Source: Pseudosulfitobacter sp. DSM 107133
GTDB lineage: Bacteria; Pseudomonadota; Alphaproteobacteria; Rhodobacterales; Rhodobacteraceae
Direction: 5' to 3'
Assembly: GCF_022788695.1 (NCBI RefSeq)
Contig: NZ_CP085154.1
Coordinates: 2,356,001-2,420,000, forward strand
DNA: 64,000 nucleotides
This document shows positions 1 through 64,000 of this stretch, piece by piece; the first letter of the stretch is position 1; the number at the start of each line of letters is the position of its first letter. The notes beneath the pieces are model-generated. The model saw only the letters and a list, made by a program, of their open reading frames with translations, was not told the DNA's origin and ran no database searches. Both the position numbers and the translations under genes were made by a program.

Positions 1-369
1 AAGGAACTGGACATTCCGGTCATTGCCCTGTCGCAGCTGTCGCGTCAGGTGGAAAGCCGCGAAGACAAACGGCCCCAGCTGTCGGACCTGCGGGAATCGG
101 GGTCGATCGAACAGGACGCCGACGTGGTGATGTTCGTGTTCCGCGAGGAATACTACAAGGAACGCGAAAAGCCCGGCGATCACGATCTGGAAGCGATGGC
201 CAAGTGGCAGGAAGAAATGGAACGCCTGCACGGCCGCGCCGAGGTGGTGATCGGCAAGCAGCGTCACGGCCCCATTGGCACGGTCGAGCTGAGCTTTGAG
301 GGACGGTTCACCCGCTTTGGCAACCTTGTACAGCCATGGCAGCAGAGCGCAGGCGAGCAGGAGTTTTAG
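1..369 (+). CDS. dnaB: Replicative DNA helicase DnaB, C-terminal end (5' truncated by window)
   Basis: The reading frame is open from base 1 and encodes the last 122 residues of the hexameric replicative helicase that unwinds DNA at the fork. Visible are the SQLSRQVE segment with the following [17 protein letters not shown] stretch of the RecA-like ATPase core, and the late [12 protein letters not shown] motif holding the arginine finger and L2 region. The acidic insert [14 protein letters not shown] is usual for alphaproteobacterial DnaB. The gene stops with TAG at 367-369 and starts outside the window. The identification is firm; nothing can be said of its promoter. Confidence 0.96.
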
Positions 370-423
370 GGAGGTGATGGGGGGCAAAGCCGCCGTTCAC
401 AAACGACCGCGAAGCCGCGCATT

Positions 424-577
424 GACGGGCCGTGGTGCGGCGATCCGACCGTCGTGCATGGCACTTTATGGCAGCCAAATACATCCGAACTAACTGTTAC
501 ACACTACAGCAGCCAAATCGCCGTGCCGGCGGACGGCCCGGCGATGCGCGGCGGCCTTCGGCCTTGACTCCGCGCAA
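424..577. repeat. Dispersed intergenic repeat pieces in the dnaB-alr gap (370-739)
   Basis: The 370-base gap holds no convincing gene. It contains GACGGGCCGTGGTGCGGCG at 424-442 and TGACTCCGCGCAA at 565-577. Both recur exactly at 14892-14910 and 14922-14934, so these are pieces of a dispersed intergenic family. The rest of the gap has further degenerate look-alikes (GACATTC at 605-660) and presumably the alr promoter, which I could not place. Confidence 0.55.
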
Positions 578-739
578 AGGGAAGAACTGACAGGGCTAAA
601 ACCTGACATTCTTTGCGATCTGCACCAAGGTCCATTCAGCAACCTCAAACCAGACATTCACCGCCTATTCCGCCTTCTCCGACACCTTGAGCGGACGTTA
701 CACCTTGACCTCGGACCCAAACATGGCACAACGCCGCGC

Positions 740-1780
740 ATGACATCAGCGACTTTGACAATCGACACCGGCGCCATCGCGCGAAACTGGCAATCACTTG
801 ACGCGCGCACCGAGGTGGAAACCGGCGCGGTGGTCAAAGCCAATGCTTACGGGCTGGGCGCGCCCGTCGTGGCACGGGTGCTGGCCCGCGCGGGCTGCCG
901 CAGCTTTTTCGTGGCCACCGCCGAAGAGGGCGCCACCCTGCGCGCCGCTTTGGGCCAGGGGCCTGTCATCTATGTGTTTTCCGGCCATATGGACGGCGAC
1001 ACCGGTGCCATCCGCGAGGGGCGCCTGACGCCGCTGCTGAACTCGGTGGATCAGATGCTGCGCCATGTCGAGGCGCTGCCCGGATCGCCCTTTGGCCTGC
1101 AAATGAACAGCGGGATGAACCGTCTGGGGATGCAAGCGTCGGAATGGTCCGCCCTGCGTGACATCGCCATAGCCCAACGCCCCGCGCTGATCATGTCGCA
1201 TCTGGCCTGTTCGGACGAACCCGACCACCCCATGAACGCCCAGCAACTGCGCACATTCCGCGAGATGACAGACGGCATCGACGCCCCGCGTTCGCTGTCG
1301 GCCACAGGTGGCACGCTGTTGGGTGAAGAATTCCACTTTGACCTGTGCCGTCCCGGTGTGGGCCTGTACGGCGGCCTGCCCTATGCCGAATCCGAGGCCG
1401 TCGTGACATTGGACGCGCCGGTCATTCAGGTGCGCGATGTGGCTGCGGGCGAGTCGGTTGGATACGGCAATATGTGGGTTGCACAACGCCCCTCGCGCAT
1501 CGCCACCATTTCCGCAGGCTATGCCGACGGGCTGATCCGCGCCATGGGCAACGCAGGCAAGGCGCAGGTCTGGGCAGGTGACACCGCCCTGCCCATCGTG
1601 GGCCGCGTGTCGATGGATCTGATCACCGTGGATGTCACCGATCTGGGCCACGATCCGGCGCGCCTGCAACTGCTTGGGCCACACCAGAGCGTTGACGATC
1701 TGGCCACCGCCGCAGGCACCATCGGCTATGAGGTGCTCACCTCGCTGGGCCACCGCTATGCCCGCCGGTACACCGAATGA
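740..1780 (+). CDS. alr: Alanine racemase
   Basis: PLP-dependent racemase that makes D-alanine for peptidoglycan. The 346-residue length fits the family. The N-terminal barrel has the PLP lysine in [10 protein letters not shown] (K33). The second catalytic base, a tyrosine, lies in SVGYGNMW near residue 242. The C-terminal beta domain has [14 protein letters not shown]. The start at 740 is the first ATG ahead of the conserved [12 protein letters not shown] opening. The stop overlaps the next start (ATGA), so it is translationally coupled to the ABC permease downstream, an arrangement common in Rhodobacterales with no evident functional logic. Confidence 0.97.
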
Positions 1781-2550
1781 GATTTGTCGCCGCCATTGGT
1801 GCCGCAACGCTTGGGCTGCTGGCGGCGGTGGGCCGGGTCTCGCTTTATGCGGCGCAAACCCTCAGCCACCTGCTGCGCCCCCCCTTCTATTTTCGTGAAC
1901 TGGCCATCGCGCTGCTGAACATCGGCTGGCTGTCGCTGCCTGTGGTCGGGTTGACGGCGATTTTCACCGGCGGCGCGCTGGCCTTGCAGATTTACGCGGG
2001 CGGCGCACGGTTCAACGCCGAAGCCGTTGTGCCGCAGATCGTCGCCATCGGCATGGTGCGCGAACTTGGCCCCGTACTGGTGGGCCTGATGATCGCCGCG
2101 CGCGTGACCTCGTCGATTGCCGCCGAGATTGCGACGATGAAGGTGACCGAACAGATCGACGCATTGGTCACACTCTCGACCCATCCGATGAAATACCTGA
2201 CCGTGCCCCGCGTGCTGGCCGCAACCCTTGTGGTGCCCTTGCTGGTGGCGGTGGGCGATGTGATCGGCATTGCCGGCGGCTGGGCCGTGTCCACGGGAAC
2301 CCTGGGGTTCAACCCGGCGGCCTATCTGAAAAACACGGTGAACTTCCTTGAACTGCGCGACGTGGTTTCGTCACTGGCCAAAGGCGGCGTCTTCGGCTTT
2401 ATCGCCGCGCTCATGGGCTGCTATTTCGGCATGAATTCGGGCCGTGGCGCCCAAGGTGTCGGCCGCGCCACCAAAGGCAGCGTCGAGGCTGCCGCGATCC
2501 TGATCCTGGCCGCCAACTTCGTGCTGACGGGGCTGTTCTTCTCGCTATGA
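1777..2550 (+). CDS. MlaE-family ABC transporter permease
   Basis: Integral membrane permease of the MlaE/YrbE family, which moves phospholipid or other lipids between inner and outer membrane with an MCE partner. It has 257 residues and about five hydrophobic segments. The family core is seen in [18 protein letters not shown] and in the [16 protein letters not shown] loop. The start overlaps the alr stop by 4 bases, and its stop overlaps the ATPase start by 4 bases, so the pair is co-translated. No MCE substrate-binding gene (mlaD) follows, so the partner must be encoded elsewhere. The symbol is withheld because orthology to E. coli mlaE is not proved. Confidence 0.93.
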
Positions 2551-3293
2551 TTACACTTGAAAACGTCCACAAATCCTTTGGCAGCAACCACGTTCTGCGT
2601 GGTGTGAACCTGCATGTGCCCAAGGGCACGTCGATGGTGATCATCGGCGGCTCGGGCACCGGAAAATCCATTACGATCAAGGCGGTGCTGGGCCTTGTCA
2701 CGCCCGAACAGGGCAGCATAACCGTGGACGGAATCGACATCACCCGCACCGACCGCGACGCGTTTCTGGCGCGCTTTGGCATGTTGTTTCAAGGCGCGGC
2801 CCTGTTCGACAGCCTGCCGGTCTGGCAAAACGTCGCTTTCCGCCTGTTGCGCGGATCGCTGAAACGCCCCCGTGATCAGGCCCGCGCCATCGCCATCGAA
2901 AAGCTGCGCCGTGTGGGCCTGACCGAGGACGTGGCCGACCGCCTGCCCGCGGAACTGTCGGGCGGTATGCAAAAGCGCGTGGGGCTGGCCCGCGCCATCG
3001 CCGCCGACCCCGAGATCATCTTCTTCGACGAACCGACCACCGGCCTTGATCCGATCATGGCGGGCGTCATCAACGACCTGATCCGCGAAATTGTCACCGA
3101 AATGGGCGCGACTGCGGTGACCATCACCCACGACATGTCCTCGGTGCGCGCCATTGCGGACAACGTGGCGATGCTGCACGAGGGTGTGATCAAATGGACG
3201 GGGCCGGTGGCCGATATGGACGCGGCCCAAGATCCTTACGTCGACCAGTTCATCCACGGTCGCGCCACGGGGCCCATCGCTGCGGTCCGCTGA
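2547..3293 (+). CDS. MlaF-family ABC transporter ATP-binding protein
   Basis: ATPase partner of the preceding permease in an inner-membrane lipid transporter. The 248 residues contain Walker A GGSGTGKS (about 34-41), a Q-loop in MLFQGAALFD, the signature LSGGMQKRVGLARA, Walker B IIFFDEPTTGLDP and the switch histidine in TITHDMSS. The MQKR signature variant and the GLDP wording are typical of MlaF. The start overlaps the permease stop (ATGA). A PqiA-like gene follows after about 47 bases, a second link to intermembrane lipid handling. Confidence 0.94.
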   Translation: MITLENVHKSFGSNHVLRGVNLHVPKGTSMVIIGGSGTGKSITIKAVLGLVTPEQGSITVDGIDITRTDRDAFLARFGMLFQGAALFDSLPVWQNVAFRLLRGSLKRPRDQARAIAIEKLRRVGLTEDVADRLPAELSGGMQKRVGLARAIAADPEIIFFDEPTTGLDPIMAGVINDLIREIVTEMGATAVTITHDMSSVRAIADNVAMLHEGVIKWTGPVADMDAAQDPYVDQFIHGRATGPIAAVR

Positions 3294-3340
3294 TCGCGCA
3301 CCGGCTTGACTTGAACCGCACCCTGCCCCCAAGTGCGCCC

Positions 3341-3844
3341 ATGCTGCGCTATCTCAACCTTGCCCTGCTGGTCGCCTATCCCGTTGCGTGGTTCGCACCG
3401 CTGATGCGTGCGGGGCTGTTGCCCCTGTTCGGCCTGTCGGAAATCAGCGTGATGACCGGCCTGCAATCGCTATGGGCCTCGGACGTTTTCCTGGCGCTGA
3501 TGGTCACGGTTTTTGCGCTGTTTGCCCCTTACCTCAAGACCATCGGCCTGGCCCTGCTGCACTGGAACCTGCTCAGCGCGCGCTGCCTGCCTGCGCTGCA
3601 TCTTCTTGGCAAATTTGCGATGGCCGACATTTTCCTGATCGCACTGTATATCACCCTGACCAAGGGAATCGGCGTTGGACGCATTGAAGTGGCCTGGGGG
3701 CTTTATCTTTTCACCGCGTGTATTCTTGCCTCGCTCTGGATCGGCTGGCGCACAGAACAAAGGCGGCAACCGGCTGAAATTGTGTCAGAAATGGAAACAC
3801 CTGCCGCGAAGATGCCGCAACACAACAACCCGGAAATCAGATAG
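3341..3844 (+). CDS. Paraquat-inducible protein A family membrane protein
   Basis: A 167-residue membrane protein with four predicted helices and the PqiA-family pattern (a PVAWFAPLM opening, WNLLSARCLPALHLLGKFAMADIFLIAL in the middle). E. coli PqiA has two such domains; this protein has one, as is common in alphaproteobacteria. I start it at ATG 3341. An upstream in-frame start would give an Arg-rich, non-membrane N-terminus that looks like read-through of the overlapping ATPase frame. Its position after MlaE/MlaF supports a role in membrane lipid transport. It is followed by a strong terminator. Confidence 0.85.
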   Translation: MLRYLNLALLVAYPVAWFAPLMRAGLLPLFGLSEISVMTGLQSLWASDVFLALMVTVFALFAPYLKTIGLALLHWNLLSARCLPALHLLGKFAMADIFLIALYITLTKGIGVGRIEVAWGLYLFTACILASLWIGWRTEQRRQPAEIVSEMETPAAKMPQHNNPEIR

Positions 3845-3880
3845 CGGACATCGGGAACAAAAAATCTCCTTATGAGTTGC

Positions 3881-3917
3881 CTTCTTATCGGCGTATACTT
3901 GCCGATAAGAGGTTTTT
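3881..3917 (+). terminator. Rho-independent terminator after the mla-like operon
   Basis: A 12-base-pair stem (3881-3892 with 3901-3912, one G-U pair) closes an 8-base loop and is followed by TTTTT. It lies 36 bases after the PqiA-like stop and ends only about 15 bases before the next start codon. It therefore either separates two transcription units whose second promoter is very short or internal, or attenuates read-through into the next gene. Confidence 0.85.
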
Positions 3918-3932
3918 CTGGGGGAAAGACAT

Positions 3933-4697
3933 TTGACAAATTTTATTCGCTCGTTCGCATTTTTGATCCGATTCCTGATGCAGCGCGCGGCGCTGGCATT
4001 GTTCATCCTGACAGCGCTGGCCCTGCTGGGGGCAACAGCCATGTCATTGTCTGGCAAATTGCCCTGGGTCGACCTTCAGGTTGACTGGAACGGCGCGCCG
4101 GTGCCGCTGGCTGGCATGTACGCCCAGATTGGCCTGACCATCTTTGCCACCTGCCTGTGCTTTTTCCTGCCCAGTGCGCTGCGCACCATGCAACTTGAAA
4201 ACGCCCACCGCGATTTCTCGGTCAACATGACCGACATCAGTCGCGCCTATGCCGCCGTTCACGCGGCAGATCGCGGCGATGTTTTCCGCTTTTCGACCGA
4301 ATTCGATTCGATGCGCGAACGTCTGGAATACCTGCGCGACCATCCCGACCTGAGCTCGTTAGAGCCTGCACTGCTCGACGTCGCGGCCCAAATGTCGCAT
4401 ATTTCCAAAGAGTTGGCCGAGGTCTATTCGGACACCCATGTCGCCCGCGCCCGCGGATTCCTGGAACAACGCCAATACGAGGTGGACCAGTTCAACACCC
4501 GCCTGGAACACGCCAAATCCATCAGCTCCGAATTCAAGCACTGGCTGACCAACATCGAACTCGAAGAGGCGGTTGCAGCCGCCCAACTGGACCGCCTGCG
4601 CGGCGAAATGCGCGAGGTGCTGCCCGAGCTGGGCCTTGAAACCATTATCGCCACCGACAACACCGTCACCAAAATGGTGCCCAAAGCCGCAGAATAA
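3933..4697 (+). CDS. Membrane-anchored coiled-coil protein of unknown function (often labelled DNA repair protein)
   Basis: 254 residues. Two membrane segments (about 19-40 and 62-82) are followed by a long, charged, helical cytoplasmic tail (about 90-250) of coiled-coil type. The start is a TTG at 3933 with a GGGGGA ribosome site 9 bases upstream; the next in-frame ATG would remove the first membrane segment. Orthologues sit before radA in Rhodobacterales and, as far as I recall, are annotated as DNA repair proteins by neighbourhood alone. I see no enzymatic motif. A repeat hairpin separates it from radA. Confidence 0.8.
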   Translation: MTNFIRSFAFLIRFLMQRAALALFILTALALLGATAMSLSGKLPWVDLQVDWNGAPVPLAGMYAQIGLTIFATCLCFFLPSALRTMQLENAHRDFSVNMTDISRAYAAVHAADRGDVFRFSTEFDSMRERLEYLRDHPDLSSLEPALLDVAAQMSHISKELAEVYSDTHVARARGFLEQRQYEVDQFNTRLEHAKSISSEFKHWLTNIELEEAVAAAQLDRLRGEMREVLPELGLETIIATDNTVTKMVPKAAE

Positions 4698-4708
4698 TCC
4701 GCCCGCTC

Positions 4709-4770
4709 CTTCATCTTGCCGGATAAACTCCGGGGGACGCGTCGCAGACGCGGGGGGCAGCGCCCCCTTT
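4709..4770 (+). repeat. TTCATCTTGCC-type G-rich hairpin repeat (possible terminator), copy 1
   Basis: Begins CTTCATCTTGCCGGATAAA, then GGGGG, a GCGTC-GCA-GACGC hairpin (4739-4751) and a GGGGGC-AGC-GCCCCC hairpin running into TTT (4770). Relatives are at 8483, 20545, 22478, 34771, 50119 and 60392. The second hairpin plus T-run could end the transcript of the 3933-4697 gene. Confidence 0.75.
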
Positions 4771-4841
4771 AACCGCTCCCAAACACCCCCACCCCGCATT
4801 TACCTTTTGACGCCCCCGCCCGCGTCAGGCACATCAGTGCC

Positions 4842-6203
4842 ATGGCCAAATCACCCTCCTTCACCTGCACCGCCTGCGGCGCGACACATAGCAAATGGTC
4901 GGGGCGCTGCGACGGCTGTGGCGACTGGAACACCATTGTCGAGGACGCGGGGCTGTCCGCGGGCGGCAAGAAATCCCTTGGCGCAAATCGCGGCGCGGCC
5001 ATCACGCTCACAGACCTGCAAACCGAAGAATCACCGCCCCCTCGCACCCATTCGGGCATCGACGAGCTTGACCGCGTGCTGGGCGGCGGGCTTGTGCCTG
5101 CCTCGGCGCTGCTGGTCGGGGGCGATCCGGGCATCGGCAAATCGACCCTGTTGCTGCAAGCGGCAGCCGAATTCGCCCGCGCGGGCGTCAAGACGATCTA
5201 TGTCAGCGGCGAAGAAGCCACGGCACAGGTGCGGATGCGTGCCAAGCGTCTGGGCCTGTCGGATGCGCCCGTGCAACTGGCATCGGAAACCAACCTGCGC
5301 AACATCCTGACCACGCTCGAGGCCGAACGCCCCGGCCTTGCGATCATCGATTCGATCCAGACCATGTGGTCCGACACGGTCGACAGCGCGCCCGGCTCGG
5401 TCAGTCAGGTGCGGTCCGCCGCGCACGAGCTGACAACCTTTGCCAAGCGCAAATGCGTCTCGGTCATCCTTGTCGGTCACGTCACCAAGGACGGCCAGAT
5501 TGCAGGCCCCCGCGTGGTCGAACATATGGTCGACACGGTGCTGTATTTCGAAGGCGAACGCGGCCACCAGTTCCGCATCCTGCGCGCGGTCAAGAACCGT
5601 TTTGGCCCTGCCGATGAAATCGGCGTGTTTGAAATGACCGGGCGCGGGCTGGAACAGGTCACCAACCCTTCGGCGCTGTTTCTGTCCGAGCGTGGCAGAC
5701 CCAGCGCCGGATCGGTGGTGTTCGCAGGAATCGAAGGCACCCGCCCCGTGCTGGTTGAATTGCAGGCCCTCGTTGCGCCCTCGCCGCACAGCCAGCCGCG
5801 CCGCACGGTTGTCGGCTGGGACGGCGGACGGCTCGCGATGATCCTTGCGGTGCTCGAGGCACGCTGCGGCATCCCCTTTGCGGGGCTGGATGTCTATCTG
5901 AACGTCGCGGGCGGCATGAAAATCTCGGAACCCGCCGCCGATCTGGCCGTGGCGGCTGCGTTATTAAGTGCGCGGGAAGACGCCGCCCTGCCCGAAGGCG
6001 CCGTCGTTTTTGGCGAAATCAGCCTGTCAGGTGCCCTGCGTCCCGCACCCCAGACCGAAAACAGGTTGAAAGAGGCGCAAAAACTTGGTTTTACGACCGC
6101 ACTTGCCCCTTCTGGTGGCAAAGCCATCGAAACATCGGGAATCAAAGTGCAACAGATGCACGACCTGACCAGTTTCGTGGGTGAAGTATTTGGCGCAGGT
6201 TAA
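4842..6203 (+). CDS. radA: DNA repair protein RadA (Sms)
   Basis: Branch-migration ATPase that works with RecA in recombinational repair. The 453 residues show an N-terminal C4 zinc finger (C9, C12, C23, C26 in CTACGATHSKWSGRCDGC), Walker A GGDPGIGKST (about 93-102), the RadA-specific KNRFGP motif near residue 250, and a C-terminal Lon-protease-like domain with LDVYLNVAGGMKI. Length is standard. The start at 4842 is the first ATG before the zinc finger. cvpA follows after 21 bases. Confidence 0.97.
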   Translation: MAKSPSFTCTACGATHSKWSGRCDGCGDWNTIVEDAGLSAGGKKSLGANRGAAITLTDLQTEESPPPRTHSGIDELDRVLGGGLVPASALLVGGDPGIGKSTLLLQAAAEFARAGVKTIYVSGEEATAQVRMRAKRLGLSDAPVQLASETNLRNILTTLEAERPGLAIIDSIQTMWSDTVDSAPGSVSQVRSAAHELTTFAKRKCVSVILVGHVTKDGQIAGPRVVEHMVDTVLYFEGERGHQFRILRAVKNRFGPADEIGVFEMTGRGLEQVTNPSALFLSERGRPSAGSVVFAGIEGTRPVLVELQALVAPSPHSQPRRTVVGWDGGRLAMILAVLEARCGIPFAGLDVYLNVAGGMKISEPAADLAVAAALLSAREDAALPEGAVVFGEISLSGALRPAPQTENRLKEAQKLGFTTALAPSGGKAIETSGIKVQQMHDLTSFVGEVFGAG

Positions 6204-6224
6204 TGCCGCACAGACAAGGAACGG

Positions 6225-6782
6225 ATGATGGACGGTTTTACAATCATTGACGGCGTGGTCGCCGTTGTCATCATCCTGTCGGCCCTGCTGGCTTACGGGC
6301 GCGGCATCGTGCGCGAAATCATGGCGATTGCAGGCTGGATTGCCGCCGCCATCCTCGCATTCCTTTTCGCCCCGCAGGTCGAACCGCTGGTGCGCGAAAT
6401 CCCCGTTGTCGGCGAATTTCTGGCGGACAGCTGCGAACTCAGCGTGATCGGTGCCTTTGCACTGGTCTTTGCCGTGGCCCTGATTGTTGTGTCGCTGTTC
6501 ACGCCATTGTTTGCCTCTCTGGTGCAACGCTCGGCTTTGGGCGGCATTGACCAGGGGCTGGGCTTCCTCTTTGGGGTGGCCCGCGGCATCCTGTTGGTGA
6601 TTGTTGCGTTCTTTGTCTATGACACCGTCATCACCGGTCAGGAATTCACCGTCGTCGACGAAAGCCGCTCGGCTGCCGTGTTCGGCCGGTTCACCACCGA
6701 CATTCAGGACCGCAAGCCCGAGCAGGCGCTTGGCTGGATCACCCAGCAATACGAAGGTCTGGTGGGCACCTGCGAACAATAA
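6225..6782 (+). CDS. cvpA: CvpA family membrane protein
   Basis: 185 residues with four membrane helices in the CvpA (colicin V production) arrangement: a first helix around IDGVVAVVIILSALLAYGRG, then a conserved IVREIMAIAGWIAA, and a third and fourth helix around 70-135. A soluble tail ends in CEQ. In many bacteria cvpA precedes purF, as here, although its biochemical role in the envelope is unsettled. Start at 6225: two ATGs adjoin (ATGATGG); the GGAACGG ahead fits the first. Confidence 0.9.
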   Translation: MMDGFTIIDGVVAVVIILSALLAYGRGIVREIMAIAGWIAAAILAFLFAPQVEPLVREIPVVGEFLADSCELSVIGAFALVFAVALIVVSLFTPLFASLVQRSALGGIDQGLGFLFGVARGILLVIVAFFVYDTVITGQEFTVVDESRSAAVFGRFTTDIQDRKPEQALGWITQQYEGLVGTCEQ

Positions 6783-6861
6783 TGTCGCCTTTGCGCTGCA
6801 CTGCGGCGCGCCAAGGGTTGTACCAGGCCCCTCGCATCCCTATTCTTGTTACAGCTGCACC

Positions 6862-6900
6862 GGATTGTGTCCTCGAAAACAAACTGTATCGACACAATTC
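6862..6900. promoter_or_regulatory. Inverted repeat in the purF leader
   Basis: ATTGTGTC (6864-6871) and GACACAAT (6891-6898) are perfect inverted arms that extend to 10 pairs with one G-T; the spacer is 19 bases. Just downstream ACAC-T/C-CACGACCAA occurs twice (6901-6914 and 6970-6983). The 225-base cvpA-purF gap has no gene, so these may be a regulator site or a leader RNA structure. No known riboswitch fold was recognised. Confidence 0.35.
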
Positions 6901-7007
6901 ACACTCACGACCAAGATCCCTTAACTATTTCGGCCTCAAGGCGTGACACCACGCCATGGTCCCAGTATCACACCCACGACCAACCCCAGATTCGGAGCCA
7001 TCCGCCC

Positions 7008-8477
7008 GTGACTGAACGCATGATGCCGCCCGCACATCCTTTCGACGACGACAAACTGAAAGAAGAATGCGGTATTTTTGGTGTGATCGGCACCCAGGAT
7101 GCCGCGAATTTCGTCGCTCTCGGCCTGCATGCCTTGCAGCACCGGGGACAGGAGGCCGGAGGCATCGTCAGCCATGATGCCGAACAGGGTTTTCAATCCG
7201 CCCGCCGCTTTGGCTATGTGCGTGACAATTTCACCAGCCAGAAAGTCATGGAGACCCTGCCCGGCCCGCTTGCCATCGGGCATGTGCGCTACTCGACTTC
7301 GGGCAACAAGGGCCAGACCGCGATCCGCGACGTGCAGCCCTTCTTTGGCGAATTTGCCATGGGCGGGGCCGCGATTGCCCACAACGGCAACATCACCAAC
7401 GCCAACGCCCTGCGCCGCGAACTGATCGAGCGCGGCTCGATCTTCCAGTCCTCCTCTGACAGCGAATGCATCATCCACCTGATGGCCCGATCGCTGCAGC
7501 GCAACATCCCCGAACGGATGGAAGACGCCCTGCGCCGCGTCGAAGGCGCGTTTTCGATCGTCGCGATGACCCGCACCAAACTGATCGGTGTGCGCGACCC
7601 CTTGGGCGTGCGCCCGCTGGTGCTGGGCCGTGTCGGCGACGGCTGGGCGCTCAGCTCGGAAACCTGCGCGCTGGACATCATCGGCGCCGAATTCGTCCGC
7701 GAGATCGAACCGGGCGAAATGGTGGTGATCACCGACAAGGGCGTCGAAAGCCATTTCCCCTTCCGCCGTGTCGCACCGCGTTTCTGTATCTTTGAACACG
7801 TCTATTTCTCGCGCCCCGACAGCATCCTGGGCGGGCGCAGCGTATACGAGACCCGCGAAAACATCGGCCGCGAACTGGCCAAGGAATCGCCGGTCGATGC
7901 CGATCTGGTCTGCCCCGTGCCCGACAGCGGCACCCCGGCAGCCATCGGTTTCAGCCTGCAATCGGGCATTCCCTATGCGATGGGCATCATCCGCAACCAG
8001 TATATGGGCCGCACCTTCATCGAACCGACCGAGCAGATCCGCAACATGGGTGTGCGCCTCAAGCTGAACGTGAACCGCGCGCTGATCAAAGGCAAACGGG
8101 TCATTCTGGTGGATGATTCCGTGGTGCGCGGCACCACCTCGCGCAAGATCAAGGAAATGATCCTTGATGCCGGTGCCGCCGAGGTACACTTCCGCATCGC
8201 CTCGCCCCCCACGGCCTGGCCCTGTTTCTATGGCGTCGACACCCCGCAGCGCGAAAAGCTGCTGGCCGCGACCATGTCCGAAGACGAAATGCGCGCCCAT
8301 CTGGGGGTTGATTCCCTCAAATTCATCTCGCTCGACGGCCTCTACCGCGCCGTGGGCGAAGCCGAAGGCCGCAACAAAAGCTGCCCGCAATATTGCGATG
8401 CCTGTTTCTCTGGCGAATATCCGGTGAAACCGTCGGACATGCTGGAAAAAGGCTTTGAGATGAAAGCAGCGGAATAA
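7008..8477 (+). CDS. purF: Amidophosphoribosyltransferase
   Basis: First committed enzyme of purine synthesis, making phosphoribosylamine from PRPP and glutamine. 489 residues from a GTG start at 7008, chosen because homologues begin a few residues before PPAHPFDDDKLKEECGIFGV; ATG 7020 is an alternative, and the longer frame from 6846 is low-complexity leader. A short propeptide precedes the nucleophile cysteine (about residue 21, CGIFG) of the Ntn glutaminase domain. The PRPP loop VILVDDSVVRGTTS lies in the second half. The C-terminal KSCPQYCDACFSGEYP holds cysteines of the Bacillus-type iron-sulfur enzyme. Confidence 0.96.
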   Translation: MTERMMPPAHPFDDDKLKEECGIFGVIGTQDAANFVALGLHALQHRGQEAGGIVSHDAEQGFQSARRFGYVRDNFTSQKVMETLPGPLAIGHVRYSTSGNKGQTAIRDVQPFFGEFAMGGAAIAHNGNITNANALRRELIERGSIFQSSSDSECIIHLMARSLQRNIPERMEDALRRVEGAFSIVAMTRTKLIGVRDPLGVRPLVLGRVGDGWALSSETCALDIIGAEFVREIEPGEMVVITDKGVESHFPFRRVAPRFCIFEHVYFSRPDSILGGRSVYETRENIGRELAKESPVDADLVCPVPDSGTPAAIGFSLQSGIPYAMGIIRNQYMGRTFIEPTEQIRNMGVRLKLNVNRALIKGKRVILVDDSVVRGTTSRKIKEMILDAGAAEVHFRIASPPTAWPCFYGVDTPQREKLLAATMSEDEMRAHLGVDSLKFISLDGLYRAVGEAEGRNKSCPQYCDACFSGEYPVKPSDMLEKGFEMKAAE

Positions 8478-8482
8478 CCCCC

Positions 8483-8530
8483 GCTGCTTCATCTTGCCAG
8501 ATAAGGGTGCGGGGGCGGTGCTCCTGCCGT
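8483..8530 (+). repeat. TTCATCTTGCC-type repeat, degenerate copy 2, after purF
   Basis: Shares CTTCATCTTGCC-AGATAA and the GGGGGCGG-TGCTCCTGCC end with the copies at 4709, 22478 and 50119 but lacks the clean second hairpin. It starts right after the purF stop. Confidence 0.6.
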
Positions 8531-8591
8531 GATATTGTCGAACGTTGAACGTCAGATAACCTTGATCTTCACGTCATGGACCGATTTGGAA

Positions 8592-8641
8592 TGGAAAACC
8601 GGACGTTCGCTCAGGTGGCGGCGAATGGCGGGTTTGAGCCC
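8592..8641 (+). repeat. Upstream flank repeat of a small accessory gene (copy A)
   Basis: TGGAAAACCGGACGTTCG at 8592-8609 is identical to the minus strand at 17119-17136. GGTTTGAGCCC (8631-8641) is also found at 55991-56001. The element lies 20 bases before the Imm32-like gene and points the same way. See the copies at 17071-17136 and 55996-56017. Confidence 0.6.
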
Positions 8642-8660
8642 AAATATACGACTTAGCTGA

Positions 8661-8966
8661 TTGGAGACGACTTGTTGTGTCGTGCATAATATTTCATTCT
8701 CTGGTCCAAAAATAACAACCGTTTCTTGGAGCGACTGGGTGAAAATATATGGATACGCCAAAGGCGATAGTAGCGAGACACTGTTGGAGTTTGATGAAGT
8801 GTCGATTTGTCTTGAAGACGCAGAAGCGGCACGTAAATTTGCAGATTTTGCCAAGGCGTGCGCAGACGAGATGGCAGCTTTGGGAGATGACTACGACCAC
8901 GTACACTTTGCTGGCGGAGAAACGCCAGACATAATAATTGCACGGTTGCCAGACGTTAACATATGA
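8661..8966 (+). CDS. Imm32-like immunity protein (orphan)
   Basis: About 101 residues, acidic. The pattern LLEFDEVSICLEDAEAAR, then KFADFAKACADEMAAL, then HVHFAG and PDIIIARL resembles the Imm32 immunity family of polymorphic toxin systems. That is family recall, not a search. In-frame TGA at 8658 limits the start to TTG 8661 or GTG 8682; neither has a good ribosome site. No toxin gene is nearby, so it would be an orphan. The surroundings are visibly lower in G+C than the flanking core genes, and repeat motifs bracket it (8592-8641 and 8991-9007), which suggests acquisition. Confidence 0.55.
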   Translation: METTCCVVHNISFSGPKITTVSWSDWVKIYGYAKGDSSETLLEFDEVSICLEDAEAARKFADFAKACADEMAALGDDYDHVHFAGGETPDIIIARLPDVNI

Positions 8967-8990
8967 CCTTGCGAGGTGGTTAATCTGAAC

Positions 8991-9007
8991 GACAGCAAAG
9001 TCCCGCC
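8991..9007 (+). repeat. Downstream flank motif of small accessory gene (copy A)
   Basis: GACAGCAAAGTCCCGCC lies 24 bases after the Imm32-like stop. It resembles GACAGCTTCGTCCGC after the gene at 16681 and GTCAGCTTTGTCCGC after the gene at 56075, each in the same orientation relative to its gene. Confidence 0.4.
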
Positions 9008-9112
9008 TGGCATTCCTCGACCTTCATCACACCCAAGGCCCGCCCCCAACCAAAATGCACCTCGTCCCGCTGCTGCCAGCATCTGTCAGCAAACCGTGCT
9101 AACCTGCCTCTC

Positions 9113-9499
9113 ATGGACCCGTTCACCCAGATCACCGCCCAATGGCCCGCACCCGCCCGCGCCCGTTTCGATGCCCTGCGCGCCATCATTCTGTCAGCGG
9201 CAGAGGATGCAAATGTCGGCCCACTCACGGAAACCCTGAAATGGGGCCAGCCGGCCTGGCGTCCTGTTGCGCCGCGCACCGGATCGACACTGCGGCTGAA
9301 CTGGTCGCCCACGGCCCCCCACGCGCTGACCGCCTATGTCGATTGCAAAACCGATCTGGCACAGCGCATGGCCAGCCTGTACCCCGACCTGCCAAATGAC
9401 GGTCGCCGCGCGCTGTCGCTGGCCCTGGACGGCACGCTTGCCGAGCAGCCCCTGTCCCATCTGGCGGCGATGACGTTCACATATCACCGCAAATCCTAG
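9113..9499 (+). CDS. DUF1801 domain-containing protein
   Basis: 128 residues. It matches the DUF1801 (YdhG-like) fold: an N-terminal helix pair (RARFDALRAIILSAAEDA), the LTETLKWGQPAW core motif, a beta segment STLRLNWSP, and a C-terminal helical end. Members are small cytoplasmic proteins without a known reaction. Start ATG at 9113. Its TAG stop (9497-9499) forms the first bases of a palindromic repeat. Downstream is a PilP-like gene on the same strand. Confidence 0.82.
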   Translation: MDPFTQITAQWPAPARARFDALRAIILSAAEDANVGPLTETLKWGQPAWRPVAPRTGSTLRLNWSPTAPHALTAYVDCKTDLAQRMASLYPDLPNDGRRALSLALDGTLAEQPLSHLAAMTFTYHRKS

Positions 9500-9512
9500 G
9501 GCCCAGACCCTG
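9496..9512. repeat. Stop-codon-overlapping palindrome (degenerate copy)
   Basis: CTAGGGCCCAGACCCTG differs at a few central bases from TTAGGGTCAGGACCCTAA at 25631. The TAG stop of the DUF1801 gene is part of it. Other copies: 11872-11885, 20434-20448, 25631-25648. Confidence 0.5.
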
Positions 9513-9687
9513 AGGCGCGGGCGATTCCCGCCTGCGCGCAAGCCCCCCGCCACAGAATGTCGCAGGGCTCGGCAAAGCTTGGCGTATCGGCGGGCGTCAA
9601 ATGGCCGATGGCCGTTTTGCCGCTCTTGCGGCTGGCTGTGGCCGTGGTACGTCGCCGTCTTCGACTGGCCCCAAGGACCCCCTTTTC

Positions 9688-10002
9688 ATGGAACAAGCTT
9701 CCCCCCAGACCAACCAACTGGCGACGCAAAAAAACGCGGTGCAACTGAGCAAGCCTGTGCTGCTTGGCATTTTCGGCGCGACCAGCGCCCCGCGCGCGAT
9801 GATCCGCTATCCCAACGGGCGGATCGACACGGTCAAGACCGGCGACAAGACCCGTCTGGGTCAGGTTGTCGCCATCGACGAAGACGCGGTGCACATCGCC
9901 CATAATGGCCGCGCCAAGGTGTTGCGTCTGCCGCAACCGGGCGAAATCGTCAGCGCCCTGCGCCCCCACGCGCGCCCCAGTGCCGAGACCAACGCCGCCT
10001 GA
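9688..10002 (+). CDS. PilP/GspC homology-region protein
   Basis: 104 residues. After a short polar N-terminus, the segment LLGIFGATSAPRAMIRYPNGRIDTVKTGD, then RLGQVVAIDEDAVHIAHNGRAKVLRLP, follows the beta-rich pattern of the PilP/GspC HR domain of pilus and type II secretion proteins. No membrane segment or signal peptide is seen, and no pilus genes adjoin, so a direct pilus role is doubtful. Start ATG 9688; the frame continues upstream but that part is poorly protein-like. The 188-base gap before it shows only weak hairpins. Confidence 0.7.
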   Translation: MEQASPQTNQLATQKNAVQLSKPVLLGIFGATSAPRAMIRYPNGRIDTVKTGDKTRLGQVVAIDEDAVHIAHNGRAKVLRLPQPGEIVSALRPHARPSAETNAA

Positions 10003-10056
10003 ACGCCGCACGCGCGCCTCTTGACCTTGGCGCGCATTCAGACCATCACGCAGCCC

Positions 10057-10701
10057 ATGACAAATGCCCCCAAACTTGCCCTGATCACAGGCGCGTCGCG
10101 CGGTCTTGGTGCCGCTTTGGCCGAAGCCTTGGCCCCGACCCATCACATCGTTGCCGTGGCCAAGACCACCGGCGCGCTGGAAGAGCTTGACGACCGGATC
10201 AAGGCGCTTGGCGGCAGTGCCACGCTGGCCCCGATGGACATCACCGTGCCCGAGGCGATGGCCACCCTGTGCCGGGGCATTCACGACCGCTGGGGCAATC
10301 TGGACATCTGGGCGCATACGGCGATCCATGCTGCGCCCCTGACCCCGACCAGCCACATCGACAGCCGCGACATGGCCAAATCGGTTGCCGCCAATGTCAC
10401 CGCCACCGCAACGCTGATCTCCTATGTGGCCCCGCTGCTGGGCACCGACGGCACCGCGCTTTTCTTTGACGATCCGCGCGCAGGCACCAAGTTTTTCGGC
10501 AGCTACGGCGCGACCAAGGCCGCCCAGATCGCACTGGCGCGCAGCTGGCAGACCGAGACCGTCAAAACCGGTCCCCGCGTGGTTATCGCCCGGCCCGAAC
10601 CGATGCCCACAGCCACCCGCGCCCGTTTCTTCCCCGGCGAAGACCGCGCGCCGCTGGCAGACCCGCACGCCGAAGCCGCGCGTATTCTCGCGGCGCTCTA
10701 G
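10057..10701 (+). CDS. SDR family NAD(P)-dependent oxidoreductase
   Basis: 214 residues, a classical short-chain dehydrogenase. The nucleotide-binding TGASRGLG is near residue 11-18, and the active-site Y-x-x-x-K is in SYGATKAA. The substrate is unknown. Start ATG 10057. Its stop codon (TAG, 10699-10701) contains the AG core of the IS110 insertion, so the element landed exactly at the gene end without changing the protein. Confidence 0.88.
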   Translation: MTNAPKLALITGASRGLGAALAEALAPTHHIVAVAKTTGALEELDDRIKALGGSATLAPMDITVPEAMATLCRGIHDRWGNLDIWAHTAIHAAPLTPTSHIDSRDMAKSVAANVTATATLISYVAPLLGTDGTALFFDDPRAGTKFFGSYGATKAAQIALARSWQTETVKTGPRVVIARPEPMPTATRARFFPGEDRAPLADPHAEAARILAAL

Positions 10702-10713
10702 CAACTGTATTTC

Positions 10714-11673
10714 TCAAGCGAGTTGAGTAGTCCATTTCTGCCGACTTTTGCAAAGGGCGTTCACGATTGTCACAAGCTTTCTTGCGACGGCGGTGATTAT
10801 CACTTTGTGTGGTTTTCCGGCTTCGCGAAGGCGGTCTGCGAACGGCTTCAGGACGGGATTGTGGTGACTGGCGACGAGCGCCGCCTGGAACATAACGTGT
10901 CGCAGCGGGCGCCGGCCGCCTCCGATAGCGCGCTTGCCCCGCATCGCGCCGCTGTCATGGGCAATGGGCGCAAGGCCTGTCAGCGCGGCGGCTTGTTCGC
11001 CCGTGATCTGGCCGAGTTCCGGCATTTCAGCGATCAACATCGTGCTGGCGACCGGGCCAATGCCGGGAACTGAACGCAAGATGGCAGCAGTCGTGGCAAG
11101 GCCTTCCTCTGAGGCGATGATCTGTTCGATCCGGACCTCAAGTCCTGCAATCTGGCGATCCAGTAGGTCTTTCAGGTCACCATCCATGACGTCGAACAGA
11201 TCATCCGAACCCAGTTTCGCATGCGCCTTGATTTGCGCCAAAAGCCGTTTGCGTGTTTCGACGAGCTGACCACGCTTGGACACCAAAGCCCTGAGAAGAC
11301 GTATCTTTTCATGCGGCAAGGTCCGCCCTGCATCAGGCCGAAAGGCCATGAACCGCGCGATAAGCTCCGCGTCGATCCTATCCGTTTTCGCCCGCGTGCC
11401 CCGGCTGGCGGCAAAGGCTTTGATTTGCGCGGGCGGCAGTTGCCTGGTCGCGACCCCTGCAACGTCGAGGGCCGACCACAGACGCCATTCCTGCCCCCCT
11501 GTGGCCTCAAAACAAACCAGCGCACAGGCTGACTTTGCCAGGGCGCCCACGCGCGCATGCCCGTCCTCGGAATTGGGCAATCGAAGTCTCTGATTGCTTG
11601 GCAGGCAATGAATGTCCAGCCAATCGCGGCTGACATCTATGCCAAGGATTGCGTCTCGTGTTATCCTGTTCAT
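10714..11673 (-). CDS. IS110 family transposase (DEDD recombinase)
   Basis: 319 residues. The N-terminal RuvC-like domain shows the acidic residues in ILGIDVSRDWLDI, VCFEATGG and TDRIDAELIARF. A coiled-coil middle leads to the C-terminal Tnp domain with VPGIGPVASTMLIAE and the conserved serine in HDSGAMRGKRAI. Start ATG at 11673; the longer frame upstream runs through the bridge-RNA region and is not coding. The protein looks intact. Family members are guided to donor and target by a bridge RNA from the same element. Confidence 0.95.
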   Translation of the reverse strand: MNRITRDAILGIDVSRDWLDIHCLPSNQRLRLPNSEDGHARVGALAKSACALVCFEATGGQEWRLWSALDVAGVATRQLPPAQIKAFAASRGTRAKTDRIDAELIARFMAFRPDAGRTLPHEKIRLLRALVSKRGQLVETRKRLLAQIKAHAKLGSDDLFDVMDGDLKDLLDRQIAGLEVRIEQIIASEEGLATTAAILRSVPGIGPVASTMLIAEMPELGQITGEQAAALTGLAPIAHDSGAMRGKRAIGGGRRPLRHVMFQAALVASHHNPVLKPFADRLREAGKPHKVIITAVARKLVTIVNALCKSRQKWTTQLA

Positions 11674-11675
11674 GT

Positions 11676-11844
11676 TCTCTTCCTTCTGATCCGTGGTCCA
11701 AGCTGGCCACAAGCAACTGTTCGAGATGGATGAAGAGAGACAGTGCTGGCTCGCTAGCAAACGTGGTCCCAATTCAACTTGGGCCACAAGGCTCTGACGC
11801 CATACACCGTCCCGTCAGTGACCTCGGCCAAGGTCGCTGACGGG
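11676..11844 (-). ncRNA. Probable bridge RNA of the IS110 element
   Basis: Read on the minus strand. First comes a 14-pair 5' hairpin (11831-11844 with 11811-11824, one mismatch). Next is a target-binding loop with left guide CAGAGCCT (11789-11796), an inner hairpin (11763-11787) and right guide TTTGCTAG (11754-11761). Last is a donor-binding loop closed by TCTCTTC/GAAGAGA (11732-11738, 11676-11682) with left guide ACAGTTGCT (11712-11720), an inner hairpin (11693-11710) and right guide GATCAGAAG (11683-11691). The donor guides match the element ends (ACAGTTG-CT and CT-TCTG); the target guides partly match the site (CAGACC-CT and CT-AG). Exact 5' and 3' ends are not known. Confidence 0.75.
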
Positions 11845-11871
11845 GGAACAATAACAGATCGGAGATACAGA

Positions 11872-11885
11872 AGGGTCTGGACCCT
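11872..11885. repeat. Palindrome AGGGTCTGGACCCT, remainder of the IS110 target site
   Basis: AGGGTC-TG-GACCCT directly at the element's left end. With the TAG stop of the SDR gene at 10699-10701 it rebuilds TAGGGTCTGGACCCT. The following 11886-12060 holds no gene that I can support. Confidence 0.7.
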
Positions 11886-12060
11886 CCTCTTCTCTGGTTC
11901 AAGAAATCCTCCCCGAAGGGCCGGCTTGCCACAGCGCGCGCCGGTCAATGAGTCCTTCGCGCAACGCCAGAACGCCTTCTGCTACAAATCCGCCTTGCAG
12001 ACCCCGCCTGCCCTTGCCGCAATGCTGCCGCCTGAATACTAAGGACAAAAGGGGCGACAT

Positions 12061-12846
12061 ATGCGTATTCTCATCACCAACGACGACGGCATTGCCGCAC
12101 CGGGGCTGAAAACCCTGCACGCCATTGCCAAACAGGTGGCTGGCCACACCGGCGAGGTCTGGACCGTGGCCCCTGCCTTTGAGCAATCGGGCGTCGGCCA
12201 TTGCATCAGCTACACCCATCCGATGATGATCTCGAAACTGGGCACCCGCCGCTATGCCGCCGAAGGCAGCCCTGCCGATTGCGTGCTGGCGGGCATTCAC
12301 GACGTGATGGCCGACGCGCCTCCCGACCTGATCCTGTCGGGGGTCAACAGGGGCAACAATTCGGCGGAAAATGCGTTGTATTCCGGCACCTTGGGCGGCG
12401 CGATGGAGGGTGCCTTGCAGGGTATTCCCGCCATCGCCCTGTCGCAATATTTCGGCCCCGCCAATGCCACGCTGGAAGACCCGTTCGAGGCCGCCCTTGT
12501 CCACGGTGCCGACACGGTGCGCCGCATTCTTGACGCCACGCCGGCAGACACCGGCGATTACCACCTGTTCTACAACGTCAACTTTCCGCCCGTCGCGGCG
12601 GCAGAGGTCAAAGGCACCCGCCTGAGCCGCCAGGGCCGCCGCCCCGGCGTGCGCTTTTCCACCGAACCGCACGAAGCCCCCTCGGGGCGCAAGTTCGTAT
12701 GGATCAAGGGCGGCAACCAGCAGGTGCACACGGCTGCGGGCACCGATGCTGCTGACAATCTGGACGGCTATATCTCGGTCACGCCGATGCGCGCCGATCT
12801 GACGGCCCATGACGTGATGGACCGTCTCGGGGCGCTGAACGTATGA
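12061..12846 (+). CDS. surE: 5'/3'-nucleotidase SurE
   Basis: Metal-dependent nucleotidase that removes phosphate from nucleoside monophosphates and is linked to stationary-phase survival. 261 residues. The metal ligands are in the opening [15 protein letters not shown] (D8, D9), the conserved serine and SPADCV follow, and [18 protein letters not shown] holds the asparagine ligand. ATG 12061 follows an AAAGGGG ribosome site. Its stop overlaps the pcm start (ATGA). The surE-pcm-nlpD order is the same as in enterobacteria. Confidence 0.96.
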
Positions 12847-13493
12847 CCGAAGACGAGATCGCCCAACGCAAGATGCAGTTCCTGTACGCGCTGCGGTCCA
12901 AGGGCGTCACCGAAAAAGCTGTCCTGGAAGCGATGGAGGCCATCGACCGGGGTCCGTTCATACGGGGCCTGTTCGCCGCGCGCGCCTACGAAGACATGCC
13001 CCTGCCCATCGCCTGCGGGCAAACTATCAGCCAGCCTTCGGTGGTGGGGCTGATGACGCAGGCGCTGCACCTCAGCCCGCGTGACAAGGTGCTCGAAGTG
13101 GGCACCGGTTCGGGCTATCAGGCGGCGATCCTCAGCAAGCTGGCGCGCCGGGTCTATACGGTGGACCGGCACCGCCGTCTGGTGCGCGAAGCGCGGGCCA
13201 TTTTCGAGACGATGCAACTGACCAATATCACCGCCATCACTGGCGACGGCAGCTTTGGCCTGCCCGATCAGGCACCGTTTGACCGCATTCTGGTCACCGC
13301 CGCCGCCGAAGACCCTCCCGGCCCCTTGCTGGCACAACTCAAGGTTGGGGGCATCATGGTGGTGCCCGTGGGCCAGTCAGATGCGGTGCAAAGCCTGATC
13401 CGCGTGCGCAAGACCGAAACCGGACTGGAATATGACGAATTGCGCCCCGTGCGCTTCGTCCCCTTGCTCGAAGGGCTGGGAAAAGATACATAA
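12843..13493 (+). CDS. pcm: Protein-L-isoaspartate O-methyltransferase
   Basis: SAM-dependent methyltransferase that repairs isoaspartyl residues in aged proteins. 216 residues. The family opening helix RGPFIRG is followed by [17 protein letters not shown], then the SAM motif [15 protein letters not shown] and [24 protein letters not shown]. The start overlaps the surE stop by 4 bases, implying coupled translation. Confidence 0.95.
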
Positions 13494-13631
13494 TACGGCG
13501 GAAACATGCCGATAATCCCGTCCGGGCAGCCTGTGCTTGACGCTGTGTTGCATGGACCGACAAAACCGATGACAAGACCCATAACAAGGCCCCGAACCCG
13601 AATAACGGGGCGTGTGAAGAGGACGAGCCAG

Positions 13632-14837
13632 ATGATCCGATACATTCCGCGCCACCGCGCGCCCTTGCTGCTGGCCACTTGTGGCGCGCTTGTTCTGGCG
13701 GGTTGCGATCAACCGCTTGATTTCGACCTGCGCGGCGGTGCCGGAGCCTTCTCGACCGCTGATGCAGCCCTGAATGCCACAACCCAGCGGCCCAGGCCGG
13801 ACAACCGCGGCGTTATTTCCTATCCCAACTATCAGGTTGTCGTGGCCCGCCGCGGCGACACCCTGAACGACGTGGCCGGCCGGGTCGGTGTCAATGCGGG
13901 CGAGCTGAGCCGCTATAACGGGATTGCAACGGATGTGCCCCTGCGCACCGGCGAGATTATTGCCCTGCCGCGTCGTGTGGCCGAACCCTCGCCCGCCACG
14001 GGTGCCATCGGCACCGGACCGATCCAGCCCGCTGCGGTCGATGTGACCACATTGGCAAGCAACGCCATCGACAGCGCCCCCGCGACCACACCGTCAACCC
14101 CCACGGCGGCGCCTGCACCGGCAGCACCTGCGGCACCGGCCCAGACCGGGCAGGAACCGATCCGTCACAGGGTCGAGCGCGGCGAAACCGCCTATACCAT
14201 CGCGCGGCTGTATCAGGTGCCGGTGCGTTCGCTGGCCGAGTGGAACGGTCTGGGCAGCGATTTCGCGATCCGCGAAGGCCAGTTCCTGCTGATCCCCGTG
14301 GCGCAGCAGGCCCCGCCCAAACGCACGGCGACCACCAGCGCTCCCGGCGTCGGGTCGCCCACACCGGTTCCGCCCAGTGCCGCCACGCCCCTGCCCAAGG
14401 ATGACACCGCCAAACCTGCGCCCACGACGGCAAAACCGGCCGCCCCTGTGGCCGACATCGGCAAGCAAACCGTCAAACCCGACAGCAACACCGCGCTGGC
14501 CTATCCTGTCTCGGGGTCGATCATTCGCGCCTATTCCAAGGGGCGCAACGAAGGCATCGACATCAAGGCAGGGGCAGGCACCCCAGTGAAAGCCGCTGCA
14601 TCGGGCAGTGTCGCCGCGATCACCCAAAGCGCCGAAGGCGTGCCGATCATCGTTGTGCGTCACCCCGACAACCTGCTGACCGTCTATGCCAATGTCGCTG
14701 ACGTCAGCGTCAAGAAAGGCGATAATGTCAGCCGGGGACAAGGCATTGCCAAGCTGCGCAGCGGTGACAATGCCTATCTTCACTTCGAGGTCCGCAAGGG
14801 TTTTGACAGCGTGGACCCGGCCCCCTACCTGCCCTGA
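13632..14837 (+). CDS. NlpD-like lipoprotein with two LysM and a degenerate LytM (M23) domain
   Basis: 401 residues from ATG 13632. A lipobox in LVLAGC gives an acylated outer-membrane lipoprotein. Two LysM peptidoglycan-binding domains follow (about 66-112 and 178-222), then a Pro/Ala/Thr-rich linker and a C-terminal M23 domain (about 285-401). The usual first zinc histidine is Asn in GRNEGIDIKAG, and only one histidine is left in AYLHFEVR. So it is probably not a peptidase but an activator of cell-wall amidases, as NlpD and EnvC are. The frame extends to 13506, but the lipobox decides the start. Confidence 0.88.
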   Translation: MIRYIPRHRAPLLLATCGALVLAGCDQPLDFDLRGGAGAFSTADAALNATTQRPRPDNRGVISYPNYQVVVARRGDTLNDVAGRVGVNAGELSRYNGIATDVPLRTGEIIALPRRVAEPSPATGAIGTGPIQPAAVDVTTLASNAIDSAPATTPSTPTAAPAPAAPAAPAQTGQEPIRHRVERGETAYTIARLYQVPVRSLAEWNGLGSDFAIREGQFLLIPVAQQAPPKRTATTSAPGVGSPTPVPPSAATPLPKDDTAKPAPTTAKPAAPVADIGKQTVKPDSNTALAYPVSGSIIRAYSKGRNEGIDIKAGAGTPVKAAASGSVAAITQSAEGVPIIVVRHPDNLLTVYANVADVSVKKGDNVSRGQGIAKLRSGDNAYLHFEVRKGFDSVDPAPYLP

Positions 14838-14839
14838 TG

Positions 14840-14934
14840 TCCGCTGTGCGGACGAAGCTGTTGTTTGAAATGGAACGCGAAGTCTTGCATCGACGGGCCG
14901 TGGTGCGGCGGCCAGCGGCCATGACTCCGCGCAA
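14840..14934. repeat. Dispersed repeat pieces in the nlpD-Hint gap (14838-15213)
   Basis: Contains GCGGACGAAGCTGT (14848-14861), the inverse of the downstream flank motif seen at 16609 and 56576, inside a TCCGC-TGT-GCGGA hairpin. GACGGGCCGTGGTGCGGCG (14892-14910) and TGACTCCGCGCAA (14922-14934) are identical to pieces at 424 and 565. The rest of the 376-base gap shows no gene. Confidence 0.55.
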
Positions 14935-15213
14935 GGAGCATGCGGTGACAGCGCGCTCCTGCCCTGCGCTGCGATCTGCGCGCTGGTCCGGCTTCCGCTT
15001 TGGGTCAGTTCATGGCGCAAAGGCCCAGGCCATCTGACATTCAAAACCACGCACGACGGGCCGGAGATGTTTTCGCATCTGGACCCAGGGCTGCCGGGTC
15101 TTCAATTGTGCGCCAGATTCCGACAATGTGACGTAAAAGCCATGATACCGCCCTAGCGGTGCCGCGTTGCCCATCCAGAAACAATTCGAACACACTTCGG
15201 ATTGAGCGGAACG

Positions 15214-16242
15214 ATGGCTGTCTACTACGGATACACAAACGTCATTCGCGGCACGCAAAGTACCGTCAACGGCAACCCTGTCGACTATGCCTATGCGCCA
15301 AACGGCACCTGGCGCTACACGGGCGAAGACACCTATTTCGTGGTCGAGGAAAACGACGGCGCGACGGTGTTCAACGGCGACGGGGATGTGAACGAATATG
15401 TCGACAGCGCCGAACGCTTTGGAGGCGCATGGGAACAGACTGTCAAGGTGGGCGGGATCGACCGGCAGGTGATCTGGGATTACACCTTTACCGTCACCGA
15501 TGGCACGAACACATGGCGCGTGGGCGTTATTGATGTGGACCTGAACAACGACAACGATGTGCAGGACGCGGGCGAAAACGGATATTTTCTGGTGTTCCCC
15601 GATGGCATGCCCCCCGCCGACACCAACCTGACCACCGGCGGCATCACGGAAAACGACGACAGCACGCCCCATTTGGGGCTTGGCGGGTCCGTGGTCTGCT
15701 TTGCCTCGGGCACGATGATCGAAACCCCCGACGGCCCGCGCGCGGTCGAAGCGCTGAGCGTGGGCGATCATGTCATTACCGGCAGTGACGGCGCGCAGCC
15801 GATCCGCTGGATCGGGGCCACCACAGTTCTGTCCAGAAATGATCTGGCCCCTGTTGTCATCACCGCAGGCACCCTTGGCAACGACGCCGATCTGGTGATC
15901 TCGCCGCAACATGCAATCCTGCTGACCGACTGGCGCGCCGAGCTTCTGTATGGCCAGTCCGAAGTTCTGGTGCGCGCGGTTGATCTGCTGAACATGGACG
16001 GAGTCTATCGCCGCACCGGCGGGCTTGTGACCTATCACCACATCCTGCTGGATGCACACCACGTCGTACAGGCACACGGGATCTGGTCAGAAACCTTGTA
16101 CCCCGGCGACATGACCAAGCAGGCGGTGAACCCGGTCGCGCGGGCCGAAATCGAAACCCTGTTTCCCAACCTTGTCACCTATGGCCTCAAGGCCGCACCC
16201 TGTTTGCGCGCCTATGAGGCAAAACTGCTGGCGGCGGTTTAG
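15214..16242 (+). CDS. Hint-domain protein (Hedgehog/intein type)
   Basis: 342 residues from ATG 15214 (AGCGGA ribosome site); a TTG 12 bases earlier is possible. The N-terminal half is acidic, Gly/Asn/Asp-rich and beta-like, with the DLNNDNDVQDAGENG segment looking like calcium-binding turns. The C-terminal half is a Hint_2 domain: CFASGTMIETPDGPRAVEALSVGDHV opens with the catalytic Cys position, ISPQHAILL has the block-F histidine, and AHHVVQAHG ends it. Such proteins are frequent in Rhodobacterales and are thought to self-process secreted proteins; the function here is unknown. A paralogue is at 24600. Confidence 0.85.
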   Translation: MAVYYGYTNVIRGTQSTVNGNPVDYAYAPNGTWRYTGEDTYFVVEENDGATVFNGDGDVNEYVDSAERFGGAWEQTVKVGGIDRQVIWDYTFTVTDGTNTWRVGVIDVDLNNDNDVQDAGENGYFLVFPDGMPPADTNLTTGGITENDDSTPHLGLGGSVVCFASGTMIETPDGPRAVEALSVGDHVITGSDGAQPIRWIGATTVLSRNDLAPVVITAGTLGNDADLVISPQHAILLTDWRAELLYGQSEVLVRAVDLLNMDGVYRRTGGLVTYHHILLDAHHVVQAHGIWSETLYPGDMTKQAVNPVARAEIETLFPNLVTYGLKAAPCLRAYEAKLLAAV

Positions 16243-16316
16243 CGTCAAGACCCGACCGGACCTTGGGCGCAGTATGGGCCAAAGTCTGGAGTGCGGTACT
16301 TTGTGGCCATTCACCA

Positions 16317-16444
16317 AAGCCTGAAGTCAAGGCTCGATGAGCCACCCGTCGCAACGCGCTCAAACGCCAACCCCATCCACCTAAGCCCGGAATCAAGGCT
16401 CGAAGAGCCGCCGGGCAGCGCCCGACCGCCCCATGGGCGGGCGC
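16317..16444. repeat. Two spaced copies of a hairpin repeat plus a G/C palindrome
   Basis: AAGCCTGAAGTCAAGGCTCGA (first 20 bases from 16317) and the related unit from 16383 both carry GGCTC-GAN-GAGCC hairpins, 66 bases apart. The second runs into a stem CCGCCC-CAT-GGGCGG flanked by GCGC on both sides (16418-16444) and a TTCTTC tract. This lies in the 438-base gap after the Hint gene, where I see no gene. It may terminate the Hint transcript. Confidence 0.55.
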
Positions 16445-16608
16445 TTCTTCACCGTGTTTCACCTCTTCTCCCGCACGCCAAAGACGAGAAATAAAGTGGC
16501 GGCCACTGGCATTCCGATGCCCACCCGCGGTCAGGCACTGCCCTGTGTGGGTAAGTCACTTTGGACTCCAAGCCGACATTCGTCGCATAGTGCATCGAAG
16601 TCCGGTGA

Positions 16609-16623
16609 GCGGACGAAGCTGTC
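16609..16623 (-). repeat. Downstream flank motif of small accessory gene (copy B)
   Basis: On the minus strand GACAGCTTCGTCCGC, lying 58 bases past the stop of the minus-strand gene at 16681-16977. It matches 56576-56590 at 13 of 15 bases and the inverse of 14848-14861. Confidence 0.5.
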
Positions 16624-16680
16624 TTTAGATTGTGGTCTTTGAACGTCTGCTTCTACGGTATCAAAGGTGTGCTGGTCCGA

Positions 16681-16977
16681 TTAGGACAGGCTTCTTTTGA
16701 ACAATTCCAAGACCACTGCAATGGCCAAGACCGTGGAGAATCCCACAGGAATGGCGATCCAGTGATAAAAGCCTATCCTTGCCAGTTTTTTGTGTGGGCC
16801 GCTTAAGGGATCTTCGGGTGTGCGTCGGTAAGCGGAGCGGAGGTTGTGCATATTCATGTTGAGTTTTTGCCCACTGGCTCGCAAGTCCGCGTATTCGTCG
16901 CGTTCAGTGCAGCGCCAAAAGGAAAACATCACCGCAGGAATAACCAAGAGTGCTGCTGTATTTATTAGGAAATCCAA
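16681..16977 (-). CDS. Small two-helix membrane protein, unknown
   Basis: 98 residues from a TTG at 16977, preferred because AGAGGA lies 8 bases upstream; a TTG at 16998 is the alternative. Two membrane helices (about LINTAALLVIPAVMFSFW and FYHWIAIPVGFSTVLAIAVVLELF) flank a charged loop with RTPEDPLSGPHKK. No family recognised. Composition is more A+T-rich than the neighbouring core genes. Repeat motifs flank it on both sides in the same orientation as for the genes at 8661 and 56075, suggesting an acquired unit. Confidence 0.6.
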   Translation of the reverse strand: MDFLINTAALLVIPAVMFSFWRCTERDEYADLRASGQKLNMNMHNLRSAYRRTPEDPLSGPHKKLARIGFYHWIAIPVGFSTVLAIAVVLELFKRSLS

Positions 16978-17070
16978 GCTGTCGATCCTCTGAAGCAAGG
17001 TCTACGATAGGCGGGCTATCACATTAGTTTCTTTTCCATTCTTATGGAAAGCCGCCATTTGTGCAAGTTG

Positions 17071-17136
17071 CAGCATCGGTCAATAAGGGCTCGTTACTGC
17101 CATTCTCCGCGCCCCGCACGAACGTCCGGTTTTCCA
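17071..17136 (-). repeat. Upstream flank repeat of small accessory gene (copy B)
   Basis: Minus strand: TGGAAAACCGGACGTTCG (17136 down to 17119) is identical to 8592-8609. It is followed by GAGCCC...ATTGACC...ATGCTG (17092 down to 17071), which matches 55996-56017 with two differences in 22. It precedes the small membrane-protein gene by about 95 bases. Confidence 0.65.
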
Positions 17137-17194
17137 CTCGGGCTCAGATGTTGCCGCAAGGGCCAAAGTCATCCGACGGTCAACACCCCGCGGC

Positions 17195-18034
17195 CTAAAG
17201 CGTGACGCCCGAGCGGCCTGCAAGGTCGACGAAATACTGCCACGCCACCCGGCCAGACCGCGCACCGCGCGTGGCCTGCCATTCGATGGCCTGCGTGCGC
17301 AGGGTCGCGTCGTCGATCTCCACATCGTAAGCATCGCAATAGCCGCGGATCATCGCCAGATACTGGTCCTGATCGCAGGGATGGAACCCCAGCCACAACC
17401 CGAACCGGTCGGACAGAGACACCTTTTCCTCGACCGCCTCGGCGGGGTTGATGCCGCTTTGCCGTTCGTTTTCGATCATGTCGCGCGGCATCAAATGGCG
17501 GCGGTTCGACGTGGCGTACAGCACCACATTCTCGGGCCGCCCCTCGATCCCGCCATCCAGAACCGCCTTGAGCGATTTGTAGTGGCTGTCATCGTGGCCA
17601 AAGCTGAGGTCGTCGCAATAGAGCAGAAACCGCCCCGATGCCGCGCGCAGCAGGTTCAGCAGACGGCCCACGCTGGGCAGGTCCTCGCGTTGCAACTCCA
17701 CGATCTTGAGCTGCGGATACTCTGCCTGAACAGCGCCGTGTACCGCCTTGACAAGGCTGGATTTCCCCATGCCCCGCGCGCCCCAGAGCAGCGCGTTGTT
17801 GGCAGGCAGTCCGCGCGCAAACTGCGTGGTGTTTGCCAGCAGCGTATCACGCGAGCGGTCGTTGCCCACCAGCAGCTTCAGCGGCACGCGGCTGATCTGG
17901 TGCACCGGCTCCAGCCGGTCCGGGCCAGTGTGCCACACAAAAGCACTGGCGGCGTCGAAATCGGGGGCTTGCAGCGGCGCGGGCGCCATACGCTCCAGCG
18001 CCGCTGCGATGCGGTCCATCGGGTCGTCGATCAC
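17195..18034 (-). CDS. AAA+ ATP-binding protein (DUF815)
   Basis: 279 residues with the DUF815 layout. An N-terminal region ends in LLVGNDRSRDTLLANTTQFARG. Walker A GARGMGKSS and Walker B LLYCDDLSF follow, and the sensor-like VVLYATSNRRHLMPR leads into SDRFGLWLGFHP. The function is unknown. Its ATG lies at the last base of the tatC stop, so it is probably co-transcribed with tatABC; whether it acts in protein export is not known. Confidence 0.88.
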   Translation of the reverse strand: MIDDPMDRIAAALERMAPAPLQAPDFDAASAFVWHTGPDRLEPVHQISRVPLKLLVGNDRSRDTLLANTTQFARGLPANNALLWGARGMGKSSLVKAVHGAVQAEYPQLKIVELQREDLPSVGRLLNLLRAASGRFLLYCDDLSFGHDDSHYKSLKAVLDGGIEGRPENVVLYATSNRRHLMPRDMIENERQSGINPAEAVEEKVSLSDRFGLWLGFHPCDQDQYLAMIRGYCDAYDVEIDDATLRTQAIEWQATRGARSGRVAWQYFVDLAGRSGVTL

Positions 18035-18936
18035 TATTTCAGGTCCTCGTCGTCGCCGGTCAGAATGTCGTCCAGACCTTCTTCGTCTTCTTCGTCGTCG
18101 AAATAGCCTTCTTCGCGCAGACGCTTGTCGCGGCGGCGCTCCACTCCGCGCACCAGCCAGATCGAGATTTCATAGAGACCAAAGACCACCACGAACAGGA
18201 TCAACTGCGTCACAACATCCGGCGGCGTGACCAGCGCGGCCACCACCAGAATGCCGACAATCGCGTATTTGCGCACATTCGCCAGACCTTCCGAGCTGAC
18301 CAGACCGGCCTTGCCCATCAGCGTCAGCAGCACAGGCAACTGGAAACACAGGCCAAAGGCCACGATCATTTTCAGCGTGATATCAAGGCTTTCGTTCACC
18401 TTGCCCTGAAACACGATGTCGATGCCCTTGTGCGCCTCCTTGATCGACCCGTCTTGCATGATCGTCGACAGGATCGACGCCGCATCGGCAAAGCCCAGAA
18501 AGAACTTCATCGCCATCGGCACAACCACATATTGCGCAAAGGCCGCCCCCATCAGGAACAGCGCGGGCGAGGCTATCAGGAAGGGCAGAAAAGCCGACTT
18601 TTCATTCTTGTACAGCCCCGGTGCCACAAACCGCCACAACTGGTAGGCGATGATCGGGAACGACAGCGCCAGCCCCCCCACCATCGAAATCCGCACAAGG
18701 GTAAAGAAATACTCCTGCGGTGCAGTGTACTGCATCACCGGATTTGGGTTGCCCAGATCGCGCATGGTCTGTTCGATCGGGATCAACAGGAAATCCAGGA
18801 TCGCACTGCCGAAGGAAAAGCAGAAGATCATCGCCACCACAAAGGCCAGCACCGACCGGATCAGCCGCGTGCGCAGCTCGGCCAGATGCTCGATCAGCGG
18901 GGCGCTGCTGTCTTCGATTTCGTCTGCGTGGCTCAT
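18034..18936 (-). CDS. tatC: Sec-independent protein translocase TatC
   Basis: Core receptor of the twin-arginine translocase for folded proteins in the inner membrane. 300 residues, six membrane helices. The family N-terminus has [16 protein letters not shown], then [23 protein letters not shown] and LSLSFPI-type conserved segments. The acidic tail [21 protein letters not shown] is an extension beyond the usual end. The start overlaps the tatB stop by 4 bases. Confidence 0.96.
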
Positions 18937-19406
18937 GTGGTGCCTTTGGGTGTGTCGGATGTGTCATCTGCCGCGAGGGCCGCCTCGGCGGCATCGGCCG
19001 CCTTTCGGGCCTCTTCGGCCTCGCGCATTTTTCGGTCTGCGGCGGCGCGGGCGGTCGAGGCCTGTATCTTCTTGGCCTTGGCCGCACGCTCTGCGGCCAG
19101 CTTGCCGGTCTCGCTGTCACCGTCAATGTTGCGCAACGACGACGAAACATCGCGCGCCGCATCCTTGACGCCGTCCATCGCGCTGCCCAACGGGTTGGTG
19201 GCCGTCTTCAAGGTCTTGGAAATGTCGCGCACGCCGCTTTCGTCAGCCGCATCGTTCATGGCGCTGGTGAATTCACGCGCCATGCCCTTGGCCTTGCCGA
19301 CGAACCGCCCCACCTGACGGAACAGCACCGGCAGATCCTTGGGGCCCACGACGATCAACGCCACGATGCCAATGACCAAAAGCTCGGTCCAGCCCATATC
19401 GAACAT
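18933..19406 (-). CDS. tatB: Sec-independent protein translocase TatB
   Basis: 157 residues. The N-terminal hairpin has [26 protein letters not shown], the TatB signature with its conserved E and GPKDLP hinge, then an amphipathic helix ([20 protein letters not shown]) and an Ala/Glu-rich helical tail. It partners TatC in signal-peptide recognition. It lies between tatA (3 bases apart) and tatC (overlap). Confidence 0.94.
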
Positions 19407-19409
19407 GGA

Positions 19410-19625
19410 TCAGACCTTGTCTTTTTCGGTCTCGGGCGTGACGTCCTTGGCTTCTTTGATCTCGTCATCGTCCAGCGCGTTCTGGCCTTCGCTGACGCCT
19501 TTCTTGAAGCTGGTGATACCCTTGCCGACTTCGCCCATCAGGCTGGAAATCTTTCCGCGCCCGAACAGGACCAGCACCACAACAGCAATCAAAAGCAGAC
19601 CCATCGGGCCAATATTGTTCAACAT
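19410..19625 (-). CDS. tatA: Sec-independent protein translocase TatA
   Basis: 71 residues. A single membrane helix ([14 protein letters not shown]) is followed by the [17 protein letters not shown] hinge and amphipathic helix, then an acidic tail. It forms the translocation pore. ATG 19625 has a GGGAG ribosome site; the longer frame from 19658 would place a polar stretch before the helix. It is the first gene of tatA-tatB-tatC-DUF815, read divergently from the WYL regulator. Confidence 0.95.
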
Positions 19626-19772
19626 CTCAATTCTCCCGCAATACGCGCCCCGCGGCACGTTTCTGTGTCGATCCTTGTCTATGCAACCGAACCCCGCGCG
19701 AAAAGCCGCAAAGCCCCGGTGCTCCCTGTCTGCACCGCCAAAACCTGCCAGAAAAAACTGGCCATTTTCACA

Positions 19773-19792
19773 ACTGACACTTATTTGTCAGT
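19773..19792. promoter_or_regulatory. Inverted repeat just before the WYL regulator, likely operator
   Basis: ACTGACA-CTTATT-TGTCAGT is a perfect 7-base inverted repeat ending one base before the ATG at 19794. Spacing and symmetry suit a dimeric helix-turn-helix protein, so autorepression by the adjacent regulator is the simple reading. It also lies within the divergent tatA upstream region. Confidence 0.6.
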
Positions 19793-19793
19793 A

Positions 19794-20423
19794 ATGGCCC
19801 GTCAATCACGTCTTCACGCCCTTCTTGAGGCCCTGCGCGGCGGCGCCACCCTGCGCGCTGCCGATCTGGCACAGCGGCTGTCCGTCTCGCAACGCACGCT
19901 ATATCGTGACATCCAAAGCTTGCAGGCGGCCGGCGTTCCGGTTCAGGGCACGCGCGGCACCGGTTACCGGCTGACCGACCAGATCCGCCTGCCGCCGCTT
20001 GATCTGGCCCCTGCCGAGCTTGAGGCGCTCAGCCTTGGCCTTGCCATCCTGACGCAATCCGCCGATCCCGACCTGTCGCGTGCCGCCACCACGCTGGCGG
20101 ACCGCATCGACGCCCTGTTGCCCGAGGCCACTATCGCCCCGGCAGAGGCCTGGAAACTGGAAAAGCAACCCTTTGCCGACGCCGCGCGCGGTGCCTCGCA
20201 TATCCCGCGCATCCGCGCCGCGATCCGCGCCCGCCAGAAACTGCGCATCACCTACCATTCGCGCGGCGACCGTATCACCACGCGCACCATCCGCCCGCTC
20301 AGCCTCACCAGCTTGGGCCCCGTCTGGACCCTGACCGCATGGTGTGAACTGCGCACCGCCATGCGCGACTTCCGCCTCGACCTGATCGAGACAACCGAAG
20401 CCCTGCCCGAGCTGTTCCTATAG
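19794..20423 (+). CDS. YafY-type transcriptional regulator, HTH plus WYL domain
   Basis: 209 residues. The N-terminal winged helix LRAADLAQRLSVSQRTLYRDIQSL (about 18-41) carries the YRDI motif of DeoR/YafY readers, followed by GVPVQGTRGTGYRL. A WYL-type ligand domain covers about 138-205. The start ATG 19794 abuts a perfect inverted repeat, so it likely represses itself. In related genomes such genes sit beside their target; here the divergent neighbour is tatA, and the next gene downstream is on the other strand. Confidence 0.85.
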   Translation: MARQSRLHALLEALRGGATLRAADLAQRLSVSQRTLYRDIQSLQAAGVPVQGTRGTGYRLTDQIRLPPLDLAPAELEALSLGLAILTQSADPDLSRAATTLADRIDALLPEATIAPAEAWKLEKQPFADAARGASHIPRIRAAIRARQKLRITYHSRGDRITTRTIRPLSLTSLGPVWTLTAWCELRTAMRDFRLDLIETTEALPELFL

Positions 20424-20433
20424 CGCCCCGCCT

Positions 20434-20448
20434 TAGGGTCAGGACCCA
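20434..20448. repeat. Palindrome TAGGGTCAGGACCCA
   Basis: Copy of the TTAGGGTCAGGACCCTAA family, 11 bases after the WYL regulator stop. Here it is not the stop codon itself. The remaining gap to 20601 carries a TTTTGGC hairpin repeat and no gene. Confidence 0.55.
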
Positions 20449-20544
20449 TTCATCCTGCTGCGGTACGCGCTCTCGGGGCCATTGGCTATGTGATCTGTCT
20501 CAGGTTAAAGGCGGGACGCTTAAGAAGACAGCGCCTAACCCGTT

Positions 20545-20597
20545 CTTTTGGCTAAAAATATCCTGGGGGAGACGCGCAGCGTCGGGGGCAAAGCCCC
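20545..20597 (+). repeat. CTTTTGGCTAAAAATATCC-type G-rich hairpin repeat, copy 3
   Basis: Starts CTTTTGGCTAAAAATATCC, then GGGGG, a GACGC-GCA-GCGTC hairpin (20571-20583) and GGGGC-AAA-GCCCC (20585-20597). It shares the hairpin part with the TTCATCTTGCC type and the leader with 60392. It lies between convergent genes and may terminate one or both. Confidence 0.7.
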
Positions 20598-20601
20598 AAA
20601 T

Positions 20602-20958
20602 TCAACCCTTCAACCGCCACCCGGTCTGTGCCGGTAAAAACGCCTCGACCGCCGCCGTGGCCACCACGATCACCTCGTCCCCCGACGGCACGTCCATGCC
20701 GCCGAACACGGCCCGCACCTCGGCCCGCCCGCGTGGCAGCACCGCCACCAGCGCCGCGACATCCACCGCCTCGGGCTGTTGCACCGCCACGGTCACCTGC
20801 ACGCGCATATCCGACGCATCCAGCCCCAGCGTGCCGAACAACGGCAGCGACGATCCGCGAAACGCGTCCTCGATGGCACGCCGCGCCGCTTTGGTATAGT
20901 CGCGTCCGTGCAGGTCGTTGCCCTGCCCCATTTCGATGATCACCCGCTGTTCAGCCAT
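20602..20958 (-). CDS. Lin0512 family protein, paralogue 2
   Basis: 118 residues. RVIIEMGQGNDLHGRDYTKAARRAI is the Lin0512-family opening, with the conserved DLHG-x-D-x-T. A beta strand VQVTVAVQQPEAVD and the C-terminal GGMDVPSGDEVIVVATAAVEA follow. The family has no known reaction. The start at 20958 overlaps the stop of the preceding paralogue by 8 bases. The two proteins share their plan (VAVQQP, GGxDVP) and presumably act together. Confidence 0.85.
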   Translation of the reverse strand: MAEQRVIIEMGQGNDLHGRDYTKAARRAIEDAFRGSSLPLFGTLGLDASDMRVQVTVAVQQPEAVDVAALVAVLPRGRAEVRAVFGGMDVPSGDEVIVVATAAVEAFLPAQTGWRLKG

Positions 20959-21304
20959 CCGCCCGCTCCATGTCAAAGGATACGGTCAGCGCCGCCTGCG
21001 CCATCACCGTCGGATTGCCCACACCTTCGGGGCGTGGCACGTCCAAGCCGCCCTGCACCACCTCGATCTGCGCTCGGCCATAGGGGAAGATCGCCCGCAG
21101 CACCTCGACATCCACCTGATCCGGCTGCTGCACCGCCACCCGCACGGCGATCTGCATCGCCTCTTTGGGAAAGCCGAACAGTTCGGCCAGGTTGATCGAA
21201 TTGCGCCACAGCGCATGGCGCACCGCCTTGGCCGCCGCATCGGTATAATCGGCACGGCGCAGCGAGGTGCCCAGACCGAATTCGATGATCAACGGCCCAC
21301 TCAT
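20951..21304 (-). CDS. Lin0512 family protein, paralogue 1
   Basis: 117 residues. LIIEFGLGTSLRRADYTDAAAKAVRHAL replaces the DLHG motif with SLRR, so it is a diverged paralogue of the next gene. AVRVAVQQPDQVDVE and GGLDVPRPEGVGNPTVMAQAAL align with it. The start overlaps the ABC ATPase stop (ATGA). The tandem duplication with one diverged motif suggests a heterodimer; this is inference. Confidence 0.83.
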   Translation of the reverse strand: MSGPLIIEFGLGTSLRRADYTDAAAKAVRHALWRNSINLAELFGFPKEAMQIAVRVAVQQPDQVDVEVLRAIFPYGRAQIEVVQGGLDVPRPEGVGNPTVMAQAALTVSFDMERADG

Positions 21305-22389
21305 CCGATCATCCCCGCCGGAAAGACAAAGCATTTGTCGCGCCGCACGCGCAGCCACATCACCGTGCCCGGTTGCGGCAGGAACACCCCCGGCACCGTG
21401 GATTTCATCACCGTCCCGTCATGATCCAGCCGGAATTCCACAAGGCTTTCGTTGCCCATGAATCGCGCGCGCTCGACCACAGCCCGCGCCGCCGTGCCCT
21501 CGACGGCGGTGGGCACAGGTCCCACGCCCGCACGGTCAAAGTCGATCCGCACATGCTGCGGGCGAAACACGATGTCCACCTCGGTGCCATCGGCAATGCC
21601 CGGCGCCAGAAACCGCCCGAACGGTGTCATCGCCAACGCGCCCTGCACTTTAGAACGGCGCACATTCGCATCCGAAAAGAACGCCACCGAGGCGCGGTCC
21701 AGCGGGCGCGTATAGACGTTATAGGGCGCGCCCTGCTGAACGATCCGCCCGTCGCGCATCAGCGCGATTTCGTCGGCCATGCGCATCGCCTCGTCCGGCT
21801 CGTGGGTGACCAGCAGCACAGCCGTATCCTCTTCCTTGAGGATGCTCAGCGTCTCGTCACGAATGCCGTCGCGCAGCCGGTTGTCCAGCCCCGAAAACGG
21901 TTCGTCCATCAACATGATCCGCGGCTGCGGCGCCAATGCGCGCGCCAGCGCTACGCGCTGCTGCTCGCCGCCCGACAGCTGGTGCGGATACATGTCGATA
22001 AACCGCTGCATATGCACGCGGCCCAGCATTTCCTCGACCCGCGCGCGCTTTTCGGCGCGGCTGCCACGCAGGCCATAGGCCACATTGCCCTCGACGCTCA
22101 GATGCGGAAACAGGGCAAAGTCCTGAAACATCAACCCGATCTCGCGCCGCTCGGGCGGCACGCGCGTGACCGTGTCACAGATCAGCTTGCCATCGGCATA
22201 AATTTCGCCGCTGTCCTGCATCTCGACACCCGCGATCATCCGCAAGGTCGTGGATTTGCCGCAGCCCGACGGCCCCAGCAGGCAGGTCACCTGCCCCGGC
22301 ATGATGCTCAGCGACACGCCGTCAACAACGGTCCGCCCGTCAAAGCTGCGCCGCAGGTCGCGGATCTCCAGTCTGGGCACCTCGGTCAA
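21301..22389 (-). CDS. ABC transporter ATP-binding protein (FbpC/PotA type) with TOBE domain
   Basis: 362 residues. Walker A GPSGCGKST, the Q-loop LMFQDFALFPH, signature LSGGEQQRVALARAL, Walker B IMLMDEPFSGLD and switch LLVTHEPDEA are all present. A C-terminal TOBE region (about 265-362) is usual in importers of iron(III), polyamine or phosphonate type. No permease or binding protein adjoins; instead two Lin0512 genes follow with overlapping starts. Substrate unknown. Confidence 0.92.
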   Translation of the reverse strand: MTEVPRLEIRDLRRSFDGRTVVDGVSLSIMPGQVTCLLGPSGCGKSTTLRMIAGVEMQDSGEIYADGKLICDTVTRVPPERREIGLMFQDFALFPHLSVEGNVAYGLRGSRAEKRARVEEMLGRVHMQRFIDMYPHQLSGGEQQRVALARALAPQPRIMLMDEPFSGLDNRLRDGIRDETLSILKEEDTAVLLVTHEPDEAMRMADEIALMRDGRIVQQGAPYNVYTRPLDRASVAFFSDANVRRSKVQGALAMTPFGRFLAPGIADGTEVDIVFRPQHVRIDFDRAGVGPVPTAVEGTAARAVVERARFMGNESLVEFRLDHDGTVMKSTVPGVFLPQPGTVMWLRVRRDKCFVFPAGMIG

Positions 22390-22477
22390 AGGCTCTCTCC
22401 AAGTCTGATAAAATCGGTCGGACTTGGGCTATCAGGCCCCGCGCGCGCCCGCAAGCAGCACAACGTACCGCCCCAAG

Positions 22478-22536
22478 CTTCATCTTGCCAGAGAAACTCC
22501 GGGGGAGGCGCACAGCGCCGGGGGCAGCGCCCCCCA
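22478..22536 (+). repeat. TTCATCTTGCC-type G-rich hairpin repeat, copy 4
   Basis: CTTCATCTTGCCAGAGAAAC, GGGGGAGGCGC-ACA-GCGCC and GGGGGC-AGC-GCCCCC. It is very close to the copy at 4709 except for the first hairpin's sequence, whose two arms have changed together, which argues for a kept structure. Confidence 0.75.
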
Positions 22537-22562
22537 AAACATAACCTTCGCGCCAGCGGCCA

Positions 22563-23678
22563 TCAGACCAGCGTGAACCCTACCCGCGCGCGATCCACGC
22601 CGTTCACCTGCACCACCATCTCATGTGCGCCGGGATACAGGGTAAAGGTGCTGGCCCCGCCTTTCATCAAATGTGCCTTTGACATCACCAGCGCCCGCCC
22701 TGCCTCCAGCTTGCCCGCCTTCAGCTTGAACACCTTTTCGCGGCCCCGCCCCGGTCCGGCAAAACAGATGCGGTAATCGACCAGCACCGGCAGCCTGGTA
22801 TCCGCCTGCAACATCACGTCAAAGCGCAACCAATCGCCGATTGCCACCGCGTCGGCCTCCAGCCGCACCTGCACGTCCACCTCGGCCCCGGCCGCGTAGC
22901 CCAGATAGGCCATCGCCCCCGCATGGCCTGCCTTGATCCGTGTGCGCAGGGCATGGCGCGCCATCCACGCCAGTTCCTGCGGGTCTTGTACGCCCGCCTC
23001 TTGCCAGCCCCGCAGCCGGTCCAGAACCGCATCCGTGTCGGTTTTAGATATATCGTTCAGATGGTTGGCCACCGACCGCGTCACGAACCGCGTTGGATCA
23101 GCGTGCAACCGGTCCAACAGCGGCAGTGTTTGCGCAGGGGTCAGCGCAATCGCCCGCCCCCACGGCAGCTTGGGCCGCGTGCCCTCGCTGACCAGCCGGC
23201 GCACATGGTAATTGTCATCCTCCGCCCAGACCGCCATGCGTGCCAAAGTCTCCTCGGGCCAGCGGTTCAGAAAGGGGCGAATGGAGAACTCCATCGAAAA
23301 CCGTTGTGTCGCCGCGTGGATCAGGTCCAGCGCACGTTCGCGGTGTTGTTCCAACCCGTGACGCACCGCCAGAATGCCCGGCACCGCGTGGATGAACCGG
23401 CCAAAGTCGTCATCGCGCCGCGACGGATCCAACGGCGGTGGCATCATCGCCTTCAACTGCTCCGCCATCGCCGGAAAATCCGCTGACAGATGCGGCTCAA
23501 GACAATCCGCAAACCAGTCGAGGCACGCCATCAATGTGCGCTCAGGCACGCCTGACAGCGCTTCGTGCGCGAAACCGGCCCCGTCGAACCCTGGCAGACC
23601 GGCGGCATATTCCGCCCCCAGCTGCCCCAGTGACTCTGCATTAAACAGCTGATCTTTCAGCGAATATCCCTGCGCCAT
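22563..23678 (-). CDS. DNA alkylation repair protein, AlkC-like (HEAT-repeat)
   Basis: 371 residues of mostly helical HEAT-like repeats. RFSMEFSIRPFLNRWPEETLARMAVWAEDDNYHVRRLVSEGTRPKLPWG is the region I recognise from COG4335 (AlkC) DNA glycosylases, which excise alkylated bases. The last ~100 residues are beta-rich (VDVQVRLEADAVAIGDWLRFDV...YPGAHEMVVQVNG), an immunoglobulin-like extension seen in some AlkC. Start ATG 23678. It follows the SDR gene by 4 bases and is likely co-transcribed with it. Confidence 0.8.
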   Translation of the reverse strand: MAQGYSLKDQLFNAESLGQLGAEYAAGLPGFDGAGFAHEALSGVPERTLMACLDWFADCLEPHLSADFPAMAEQLKAMMPPPLDPSRRDDDFGRFIHAVPGILAVRHGLEQHRERALDLIHAATQRFSMEFSIRPFLNRWPEETLARMAVWAEDDNYHVRRLVSEGTRPKLPWGRAIALTPAQTLPLLDRLHADPTRFVTRSVANHLNDISKTDTDAVLDRLRGWQEAGVQDPQELAWMARHALRTRIKAGHAGAMAYLGYAAGAEVDVQVRLEADAVAIGDWLRFDVMLQADTRLPVLVDYRICFAGPGRGREKVFKLKAGKLEAGRALVMSKAHLMKGGASTFTLYPGAHEMVVQVNGVDRARVGFTLV

Positions 23679-23682
23679 GCCC

Positions 23683-24462
23683 TTACAGCGTCGCGTTGGT
23701 GGCACCACCATCCAGCAGCAGGTTCTGCCCGACGATAAAGCCCGCATGGACCGAGCACAAAAACGCGCAGGCCTGGCCGAATTCCTGCCGCGTGCCATAG
23801 CGCCCCGCCGGAATCGTCGCCGCCCGTGCGGCGCGCGCTTCCTCCATCGAAATGCCCCTGGCCTTGACCACACCGCCATCCAGCGCCACTGCGCGGTCGG
23901 TGTCATGAATGCCCGGCAACAGGTTGTTGATCGTCACACCACTGGACGCCACCTGTCGCGCGGTGCCTGCCACATATCCGGTCAGGCCGGTGCGCGCCGA
24001 GTTCGACAGCCCCAGTTGCGCAATCGGCGCCTTGACCGACTGCGAGGTGATGTTGACCACCCGGCCCCAGCCGCGCTCCATCATCCCCGGCATCAGCGCC
24101 TTCATCATGGCAATCGGGGCCAGCATGTTGGCATCCAGCGCCTTGATGAAATCCGCGCGGTCCCAATCAGACCACAGACCCGGAGGCGGCCCGCCCGCGT
24201 TGTTGACCAGAATGTCAATCTGCCCTGCGGCCTCCAGCACCCTTGCCTGCCCTTCGGCGGTGCTGATGTCGGCTGCCACGGTGACCACATCCACGCCATA
24301 AGCGTCACGGATGGCCGTCGCTGTTTCCTCCAGCGCCGCGGCCCCGCGTGCGTTCAACACAAGGTTCACGCCCGCTTCGGCCAGCGCCTCGGCACAGCCG
24401 CGTCCCAAGCCCTTGGACGACGCGCAGACCAGCGCGCGTTTACCAGAAATTCCCAAATCCAT
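23683..24462 (-). CDS. SDR family oxidoreductase lacking the YxxxK motif
   Basis: 259 residues, Rossmann fold with SSKGLGRG (nucleotide binding) and LVNNAGG. Where classical members have Tyr-x-x-x-Lys after the catalytic Ser, this one reads QLGLSNSARTGLTGY. So the Tyr and Lys are absent, as in an atypical subfamily often named 3-oxoacyl-ACP reductase. The C-terminus has GQNLLLDGGATNATL. Substrate and even activity are uncertain. An AGGAGGATCGC ribosome site precedes ATG 24462. Confidence 0.85.
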   Translation of the reverse strand: MDLGISGKRALVCASSKGLGRGCAEALAEAGVNLVLNARGAAALEETATAIRDAYGVDVVTVAADISTAEGQARVLEAAGQIDILVNNAGGPPPGLWSDWDRADFIKALDANMLAPIAMMKALMPGMMERGWGRVVNITSQSVKAPIAQLGLSNSARTGLTGYVAGTARQVASSGVTINNLLPGIHDTDRAVALDGGVVKARGISMEEARAARAATIPAGRYGTRQEFGQACAFLCSVHAGFIVGQNLLLDGGATNATL

Positions 24463-24599
24463 GCGATCCTCCTGTCATCGGTTTCGCCATGCCTAACACC
24501 CCGCACAGAGGGGATGCCAGAAAAACACCGGCCCGTTGACCCGCTGTTGCCTTAATTCTACGGTAGCGCCTTGATCACCCCGCAAAATTCCAGATTTGA

Positions 24600-25634
24600 A
24601 TGCGACCACACCACATGCGCAAAACCACCCTTCCGCTGACCCCTGCACATTTTGTGCCCGTTTTTGTTGCCCGGAATTTCACGGCAACGGATGGTGCAAA
24701 TTTGGGCGACGCGCTGTCTTTCGCAGACGAGCTTGAGCTGGACGACACCTATTCGCTCACCCCCGGTGCGCAACCGATACAGCTGGCCATTCAGGTGCTG
24801 GACGAGGGGTTCGAGATTGCCGCCGAAAGCCCCACAGGCACGACAGGGGCCGCGCTGCATCTGGATTGCGCCCTGACGCTGATGTCGCCGGACGGGCAAA
24901 CCACGGACGCCATCGTGGTGGTCGAGACCGACACCAAGGGCAATGTTGCGCAAATCTACCTGCTGCCGCTGGCCAGCCTTGCGCCACGCACCGATTATGC
25001 GCTGGTGGGCATCGACACCACCAATGCCGTCGAGAAATTTGGCGAGGTCGCCTGTGCCCGCTTTACCCGTGGCACCCACATCACGCTGGCGTCGGGCGCG
25101 CAGGTGCCGATTGAGGACCTGGCCGTAGGGGACCGCGTGCTGACCCGTGATGACGGCCCGCAACAGGTGCGCTGGATCGGCCAGTCGACCGTGCGCGCCG
25201 TGGGGGATTTTGCCCCCATCTGCATCCGTGCCGGTGCGCTGAACAACTTTCACGATCTGGTGGTCAGCCCCGACCACCGCCTGTTCATCTATCAACGCTC
25301 GGACCAGTTGGGCGCGGGCCGCTCCGAGCTGCTGGTCAAGGCGCGCCATCTGGTGAACGGCGACACGGTGATCCGCCAGGACGGCGGCTTTGTCGACTAT
25401 TTCCAGCTGCTGTTCGACGCCCACCAGATTATCTATGCCGAAGGGATTGCCGCAGAATCGACGCTGGTCGACACCCGCACCCGCGCCACTGTGCCTGATG
25501 AGGTCACCGCGCAATTGCTGGCCAACGGTGTGGGCGATCACGCCGGCACCGGCCTGTCGGGGCTGGATGTTCAGGAAAACCTGCTGAACCGTCCCGATGC
25601 CGCCGAACTGCTGCGCAAGGCCAGCACACGTTAG
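24600..25634 (+). CDS. Hint-domain protein, second copy
   Basis: 344 residues; ATG 24600 or 24615. The N-terminal half is beta-like and not similar by eye to the protein at 15214. The C-terminal Hint_2 domain (about 150-295) runs from CARFTRGTHITLASGAQVPIEDLAVGDRVLT through VSPDHRLFIY to FDAHQIIYAEGI. The conserved His-containing block is present. Function unknown; probably secreted-protein autoprocessing. The TAG stop is the start of a perfect TTAGGGTCAGGACCCTAA palindrome. Confidence 0.84.
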   Translation: MRPHHMRKTTLPLTPAHFVPVFVARNFTATDGANLGDALSFADELELDDTYSLTPGAQPIQLAIQVLDEGFEIAAESPTGTTGAALHLDCALTLMSPDGQTTDAIVVVETDTKGNVAQIYLLPLASLAPRTDYALVGIDTTNAVEKFGEVACARFTRGTHITLASGAQVPIEDLAVGDRVLTRDDGPQQVRWIGQSTVRAVGDFAPICIRAGALNNFHDLVVSPDHRLFIYQRSDQLGAGRSELLVKARHLVNGDTVIRQDGGFVDYFQLLFDAHQIIYAEGIAAESTLVDTRTRATVPDEVTAQLLANGVGDHAGTGLSGLDVQENLLNRPDAAELLRKASTR

Positions 25635-25648
25635 GGTCAGGACCCTAA
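25631..25648. repeat. Perfect palindrome TTAGGGTCAGGACCCTAA at the Hint stop codon
   Basis: Arms TTAGGGTC and GACCCTAA surround AG. The gene's TAG stop (25632-25634) lies inside it. Best-preserved copy of the family in the window; as RNA it can fold as a 7-pair stem with a CAGG loop. Confidence 0.75.
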
Positions 25649-25690
25649 GCATCCTTGCGCAGCACGCACCCGCAGAATATACGCCGCAAC

Positions 25691-27298
<1,608 letters not shown>

Positions 27299-27303
27299 AC
27301 GCG

Positions 27304-28314
27304 ATGCGTTGGGGCAAGCCGGACAAGGCGCCCGAGCGCGCCAAGACGACGCTGATCGCCAAGGACATCGTCACCGACCCCGCCGTGCTGCGCTGGGGCA
27401 CGGTGTCGACGATCAAGGCCCCGGTTCACCAGATCGCCCGCTTTATCGCCTACCATCTGGAGGCGAGTGCCGCGCAGATGGACATCTTTCTGGATGTGCC
27501 CGACGCAGAGATTGCGCGACAGCTGGCCCACCCCAAGGTGCGCTTTCACCAGTGCAACGATGCCTTTTGGGCTGACAAACCGGACAAGGCCCGCGAAAGC
27601 CACCAGTTGCGGCAGGCGTCCAACGCCTCGCAGGCCTACAAGGCATCGGATCTGGACTGGCTGGCGCATATCGACGTGGATGAATATATTCTGACGGATC
27701 AACCGCTTGCGCAGCACCTTGCCGCAGTGCCCGCAGACATGGCCTTTGCCCGGATGCAGCCGGTGGAGCTGATGGCCTCGGACGATCCGTGGACCGGCCC
27801 CGCCTATTTCAAACGCACCCGCAAGGCGGCGAAACGCAAGACCGCTGACCTGATCGACATCTATCCCACCTTTGGCGCCTATGTGCCCGAGGGGTTCATC
27901 AGCTATACCGGCGGCAAGAACATCGTGCGCACCGGCTTCAAACGCATCCGTCTGGGCATTCATGCGATGATGCAGGCCGGGTTCAAAGTGTCCAATGGCG
28001 CTGTGCTGGACACGGTGCATGTGGGTCACGCCCATGCCCCCGATTGGGAGACCTTCCAACGCCATTTCGACTTTCGAATGACCCACGGGTCGTACCGGAA
28101 GAAAACAAATGGAAACATGATCCTGAATGATGTTCTTCAAGTATTGATCGAAGAAGAAGGCGACACCGGCCTGCGGCGTTTCTACGACGAGATGTGCGCC
28201 GCAACGCCTGAACGTCTGGGCCTGCTGCGCAAGCACGACATGCTGGTCACCGCACCGCTGGATCTGGACGCCAAGGTCGCGCGGGTGTTTCCATCACAGG
28301 AGCCTGCCGCATGA
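27304..28314 (+). CDS. Glycosyltransferase family 2 protein (Glyco_tranf_2_4 type)
   Basis: 336 residues. It starts with RWGTVSTIKAPVHQIARFIAYHLEASAAQMDIFLDVP, the opening of the Glyco_tranf_2_4 family. The metal-binding DxD-like HIDVDEYI is about residue 123. No membrane segment. It would transfer a sugar to a cell-surface or secreted acceptor, but neither donor nor acceptor is known. It forms a tandem pair with the next gene (ATGA overlap), to which it is related throughout. Confidence 0.85.
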   Translation: MRWGKPDKAPERAKTTLIAKDIVTDPAVLRWGTVSTIKAPVHQIARFIAYHLEASAAQMDIFLDVPDAEIARQLAHPKVRFHQCNDAFWADKPDKARESHQLRQASNASQAYKASDLDWLAHIDVDEYILTDQPLAQHLAAVPADMAFARMQPVELMASDDPWTGPAYFKRTRKAAKRKTADLIDIYPTFGAYVPEGFISYTGGKNIVRTGFKRIRLGIHAMMQAGFKVSNGAVLDTVHVGHAHAPDWETFQRHFDFRMTHGSYRKKTNGNMILNDVLQVLIEEEGDTGLRRFYDEMCAATPERLGLLRKHDMLVTAPLDLDAKVARVFPSQEPAA

Positions 28315-29246
28315 CCACCTGGGGCCTGTCATCCACCATCCTCGCACCCGCCCGCGACATCCTGAGCTTTGCCGCCTATCATATCGAGGCTGGCGCGCAC
28401 CGGCTGTATATCTATCTGGACGACCCCGACAGCGATGCCTTTGCCCCGCTCAAGGCGCATCCGAAAATCCGCGTCACCCGTTGCGACGCGCAGCACTGGC
28501 AAAAGCTGGGCGGCAAGCGGCCCGAAAAACATCAGGTGCGCCAGAGCCGCAACGCCACGCATGCCCATGCCCGCCGCGCCGAGGTCGACTGGCTGATCCA
28601 CATGGACGCCGACGAATTCCTGGTCTCGGACCGGCCTGTCGGCACAGCCTTGGCCGCCCTGCCCGACACGGTGCAAACCGCCCGCGTGCGCCCGATGGAG
28701 CAGCTTGCGGGCGACGGGCAACATTTCAAGGCGTTTATACCCAACGGACCGGAGCGCGCGCCAATCGTGAACCGGCTTTACCCGACCTATGGCGCACATA
28801 TCAAAGGCGGTTTCCTGTCACATGTGGCGGGCAAGCTGTTTGCACGCACCGATATGGAAGGGCTGGACGTGCGCATTCACAATGTCTTTCTGGACAAGGT
28901 GATGAACCCCAGCGAAGTCGAGCTGACACAGGTTGATCTGGCCCATTGCCATGCCAAGACATGGGAGGACTGGCTGGCCGCCTATCGCTACCGTCTGGAA
29001 AAGGGGTCGTACCGCGCCGAACTGGCGCCGGCCACCCCGCGCGACGCCGGCGGGATGAGCCTGCACGAACTGTTCCGGTTTATTGAAGCCGACAGCGGCG
29101 AGGACGGTCTGCGCGCGTTCTATCGTGAAGTGGCCGAAGACAGCGCCGATTTGCGCACCCGACTGGACAATGAAGGGCTGCTTCGCACGCTACAGTTGAA
29201 TTTAGATCAATTATTGTCCCGCCACTTCCCTGATTTCATGACATGA
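28311..29246 (+). CDS. Glycosyltransferase family 2 protein, tandem paralogue
   Basis: 311 residues, same family as the preceding gene. WGLSSTILAPARDILSFAAYHIEAGAHRLYIYLDDPDSDAF, HMDADEFLV as metal site, and the downstream VDLAHCHAKTWEDWLAAYRYRLEKGSYR are parallel to HVGHAHAPDWETFQRHFDFRMTHGSYRK in its neighbour. The start overlaps the neighbour's stop by 4 bases. A duplication with separate specificity is likely. Confidence 0.85.
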   Translation: MTTWGLSSTILAPARDILSFAAYHIEAGAHRLYIYLDDPDSDAFAPLKAHPKIRVTRCDAQHWQKLGGKRPEKHQVRQSRNATHAHARRAEVDWLIHMDADEFLVSDRPVGTALAALPDTVQTARVRPMEQLAGDGQHFKAFIPNGPERAPIVNRLYPTYGAHIKGGFLSHVAGKLFARTDMEGLDVRIHNVFLDKVMNPSEVELTQVDLAHCHAKTWEDWLAAYRYRLEKGSYRAELAPATPRDAGGMSLHELFRFIEADSGEDGLRAFYREVAEDSADLRTRLDNEGLLRTLQLNLDQLLSRHFPDFMT

Positions 29247-29375
29247 TTTGACCCCGCGCCCGCGCTTTGGTATGGGCAGATCAATGTCGCGGCCTTTGGG
29301 CTGCCTTTGGGCCATGCGGGCCGACATTTCAAAGCTGCCGCGGGCCAAGTCAGTGTCCGCAAACTTCGGACATAC

Positions 29376-30953
29376 ATGACAAAATTCTCAGATCTGAACC
29401 TGAATCCCAAAGTGCTGAAAGCCATCGAGGAAGCAGGATACGAAACCCCGACCCCCATTCAGGCCGGTGCGATTCCCCCCGCCCTGGACGGACGCGACGT
29501 TTTGGGCATTGCCCAGACCGGCACAGGCAAGACCGCAGGTTTTGTTCTGCCAATGATTACCCTGCTGGCCCGAGGCCGCGCCCGCGCGCGGATGCCGCGC
29601 AGCCTGGTGCTGTGCCCCACCCGCGAGCTGGCCGCACAGGTTGCCGAAAACTTCGACACCTATACCAAGCACCTGAAACTGACCAAGGCGCTGCTGATCG
29701 GCGGCGTGTCGTTCAAGGAACAGGACACGCTGATCGACAAGGGCGTGGATGTGCTGATTGCCACACCGGGCCGTCTGCTGGACCATTTCGAACGTGGCAA
29801 GCTGATCCTGTCGGACGTCAAGGTCATGGTCGTGGACGAAGCCGACCGGATGCTGGACATGGGCTTTATCCCCGATATCGAACGCATTTTCGGCCTGACA
29901 CCGTTCACCCGCCAGACGCTGTTCTTCTCGGCCACCATGGCACCCGAGATCGAGCGGATCACCAACACTTTCCTCAGCAACCCCGCCCGCATCGAAGTGG
30001 CCCGTCAGGCCAGCGCCTCGGAGACCATCGAACAGGGTGTGGTGATGTTCAAAGGGTCGCGCAAGGATCGTGAGGCATCGGAAAAGCGCAAGGTTCTGCG
30101 CATGCTGATCGACGCCGAAGGCGACAAGTGCACCAACGCGATCATCTTCTGCAATCGCAAGACCGATGTCGACATCGTTGCCAAATCGCTGAACAAATAC
30201 GGCTATGACGCGGCCCCGATCCATGGCGATCTGGACCAAAGCCAGCGCACACGCACACTGGACGGTTTCCGCGCCAACAAGCTGCGCTTTCTTGTGGCAT
30301 CGGATGTGGCCGCGCGCGGTCTGGACGTGCCCAGTGTCAGCCATGTGTTCAACTTTGATGTGCCCAGCCACGCCGAGGACTACGTTCACCGCATCGGCCG
30401 TACCGGGCGTGCGGGCCGTGACGGCAAGGCCATGATGATCTGCGTGCCGCGCGACGAAAAGAACTTTGAAGACATCGAACGGCTGATCCAGCGTGAAATT
30501 CCACGCCTTGAAAACCCGCTGGGTCACATCGGTGCCGAAGCGCAGGGCGATGCCCCCGCCGCAGAGACAACCGAGAAGAAGCCCAGCCGCTCGCGGTCCC
30601 GCTCGCGCAGCCGCAAGAGCGATGATGCGCCACAGGTCGACGCCAGGGCCGAGAATACAGAGGCCAAACCCGACGCGGCCCCCAAGCCCGTGGAAGCGAA
30701 ACAAGCCCGCGCAGAAAAGCCTGCCGAGACGCAGGCCAACAAAGCGCCGGACAGCCGCACTGCTGACCAGCGCAACGACACGCGCGCTGACAATCGCTCT
30801 GACAACCGCAACGACAATTCCGACAGCAAACGCAACGCATCAAGCCGTTCGCGCGGTGGTCGCGATGATCGTGGTGGCAACCGTGTGACAGGTCTGGGCG
30901 ATCACACGCCCACCTTCATCGAAAAAAGCTTTGCCGAACGCTACGACGGCTAA
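29376..30953 (+). CDS. DEAD-box ATP-dependent RNA helicase (RhlE-like)
   Basis: 525 residues. Q motif PTPIQAGAIP, motif I AQTGTGKT, PTRELA, DEAD in VVDEADRMLDMGF, SAT in FFSATM, and HRIGRTGRAGRDG at the end of the RecA-like pair. The C-terminal ~150 residues are a disordered basic tail: Arg-Ser repeats (RSRSRSRSRK), an Ala/Lys/Pro stretch, then Asp-Asn-Arg repeats. It resembles RhlE tails that bind RNA. ATG 29376 starts MTKFSDLNLNP. A strong bidirectional terminator follows. Confidence 0.93.
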   Translation: MTKFSDLNLNPKVLKAIEEAGYETPTPIQAGAIPPALDGRDVLGIAQTGTGKTAGFVLPMITLLARGRARARMPRSLVLCPTRELAAQVAENFDTYTKHLKLTKALLIGGVSFKEQDTLIDKGVDVLIATPGRLLDHFERGKLILSDVKVMVVDEADRMLDMGFIPDIERIFGLTPFTRQTLFFSATMAPEIERITNTFLSNPARIEVARQASASETIEQGVVMFKGSRKDREASEKRKVLRMLIDAEGDKCTNAIIFCNRKTDVDIVAKSLNKYGYDAAPIHGDLDQSQRTRTLDGFRANKLRFLVASDVAARGLDVPSVSHVFNFDVPSHAEDYVHRIGRTGRAGRDGKAMMICVPRDEKNFEDIERLIQREIPRLENPLGHIGAEAQGDAPAAETTEKKPSRSRSRSRSRKSDDAPQVDARAENTEAKPDAAPKPVEAKQARAEKPAETQANKAPDSRTADQRNDTRADNRSDNRNDNSDSKRNASSRSRGGRDDRGGNRVTGLGDHTPTFIEKSFAERYDG

Positions 30954-30970
30954 AACAAGGCAGTAAGACG

Positions 30971-31011
30971 AAAAAATGCGCGTCAGGCCCGGTGCCCGAC
31001 GCGCATTTTTT
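30971..31011. terminator. Bidirectional rho-independent terminator
   Basis: AAAAAATGCGCGTC (30971-30984) pairs fully with GACGCGCATTTTTT (30998-31011) around a 13-base loop. It lies between convergent helicase and OsmC genes and works in both directions by sequence. Confidence 0.95.
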
Positions 31012-31037
31012 ATGGGTACAGACCGGACTTATGCCAT

Positions 31038-31463
31038 TTAGGCCAGCGTCGCATCCATGGTGATTTCAACATTCAGAAGCTTCGAAATCGGGCAGTTTGC
31101 CTTGGCCATTTTGGCACATTCGTCGAATGTCACCTTATCCGCACCGGGGATGGTTGCGCTCAGGTCCAGATGCACCTTGGTCACTTCAAACCCGGTGTCT
31201 TTCTTCTCCAGCGACACGGTCGCCTTGGTCTCGATACTGTCGGCCTTCAGCCCCTTTTCCCCAAGGATCATGCTGAGCGCCATCGAGAAGCAGCTCGCAT
31301 GGGCCGCACCGATCAGCTCTTCGGGGTTGGTGCCCTTGCCCTCTTCGAAACGGGTGTTGAACCCATAGGGCTGATCACTCAGCACACCGGATTCAGTCGA
31401 AACATGGCCTTTGCCGGATTTCAGATCACCCGACCACTTTGCAGAACCGCTTTTCTTGATCAT
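31038..31463 (-). CDS. OsmC family peroxiredoxin
   Basis: 141 residues, OsmC/Ohr family thiol peroxidase against organic hydroperoxides. The two redox cysteines are in HASCFSMAL and KANCPISKLL. NPEELIGAAHAS and the beta-rich opening KSGSAKWSGDLKSGKG favour the OsmC branch over Ohr. Own ribosome site AAGGAGA before ATG 31463. It follows the rnj terminator, so it has its own promoter, not located, or depends on leakage. Confidence 0.93.
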   Translation of the reverse strand: MIKKSGSAKWSGDLKSGKGHVSTESGVLSDQPYGFNTRFEEGKGTNPEELIGAAHASCFSMALSMILGEKGLKADSIETKATVSLEKKDTGFEVTKVHLDLSATIPGADKVTFDECAKMAKANCPISKLLNVEITMDATLA

Positions 31464-31483
31464 GAAACTCTCCTTTGCATGTG

Positions 31484-31513
31484 AAAACGGGGCGCAGCCC
31501 GTGCGCCCCCGTT
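31484..31513 (-). terminator. Terminator after rnj
   Basis: On the minus strand AACGGGGGCGCA, loop CGGGC, TGCGCCCCGTTTT: an 11-pair stem with one bulged G and a T-run. It lies between the rnj stop (31548) and osmC start and would end the long nuo-birA-coaX-rnj transcript. Confidence 0.75.
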
Positions 31514-31547
31514 CATGATCAACGCGGTAAGAAGCGGTTCGGTTCCC

Positions 31548-33215
31548 TCAGGTCAGACGGCTGATGATCACGCTGACTTCGGGCTTTTTGCCAATCTCGT
31601 CCTGTGCGGTCTTGCGCACGGTCCGCCGCAAGGCCTGCTCCAACGCTTCGTCATCGCGCAGGGTCTTGGGGTCGGCACGGCCCAGGAACTGGCTCAGGTC
31701 CGCTTCCAGCACTTCGACCAATGCGGCCTTGCTGCTGCCCGTTTCCGGCAGGCCCATGGTTTCGCACCATGGATCGCCCAGCGGCTCGTCCTGTTCGTCG
31801 ATGATCAGCGTCACGATCACATGGCCATTCAAAGCCATGCGAATGCGGTCGCGCACAACGCCGTCCAGCGCGCCGATTTGCACCGAGCCATCCAGATAGG
31901 TGCGGCCCGTTTCGACATATTCCGCAACCTTGGGTGCGTTGCCCGTCAGGTCGATCATCATACCATTGACCGCAAGAACCCCTTGCAGGCCCTTGGCATC
32001 GGCAATCTTGGTATGTTCGCGCAGGTGTCGGTGTTCACCGTGCATGGGCACCAGAATTTGCGGTTTGACCACCGCGTGCATCTCTTCCAGATCGGGACGG
32101 TTGGCGTGGCCGCTGACGTGATAATGGCCGCTGTTGTCATCCACAACATCCACACCGATTTCAGAGAATGCGTTCATGATCTGGATCACACCGCGTTCGT
32201 TGCCGGGAATGACCTTGGACGAAAACAGGAATGTATCGCCCTTCTTCATCTCCAGCCCCATGTATTTGCCACGCGCCAGCTGCGCGCTGGCCGCACGGCG
32301 CTCGCCCTGGCTGCCGGTGACCAGCAGCAACAGGTTCTCGCGCGGGATGCTGCGCGCATCTTCGGGGGCGATCACAGGGGGGAATTCGGTCAGCACACCG
32401 GTTTCGACCGACGCCTCGACCATGCGCTTCATCGCGCGCCCCAGCAGAACGATTGACCGCCCCGCCCGTTCGCCCGCTTCGGCCAGCGTTTTCACCCGTG
32501 CCACGTTCGACGCAAAAGTGGTGGCCACGACCATACCGTTGGCCGCATTCATCAACTTTTCAATTTCGGGACCAACGGTCACTTCGGACCGTCCTGCGTG
32601 GGGGGAAAACACGTTGGTGCTGTCACAGACCAGCGCCTTGACCCCGCCCTTGGACACATCCGCCCACAGGTCTGGATCCCATGCCTCGCCCACCAGCGGT
32701 GTGCGGTCCAGCTTGAAGTCGCCCGAATGGATCACACGGCCCGCAGGGCTGTCGATGACCAATCCCGAGCTTTCGGGGATCGAATGCGAAATCGGCAGGA
32801 AACCCACCTTGAACGGGCCCGCATCCATCTGGTCGGGCCAGGCCTCGACCACGGTCACGGCATTGGCAGGATGGCCATGCTCGGCCATTTTGCGTTTGGC
32901 ATGGTTGGCGGTAAAGGCACGCGCGAAAATCGGCGCTTCCAGACGGCCATAGGTGTGGGCAATCGCGCCGATGTGATCCTCGTGCGCGTGGGTCACGAAC
33001 ACCGCCTCGATGCGGTCGCGCCGCTCTTCCAGCCAGCTGATGTCGGGCAGGATCAGGTCCACCCCCGGCGTGCTGTCCATGTCGGGAAAGGCCACGCCGA
33101 TGTCGACGACAATCAGGCGTTCCTTTTCAGGTTTGCCGTAACCGTAGACATAGCAATTCATGCCAATTTCGCCCGCCCCACCGAGGGGCAGGTAGATCAA
33201 TCTTTCACTGCTCAT
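31548..33215 (-). CDS. rnj: Ribonuclease J
   Basis: 555 residues. Metallo-beta-lactamase/beta-CASP exo- and endoribonuclease for mRNA turnover and rRNA 5' trimming. The zinc site HAHEDHIGA is near residue 76, the beta-CASP motif LLVTGSQGE near 330, and VPMHGEHRHL follows. The C-terminal oligomerisation domain has IRMALNGHVIVTLIID. Start ATG 33215 is 3 bases after the coaX stop. In Rhodobacterales this gene sits at the end of the nuo-birA-coaX string, as here. Confidence 0.95.
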   Translation of the reverse strand: MSSERLIYLPLGGAGEIGMNCYVYGYGKPEKERLIVVDIGVAFPDMDSTPGVDLILPDISWLEERRDRIEAVFVTHAHEDHIGAIAHTYGRLEAPIFARAFTANHAKRKMAEHGHPANAVTVVEAWPDQMDAGPFKVGFLPISHSIPESSGLVIDSPAGRVIHSGDFKLDRTPLVGEAWDPDLWADVSKGGVKALVCDSTNVFSPHAGRSEVTVGPEIEKLMNAANGMVVATTFASNVARVKTLAEAGERAGRSIVLLGRAMKRMVEASVETGVLTEFPPVIAPEDARSIPRENLLLLVTGSQGERRAASAQLARGKYMGLEMKKGDTFLFSSKVIPGNERGVIQIMNAFSEIGVDVVDDNSGHYHVSGHANRPDLEEMHAVVKPQILVPMHGEHRHLREHTKIADAKGLQGVLAVNGMMIDLTGNAPKVAEYVETGRTYLDGSVQIGALDGVVRDRIRMALNGHVIVTLIIDEQDEPLGDPWCETMGLPETGSSKAALVEVLEADLSQFLGRADPKTLRDDEALEQALRRTVRKTAQDEIGKKPEVSVIISRLT

Positions 33216-33218
33216 AAG

Positions 33219-33992
33219 TCAGTTATTTTCCTTGTTGTATCGATAAATCACGGTCAGCCCGTGCATCGTCAAATCATCATGAAATTCGTCAAACAGGTCT
33301 TCAGTCTGCTGGAACAATGGTGCCAGTCCGCCGGTCGAGATGACTTTCATCCCGCGCGCCCGTTCGCCCTTTATCCGCGCACATATCTCTTTCACCAGTC
33401 CGACGTAACCCCAAAAGACGCCGGATTGCATACAGGCAACAGTGTTGGTGCCAATCACCCGTTGCGGTTTGGCGATGTCCACATGGGGCAAGGCGGCAGC
33501 CGCGTGGTGCAGCGCTTCAAGGCTCAGGTTCACACCGGGGGCAATCACCCCGCCGATATAGGCGCCATCCTCGCTGACCACGTCAAAGGTGGTGGCGGTG
33601 CCGAAATCGACCACAATCAGATTGCCGCCATACAGGTCATGCCCCGCAACCGTGTTCACCAACCGGTCCGGGCCCACTGCCGTGCCCGCGTCCACGCGCA
33701 CATCCACTGGCAGCAGGCAATCGGGTTTTCCCACCACAATCGGGCGGGTGTTGAAATAGCGATCCGCCAGCACACGCAGGTTGAACACCACACGCGGCAC
33801 GGTCGAACTGATAATCATGTCGGTGATGTCTACGTCGATCTTCTGAAACTTCATCAGGGTCGACAGCCAGACATAATACTGGTCCGCCGTGCGCTGCCAT
33901 TCTGTCGAAGTGCGCCAGGTGGCAATGAAACTTTCGCCGTCCCAGATCGAGAAGACCGTATTCGTATTGCCGCAGTCGATGGCCAGAAGCAT
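33219..33992 (-). CDS. coaX: Type III pantothenate kinase
   Basis: 257 residues. First step of coenzyme A synthesis from pantothenate, in the ASKHA fold. The phosphate loop is MLLAIDCGNTNTVFSIWDG, then RVDAGTAVGPDRLVNTVAG, IVVDFGTATTFDVV with the catalytic acid, and GVIAPGVNLSLEALHHAAAALP. It starts 12 bases after the birA stop. Confidence 0.95.
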   Translation of the reverse strand: MLLAIDCGNTNTVFSIWDGESFIATWRTSTEWQRTADQYYVWLSTLMKFQKIDVDITDMIISSTVPRVVFNLRVLADRYFNTRPIVVGKPDCLLPVDVRVDAGTAVGPDRLVNTVAGHDLYGGNLIVVDFGTATTFDVVSEDGAYIGGVIAPGVNLSLEALHHAAAALPHVDIAKPQRVIGTNTVACMQSGVFWGYVGLVKEICARIKGERARGMKVISTGGLAPLFQQTEDLFDEFHDDLTMHGLTVIYRYNKENN

Positions 33993-34004
33993 GCCCTGCC
34001 CCCC

Positions 34005-34754
34005 TTAGAAATAGACGTCTGCCGCCGCGATTGCCACGCGGCCCTTGGGTGTCTCTAGTACAAGATTGCCTGCTGCGTCCACCTCGGCAAAGGTGCCGGT
34101 GGTCTCGTCGCGGCTGGTACGGGCGGTGATGACCTCGCCCAGACGGGCGGCATGGCTCATCCACGCGGTACGGATCGGCGCAAAACCGTATGTGGTGAAT
34201 TGCAGCTCGAAACGTGCATAGGCGTCTGCCAGAAGGTCCAGAAACGCCTCGGACGTGATCACGGTGCCCAGGACACCTTTCAGCGACACAGGGCGCACCG
34301 CCCCGGCCTCAACCTCGTCAACCGCTGGTGCCGCCACCAGATTGACACCGATGCCGATGGCCAGATGACGCATCTGCCCGCCCTGTCCCGCGCTTTCCAG
34401 CAGGATACCGGCCAGCTTGCCGCCGCGCAGCAGCACATCGTTGGGCCACTTCAATTCAAAATCGTCTGCACGTCCGGTCGCTGCCACCAGCGCCTCGCGC
34501 AGGGCCAGCGACGCCACAAAGGACCGCAAGGCAACCTGCCCCGGTGCTTCGGAAACAGGCAACAGCAATGTCGCCGCGAAATTGCCCGCAGGCATCGACC
34601 ACGGCCGCCCGCGCCGCCCGCGTGCTGCTGTTTGCTGTTCGGCCATGATCCAGACCGGCCCCGACGCACCCGCCGCCATACGCGCTGCTTCGGACAGGGT
34701 GGAATCCACGCTGGCCAACACATGCCGCCCGTACCCGTCAGGCCAGCCGGTCAT
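34005..34754 (-). CDS. birA: Biotin-[acetyl-CoA-carboxylase] ligase
   Basis: 249 residues, the catalytic form without the N-terminal repressor domain. Biotinyl-AMP loop GRRGRPWSMPAGNFAATLLLP, then LKWPNDVLLRGGKLAGILLES with the catalytic lysine, and a C-terminal SH3-like RDETTGTFAEVDAAGNLVLE. It attaches biotin to carboxylases such as the methylcrotonyl-CoA carboxylase encoded at 58422. It follows nuoN with a 63-base gap that holds a repeat. Confidence 0.94.
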   Translation of the reverse strand: MTGWPDGYGRHVLASVDSTLSEAARMAAGASGPVWIMAEQQTAARGRRGRPWSMPAGNFAATLLLPVSEAPGQVALRSFVASLALREALVAATGRADDFELKWPNDVLLRGGKLAGILLESAGQGGQMRHLAIGIGVNLVAAPAVDEVEAGAVRPVSLKGVLGTVITSEAFLDLLADAYARFELQFTTYGFAPIRTAWMSHAARLGEVITARTSRDETTGTFAEVDAAGNLVLETPKGRVAIAAADVYF

Positions 34755-34770
34755 GTCTTCTCTGGTTCTG

Positions 34771-34795
34771 AAAAATCCCCGCCGGAGGCTCCCGC
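34771..34795 (+). repeat. CCGCCGGAGGCTCC-type repeat fragment between nuoN and birA
   Basis: AAAAATCCCCGCCGGAGGCT continues CCCGC. The minus strand at 50143-50119 reads AAAACTCCCGCCGGAGGCTC continuing CTGCC. So it is a fragment of the same dispersed element, here opposite to transcription. Confidence 0.55.
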
Positions 34796-34817
34796 AGCAG
34801 CCACCGGCGTCACCGGA

Positions 34818-36257
34818 TCAATTGACAAGAGACGCAGCCGCCGCAGCCGCCGCACCTTCGACACCGAACATGTTGACGATGCCCAGGATCATCACAACAG
34901 CCGAAGCCATCAGGAAACCCCACAGCACGGGCGATTTGCCGCCATCCAGACCTTCGGCATTCTCGTCACCAAAATACATGTAGAACACGATGCGCAGGTA
35001 GTAGAACGCCCCGATCACCGAGGCGACCACACCGGCAACAGCCAGCCATGCCAGCCCGCCCTCGTAAGCTGCGCGCAGAACGTAAAGCTTGCCGAAGAAA
35101 CCCAGCATCGGCGGCACGCCCGCAAGGCTGAACAACAGCACCAGCATCGCCAGCGCCTTGCCCGGTTCCCGTTTGGAATACATGTTCAGCGACGCGATAT
35201 CGACCACCGGCTGCCCGTCCCGCTCCATCATCAGGATAAAGGCAAAGGTGCCGACGTTCATCGTCACATAGATCGCCAGATACACCAGCATCGCCTGCAC
35301 GCCAAAGACGGTGCCAGACGCCAGCCCCATCAGCGCATAGCCCATGTGGGCAATCGACGAATAGGCCATCAGGCGTTTGATGTTGGTCTGACCGATGGCG
35401 GCAATGGCGCCCAGGAACATCGACAGAACCGAAATCAGCGCCACCACCTGTTGCCAGTCGCTGACTGCATTGCCAAAGGCATCGTGCATCACACGGGCAA
35501 ACAGGCCCATTGCGGCGACTTTGGGGGCGGTGGCGAAAAAGGCGGTGATCGGTGTTGGTGCGCCCTCATAGACATCGGGTGTCCACATGTGGAACGGCAC
35601 CGCAGACACTTTGAACGCCAGACCCGAAATCAGGAACACCAGACCGAACAGAAGACCAACCGACACATCACCCGCTTGCGCAGTCTGGATGATGCCAGAG
35701 AACAGCGTGGTTCCGGCATAGCCATAGACCAGCGACGCGCCGTACAGCAGCAGCCCCGAGCTCAGCGCGCCCAGCACGAAATACTTCAGGCCCGCCTCGG
35801 TCGACTTGATCGAATCGCGCCGCAGCGAGGCGACCACATAAAGCGCCAGCGATTGCAGCTCCAACCCCATGTACAGCGACATCAGATCGCCCGCGCTGAC
35901 CATCATCATCATGCCAACCACGGCCAGCGTGACCAGGATCGGGTATTCAAACCGCAACAGCCCGCGTGCAGCCATGTACCCTTCGGACATCGCCAGAACA
36001 GCGGCGGCGGACAGCAGCAATGTCACCTTGGCAAAGCGGGCGAACCCGTCGTCAATGAACATGCCGCCAAAGCCCGTGTGGGTTTCCGGTGCGGCCAGCC
36101 CGACCCAGAATGCAACCAGCACGAACAACGCCGAGGTGGCCCAGACCAGCGCCGGGGCCAGTGCGTCTTTGCCCGTATACACCGCGCCCAAAAGGCCCAG
36201 CATCGCAAAGACGGCCAGTACGATCTCGGGAAGAATAAGCGTCAGATCAGCGGACAT
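34818..36257 (-). CDS. nuoN: NADH-quinone oxidoreductase subunit N
   Basis: 479 residues, about 14 membrane helices; antiporter-like proton-channel subunit of complex [21 protein letters not shown] with the key glutamate, [44 protein letters not shown] and [21 protein letters not shown] discontinuous-helix lysines are visible. ATG 36257 chosen with a GGAAC ribosome site; the longer frame is read-through from nuoM. Last nuo gene. Confidence 0.96.
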
Positions 36258-36273
36258 GGGTCCCGTTCCTTTA

Positions 36274-37815
36274 TCAGTGTCCGGCCATTTGGGTCGCGGC
36301 AGATGCCGCGGCCGTGGCCGTGTCGTAGTTGTTGACCAGTGCGGAAACCGACGGCCCGATGATGTCCAGCACAAGCGCCGGATAGATGCCCAGCAGCAGC
36401 GTCATGGCCACCAGCGGCGCAAAGATCAGCTTTTCGCGGCGGGTCATGTCAGTGATGGCTTTCAGGCTTTCCTTGATCAGATCGCCCAGAACCACGCGGC
36501 GGTACAGCCACAGCGCATAGGCCGCCGAGAAGATCACGCCCGATGTCGCCACGGCTGCAACCCATGTGTTGACCTGGAAGGTGCCCATCAGCGTCAGGAA
36601 TTCCCCGACAAAGCCAGATGTGCCCGGCAGGCCCACGTTGGCCATGGTGAAGAACATGAAGACCAGCGCATAGGCAGGCATCCGGTTGACCAGACCGCCA
36701 TAGGCGTCGATCTCGCGGGTGTGCATACGGTCATAGATGACGCCCACGCACAGGAACAACGCACCCGAGATGAACCCGTGGCTGACCATCTGGAAAATCG
36801 CACCGTCCACGCCCTGTTGGTTGGCGGCAAAGATCCCCATGGTGACAAAGCCCATGTGCGCCACCGACGAATAGGCGATCAGCTTTTTCATGTCTTCCTG
36901 CACCAGCGCCACCAGCGACGTGTACACAATCGCAATCGCCGACATCCACAGCACCAGCGGCGTCAGCACCTCTGCCCCCACGGGGAACATCGGCAGGCTG
37001 AACCGCAGGAAGCCATAGCCGCCCATCTTCAACAGGATCGCGGCCAGAACCACCGAGCCCGCCGTCGGCGCCTGAACGTGCGCGTCGGGCAACCAGGTGT
37101 GCACGGGCCACATCGGCATTTTCACCGCGAAGCTGGCAAAGAAGGCCAGGAACATCAGCGTCTGCATCCCACCAACGATCTGGATGCCCAGCAGGCTGAA
37201 GGTGTCCGATTCAAACTCGTGGCTCAGCAATTGCACGATGTCGGTGGTGCCCGCGTCCGAGAACATGGCAACCATCGCCACCAGCATCAGCACCGAGCCG
37301 AGGAAAGTGTAAAGGAAGAACTTGAAGCTCGCATAGATGCGGTTCGCCCCGCCCCAGATGCCGATGATCAGGAACATCGGGATCAGACCGGCCTCGAAGA
37401 ACAGGTAGAACAGCACCAGGTCCAGCGCCATGAACACGCCCAGCATCAGCGTTTCCAGCAGCAGGAAGGCGATCATGTATTCCTTGACCCGTGTTTCCAC
37501 GTTCCAGCTTGCGGCAATCACCAGCGGCATCATGAAGGTGGTCAGCATCACGAACAGAACGCTGATCCCGTCAACGCCCATCTTGTATTGCAGACCCAGC
37601 AGCCATTCGCCCTGTTCGACGAACTGGAACCCGGTGTTGCTGGGGTCGAATTCGAACAGGATGAACAGCGACACAAGGAAGGTGGCCGTGGTGGCGAACA
37701 TCGCCACCCACTTGGCATTGCGCTGCGATGCGGCATCACCACCGCGCAGGAACACAGCCAGGATCAAGGCCGCTGCGGCCGGAATAAACGTGGTGAAGGA
37801 AAGCAGGTTGTCCAT
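36274..37815 (-). CDS. nuoM: NADH-quinone oxidoreductase subunit M
   Basis: 513 residues, antiporter-like membrane subunit of complex [35 protein letters not shown] with the essential glutamate, [36 protein letters not shown] and [18 protein letters not shown]. The start ATG 37815 overlaps the nuoL stop by one base (TGATG). Confidence 0.96.
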
Positions 37816-39932
37816 CAGTTTGCTCCTCCGAGGGTCATCCAGGTGATAAGTACGGCAATCCCGATGACCATCGCGAAGGCATAGGTGAAGATATAACCAG
37901 ACTGCGCGCGCCCGGCGAGACGGGTCAGGAAGGGCACGATGCCCATCGCCACACCGTTCAGCGTGCCGTCGATCACGTTGCCGTCGCCCTTTTTCCAAAG
38001 CTGGCGGCCGATCCATTTGGTCGGGCGCACGAAGACAAAGTCGTACAGCTCGTCAAAGTACCATTTGTTCTTGAAGAACAAATAGATCGGACGCTGGTTT
38101 TCCGCCAGACGTGCGGGCAGTGTCGGGTTCCAGATGTAGAACCACAGCGCCAGAATGAACCCGCCCAGCATCGCGATGAACGGCGAAACCTTGACCCAGG
38201 CAGGCGATGCGTGTGCGTCTTCCAGAACATGGTTGTCGGGGCCGATATACAGCGCGCCCTCGCCCGGCTTGCCTGCGAATGCGACGTGGTGTTCGCCCGC
38301 AGCAGCACCATGCCCGCCTTCGGCCTCGTGACCGGCAGCAGCGGTTTCGCCGTGGCTCTCTTCGGCACCCTCGACATGGGCCGTGCCACCTGCCGAAGCT
38401 TCGGCAACGGGAATGCCATAGAATTCACCGACTTTGTCGGCATGACCGAAAAAGCTGTTGTACCAGATCATCCCGGCAAACACCGCACCCAGCGACAGAA
38501 CGCCCAGCGGGATCAGCATGACCTTGGGACTTTCATGGGCGTGATCGTGGGTGTGCTTGTCACCGCGCGCTTCGCCATAGAAGGTCAGGAAGATCAGACG
38601 CCAGCTGTAGAAACTGGTCATCGCGGCGGCAATCACCAGCATCCAGAAGCCGTACATCGACCCGCCGCCATAGGCGCTTTCGATGATCGCATCCTTGGAC
38701 AGGAAGCCCGCGAAACCGATGTGGGTCAACGGAATGCCGACACCGGTGATGGCCAGCGTGCCGATCATCATCGCCGCAAAGGTATAGGGGATCTTTTTAC
38801 GAAGGCCGCCATAGTTGGTCATGTCCTGCTCGTGGTGCATCGCGTGAATGACCGAACCGGCGCCCAGGAACAGCATCGCCTTGAAGAAGGCGTGCGTCAG
38901 CAGGTGGAACATCGCCGCCGAATACATGCCAACGCCTGCGGCCACGAACATATAGCCCAGCTGCGAACAGGTCGAATAGGCAATCACACGCTTGATGTCG
39001 GTCTGGACCAGACCCACGGTCGCGGCAAAAAAGGCAGTCGTCGCACCGATAAAGGTGATGAACATGGTCGCCTCGGGGGCGAATTCCATGATCGGCGACA
39101 TGCGGCAGATCAGGAACACGCCAGCGGTCACCATGGTTGCCGCGTGGATCAGCGCCGACACAGGTGTCGGACCTTCCATCGCGTCGGGCAGCCAGGTGTG
39201 CAGAAGCAATTGCGCCGATTTGCCCATCGCACCGATGAACAGCAGGATCGCAATCAGGTTGGCCGCATTCCATTCGCCCCACAGGAACGACAGTTGCGTT
39301 TCGGCCAGACCGGGTGCGGCGGCAAAGATGTCGTCAAAGCGGATGCTGTCGGTCAGCATGAACAGCGCAAAGATCCCCAGCGCAAAGCCGAAGTCGCCCA
39401 CGCGGTTGACCACAAACGCCTTGATCGCGGCGGCGTTGGCCGACGGCTTGCGATAGTAAAAGCCGATCAGCAGATACGAGGCGACGCCCACGCCTTCCCA
39501 GCCAAAGAACATCTGGACAAGGTTGTCGGATGTCACAAGCATCAGCATCGCGAAGGTAAAGAACGACAGATAGGCAAAAAAGCGTGGCTTGTAGCTTTCG
39601 TCGTCTTTCCACTGCGGATCGTGGTCCATGTAGCCAAAGGAATAGAGATGCACCAGGCTGGACACCGTGGTGATGACGATCAGCATGATCGCGGTCATCC
39701 GGTCCAGACGGATCGCCCAATCGGTGCTGAGTGATCCGCTTTCGATCCAGCGCAAAATCTGGATGTGTTCGGTGACGCCGTCAAAACTCAGGAACACGAC
39801 CCACGACAGCAGCGCCGACAGGAACAACAGCCCCGTCGAGATGCACATCGCCGCCGTTTCGCCAAAGACGCGCCAGCCAAAGCCGCACAGGATCGCGCCG
39901 ACCAGAGGGGCAAACAGGATAGTCAGTTCCAT
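37815..39932 (-). CDS. nuoL: NADH-quinone oxidoreductase subunit L
   Basis: 705 residues, largest antiporter-like subunit, with the long lateral helix at its C-terminus. [66 protein letters not shown] and [15 protein letters not shown]. Between about residues 510 and 575 there is a His/Glu/Ala/Gly-rich loop ([31 protein letters not shown] in wording) that is longer and more histidine-rich than usual and could bind metal. Confidence 0.96.
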
Positions 39933-39936
39933 GAAT

Positions 39937-40242
39937 TCAGCCCTTCATCACGTTGACGTCTTCAACCGCGATGGTGCCACGGTTGCGGAAGAAACACACA
40001 AGGATCGCAAGGCCGATCGCGGCCTCGGCGGCGGCGACCGTCAGCACGAACAGGGTGAACACCTGCCCGACGAGATCGCCCAGGAAACTGGAAAAGGACA
40101 CAAGGTTGATGTTCACCGCCAGCAGCATCAACTCGATGCTCATCAGCAGGATGATCACGTTCTTGCGGTTCAGGAAAAGCCCGAAGATGCCGATGACAAA
40201 CAGCGTGGCTGCCACTGTCAGGTAATGTTCAAGTCCGATCAT
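39937..40242 (-). CDS. nuoK: NADH-quinone oxidoreductase subunit K
   Basis: 101 residues, three membrane helices. [32 protein letters not shown] carries the conserved glutamate of the proton path, and [13 protein letters not shown] the second. Start ATG 40242 overlaps the stop of a 31-codon frame that fills the nuoJ-nuoK gap. Confidence 0.96.
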
Positions 40243-40334
40243 TCTCGTCCCTCGGCTTTTTGTTTTATGTCAGATCCGGTGCGGATCGTTGCCATCGCGG
40301 CAAGATCCCCATCGGCGGTCAGCGCAAAGTTCAT
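40239..40334 (-). CDS. Candidate 31-residue microprotein between nuoJ and nuoK
   Basis: ATG at 40334 overlaps the nuoJ TAA (TAATG), and its TGA overlaps the nuoK ATG (ATGA). The encoded peptide begins [20 protein letters not shown] and ends [11 protein letters not shown]; it is polar and has no membrane segment. The frame exactly fills the gap with coupling signals on both ends. It may be a real small subunit or simply a translated spacer that hands ribosomes from nuoJ to nuoK. No family recognised. Confidence 0.5.
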
Positions 40335-40936
40335 TACAGCCCCTGCCCCGATTTCACGTCTTTCAGTTCCATCGCCTTGGCCGGATCACGCATCATCTGT
40401 GCGACCACGTCCTGACGCTTCACATCCTTGCGGTGGCGCAGCGTCAGCACGATGGCCCCGATCATCGCAACCAGCAGGATCAGGCCGGCCAGCTGGAACA
40501 GCAGGAAATACTGGTCATAGAGGATCATCCCCAGCGCTTCGGTGTTGTGCCGGTCGACCGGGATCGCCTGTGCGCGCAGCCCTTCGGCGGCGGCGTTGGC
40601 TTCCCATGCGCCAAAGGCCATGACGAATTGCATCAGGATCACCAGCCCGATCAGCAGGGCCAGCGGCATATAGCGCGCCATCTCGGCCTTGAGCTCGGCA
40701 AAGTCGATGTCCAGCATCATGACGACGAACAGGAACAGAACCGCAACCGCGCCGACATAGACAATGACCAGCAGCATGGCGACAAATTCCGCGCCCAGCA
40801 GCACGAACAGGCCCGCAGCCGACAGGAACGACAGGATCAGCCACAGCACCGAATGCACGGGGTTGCGGCTGATGACCGTGAACAGCCCACCGGCGATCAC
40901 CGAGATCGCAAACAGGTAAAAGGCAAAAACGCTCAT
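40334..40936 (-). CDS. nuoJ: NADH-quinone oxidoreductase subunit J
   Basis: 200 residues, five membrane helices. [29 protein letters not shown] has the pi-bulge helix of subunit J, preceded by [27 protein letters not shown]. The tail ([25 protein letters not shown]) is a soluble extension. The start overlaps the stop of the CMD-family gene (ATGA). Confidence 0.95.
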
Positions 40937-41331
40937 GTCTCTTTGTCCTCTTTCATGACGGCCTGCGCGATCTCCATCGCCTTGGTCGTTGCGGGGATGC
41001 CTGCAAACATCGACATCATCGCTATCGTTTCGCTGATATGCTGGTCGGTGGCGCCAGCCTCGACCGCATGGCGCACCGTCTGGCGCAACCCGATTTCGTT
41101 CTGCGCACCCTGCATGACCAACCCGGCCAGCGTCAGCAAAAGCCGTGTCCGCGCGTCCAGACCGCCTTCGTTAAAGGCGTTGCCGAACATCGCTTCCATC
41201 ATCTCTTTGGGCATCGTCGGGAACATGCCCTCGAATTTCTTCAGATCAAAAGCTTCCATCGCCGGAAAGGTTTTCGCCATTTCCTGCATCTGGGCCATCA
41301 TTGCGGCAAAGGGGTTGGTGGGATCACTCAT
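40933..41331 (-). CDS. Carboxymuconolactone decarboxylase (CMD) family protein inside the nuo operon
   Basis: 132 residues. The C-terminal 80 residues ([57 protein letters not shown]) fit the all-helical CMD fold. It has no cysteine, so it is not an AhpD-type peroxidase. The Met-rich N-terminus ([18 protein letters not shown]) is unusual. Both ends overlap neighbours by 4 bases (nuoI, nuoJ), so it is made in step with complex I. Possibly an assembly or stability factor; this is inference from position only. Confidence 0.85.
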
Positions 41332-41822
41332 CGGTACGGTGCATCCAGTTCCAGGTTGCGGGCAATCTCGGCTTCCCAGCGGTCGCCGTTTTCCAGCAGC
41401 TTGGCCTTGTCATAAAACAGCTCTTCGCGGGTCTCGGTCGAGAATTCAAAGTTCGGTCCCTCGACAATCGCGTCCACCGGGCAGGCTTCCTGACAGAAAC
41501 CGCAATAGATGCATTTGGTCATGTCGATGTCATAGCGCGTGGTGCGGCGGCTGCCGTCCTCGCGCGGTTCCGCGTCGATGGTGATCGCCTGCGCGGGGCA
41601 GATTGCCTCGCACAATTTGCACGCGATGCAGCGTTCCTCGCCATTGGGATAGCGGCGCAGGGCGTGTTCCCCCCGGAAACGCGGGGACAGCGGCCCCTTT
41701 TCGTGGGGATAGTTCAGCGTCGCCTTGGGCCGGAAGAAATATTTCATCCCCAGCTTCATGCCGCCCCAGAAATCCTGAAGCAGGAAATACTTGGCCGCGC
41801 GGGTATAGTCGATCTGGGTCAT
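41328..41822 (-). CDS. nuoI: NADH-quinone oxidoreductase subunit I
   Basis: 164 residues. Two [4Fe-4S] binding motifs, [15 protein letters not shown] and [15 protein letters not shown], give clusters N6a and N6b on the electron path to quinone. The N-terminal amphipathic helix is [27 protein letters not shown] 41822 lies two bases after the nuoH stop. Confidence 0.97.
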
Positions 41823-41824
41823 GC

Positions 41825-42865
41825 TTAGCCCCCTACAGTCCAGCGCGCGTAAACGCCCCAGAACCATTCAAATTTTGCAGCAAATGCCACGAAGACCACC
41901 CAAACCAGGCTGAACGGCAGGAACACTTTCCAGCCCAGACGCATCAGCTGGTCATAGCGGTAGCGCGGGGTGATTGCCTTGACCATCGAGAAGATGAAAA
42001 AGACAAAGCCCATTTTCAGGATCATCCACAGGATGCCATCGGGCAGGAACGGCACGGGCGACAGCCAGCCACCGAAGAACATCAGCGAGATCAGCGCGCA
42101 CATCAGCACCACGGCCACCAGTTCACCGATCATGAACAGCAGGAAAGGCGTGGACGAATATTCGACCTGATAGCCGGCCACCAGTTCCGATTCCGCCTCG
42201 GGCAGATCGAACGGCGGGCGGTTGGTTTCGGCCAGTGCCGAGATCAGGAACAGGAACAGCATCGGGAAGTGCGGCAGCCAGTACCAGTTGAACACGCCCC
42301 AGTCGCCATCCTGCGAGGTGACGATGTCGCCAAAGTTCATCGAACCGGACGAGATAATCACACCGATGATAATCAGACCGATGCTGACCTCATAAGAAAT
42401 CATCTGCGCGGCAGACCGCAGCGACCCAAGGAACGGATATTTCGAGTTCGACGCCCAGCCGCCCATGATCACGCCGTAAACCTCCAGCGAGGACACGGCA
42501 AAGACGTACAGGATGGCAACGTTGATGTTGGACAACACCCAACCGTCGTTGAACGGGATCACCGCCCAGGCGATCAGCGCCATAACCAGGCTGACCATCG
42601 GCGCCATAAAGAACACCGTCTTGTCGGCACCGGCGGGCACAACGACCTCTTTGACGATATATTTGCCAAAGTCCGCAAAACTTTGCAGCAGGCCAAAGAT
42701 GCCCACGACGTTGGGGCCACGGCGCATCTGGACAGCGGCCCAGATCTTGCGGTCGGCGTACATCAGGAACGCCAAGGCGACCAGAAGCGGGATCACCAGC
42801 AGGAAAATCTGCCCGATGATCAACAGGGCAATGCCCAACGGATGGTTCATGAAAAAGTCAGCCAT
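41825..42865 (-). CDS. nuoH: NADH-quinone oxidoreductase subunit H
   Basis: 346 residues, eight membrane helices, forms the quinone chamber. [26 protein letters not shown], the acidic loop [22 protein letters not shown] with its series of glutamates, and [20 protein letters not shown]. Downstream of a small lipoprotein gene by 6 bases. Confidence 0.97.
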
Positions 42866-42871
42866 AGGTCC

Positions 42872-43255
42872 TCACACCGTCGGTATCCCTTTTTCCGCAC
42901 AGTTGGCAGCCACGACTTCGGCGTCGATGGTGCGCAATCCGCGCGGCAAGGATGGCGAGATGGTGTAAACAGCATCTGCCTGCCACACGCCACCCTCTTC
43001 GTTTACATTTGTCCGCACATGACGCGCAAATCCGTATCCACGGATCAGCGCATAACGGGCTGCGGCACATTGCGCATAGTCAGACACGTCTTTGGTGCTG
43101 AGCGCATTTGTCATTTCCACATCGAACTGCACCAGATCGTTGTCCAGCAGCGATGTCTGCACGCCCCGATAATCGGGAATCAGACGCTCGGCCGTGATTT
43201 CCGGTTCGGTGCAGGCTGCCAGCGGCGCCAAGGCTATGATGCCCAGACGGATCAT
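42872..43255 (-). CDS. Small lipoprotein in the nuo operon, unknown
   Basis: 127 residues. Signal peptide with lipobox LAPLAAC (Cys at residue 15), so a periplasmic lipoprotein. The mature part has [40 protein letters not shown] and a late cysteine (NCAEKG), possibly a disulfide pair. No family recognised. The start overlaps the nuoG stop (ATGA). Its constant place beside nuoG/nuoH would fit a complex I accessory role, unproved. Confidence 0.78.
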
Positions 43256-45270
43256 TCTGCGGCCATTGCCCCTTCGGTGCGCGCCTTGGCGTTGGCGCTC
43301 AGCTCGGCCATCAACTGGCTGGAACGTGCGATCGGGTTGGTCAGATAGAAATCGGACACCGCGTTGCGGAAAGACGCCGTACCCAATTTGCCAGCGGCCA
43401 CCGGCTGCCAGGCGTTTTCCGGCACTTCGTCCAGATCGGCAATATGTGGGACCGCCTCGACCAGCGCCGTGCGCAGGGTGGCCAGATTGTCATAGGGCAG
43501 AACCGCCTCCAGCTCGCCCGACAGGGCGCGCAGGATGGCCCAGTTTTCCTTGGCCATGCCGGGGGCAAAGCTGGCGCGTTGGGCCAGTTGCGGGCGGCCT
43601 TCGGTGTTGATGAACACGCCGCTTTCCTCGGTATAGGCGGCACCGGGCAGGATCACGTCGGCGCGGTGTGCACCACGGTCTCCATGGCTGCCCTGATAGA
43701 TCACAAACGCACCTTCGGCGATTTCGACTTCGTCCGCGCCAAGGTTATAGATCACGTCGGCCTCGGCCACGGCGTCCATGCCACGGTCGTTGACCGCGCC
43801 CACATCCAGCGCACCCACGCGGGATGCGGCGGTGTGCAGAACCATGAATTTCGAATTGGTGTCCTCGGCCAGCTTCATTGCGGCGGCCAGAACGGCCGCG
43901 CCATCCGCCTCTTGCAGTGCGCCCTGCCCCACGATCACGATCGAAGGTGCGTCCAGCACAGCGCCGTAATCCTTGCCCAGAAGGCTGTCCAAAGCGGCAC
44001 GGTCGGTGCCGACGTGGGCGTAATCATAGGTCAGATCAACAGATTCACCCACCAGACCCACGTTGGCCCCAGCAGACCACGCCTTGCGGATACGCGCGTT
44101 CAGCACGGGGGCTTCGGTGCGGGGGTTGGTGCCGATCAGCTGGATGAACTTGGCGCTGTCAATATCCTCGATCCGCGCGGTGCCGGCATAGGACGACCGG
44201 TTGCCTGCCTCAAGCTTGGCGCCATCGGTGCGGCATTCGACAGCACCGCCCTGCCCTTCGATCAACTGCTTCAGCGCAAAAATCGCCTCGACCGGTGCCA
44301 GATCACCGACCAGACCGGCCAGCTTGTCCGCGCCCTTGATCCTGGAGGCCGTCAGTTGCAGCGCTTCGCCCCAGTCGGCTTTGCGCAGCTTGCCGTTCTC
44401 GCGGATATACGGCGTGTCCAGACGCTGGCGGCGCAGACCGTCCCAGACGAAACGGGTCTTGTCCGAAATCCATTCTTCGTTCACGCCGTCATGGTTCAGC
44501 GGCAGGAACCGCATCACTTCGCGCCCCTTGGTGTCCACGCGGATCGACGATCCCAGCGCATCCATCACGTCGATGCTTTCCGTCTTGGTCAGCTCCCACG
44601 GGCGGGCGGTAAACGCGTAGGGTTTCGACACCAGCGCGCCCACGGGGCACAGGTCGATGATGTTGCCCTGCATGTTCGAATCAAGCGTCTCGCCCAGATA
44701 GGACGTGATCTCGGCATCCTCGCCGCGCCCGGTCTGGCCCATCTGGGTGATACCCGCCACTTCGGTGGTGAAGCGCACACAACGGGTGCAGGAAATGCAG
44801 CGCGTCATATGGGTTTCGACCAGCGGCCCCAGATCCAGGTCCTCGGTCGCGCGTTTGGGTTCGCGGAAACGGCTGAAATCAACGCCGTAGGCCATCGCCT
44901 GATCCTGCAGGTCGCATTCGCCGCCCTGATCGCAGATCGGGCAATCCAGCGGGTGGTTGATCAGCAGGAATTCCATCACGCCCTCGCGGGCCTTCTTGAC
45001 CATCGGGCTGTTGGTTTTCACCACAGGCGGCTGGCCTTCGGGACCGGGGCGCAGATCACGCACCTGCATCGCGCAAGACGCCGCAGGCTTGGGCGGACCG
45101 CCGACAACCTCGACCAGACACATCCGGCAGTTGCCCGCAATCGTCAGCCGCTCGTGATAGCAAAAGCGCGGAACCTCGACCCCGGCCTGCTCACAAGCCT
45201 GAATCAGGGTCATCGCCCCGTCTACTTCGATTTCGTGGCCGTCGATGATGATCTTGCGAAGGTCGCTCAT
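43252..45270 (-). CDS. nuoG: NADH-quinone oxidoreductase subunit G
   Basis: 672 residues. The N-terminal ferredoxin-like region has [19 protein letters not shown] (2Fe-2S), then the [14 protein letters not shown] and [10 protein letters not shown] 4Fe-4S sites, followed by a molybdopterin-oxidoreductase-like domain without cofactor ([26 protein letters not shown]). It passes electrons in the peripheral arm. It ends in a 4-base overlap with the lipoprotein gene. Confidence 0.96.
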
Positions 45271-45273
45271 GCG

Positions 45274-45684
45274 TCAATTCACCCTGAGTAACGAACCGAT
45301 CTGGCTCGATTTTTCGATTTCTTTGCGCCCAAGCGCGCAATACGTCTCTGGCTGTCCGACGACAACCCCATTGGCAGCCAAATATGCCGCACCGCGCGAT
45401 TTCAGCCGCGCCTTTTCCGTGCCGGATTTCCGATAGGCGTCAATTTCGGCGTCGGAATAGCCCATTGCATGGGCCTGACTTTTCAATCCGCTAAGATAGC
45501 CAAGCGCCTTGAGCATCCGTGCCGAGATATCGGGACAGCCACTGCGAATCTCGTCGGCAAGGCCAACCGCCAGCAAACCGTCGTCAATCGGCGTGTCCCG
45601 CAGATGCGGTTTGGCACCGGCTGAGGTTGCGGTGGCCGCCGACAGCGCAAGTGTTGCGCCCAGAACAAAGGTCTTCAGTCGCAT
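45274..45684 (-). CDS. DUF5333 family secreted protein
   Basis: 136 residues with a Sec signal peptide (MRLKTFVLGATLALSAATATSAGA in wording, cleavage after AGA). The mature part has two cysteines (SGCPDISARMLKAL and ETYCALGR) that could form a disulfide. RGAAYLAANGVVVGQPETYCALGR is the conserved stretch I associate with DUF5333 of Rhodobacterales nuo operons. It lies 3 bases before nuoG. Role unknown. Confidence 0.78.
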   Translation of the reverse strand: MRLKTFVLGATLALSAATATSAGAKPHLRDTPIDDGLLAVGLADEIRSGCPDISARMLKALGYLSGLKSQAHAMGYSDAEIDAYRKSGTEKARLKSRGAAYLAANGVVVGQPETYCALGRKEIEKSSQIGSLLRVN

Positions 45685-45818
45685 AGTCAGGTCTCCTGTG
45701 CTGCGAAACGGGGCCCGCACATGCGCAAGCCCCTCTTCGCAAATGGGAAACCCGCGCCCTGATATGCAATAACAGGGCAGCCCCGAGACGGGAACAGGGC
45801 GATATGTCGCCACAGCGT

Positions 45819-46145
45819 TCATAGAACGTCGCATGTCCCTTGCAGCAAAAGCGTGTCGTTGGTCACCGACAATGTTCCGTCTGCACCATCCGGCCCCCAC
45901 GTCCACGCGACGTTGGAGGTGCCGAAATTTTCGATGCAATATTTTGTCGCCGCATGACGCCCGGCCTCGCGCGCGCCTTCCAGACTTTGCGATACCGGCT
46001 TGATCTCGGACTGGAACACCGCGCGGTCATCGCCGACCTTTTTGGTCTTGGCGCGGTAATAATGGCCGTCAAAGGCGATGCCCTTGTCGCGCTGCGAACA
46101 CCCTGTCACAGCCAGTGCCGCCACCAGCAACAGAACCACCCGCAT
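45819..46145 (-). CDS. Small lipoprotein, unknown
   Basis: 108 residues. Lipobox AVTGC gives a lipoprotein (Cys 16). The mature part GIAFDGHYYRAKTKKVGDDRAVFQSEIKPVSQSLEGAREAGRHAATKYCIENFGTSNVAWTWGPDG looks like a compact periplasmic domain, again with two cysteines. The start ATG 46145 shares one base with the MAPEG stop. The 134-base gap before the DUF5333 gene shows no other frame. Confidence 0.78.
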   Translation of the reverse strand: MRVVLLLVAALAVTGCSQRDKGIAFDGHYYRAKTKKVGDDRAVFQSEIKPVSQSLEGAREAGRHAATKYCIENFGTSNVAWTWGPDGADGTLSVTNDTLLLQGTCDVL

Positions 46146-46549
46146 CAAAACGCCTCCCAGATTGCCATGATCGCAAGCGCCAGAACCGACAGCATGCTGA
46201 TCGACCAGAACAGGCTGCGCATCGGCTGGTTGGTGGTGGCGATGTGCACATAGGCCATCACGATCCGCGCGGTCAGAAAGACCGAAGCCAACAGGTTCAC
46301 CCAGAACGGGCTGGCCCCCATCAGGATGGCCGCGACAACGGCCGCGATGAACGGTCCTGCACTCTCGACGGCATTCGCATGTGCGCGCCCCTTGCGGTAC
46401 ATCGCATTGGCATAGTCGCGTTTGACCTGCCCGCAGTCGCACCGCATCGCATCGGTACGACCCGTGGCCGACAAAGCCGTCAGCACGATCATCAACACGG
46501 CATATCCGCCCATGGATGCGATGGCGTGGGAATAGAGTTCCATTGTCAT
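46145..46549 (-). CDS. MAPEG family membrane protein
   Basis: 134 residues, four membrane helices in the MAPEG plan. The loop after helix one has YANAMYRKGRAHANAVESAGPFIAAVVAAILMGASPFWVNLLASVFLTARIVMAYVHIAT, with the N-x-x-E-x-x-P-type motif of the family (NAVESAGPF). MAPEG proteins include glutathione transferases and peroxidases, but the bacterial function is unclear. It follows the nuoF stop by 3 bases. Confidence 0.85.
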   Translation of the reverse strand: MTMELYSHAIASMGGYAVLMIVLTALSATGRTDAMRCDCGQVKRDYANAMYRKGRAHANAVESAGPFIAAVVAAILMGASPFWVNLLASVFLTARIVMAYVHIATTNQPMRSLFWSISMLSVLALAIMAIWEAF

Positions 46550-46552
46550 GTC

Positions 46553-47848
46553 CTATTCCGCGGCAACGGCGCTGACGCGGCCCGTGCGCTTGTGTTTGAT
46601 ACGGTCCTCGATTTCATCGCGGAAGTTGCGGATCAGACCCTGGATCGGCCAGGCCGCCGCATCGCCAAGCGCACAGATGGTGTGGCCCTCGACCTGTTTG
46701 GTCACGTCCAGCAGCATGTCGATCTCTTCGACCTCGGCATCGCCTTTGACCAGACGGTCCATCACGCGCATCATCCAGCCGGTGCCTTCACGGCAGGGCG
46801 TGCACTGGCCGCAGCTTTCGTGTTTGTAGAACTTGGCCAGACGCCAGATCGCCTTGATGATGTCGGTGTCCTTGTCCATCACGATCACCGCCGCCGTGCC
46901 CAGACCCGACCGCTGCTCGCGCAGGTAATCGAAATCCATGATTGCCTCGCGCATATGCTCGCCGCGAATACAGGGCACGGACGAGCCGCCGGGGATCACA
47001 GCCTTGAGGTTGTCCCAGCCGCCGCGAATGCCGCCGCAATGCTTTTCGATCAGCTCTTCGAACGTGATCGACATCGCCTCTTCGACGACGCAGGGGTTGT
47101 TCACGTGACCGCTGATCGCAAACAGCTTGGTGCCCGCGTTGTTGGGGCGGCCAAAGGACGAGAACCAGTCCGGCCCGCGCCGCAGGATCGTCGGCACCAC
47201 GGCGATGGATTCCACGTTGTTCACCGTGGTCGGGCAACCGTACAGACCCGCACCCGCAGGGAACGGCGGCTTCATGCGCGGCATGCCCTTCTTGCCCTCA
47301 AGGCTTTCCAGCAGCGCGGTTTCCTCGCCGCAGATATAGGCGCCGGCACCGTGGGCCACATAAATGTCGAAATCCCAACCGGATTTCGCGGCGTTCTTGC
47401 CGACCAGACCCGCGTCATAGCATTCGTCAATCGCCGCCTGCAGGGCCTCACGCTCGCGGATGTATTCGCCGCGAATGTAGATGTAGCAGGCGTTGGCGTT
47501 CATCGCGAAGGACGCAATCAGACAGCCCTCGATCAGCGTGTGCGGATCGTGGCGCATGATTTCGCGGTCCTTGCAGGTGCCCGGTTCGGATTCGTCCGCG
47601 TTCACCACCAGATAGGCCGGGCGACCGTCGCTTTCCTTGGGCATGAACGACCATTTCAGACCGGTCGGGAAACCCGCACCGCCGCGCCCGCGCAGGCCGC
47701 TGTCTTTCATCTGGGAAATGATCCAGTCACGACCCTTCTTGATGATCGCGCCCGTACCATCCCAATGGCCACGCGCCTGCGCGCCTTTCAGCGTGCGGTC
47801 ATGCATACCGTAGAGGTTGGTAAAAATCCGGTCCTTGTCCTGCAACAT
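46553..47848 (-). CDS. nuoF: NADH-quinone oxidoreductase subunit F
   Basis: 431 residues. NADH and FMN site [17 protein letters not shown], the [13 protein letters not shown] loop, [16 protein letters not shown], and the 4Fe-4S (N3) motif [12 protein letters not shown] plus a later [12 protein letters not shown] cysteine. This is the entry point of electrons from NADH. Confidence 0.97.
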
Positions 47849-47854
47849 GTCCGT

Positions 47855-48076
47855 TCAGCCTTTGTCTTTCTGGCGCGCGCGCCAGATGTTGAAACCCATC
47901 CACAACGCCCAGCCGAAACCGGCCAGCGCTGCAAGGTCAAAAAGAGCCTGCGTCCGGCTTGTCCAGCCGAGATAGCCCCCTGCGATTGTCGTGCCAAGCC
48001 AGAACAGCGCCACGCCGACAATCCACAGCGCCAGACGCTGCCCTGTCTTGTTTGTGCTATCCTGACCCTGCATCAA
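47855..48076 (-). CDS. DUF5337 family small membrane protein
   Basis: 73 residues, two membrane helices (ALWIVGVALFWLGTTIAGGYLGW and ALFDLAALAGFGWALWMGFNIW) with a polar head and a basic end. Matches my recollection of DUF5337, found next to nuoF in Rhodobacterales. 6 bases before nuoF. Role unknown. Confidence 0.75.
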   Translation of the reverse strand: MMQGQDSTNKTGQRLALWIVGVALFWLGTTIAGGYLGWTSRTQALFDLAALAGFGWALWMGFNIWRARQKDKG

Positions 48077-48088
48077 ATCTGTCGGCGT

Positions 48089-48904
48089 TTAGTAAACGCC
48101 GCCTTTCTTGACCTTATTCGAAAACTCTGTGCTGCCACCCTTGGCCAGCACCTTGGCCTGTTTGACCCATTCATCACGGCTGACCCGACCTTTGAACCCC
48201 ACAAGGTTCTGGTCGGCCCATTCGACTTCTTTCTTGCGCCATCCGGCCACCTGCGAAAAGTGGTAGATGCCCATCTCGTTCAGCAAGGCTTCCAGCTTGG
48301 GGCCGACACCTTTGATCTGCTTCAGATCGTCCGCCCCTCCGGCGCGCGGGGCGTCCAGCATCTCGGGCTTGCCATCGGCAGCAACGGGTGCGCGCGCTGT
48401 GGTGGTGCCTGCATCCTTGTTGGCAGCGTTTTTCTTGGCCGGTGCTTTTGACGCGACGGGTTTGGGCGCAGCGTCCTCGGCGGGCTTTTCGTATTTCCAG
48501 CTGCCCTTGCGCGCGGCCAGTTCTTCCTGACCGGCCAGACGGGCGCTGGGTTTGACCAACACCCTGGCTTCGGGGGCTGCGGCAGCGGCAGATACCGCCT
48601 GTTCTGCTGTTGGCGCTGCGGCCACGGGAGCCTTTTCAGCCGCGGGGGCTGCGTCGGTTGCCGGCGCTGGCTTGGGGGCCGGTTGCGTCGTCGTGCCAGA
48701 CGCTTCAGCGTCCACAGAGCCACATTGCACGGACTTCAGAAGAAAACCACCGACCGCGAACACCACAATCCCGGCCAGAATCGAGCCCCAAAAGCCCCAT
48801 CCGGCAAAGGCGAGCAGCAGTATGGCCAAAACCACCCCCGCTATCGCCGCCAGCATCCAGCACTTTCGTGCGCAATGCTGCATCGTGTTGTCGTCGTTCA
48901 TCAT
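48089..48904 (-). CDS. Membrane-anchored protein with C-terminal helix-hairpin-helix (H3TH, COG3743-like) domain
   Basis: 271 residues. Two N-terminal membrane helices (about 16-57), a long Ala/Pro/Lys linker, then an ~80-residue domain (191-271) with [29 protein letters not shown], the helix-hairpin-helix core, followed by [24 protein letters not shown]. The same domain is fused to NuoE upstream, with about 60% identity by eye. The HhH suggests nucleic-acid binding in origin, but the domain may serve protein contacts in this operon. Confidence 0.82.
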   Translation of the reverse strand: MMNDDNTMQHCARKCWMLAAIAGVVLAILLLAFAGWGFWGSILAGIVVFAVGGFLLKSVQCGSVDAEASGTTTQPAPKPAPATDAAPAAEKAPVAAAPTAEQAVSAAAAAPEARVLVKPSARLAGQEELAARKGSWKYEKPAEDAAPKPVASKAPAKKNAANKDAGTTTARAPVAADGKPEMLDAPRAGGADDLKQIKGVGPKLEALLNEMGIYHFSQVAGWRKKEVEWADQNLVGFKGRVSRDEWVKQAKVLAKGGSTEFSNKVKKGGVY

Positions 48905-48926
48905 GGTCCCTCTCCTGAAATCCTAT

Positions 48927-50090
48927 TTATTCGTTATAGATACCGTCCTTCTTCGCACGGGTGGAAAATTCGGTCTCTTCACCAGCGGCGAGTTTGACAG
49001 CCTGTTCAACCCAGCTGTCACGGCTGACGCGCCCCTTGAAACCCACAAGGTTCTCGTCGGCCCATGCCACTTCGGCATCACCCCATTTGGCGATCTGGTC
49101 GAAATGGTAAATGCCGATGTCGTTCAGCAAACCTTCCAGCTTGGGACCGACACCTTTGATCAGCTTCAGATCATCAGCCCCCGCCTTGCGCGGCGCTTTC
49201 ATGGTGCGGGGCTTTTTGCCCGCATCCGCCTGTGGCGCGGTCTCGCTGCGCTTGGGCTTGGCTTTGGACTGCGTTTCCGAGGCAGGCGCTTTTGCAACTT
49301 TGGCCTTGGTTTCGGCCACTGGCGCCGACGGCGCGGTGCGCGCTTCGGGTTTCGCAGGCGGTTTCGACGCGGCATTGGCCGCCTTGCCCTGCCAGGGTGC
49401 GGTCAACGGTACTTCGGTGCCGTCAATACGCTTGATGGTGTCACCGATATCTGTCGCCAACTGGGCGCTGGCGTTGTATTGTGTCTTGCCGCTGTCGTAT
49501 TCGGTCAGCGAGGTCAGACCGCTCAGCGGTTCCGACGCATAGCGCCCGTTTTGCGGACCGGGCACGGGCACGCGGCCTGCGGCCATCTCGTCGATGATCT
49601 CGGCCATGCGGTCGGTTGTCAGATCCTCGTAATAATCCTTGCCGATCTGGGCCATGGGCGCATTGGCGCAGGACCCGAGGCATTCGACCTCTTCCCACGA
49701 AAACTTGCCGTCCGCCGACAACTCATGCGGTTTCGCCGCGATCTTGGACTTGCAGACTGCCATCAGGTCCTCGGCCCCGCAGATCATGCAGGAGGTGGTG
49801 CCGCAAACCTGAATATGTGCCACAGAACCAACCGGTTGCAGCTGGAACATAAAGTAGAACGACGCCACTTCGAGACCGCGAATATAGGCCATGCCCAGCA
49901 TCGACGACACATGTTCAATCGCAGGGCGGGTCAACCAGCCTTCCTGCTCTTGTGCGCGCCAGAGCAGCGGGATGATGGCGCTGGCCTGACGGCCCTCGGG
50001 GTATTTGGTAATCTGCGCTTCGGCCCAGGCCTGGTTGGCGGGGGTAAAGGCAAAGCTTTCGGGTTGGTCAGGGTGCAAGCGGCGGAGCAT
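48927..50090 (-). CDS. nuoE: NADH-quinone oxidoreductase subunit E fused to an H3TH domain
   Basis: 387 residues against ~160-230 for standard NuoE. Residues 1-175 are a thioredoxin-like 2Fe-2S (N1a) subunit with Cys 96, 101, 137, 141 ([20 protein letters not shown]). A Pro/Ala/Lys linker (about 235-305) follows. Residues 306-387 are the [25 protein letters not shown] domain, shared with the next gene. Start ATG 50090 before [12 protein letters not shown]; the longer frame reads through a repeat. It follows nuoD by 82 bases. Confidence 0.95.
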
Positions 50091-50118
50091 CAGTTCGACT
50101 TTCGGTTCGCGTGGCCAA

Positions 50119-50160
50119 GGCAGGAGCCTCCGGCGGGAGTTTTCTGGGCAAGATGAAGCG
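50119..50160 (-). repeat. TTCATCTTGCC-type repeat between nuoD and nuoE
   Basis: Minus strand: CGCTTCATCTTGCCCAGAAA, ACTCCCGCCGGAGGCTCCTG, CC. Same leader as 4709 and 22478 and the same end as 34771. It lies within the nuo operon in the direction of transcription, so it cannot be a full terminator. Confidence 0.65.
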
Positions 50161-50172
50161 CGAGGGAAACCA

Positions 50173-51390
50173 TCACCGGTCGATCTCTCCGAACACCACA
50201 TCCATGGTGCCGATGATCGCGGCGACGTCGGCCAGTTGGTGACCACGGCTCATGTGGTCCATCGCCTGCAAGTGCAGGAACCCCGGCGCGCGGATCTTGG
50301 CGCGGTAGGGTTTGTTGCTGCCATCGGCCACAAGATAGACGCCGAATTCACCCTTGGGGGCTTCGACAGCGCAGTAAACTTCGCCCGCAGGAACGTGGAA
50401 CCCTTCGGTGTACAGCTTGAAGTGATGGATCAGGCTTTCCATCGAGGTTTTCATATCCGTCCGGCTGGGCGGGGTGATCTTGCCACGGGCCAGAATGTCG
50501 CCTGTGGCTTCGCGCAATTTGCCGATGGCCTGTTTGATGATGCTGACCGACTGGCGCATTTCTTCCATGCGCACAAGATAGCGGTCATAGCAGTCGCCGT
50601 TCTTGCCCACAGGAATCTGGAAATCGAACTCGTCATAGCATTCATAGGGCTGTGACCGGCGCAAATCCCATGCCAGACCGGACCCGCGCACCATCACACC
50701 GGAAAAGCCGTATTCCAGAATGTCCTCTTCGGTCACCACGCCAATGTCGGCGTTGCGCTGTTTGAAGATGCGGTTTTCGGTCAGCAGCCCGTCGATGTCG
50801 GCCAGAACGGCGGGGAATTCATGCGCCCACTGCTCGATATCGTCCAGCAGCGCATCGGGCAGATCCTGATGCACACCGCCGGGACGGAAATAGGCCGCGT
50901 GCAGACGCGCGCCACAGGCCCGCTCGTAGAAAATCATCAGCTTTTCGCGCTCTTCAAAGCCCCACAGCGGCGGCGTCAGCGCGCCGACGTCCATGGCCTG
51001 CGTGGTCACGTTCAGCAGGTGGTTCAGCACGCGCCCGATCTCGGAATAGAGCACACGGATCAGCGACGCGCGGCGCGGCACCTCGACGCCGGTCAGCTTT
51101 TCGATGGCCAGACACCAGGCGTGTTCCTGGTTCATCGGCGCCACATAATCCAGCCGGTCGAAATAGGGCAGGTTTTGCAGGTACGTCCGGCTTTCCATCA
51201 GCTTTTCGGTGCCACGGTGCAGCAGGCCGATGTGCGGATCGCAGCGTTCGACAATCTCGCCGTCCAGCTCCAGCACCAGCCGCAACACGCCGTGCGCCGC
51301 CGGGTGCTGAGGCCCGAAGTTGATGTTGAAGTTGCGGATTTTCTGCTCGCCCGTCAGGGCGTCTTCGAAACCTTTGGAGCCGTCCATCAT
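50173..51390 (-). CDS. nuoD: NADH-quinone oxidoreductase subunit D
   Basis: 405 residues from ATG 51390 with a GGAGAGAGCG ribosome site (a second ATG adjoins). [25 protein letters not shown] holds the conserved His of the quinone site. [43 protein letters not shown] and DVVFGEIDR at the C-terminus identify the 49-kDa-type subunit related to hydrogenase large chains. Confidence 0.97.
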
Positions 51391-51484
51391 CCCGCTCTCT
51401 CCTGCATGTGTTCGTGCCACCGCAGCGGCAGCGCGCCCTTGGCGGGCACGACAAAGTCATAGTCTAATTGCAAATTCGCGCCCA

Positions 51485-51658
51485 TCAGCGTTTTTCCAGA
51501 TCTTGCAGCCGCAGTCCGATCCACCACAGCAACGCGATGGTGCCAAACGGAACAACACATGCCGCAGCCCAGTATTTGTTGATCCCGAAGAACGGCAGCA
51601 GTTTCAGCATCGGAATGGCTGTCAGCGCCGACAGGATGAGCCACCAGACGCCGCCCAT
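51485..51658 (-). CDS. 57-residue membrane protein between nuoC and nuoD
   Basis: ATG 51658 overlaps the nuoC TGA by one base (TGATG) and the frame ends with TGA at 51487-51485. The protein starts [20 protein letters not shown] and has a second helix VVPFGTIALLWWIGLRL, then QDLEKR. Two helices with aromatic-rich borders make it a credible membrane protein. It is co-translated with complex I; many annotations would miss it for its size. No known family recognised. Confidence 0.78.
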   Translation of the reverse strand: MGGVWWLILSALTAIPMLKLLPFFGINKYWAAACVVPFGTIALLWWIGLRLQDLEKR

Positions 51659-52275
51659 CACTTGGCATCCTTGCCGTCTGCGGCCTTGTCATCCCCCGGC
51701 AGGATGTATTCCGCACCCTCCCACGGGGACATGAAATCGAACTGGCGGTATTCCTGCACCAGGCTGACGGGTTCGTAGACCACGCGCTTTTGCGCCTCGT
51801 CATAGCGGACCTCGGTATAGCCGGTGGTCGGGAAATCCTTGCGCAGCGGATAGCCGCGGAAACCGTAATCGGTCAGGATACGGCGCAGGTCGGGGTGGCC
51901 CGAGAACAGAATGCCGAACATGTCGAAAATCTCGCGCTCGAACCAGTTGGCCGAGGGGTGCACGTCAACGATCGACGGCACCATCGCGTCCTCGCGCACC
52001 GAAACGCGCAGGCGGATGCGGTGGTTCTGGTACATGCTGAGGAAGTGATAGACCACGTCAAACCGCTTGGCACGGCCTGTGTAGTCAACCGCCGTGATGT
52101 CGACCAGCGACGAGAACCGGCAGGTTGCATCGGTTTTCAGAAACTCGACCAGCCCCACGATGTTGTTAGGTGTGACGTCGACGTTCAGCTCGCCGTGGCT
52201 GATGTCCCATGCCAGAACGCAGCCCGGCCGCTTGGCCTCGATGTAGGTTCCCAGTTCTTTCAGTGCATCGCTCAT
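51658..52275 (-). CDS. nuoC: NADH-quinone oxidoreductase subunit C
   Basis: 205 residues, separate from NuoD as in other alphaproteobacteria. [59 protein letters not shown] is the 30-kDa subunit signature. Part of the hydrophilic arm. The 86-base gap to nuoB has only a GCCCGCC-GT-GGCGGGT hairpin. Confidence 0.97.
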
Positions 52276-52361
52276 CGGTTATCCTTACCCGAAGTCTGTC
52301 TGTGTGGTGCGGTCTGTCCCGCCCCTGCCCGCCGTGGCGGGTGAATATCGCAGCGTCCGCC

Positions 52362-53012
<651 letters not shown>

Positions 53013-53098
53013 TCACAGGGAAAACGTGGTCAAGTTGCTCTGATGGCTGGAAAACGCCCCGGAAAGCGGCGCCCGACCTGCCCGCCCCCTGAAATGAC

Positions 53099-53127
53099 AA
53101 AAGCCGCCCCGTTGCAGGGCGGCTTTT
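53099..53127 (-). terminator. Intra-operon rho-independent terminator between nuoA and nuoB
   Basis: AAAAGCCGCCC (53099-53109) pairs fully with GGGCGGCTTTT (53117-53127) around a 7-base loop; T-runs occur on both strands. It lies 23 bases past the nuoA stop in the direction of nuo transcription and would reduce expression of nuoB onward relative to nuoA. Confidence 0.88.
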
Positions 53128-53149
53128 CAAATCGGCGCTCATCAGTGGC

Positions 53150-53515
53150 TTACTGCCACTCAAGCGCGCCTTTTTTCCATTCATAGGCAAAGCCTGCGGT
53201 CAGAACGCCCAGAAACACCATCATCGACCAGAAACCTGCCATGCTGATGTCTTTGAACGCAACGGCCCATGGAAACAGGAAAGCGATTTCCAGATCGAAG
53301 ATGATGAACAGGATCGACACAAGGTAGAACCGCACATCGAATTTCATCCGCGCATCGTCGAATGCATTGAACCCGCATTCATAGGCGCTGACCTTTTCGG
53401 GGTCGGGGCGGCGCACGGCGATGACCAAAGCGGCGAGGATCAGAATCAGGCCCAGTGCAATGGCAACGGCCAGAAACACCAGAATGGGAAGGTATTCGCG
53501 CAGCATCTCGTCCAC
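53150..53515 (-). CDS. nuoA: NADH-quinone oxidoreductase subunit A
   Basis: 121 residues, three membrane helices. The conserved loop [49 protein letters not shown] carries the ECG and the D/E residues at the quinone site. First gene of the operon; a TTGACC-17-TAAACC promoter can be read upstream. Confidence 0.97.
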
Positions 53516-53573
53516 GTTTGGTTCCTTTGCTTTGCCAGCGCACAGGATCGCGCGGCCCTAAAAGACTGCCGCA

Positions 53574-53602
53574 GGTTTACGCGCGCGCGCGGATGAGGTC
53601 AA
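53574..53602 (-). promoter_or_regulatory. Possible nuoA promoter
   Basis: Minus strand TTGACC (53602-53597), 17-base GC-rich spacer with a run of alternating CG, then TAAACC (53579-53574), about 58 bases before nuoA. The -10 is weak, so this is tentative. The rest of 53516-53725 shows no gene. Confidence 0.35.
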
Positions 53603-53725
53603 CCGAGGCGCGCAAGGGTTTCGACATTGATGCGCGGGGCACCACAGCCCGTGGGCGACGCTTGCTCTTCGCACGCCCTGCCCCGGTCCGCCCTCGGTCT
53701 GGCCCCGGCCGGCAGTCATGATTTT

Positions 53726-54097
53726 TCAGGTTTTTTCAAAGTCGGGCGCGCGCTGTGCTGTGGGGTCCGCTGGCGGCCGCGCTGCATCAGGTGCGCCCTC
53801 AGCGCCCTTTGCGCTGCCCGTGTCCTCTGCGGCCTCGGTTTCCGGCACAGTTTCCGCCTCTAGCTGCACCTGGCCGCCAAAGCCATTCCAGCCATTGGGA
53901 TCGAACTCATCAAGATCAAAACTCTCCTCATGATCCGGTATTCCCGTGACATGGGTCGTTCCTGTCTCCTCGTCATAGGCCAACCCATACGTCATTTTGC
54001 CTTCTGAATTGTAACGCCTGTATTCGTGAACCACCGCATATACAAAGGCCACCACGAATGGCAGCAGGATAAGAATTGCGATCAGTCGGGGTTCCAT
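53726..54097 (-). CDS. Membrane-anchored acidic protein, unknown
   Basis: 123 residues from ATG 54097 (AGGAGACC ribosome site). One N-terminal membrane helix (LIAILILLPFVVAFVYAVV), then YNSEGKMTYGLAYDEETGTTHVTGIPDHEESFDLDEFDPNGWNGFGG and an acidic Ala/Glu/Pro tail. No family recognised. It is upstream of nuoA on the same strand with a 210-base gap. Confidence 0.72.
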   Translation of the reverse strand: MEPRLIAILILLPFVVAFVYAVVHEYRRYNSEGKMTYGLAYDEETGTTHVTGIPDHEESFDLDEFDPNGWNGFGGQVQLEAETVPETEAAEDTGSAKGAEGAPDAARPPADPTAQRAPDFEKT

Positions 54098-54413
54098 CCA
54101 GGTCTCCTGTACGGTGAAAATCATATCCGGGACTTGCGCGACCCGCAGGACGGCAGCCTGCCGGATATGCGTTTGTGCATCTGTTCTGACCATGCGGCAG
54201 CGGTGAAAACGACGCTTTTACGACGCCCGAACGACACATGGGGTGGTAAAGTTGACCTAAGGGCACGCGGCGCATCTGGTGCCCGTGCTGCACGCAGATC
54301 ACAGGGCACAGGCTGATGGCCAGCTCTTTTTCGACTCCGCAGGACACATGGTCGTGACCTTGGGGGCCTGACCCGGGAAAAACGGCTTGTGCAGGCTGCG
54401 CGTCTTTTGTATT

Positions 54414-54428
54414 TGTTATGATATAACA
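54414..54428. promoter_or_regulatory. Zur-like box before the COG0523 GTPase
   Basis: TGTTAT-GAT-ATAACA is a symmetric A/T-rich site 20 bases before the ATG at 54448. It fits the pattern of alphaproteobacterial Zur operators (TGTTATAATATAACA-like). With the downstream zinc-chaperone-type GTPase it implies induction in zinc shortage. The 350-base gap 54098-54447 has no gene that I can support. Confidence 0.65.
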
Positions 54429-54447
54429 TATTATACAGGACTCATCC

Positions 54448-55659
54448 ATGACCGACAACCGCCTTCCCGTCACTGTTCTGTCCGGTTTTCTTGGTGCCGG
54501 CAAAACCACGCTGTTGAACGATGTTCTGAACAACCGCGACGGGCGGCGCGTGGCCGTGATCGTCAACGACATGTCCGAAGTGAACATCGACGCCGATCTG
54601 GTGCGTGATGGCGGCGGCGACCTCAGCCAGACCGACGAGAAACTGGTCGAGATGACCAACGGCTGCATCTGCTGCACCCTGCGTGACGATCTGCTGATCG
54701 AAGTGCGGCGTCTGGCGGCGGAAAACCGGTTCGACTACCTGCTGATCGAATCCACCGGCGTGTCCGAACCGCTGCCCGTCGCAGCGACATTTGAATTTCG
54801 CGATGCCGAAGGTCAAAGCCTGTCGGATGTGGCGCGGCTGGATACGATGGTCACCGTGGTCGATGCGGTCAACCTGCTGAAAGACTACGCCAGCCACGAT
54901 TTCCTGCGCGACCGCGGCGAAAGTCTGGGCGATGGCGACGACCGCACGCTGGTTGACCTGTTGGTTGACCAGATCGAATTTGCCGATGTTGTTGTGCTGA
55001 ACAAGGTGACCGACGCCGGAGCGGACCGCACCACCGCCGCGCGTCTGATCATCACCGCCCTCAACCCCGATGCAAAAATTGTCGAAACAGACTATGGGCA
55101 CGTTCCGCAACAACAGATCTTCGACACCGGGCTTTTTGATTTTGAAACCGCGCATGACCACCCTTTGTGGGCCAAGGAACTGTACGGCTTTACCGACCAC
55201 ATCCCCGAGACCGAAGAATACGGCGTTTCCTCTTTTGTCTATCGCGCACGGCGGCCGTTTCATCCGCAAAAGGTACACGATGCGCTGAATGGTCCCCTGC
55301 CCGGCGTGATCCGCGCCAAGGGACATTTCTGGATCGCCACCCGCCCCGACTGGCTGGCCGAATTCTCGCTTGCCGGCGCGCTGAGCAAAATCGCCCCCCT
55401 TGGAACATGGTGGGCCAGCGTACCGCCCGAACGGCGACCGGATCACCCGCAAATGCGCAGCTATCTTGCGAAAAACTGGCAAGACCCCTTCGGTGACCGG
55501 CGACAAGAGCTGGTGTTCATCGGGTCAGGCATGGACAGGGCCGCGATCACGGCCACGCTGGATGCTGCACTGGTGGATGAAACAGATATGCAACCCGCCC
55601 TGTGGGCCGGTCTTGCCGATCCTTTCCCGGGCTGGCGCAAAACAGGCGAAGCCGCGTGA
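54448..55659 (+). CDS. COG0523 GTPase, ZigA/YeiR-type zinc metallochaperone
   Basis: 403 residues, CobW/COG0523 family. Walker [11 protein letters not shown] at residues 10-19, [16 protein letters not shown], the metal-binding [12 protein letters not shown] (CxCC), a guanine motif VVLNKVTDA, and a C-terminal CobW_C domain (about 265-380). Members called ZigA deliver zinc to client proteins when zinc is scarce. A Zur-like box lies 20 bases upstream, supporting this branch. A small DUF6525 gene follows. Confidence 0.9.
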
Positions 55660-55670
55660 GGGCGCAGAGG

Positions 55671-55997
55671 ATGAAACCGGCCCGCGCCTCGAACACGCGG
55701 AGCACGTTGAAGCGCAAAGCCCGCAAGGGTTGCAAAATGGCCGCCTTCGACGGGCTGCCACCCCCCTTGCGCCACTGGGTTGCGCAAGAGGCCGTTTTGC
55801 CATGGTCGCCCCGATCCGTTCTGAGGGTCTGGCAAAGGGCCATGCAAGAGACAGGTGGCGACGACGCAAAGGCACGGGCAAAGCTGCGCGAGGTGGAACG
55901 CAGAACGCTGGCCGCAGACCTGCGCCGGACACCCCCTTTTTCCCGGCGACCTGACATTGCGGACATGAAGTCCGGGCGCAGTGAAGGTCCGGTTTGA
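55671..55997 (+). CDS. DUF6525 family protein
   Basis: 108 residues from ATG 55671 (GAGGG site 8 bases upstream); a GTG at 55656 overlapping the GTPase stop is possible. Arg-rich N-terminus NTRSTLKRKARKGCKMAAFDGLPPPLRHWVAQEAVLPWSPRSVLRVWQRAM matches the pattern I know as DUF6525 (basic stretch, FDxLP-x-x-LR-x-W, LPWS). Downstream of a zinc chaperone in several Rhodobacterales. Function unknown; perhaps nucleic-acid or ribosome bound, by charge. Confidence 0.72.
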   Translation: MKPARASNTRSTLKRKARKGCKMAAFDGLPPPLRHWVAQEAVLPWSPRSVLRVWQRAMQETGGDDAKARAKLREVERRTLAADLRRTPPFSRRPDIADMKSGRSEGPV

Positions 55998-56017
55998 GCC
56001 CTGATTGACCAATGCTG
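55996..56017 (+). repeat. Upstream flank repeat of small accessory gene (copy C)
   Basis: GAGCCC...ATTGACC...ATGCTG matches the minus strand at 17092-17071 with two differences. GGTTTGAGCCC overlapping its start (55991-56001) matches 8631-8641. It lies 57 bases before the gene at 56075, in the same orientation. Confidence 0.6.
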
Positions 56018-56074
56018 GATAAAACGTGAATGTCTGCTATTCGGACCGATGAAAAGTGTGATGAGGCGCAAACT

Positions 56075-56533
56075 ATGTCTGACAATTGGATTTTGATCGT
56101 TCCCAAACAACCGGAGCATATTCCTTCACAGGACGAAGCTAAGGCTGCACTCGAACTCTTGGAAAAATCGATGCCGGATGCCGAGGAATTCGAAATCGTT
56201 CAGAGCGAGCACATCCAATTCTTTGACTGCGGTGCGAATCTTGAAACGATCACATGCCCACGGTGCAGCGCCGATATCGACTTTGACTGGTGGGGCGAGG
56301 CAATGTCGTCAGACTTTGACGAAACGTCAGGTTGCCAGCTAAATGAATACCCAATGCCCTGCTGTTCTGCGTCAGCTTCGCTTGATGAGCTAAGCTATGA
56401 ATTCCATCAGGCCTTCGGTCGTTTTGCACTGAGTGCTATGAACCCGAACCTAGCGAAAATGCCGGATGAGACCGTAAGCGAAATCGAAGCCGCTTTGGGC
56501 TGTGGCGTGTCAGTCGTATATCAACACATTTGA
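56075..56533 (+). CDS. Zinc-ribbon-like protein, unknown
   Basis: 152 residues from ATG 56075. It opens SDNWILIVPKQPEHIPSQDEAKAALELLEKSMP. A CPRC in ETITCPRCSADIDFDWW and a CC in YPMPCCSAS could bind zinc. It ends in a helical region with ETVSEIEAALGCGVSVVYQHI. I recall similar orphan proteins in actinobacteria and proteobacteria without a function; an immunity-protein role is possible but unproved. Lower G+C than neighbours, and flanked by the dispersed motifs at 55996 and 56576. Confidence 0.7.
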   Translation: MSDNWILIVPKQPEHIPSQDEAKAALELLEKSMPDAEEFEIVQSEHIQFFDCGANLETITCPRCSADIDFDWWGEAMSSDFDETSGCQLNEYPMPCCSASASLDELSYEFHQAFGRFALSAMNPNLAKMPDETVSEIEAALGCGVSVVYQHI

Positions 56534-56575
56534 ACGCTGTACACTTTAGCCGACATTGGCGGATCAAAGGTCAAA

Positions 56576-56590
56576 GTCAGCTTTGTCCGC
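56576..56590 (+). repeat. Downstream flank motif of small accessory gene (copy C)
   Basis: GTCAGCTTTGTCCGC, 43 bases after the stop at 56533, same strand. Compare GACAGCTTCGTCCGC at 16623-16609 (minus) and GACAGCAAAGTCCCGCC at 8991. The remainder of 56534-56735 has similar degenerate sequence and no gene. Confidence 0.5.
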
Positions 56591-56735
56591 ATAGCCGACA
56601 CCCAGATTGCGCAGCCTGAGCGTCGATTTGGCATTTCTGTAGGCTTGGTCTGGATTGACCAACCATGATCAACGCATAGGGCCAAGGTTGCCGGCTTGCT
56701 GTTCACCGGCAGCTGTCGACCAACCCCGTGCAACG

Positions 56736-57518
56736 TCACCCCATCCACGCCGCCTTGCGCTTGTCGAAAAACGCGCCGATCCCCTCGGCGGCTTCCTCGG
56801 TCTCCCAACGCTCTTTCAGCGCCTGAATGGTCATGTCGATGGTGCCCGCATCAATGCGCGGCCCCAGGGAACGTGCCAGCGCCTTGGCCGAGGCGACGGC
56901 GCCGGGGGCCGTGCTCAGATAGGGCAGCACTTCGGCCTCGACTGCAGCGGCCAGATCATCCGCAGGCACCACCCGCGCCAGAAGGCCCAGATCGACCGCT
57001 TCGGACGCATCGAACAGGCGGCCGGAAAAGAACACCCGCCGCGCCCGCCCCTCGCCCATGCGGGCAATGACATAGGGGCCGATGGTGGCGGGAATAATGC
57101 CCAGACGTACTTCGGTCAGGCCCATCTTCAGATGCTCCGCGCCGATGGCCACATCACAGACCGACGCCATGCCGACCCCGCCGCCGAATGCGTTGCCCTG
57201 CACCATGCCGATCAGCGGCTTGGGCATTGTGTTCAGCGCCTGCAACATATGCGCGAGCTTGCCTGCCTCGCGCGCCCGTGTCTCGGGATCGGCGGCCATC
57301 TGTTCACGCATCCAGTCCAGATCGCCGCCCGCACAGAACGATTTGCCCGCGCCGGTCAGCACCACCACACGCACCGCGTCATCCGCGCCCAGCACGGCCG
57401 CCGCTTCGGTCAGTTCGGCCAGCATCTGCGCCGACATCGCGTTGTGCTTTTCTGCACGGTCCAGCGTCAGCGTGGCCACACCGCGTGCGTCCACGTCGAT
57501 CGAAATCGTCTTGTACAT
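56736..57518 (-). CDS. liuC: Enoyl-CoA hydratase family protein, probable methylglutaconyl-CoA hydratase
   Basis: 260 residues, crotonase fold. Oxyanion-hole segments HNAMSAQMLAEL and GAGKSFCAGGDLDWM, then GMVQGNAFGGGVGMASVCDVAIGAEHLKMGLTEVRLGIIPATIGPYV with the catalytic glutamates. By position after HMG-CoA lyase and methylcrotonyl-CoA carboxylase genes it should hydrate 3-methylglutaconyl-CoA in leucine breakdown. It is the last gene of the cluster. Confidence 0.88.
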   Translation of the reverse strand: MYKTISIDVDARGVATLTLDRAEKHNAMSAQMLAELTEAAAVLGADDAVRVVVLTGAGKSFCAGGDLDWMREQMAADPETRAREAGKLAHMLQALNTMPKPLIGMVQGNAFGGGVGMASVCDVAIGAEHLKMGLTEVRLGIIPATIGPYVIARMGEGRARRVFFSGRLFDASEAVDLGLLARVVPADDLAAAVEAEVLPYLSTAPGAVASAKALARSLGPRIDAGTIDMTIQALKERWETEEAAEGIGAFFDKRKAAWMG

Positions 57519-57539
57519 ATTCCCGTCCTTTTTGTACGT

Positions 57540-58394
57540 TTAACTGCGCAGGCTCCTGGCAAAGGCGGCCGCCTCGGCAATCACATCCGCGTCCAGCCCG
57601 GTCTGATAGCCCAGCCGTTTCAGGTGCGCGGCCACGGCCTCGGTTGCCACGTTTCCAGCGGCACCCGGGGCATAGGGGCAACCGCCCAAGCCCCCCACTG
57701 CCGCATCGAACACCCGCACGCCCATCGCCAAAGCCGCGTCGATATTGTCCATCGCCCGCCCGTTGGTGTCATGGAAATGCCCCGCCAGACGGCCCACAGG
57801 CACCACGTCGCGCACTGCCAGCAACATGCGGGCCACCGCGTCGGGCGTCCCCTTGCCGATGGTGTCGCCCAGGCTGATTTCATAACACCCCATGGCGAAC
57901 AGCTTGTCCGCCAGATCGGCCACGGCCTGCGGCGCAACCGCCCCGTCAAAAGGACATTCCACAGCGCAAGAGATGTAGCCCCGCACCGGCAGATCAATAT
58001 GGCGCGCGGCCTCGATCACTGGCGCGAACCGTTCCAGAGATTCCGCAATGGTTGCGTTGATATTGGCCTTGGAAAACCCCTCCGAAGCCGAGGCAAACAC
58101 CGCGATCTCGTCCGCACCCGCCGCCTGCGCATCCTCGAATCCACGCATGTTGGGGGTCAGCGCCGCATAGCGGATGCCGTCCCCACGGGTGATTCCCGCC
58201 AGCACCTCGGCGCTGCCTGCCATTTGCGGCACCCACTTGGGGCTGACAAATGACGCACATTCGATGCGGCTGAAACCGGCACGGCTCAGCAGATCGACCA
58301 AAGCAACCTTATCGGCCACCGAAATCTCGTTGACTTCGTTCTGCAACCCGTCGCGCGGACCAACTTCGAAAATCTCACAAGCACCTAGACTCAT
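57540..58394 (-). CDS. mvaB: Hydroxymethylglutaryl-CoA lyase
   Basis: 284 residues. Cleaves HMG-CoA to acetoacetate and acetyl-CoA, the last step of leucine degradation (also called liuE). FEVGPRDGLQNE opening, ECASFVSPKWVPQMA, catalytic EISLGDTIGKGTP, metal-binding GHFHDTNGRAMDN, and GLGGCPYAPGAAGNVATE with the active-site cysteine. It follows the carboxylase alpha gene by 27 bases. Confidence 0.95.
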   Translation of the reverse strand: MSLGACEIFEVGPRDGLQNEVNEISVADKVALVDLLSRAGFSRIECASFVSPKWVPQMAGSAEVLAGITRGDGIRYAALTPNMRGFEDAQAAGADEIAVFASASEGFSKANINATIAESLERFAPVIEAARHIDLPVRGYISCAVECPFDGAVAPQAVADLADKLFAMGCYEISLGDTIGKGTPDAVARMLLAVRDVVPVGRLAGHFHDTNGRAMDNIDAALAMGVRVFDAAVGGLGGCPYAPGAAGNVATEAVAAHLKRLGYQTGLDADVIAEAAAFARSLRS

Positions 58395-58421
58395 AGCAAT
58401 TCCTCCCTTGCTGAAGCCAGC

Positions 58422-60359
58422 CTAGGCTTCCGGTTCCAATTGCACCAGTGCCGCGCCGGCCTCGACCTGCGCGCCCTCGTCCACCAGCACTTCGGCGACG
58501 ATGCCATCGCGCACGGCCAACAGGCTGTGCTCCATCTTCATCGCTTCCAGAATGGCCAGCCGCTCGCCCGCCTTGACCGCCTGCCCCGCCTTGGCAAAGA
58601 CCGCACGCACCAGCCCCGGCATCGGTGCCTCGATCAGGTTGCCATCGCCGCCTGCGGCACTGGCGCGTTCCAGCGGATCAACAACGCCATAAGCCAGCCC
58701 ATAGCCGTCAAAAACGGTGATCTGCGCACCCGCCCGCGCCACGTCAGGCGCCACCTGCCCGTCGATATGCCACAGCGCACCCACACGGCGCACCGCGACG
58801 GCGGTGCCGTCCACCACCCAATCCTGCGCTGTCGCACTTAGAACATCGACCGTCAGGGCAATATCCGCGTCGCCATGCACCAGCGTCAGGCTGCGCCGCA
58901 GCGGTGCCCACAGGGCAAAGCCTGTGTCGCCCGCAGGCCGGTCCAGCCCCAGCGCGACCATCCCCGCCGCCACCGCATGACTCGGCGCGGCTTGCGGGGC
59001 GGCGACCAGATCGTCCAGATCACGCGCGATCAGGCCGGTGTCGACCTCGCCCCGGCCAAAGCCCTTGTGCCCGGCCAAGGCCCCGAGAAAGGCAAGGTTG
59101 GTGACCGTGCCGCCCACCTGCGTGCCCGACAGCGCCGTGCGCAGGCGCGCCAGTGCGACGTCACGCGTGGGGCCATGCACGATCACCTTGGCGATCATCG
59201 GATCGTAAAACGGGCTGATCACATCGCCCGCCCGCACACCGCTGTCGGCGCGGCATCCGTCGGGGAACTGCAGATGCGTCAGCGTACCGGTCGCGGGCAG
59301 GAACCCCTTGGGCACATCCTCGGCATAGAGCCGCGCCTCGAAAGCATGGCCGCTGATGCCCAGATCCTCCTGTGCCGCCGGCAGCGCCTCGCCCGCCGCA
59401 ACGCGCAACTGCCATTCCACCAGATCGACGCCGGTGATCGCCTCGGTCACGGGGTGTTCCACCTGCAACCGCGTGTTCATTTCCATGAAAAAGAAGCCGT
59501 CGGCGTTCAGCCCGTTCGACCCGTCGACGATAAATTCCACCGTGCCCGCACCGGCGTAACCGATGGCCTCGGCCGCACGCACAGCGGCCGCCCCCATGGC
59601 GGCGCGTATCTCGGGCGTCATGTCGGGGGCCGGTGCCTCTTCGATCACCTTCTGGTGACGGCGCTGCAACGAACAATCGCGTTCGAACAGATGCACCGCA
59701 CGGCTGCCGTCGCCAAAGACCTGCACCTCGATATGGCGCGGCTTGCTGACGAATTTCTCGACCAGCACGTCGGCATTGCCAAAGGCGGTCTTGGCTTCGG
59801 ACCGCGCCGAGGCCAGCGCCTCGTGAAAGCCCGCCGCCGTGTCGACCTGACGCATCCCCTTGCCGCCGCCGCCCGCGACGGCCTTGATCAGCACCGGATA
59901 GCCGATCTTCTCGGCCTCTGCCGCCAGCAGATCATCCGACTGGTCCGCCCCGTGATAGCCGGGCACCACGGGCACGCCCGCCTCGACCATCAGCGCCTTG
60001 GCCGCGTCTTTCAGCCCCATCGCACGGATCGCGCTGGCAGAGGGGCCGATGAACACCAAGCCCGCCGCCTCCACCGCCTCGACAAAATCCGGATTCTCGG
60101 ACAGAAAGCCATAGCCGGGATGGATCGCCTGCGCCCCTGTATCCAGCGCAGCCTGAATGATCACATCGCCGCGCAAGTAACTGTCCGCAGGTGCCGCCCC
60201 GCCAATGTGTACGGCGCGGTCGGCCATCGCCACATGCTTGGCCTGCGCATCCGCATCCGAATAGACCGCCACACAGGCCACGCCCATGCTCTGCGCTGTT
60301 TCCATCACCCGACAGGCAATCTCGCCCCGGTTCGCAATCAGGATCGTGTCAAACATCAT
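58422..60359 (-). CDS. mccA: Methylcrotonyl-CoA carboxylase, biotin-carrying alpha subunit
   Basis: 645 residues. Biotin carboxylase N-domain ANRGEIACRVMETAQSMGV, ATP-grasp AVAGGGGKGMRQV, FFMEMNTRLQVEHPVTE, and a C-terminal biotin domain with EAMKMEHSL where Lys is biotinylated. It needs a biotin ligase such as that at 34005. Alternative start at the second ATG (60356). It forms the carboxylase with the beta subunit gene upstream, 92 bases away across a repeat. Confidence 0.94.
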   Translation of the reverse strand: MMFDTILIANRGEIACRVMETAQSMGVACVAVYSDADAQAKHVAMADRAVHIGGAAPADSYLRGDVIIQAALDTGAQAIHPGYGFLSENPDFVEAVEAAGLVFIGPSASAIRAMGLKDAAKALMVEAGVPVVPGYHGADQSDDLLAAEAEKIGYPVLIKAVAGGGGKGMRQVDTAAGFHEALASARSEAKTAFGNADVLVEKFVSKPRHIEVQVFGDGSRAVHLFERDCSLQRRHQKVIEEAPAPDMTPEIRAAMGAAAVRAAEAIGYAGAGTVEFIVDGSNGLNADGFFFMEMNTRLQVEHPVTEAITGVDLVEWQLRVAAGEALPAAQEDLGISGHAFEARLYAEDVPKGFLPATGTLTHLQFPDGCRADSGVRAGDVISPFYDPMIAKVIVHGPTRDVALARLRTALSGTQVGGTVTNLAFLGALAGHKGFGRGEVDTGLIARDLDDLVAAPQAAPSHAVAAGMVALGLDRPAGDTGFALWAPLRRSLTLVHGDADIALTVDVLSATAQDWVVDGTAVAVRRVGALWHIDGQVAPDVARAGAQITVFDGYGLAYGVVDPLERASAAGGDGNLIEAPMPGLVRAVFAKAGQAVKAGERLAILEAMKMEHSLLAVRDGIVAEVLVDEGAQVEAGAALVQLEPEA

Positions 60360-60391
60360 TCCCGTCCTCTAAATCTTTCACTGGGCCATTT

Positions 60392-60433
60392 CTTTTGGCC
60401 AAAAATATCCCGGGGGTCCGGGGGCTGGCCCCC
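60392..60433 (+). repeat. CTTTTGGCCAAAAATATCC-type G-rich hairpin repeat, copy 7
   Basis: CTTTTGGCCAAAAATATCCC, GGGGGTCC, and GGGGGC-TG-GCCCCC (60420-60433). Same leader as 20545. It sits between mccB and mccA, opposite to their direction, so it need not terminate them. Confidence 0.7.
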
Positions 60434-60451
60434 GTCCACCGCCGGCAAAAC

Positions 60452-62059
60452 TCACATGCGGAACAGACCAAAGCGCGTGTCTTCGATCGGCGCATTCAGG
60501 CTGGCGCGCAGGCTCAGATCCAGCACGTCGCGGCTCTTGCGCGGGTCGATCACCCCGTCGTCCCACAGCCGCGCGCTGGCATAAAGCGGGTGCGACTGTT
60601 CCTCGAACATATCAATCGTCGGCTGCTTGAAGGCCTGCTCGTCCTCGGCGCTCCATGTCTCGCCGCGTGCTTCCATGCCGTCGCGTTTGACCGTGGCCAG
60701 CACCCCGGCCGCCTGTGCGCCGCCCATGACGCTGATCCGGCTGTTGGGCCAGGTCCACAGGAAACGCGGCGAATAGGCCCGCCCCGCCATGCCATAGTTA
60801 CCCGCGCCGAACGATCCGCCGACCAGCATGGTGATTTTCGGCACCGACGTGGTCGCCACCGCCGTCACCATCTTGGCCCCGTGGCGCGCGATGCCTTCGT
60901 TTTCGTATTTGCGCCCCACCATGAAGCCGGTGATGTTTTGCAGGAACACCAGCGGGATTTTGCGTTGCGAGCACAGCTCGACAAAATGCGCGCCCTTTTG
61001 TGCGGCTTCGGAAAACAACACCCCGTTGTTGGCGATGATGCCCACAGGCGTACCTTTGACGTGGGCAAAGCCGCAGACCAGCGTTTCACCGAAACGGGAT
61101 TTGAACTCGTCGAACACGCTGCCATCGACCAGCCGCATGATCACCTCGCGGATGTCATAGGGCGTGCGCGCATCCGCAGGCACCACCCCCAGCAGTTCCG
61201 CCGGATCATAGGCAGGCTCGTCATAGCTGACCGCACCCGCCGTCAGACGCGACGCCGCACCTTCCAGCGAGCCGACGGCGCGGCGCGCCAACGCCAGCGC
61301 GTGTGTGTCATCCTCGGCCAGATAGTCCGCCACGCCCGACAGGCGCGTGTGGACTTCGCCGCCGCCCAGATCCTCGGCGCTGACCACCTCGCCCGTGGCC
61401 GCCTTGACCAGCGGGGGCCCGGCCAGAAAGATCGTGCCCTGATCGCGTACGATGATGGTGACATCGGACATCGCAGGCACATAGGCCCCGCCCGCCGTAC
61501 ACGAGCCCATGACCACAGCGATTTGCGGAATGCCCTTGGCGCTCATCTGCGCCTGATTGAAAAAGATGCGGCCAAAGTGGTCGCGGTCGGGAAAGACCTC
61601 GTCCTGATTGGGCAGGTTCGCACCGCCGCTGTCGACCAGATAGATGCAGGGCAGATGGTTCGCCTCGGCAATCTCCTGCGCGCGCAGGTGTTTCTTGACC
61701 GTCATCGGGTAATAGGTGCCGCCCTTTACGGTGGCATCGTTGCACACGACCATCACGTCACGGCCCATGACGCGGCCAATGCCGGTGATCACGCCCGCGC
61801 CAGGGGCATCGCCGCCATACATGCCGTGGGCCGCAGTCGCGCCCACCTCAAGAAACGGGCTGCCCGGATCCAGCAGGTTCGCCACCCGTTCGCGCGGCAG
61901 CATCTTGCCACGGCTGACATGCCGGTCACGCGACCGTTCACCGCCGCCCATGGTAGCGGCTTGCGCCGCCTCCTGTATCTGATGCAAGGCCGCCTCATGC
62001 GCCTGCTGGTTGGCCTTGAAGTCAGCCGATGAAGTCAAAATCTGTGACGTCAGTTTCAT
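60452..62059 (-). CDS. mccB: Methylcrotonyl-CoA carboxylase, beta (carboxyltransferase) subunit
   Basis: 535 residues, crotonase-like carboxyltransferase. [29 protein letters not shown] opening, [45 protein letters not shown], and [22 protein letters not shown] in wording. The [26 protein letters not shown] region is in the C-domain. With the alpha subunit it carboxylates 3-methylcrotonyl-CoA in leucine catabolism. Its start faces the hicAB promoter across 117 bases. Confidence 0.95.
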
Positions 62060-62071
62060 GAGAAACCTCCA

Positions 62072-62100
62072 TTGACGATAGCACTATTTGCTACTATATT
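62072..62100 (+). promoter_or_regulatory. hicAB promoter with an operator-like inverted repeat in the spacer
   Basis: TTGACG (62072-62077), a spacer of exactly 17 bases, TATATT (62095-62100). In the spacer TAGCA-CTATT-TGCTA (62079-62093) is a perfect inverted repeat. HicB antitoxins with a ribbon-helix-helix domain repress their own operon at such sites. The mccB start is on the other side, so its expression might be touched too. Confidence 0.7.
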
Positions 62101-62148
62101 GCATACAAGGGCAATGAAGCCCGCCTTGAACATCAAAGGAGAAAATTG

Positions 62149-62259
62149 ATGCCAATTATGAAAAAGGTGGGTCTGAATGGTCTCTTCGAAACATGCCGCG
62201 ACACTTGCTTCGGTTTTCCAGACACCAACACGCTCAAACATCCGCTGGAGCGATATTGA
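62149..62259 (+). other. Short upstream frame overlapping hicA, possible leader peptide
   Basis: ATG 62149 has a better ribosome site (AAAGGAG, 8 bases away) than hicA and encodes 36 residues (MPIMKKVGLNGLFETCRDTC and on) in another frame, ending inside hicA at 62259. It may be chance, or it may hold down toxin translation. Confidence 0.3.
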
Positions 62260-62434
62260 AAAGATGATCACGGCCTTCGGTGGCCAGGTCGAAGAACGCG
62301 CCGGTTCACGCGTATTGATCCGGTTGAACGGACGCAGAGCTGTTTTCCAACGTCCGCACCCCAAACCCGAGACAGACAAGGGCGCGCTGGTCGCTTTGCG
62401 TCTGTTTTTAAAAGAAACAGGAATGGAACCATGA
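62177..62434 (+). CDS. hicA: HicA family toxin, variant without the usual histidine
   Basis: 85 residues. NIRWSDIEKMITAFGGQVEERAGSRVLIRLNGRRAVFQRPHPKPETDKGALVALRLFLKETG follows the double-stranded RNA-binding-like HicA fold. Typical HicA have a catalytic His in GSHH; here the place reads GSRV, as in a subfamily with the RPHP motif. It presumably cleaves or binds mRNA. In-frame stops upstream force the start at 62177. The stop overlaps the hicB start (ATGA). Confidence 0.83.
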   Translation: MVSSKHAATLASVFQTPTRSNIRWSDIEKMITAFGGQVEERAGSRVLIRLNGRRAVFQRPHPKPETDKGALVALRLFLKETGMEP

Positions 62435-62793
62435 AAGCCTTCAAGGGCTACACGCCAACGATCTGGTTTGAAAATGACGACCGTCTGTTTCATGGCGTTG
62501 TCGAAGGCATCCGTGACACTGTGCATTTTGCAGGCAATTCGGTGGATACGCTGGAAGAGGCGTTTCACGACAGCGTCGATGCCTATCTTGAGGCTTGCGC
62601 CGAAGATGGTGTCGTGCCGGAACGCCCCTATTCGGGCAAGCTTGCGTTCCGCACGACACCGGAACATCACCGGCTGATTTCCGAAGCGGCTTCTGCCGAG
62701 GCGCGCTCGATCAACCAGTGGATGGATGAGGTGCTTGAAGACGCGGCGCGCAGAACGATCCTTGAGGGACGTCAGAAGATCAAGTTCGGCTAA
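62431..62793 (+). CDS. hicB: HicB family antitoxin
   Basis: 120 residues. The degenerate RNase-H-like HicB domain (FKGYTPTIWFENDDRLFHGVVEGIRDTVHFAGNSVDTLEEAFHDSVDAYLE) covers about 1-70. A ribbon-helix-helix C-terminus (SGKLAFRTTPEHHRLISEAASAEARSINQWMDEVLEDAARR) can bind DNA. It neutralises HicA and represses the operon. It ends 2 bases from the stop of the convergent acyl-CoA synthetase gene. Confidence 0.88.
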   Translation: MKAFKGYTPTIWFENDDRLFHGVVEGIRDTVHFAGNSVDTLEEAFHDSVDAYLEACAEDGVVPERPYSGKLAFRTTPEHHRLISEAASAEARSINQWMDEVLEDAARRTILEGRQKIKFG

Positions 62794-62795
62794 GG

Positions 62796-64000
62796 TCATG
62801 CTGCCTCCTCCGCCGCAGCGCGGGCCTTCAACTCACGCCGGATCACTTTGCCCGTCACCGTCATCGGAAGCGCATCCAGGAATGCGATTTCGCGCGGGTA
62901 GGAATATTGCGCCAGTCGCGCCTTGACGTAGTCTTGAAGGTCTTTCTCGCTGGCCGTGGCCCCGTCTTTCAGCACCACATAGGCCTTGACGATCTCGGTG
63001 CGCAGCGGGTCGGGTTTGCCGACCACACCCACTGTCACCACGTCCGCGTGGGTCATCAGGCAATCCTCGATCTCGGCGGGGCCGATGCGGTAGCCGGACG
63101 AGGTAATCACGTCATCCTCGCGGCCCACGAAGCGCAGATAATCACCCTCCCACAGGCCACGGTCGCCGGTCAGCATCCAGTCGCCGCGAAACTTCTCGGC
63201 GGTCGCGTCGGGCCGCTGCCAATAGCGCAGCATCATGCTGGGCGCACCGCGCCGGATGGCGATGTCGCCCTCGCCCTCCGCAGGCTGGCCTGCGTCGTCG
63301 ATCACCGCGATGTCGAACCCCGCCACCGGTTTGCCGATGCAACCGGGGCGCGGCGGGAAATCGGCAGCGCAGCTGCTGGCGACCATGTTGCATTCGGTCT
63401 GCCCGTAAAATTCGTTGATCTGCACGCCAAAGGCATCGCGCCCCCAGGCCAGCATCTCAGCGCCCAGCGGCTCGCCACCACTGGCGACAGTGCGCAGGCC
63501 AGGCAGTTTGGCCCCTGCCGCCTTGAGCATCCGCAGCGCGGTGGGCGGGAAAAAGATGTTGCGCACGTCGCCGTCCGCGATGATCTGCGCACAGCGGCCC
63601 ACATCGAATTTCGCCATTCGGGCGGCGACGACGGGCACGCCCAGCCGCAGGCCCGGCATCAGCACATCGAACAGCCCGCCGATCCATGCCCAGTCGGCGG
63701 GGGTCCACAGGCAATCGCCCTGCTGTCCCAGATGGTTGTGGCTGGCGCTGACGCCCGCCAGATGCCCCTCAAGCACGCCGTGCCCGTGCAACGCCCCCTT
63801 GGGCGTGCCGGTGGTGCCCGAGGTGTAGATCAGCACGCAGGGCACATCCGCCCCGCCCGGCGCATAGTCCACAGGCCCGCCCGCAACACCGCAGGTCGCG
63901 GCCATCACCGGTGTCGCCAGATCGCCCAGCAGGTCCGCCCCTTCGGCATCTGTCAGCACCAGAGTGGCACCAGCATCGCTGATACGCGACGCCAAAGCAT
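62796..64000 (-). CDS. AMP-binding acyl-CoA synthetase, C-terminal part (5' end outside window)
   Basis: At least 401 residues of an acetyl-CoA-synthetase-like adenylate-forming enzyme. LIYTSGTTGTPKGALHGHG (AMP/ATP loop), INEFYGQTECNMV, GDWMLTGDRGLWEGDYLRFVGREDDVITSSGYRIGP (hinge) and the catalytic lysine in MTVTGKVIRRELKA. The frame is still open at base 64000. In liu clusters such a gene may activate acetoacetate or short branched acids. The hicAB pair is wedged between it and mccB. Confidence 0.92.
   Translation of the reverse strand, partial: ALASRISDAGATLVLTDAEGADLLGDLATPVMAATCGVAGGPVDYAPGGADVPCVLIYTSGTTGTPKGALHGHGVLEGHLAGVSASHNHLGQQGDCLWTPADWAWIGGLFDVLMPGLRLGVPVVAARMAKFDVGRCAQIIADGDVRNIFFPPTALRMLKAAGAKLPGLRTVASGGEPLGAEMLAWGRDAFGVQINEFYGQTECNMVASSCAADFPPRPGCIGKPVAGFDIAVIDDAGQPAEGEGDIAIRRGAPSMMLRYWQRPDATAEKFRGDWMLTGDRGLWEGDYLRFVGREDDVITSSGYRIGPAEIEDCLMTHADVVTVGVVGKPDPLRTEIVKAYVVLKDGATASEKDLQDYVKARLAQYSYPREIAFLDALPMTVTGKVIRRELKARAAAEEAA

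Follow-up and report, generated by a model that had tools for sequence, protein, structure and literature searches.

Among the closest described systems is IS621 of Escherichia coli, whose target spans 11 nt around a CT core. According to the available passages of two reports (PMC11208160, PMC11208158), its bridge RNA reads the target with the first loop and the donor with the second, and position 4 is mismatched in natural targets. The same passages present an extended right guide as a suggestion rather than a requirement, and report a low tolerance for mismatches. IS110-type elements can also be tied to other mobile elements: in the accessible part of PMC11187229, ISEc21 targets part of other ISs, and ISMch6 is naturally redirected. 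Literature excerpts place IS1383 in the ends of IS1384 and IS4321/IS5075 in Tn21-family ends, likewise terminal repeats of mobile elements. IS4321 and IS5075 are IS1111 members, and IS1111 members mostly carry their RNA at the right end, as far as the excerpts go, unlike the element described here. IS1383 also belongs to IS1111.

The window, a stretch of 64,000 nucleotides from Pseudosulfitobacter sp. DSM 107133, carries an element that looks like a well-documented addition to the known IS621 type and no new kind of system. It is, with high probability, an IS110-group insertion sequence whose bridge RNA chooses the target and which was probably active until recently. In the proposed mechanism, the recombinase would form a complex with a bridge RNA that derives from the left end. 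The second loop of the RNA would recognize the element's own joined ends, ACAGTTG-CT-TCTG, and the first loop the chromosomal 11-mer CCAGA(C/G)C-CT-AG. The circular element would then enter by strand exchange at the shared CT, no base being duplicated. The circular intermediate, the expression of the RNA and the chemical steps of the exchange are proposed by homology with IS621.

The element has a short-chain-dehydrogenase-like gene (10021-10701) on one side and a surE-like gene (12061-12846) on the other. A sequence-only reading of the window had proposed its edges, and these proved exact, with AG on the forward strand at both; the outside flanks, once joined, give TAGGGTCTGGACCCT (Table 1). 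There is no target-site duplication besides the shared CT core, which stands at both ends in 14/14 genome copies. Since the core AG at the right end completes the TAG of the dehydrogenase-like gene, the stop of this gene is unchanged with or without the element. The noncoding left end is long, 200 nt upstream of the recombinase start, and the right end is short, 14 nt downstream of the stop. The joined ends, ATACAGTTG-CT-TCTGTAT, have an ATA/TAT subterminal repeat; excerpts from the literature report such a repeat surrounding IS110-group donors. A TG-extended candidate promoter at the junction, TTGCTT-17-TATTGT, which other hexamer pairs equal in score, would by homology drive expression of the RNA.

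Table 1. Features of the element and its insertion site (window positions)
Feature	Position	Strand	Remarks
Complete IS110-group element	10700..11873	-	1174 bp, both CT core copies included; same extent in 14 genome copies
Interrupted target, right half	10698..10699	-	AG on element strand
Core dinucleotide, right end (CT, element strand)	10700..10701	-	also in TAG stop of gene 10021-10701
Recombinase gene	10714..11673	-	319 aa + stop; the element's single gene
Noncoding left end with predicted bridge RNA, upstream of recombinase gene	11674..11871	-	fold and 29-sequence consensus
Predicted donor-binding loop and lower stem	11675..11739	-	helices 4 and 5: double changes in 0/8 and 1/5 pairs
Right donor guide CAGAAG	11683..11688	-	complement of left end CT-TCTG
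Left donor guide ACAGTTG-CT (ACAGTTGCT)	11712..11720	-	identical to element's right end
Predicted target-binding loop and stem	11740..11810	-	helices 2 and 3: double changes in 4/11 and 0/4 pairs
Right target guide CTAG after TTTG (TTTGCTAG)	11754..11761	-	complement CT-AG(CAAA)
Left target guide CAGAGC + core CT (CAGAGCCT)	11789..11796	-	
Predicted 5' stem-loop	11811..11844	-	helix 1: double changes in 7/12 pairs; 95.1% of cells paired
Core dinucleotide, left end (CT, element strand)	11872..11873	-	
Interrupted target, left half	11874..11884	-	GGGTCCAGACC on element strand

The recombinase has the Pfam domains PF01548 (DEDD_Tnp_IS110) and PF02371 (Transposase_20), both above their cut-offs, and scores 190.9 bits (cut-off 140) against NCBIfam NF033542, 'IS110 family RNA-guided transposase'. 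This DEDD RuvC-like domain, together with a Transposase_20 domain bearing the conserved serine, is the domain content by which the IS110 group is defined. By sequence, the protein matches IS621 (PDB 8wt6; E 6.8e-28, residues 10-310) and ISCro4 (PDB 9t56; E 1.2e-27, residues 9-310). The catalytic set of IS621 aligns, in the 8wt6 alignment, to D13, E56, D98, D101 and S241. The two recombinases are remote from each other, scoring 101 bits across about 300 residues. Within what the IS621 passages cover, the two systems have in common the IS110 group, an RNA gene in the left end, a 5' stem-loop followed by target and donor loops, the CT core, the 11-nt target and the catalytic D/E/D/D/S. They also share a tolerated natural mismatch between guide and target, and insertion in repeated palindromes. 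The target differs, CCAGA(C/G)CCTAG here and ATCAGGCCTAC in IS621 as given there, and so do the guides. The whole window had no Rfam match at gathering scores, and literature titles and abstract starts (ISfinder and subscription papers outside the search) held none naming the element or its target.

The genome (5.21 Mb, 13 contigs) contains 14 full copies with 99-100% identity, in addition to two partial matches. Thirteen copies are 1174 bp long and one is 1173 bp. That the element is a decayed, immobile IS110 remnant, with loops of merely historical interest, is scarcely credible. One copy of the 14, L022, is indeed frameshifted (a one-base deletion, with a stop at codon 167), and cousin elements have left two partial left ends in the genome; against this, the 319-aa frame is intact in 13/14 copies, and the near-identity of all 14 and their clean junctions indicate recent movement. 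The set of 14 also puts what had been noticed at one locus beyond chance. The cousin left ends lie at about 2000-2150 (L023) and about 1970-2100 (L024); read by eye, they occupy variants of the motif, CTGGACC in L023, whose guide is TTTGACC, and CCTGACC in L024.

All 14 copies of the mobile element interrupt one 11-mer, CCAGA(C/G)C-CT-AG, in a single orientation. The left flank ends with CCAGACC in 12 copies and CCAGAGC in 2; the right flank opens with AG in 14/14, and the next four bases are variable. Another 32 CCAGA(C/G)CCTAG sites (21 with C, 11 with G) are uninterrupted. Occupancy is thus 14/46, versus 0/58 for CCAGA(C/G)CCTAA (Fisher p 3e-6). It is also nil at 24 sites of CTGGACCCTAG, the opposite arm of the palindrome discussed below (p 0.0015), and at 11 of CCTGACCCTAG (p 0.049). 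With five of CCGGACCCTAG added, the pooled CTAG variants are occupied in 0/40 cases (p 6e-5). The guides, if read as proposed, predict that CCAGACCCTAG and CCAGAGCCTAG are used as targets and that CCAGACCCTAA and CCTGACCCTAG are not. Fourteen near-identical copies and dozens of unoccupied near-targets provide a natural read-out of bridge-RNA specificity within one genome.

The sequence-only reading had described the target as a family of palindromes and its sequence as a repeat that recurs at other places in the window. In the window, only near matches within two mismatches occur, at 9499 (two mismatches) and, as TAGGGTCAGGACCC, at 20434 and 25632 (one each); that at 25632 also fits on the other strand with two mismatches. 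The exact GGGTCTGGACCC occurs only elsewhere in the genome. The forms at 20434 and 25632 differ from it at the centre, where the guide of the window element reads. These variant palindromes (20434-20447 and 25632-25645) have on the other strand CCTGACCC, which is found in the targets of relatives and not in those of the window element.

The palindrome claim held in part. An exact arm, GGGTCCAGA(C/G)C, is present at 10/14 copies, and at L013 and L016 one base of the other arm is changed; at L017 and L022 two and three of the five other-arm bases (GGGTC) are changed and the 11-mer is whole. The palindrome itself was tried as the target and rejected, on these broken arms and on the unoccupied opposite arm. 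Because two copies have the other arm broken, the 11-mer CCAGA(C/G)CCTAG, putatively addressed by the guides, is the better description of the target.

The same copies bear on whether the recombinase protein itself, or the DNA structure of the palindrome, selects the site, the likeness of the guide being incidental. At 12 of the 14 copies the palindrome arm is indeed perfect or has a single mismatch, some of the other arm survives at L017 and L022, and the position-6 mismatch described below shows that the guide is imperfectly read. However, the 11-mer is kept in L017 and L022 despite the changes opposite, the 24 opposite arms are without a copy of this element, and the targets of relatives differ along with their guides. 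Selection by protein or palindrome is accordingly considered very improbable, and selection by the bridge RNA is preferred.

The 200-nt region upstream of the gene folds to -81.8 kcal/mol, against a mean of -63.9 for shuffled sequences (z -3.79; 0/200 shuffles as good). The predicted layout is a 5' hairpin, then the target loop, then the donor loop, as had been read from the sequence, and compensatory changes in relatives bear it out. Twenty-nine of the 33 clade-A sequences introduced below were aligned, omitting L075, L076 and L078 (from the genome of L073) and L099 (odd length). The structure counted was the RNAalifold consensus minus columns 1-6/196-201 and 82-84/126-128, with helix 4 added by hand; the predicted pairing of columns 1-6/196-201 presumably represents the donor guide matching the left-end DNA, and no RNA helix.

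Comparison of these sequences demonstrated support for the RNA structure. In all, 96.9% of cells are paired, falling to 37-48% in slid-partner controls. Double changes occur in 12/40 pairs, and 84 cells carry them versus 27.0 in shuffles. The 5' stem and the target-loop stem supply this support, together with a single pair in the donor hairpin; among the 29 sequences, helix 3 (target-loop apical stem) and helix 4 (donor-loop lower stem) have no double change, and further pair types show no excess (33 versus 33.9 in shuffles). The target-loop apical hairpin is about 12 nt longer in the window element than in most of its relatives, L140 and L171 being similar, and this sets the window element apart in comparison with IS621.

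All four guides lie where the sequence-only reading had put them, and both donor-loop guides correspond to the ends of the element (ACAGTTGCT and CAGAAG). All four guides are free of the differences found among the 14 copies. The target guides agree with the 11-mer at 9/11 positions in 12 copies and 10/11 in 2. Position 1 of the left guide is an rU against dG wobble in 14/14 copies. Position 6 is an rG against dG mismatch in the 12 copies with C in the target; this mismatch, already noticed, is real and recurs in relatives. In IS621, by the passages available, the mismatch is at position 4 (rG:dT). Sequence thus supports the IS110/IS621 logic ascribed to the element in most respects: recombinase family, catalytic residues, RNA position and fold, donor identity, CT core and the one 11-mer in 14/14 copies.

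Handshake guides, as described for IS621, are bases following the right target guide and the right donor guide that pair with donor and target positions 7 (and 6). With their register set by analogy with passages on IS621, both loops have a pair at position 7 (C with G and G with C; 14/14 targets), which is invariant. At position 6 one handshake gives a G-T wobble, and in the other A faces C or G unpaired. The extended right guide suggested in the IS621 passages is without support here: CAAA, which would pair with UUUG at positions 12-15, follows the core AG in only one of the 14 copies (L011), and these positions do not covary among relatives (p about 0.3).

Relatives of the element numbered 79, of which 63 had at least 150 nt upstream; the clade-A table was drawn from these and held 35 plus the window element. 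Dropping L069, L127 and L139 (misplaced or non-CT left end) left 33 rows, 32 relatives and the window element. Their left guides match their own flanks at 180/231 positions, versus 168.5 with shuffled flanks (p 5e-5), and positions 10-11 of the right guide match at 50/60 in 30 rows, versus 43.0 (p 0.003); with all 36 rows kept, p is 0.00095 for the left and 0.0021 for the right guide (31 rows), all these p-values being optimistic, as the rows have common ancestry and several belong to a single genome. In L140 both guides have changed (TTTGGAC on the left, a right guide for CTGG) and the target, CATGGAC-CT-GG, differs accordingly, matching at 5/7 left positions and both right positions. The sequence-only reading had staked its case on sister loops going with their own targets, and in clade A they do; the donor ends are nearly constant apart from a clear switch, seen by eye, between CAGAAG/CTTCTG and CATAAG/CTTATG. 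Natural redirection through guide changes between relatives is also described for ISEc21/ISMch6 in the accessible part of PMC11187229, as are an upstream noncoding RNA and a target tied to another mobile element.

A second clade (B; parts of L100-L117 and L123-L141, about 53-63% identity) has the ends CTTATG and the donor guide CATAAG. By eye, its target guides and left flanks could not be brought into the 7-nt register around a CT core, and it was excluded from the guide-target count for this reason.

A plasmid set extended the comparison and was broadly in agreement. Fifteen of 17 records were used, H22 and H23 being omitted as they cover less than half of the query; guides and flanks were read by eye, and a pattern-based reading agreed in 12/15 and was misplaced for L179-L181. 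The site is CCTG(A/C)(C/G)C-CT in 15/15, and the corresponding guide has T at position 3 in 14/15. The sites of L169 (position 5) and L172 (position 3, guide C) deviate from what their guides specify. The window guide has A at position 3 and all 14 copies are at A; guides with T are at T in 44/46 rows. This association of guide and target has p 7e-12 when the 14 copies are counted, and 0.06 when the window lineage is counted once. At position 11 of the right guide, with the plasmid rows added, C faces G in 21/23 rows, and U faces A in 6 and G in 11 of 17 (p 0.053), a weaker signal that would follow from U pairing with A or forming a wobble with G.

At position 6, with the 15 plasmid copies included, guides with G are at G in 13 rows and at C in 16, and guides with C are at C in 18/18 (p 0.0006; plasmid rows alone, p 0.026). 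In the genome itself, the G encoded by the guide is not preferred: 2/13 sites with G are occupied versus 12/33 with C (p 0.29). A tentative and rather doubtful reading is that G6 is a tolerant letter, by which G6 elements could land at both C and G targets and C6 elements only at C. If so, the lineage would keep an rG:dG mismatch beside the core that covers both variants found in its host palindrome family. That a mismatch at position 6 is recurrent and in use stands in contrast to the low tolerance given in the IS621 passages, and bears on off-target prediction for bridge recombinases.

The insertion locus was matched in 6/60 related genomes other than its own. In five (G002, G003, G004, G005, G008) the upstream gene runs into the surE-like start and the element is absent; the sixth, G024, gave a partial alignment only. 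The expectation of empty sites in relatives was borne out as to the element but not as to the palindrome: GGGTCNNGACCC is absent from all five loci, with a degenerate TTAGGGTCCCGAAACCC in G004, and the base-exact empty allele GCGCTCTAGGGTCTGGACCC was not found at the matched loci.

The palindromes form a family, TA-GGGTC(CA)GACCC-TA (C1 of this genome, e.g., L025-L036, L041, L044), and are solitary or stand at the tips of repeats. GGGTCCAGA(C/G) occurs 124 times in the genome, versus 10 for the reversed control. Solitary palindromes with TA on both sides are found at 9/28 single places (L037-L064) among the 100 matches listed. At no fewer than 12 loci (L025-L036; at least this number) the motif is at both tips of a repeat, with tip spacings of 248-249 (7 loci), 293 (1), 334 (3) and 65 (1) bases. 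These repeats are too short for a transposase gene and are called MITE-like. TTAATGGGTCCAGA, a flank typical of their tips, adjoins 5/14 copies of the element (L012, L014, L018, L020, L021). The ISEc21 target, as given in the accessible text, is a coding stretch of IS3 transposases, whereas here it is a palindrome arm, solitary or at MITE-like tips.

IS5-family genes adjoin some relatives of the element: L084, which has two pieces beside it, only one of them passing the NF033580 cut-off, and H9 and H10, where the genes are annotated. Separately, an IS5-family element of the genome (L156-L167) has at least 12 near-identical copies at CTAG, with the ends TAGGTCACATACCC and GTCGGTGACCTA, and several of these copies directly adjoin the palindromes.
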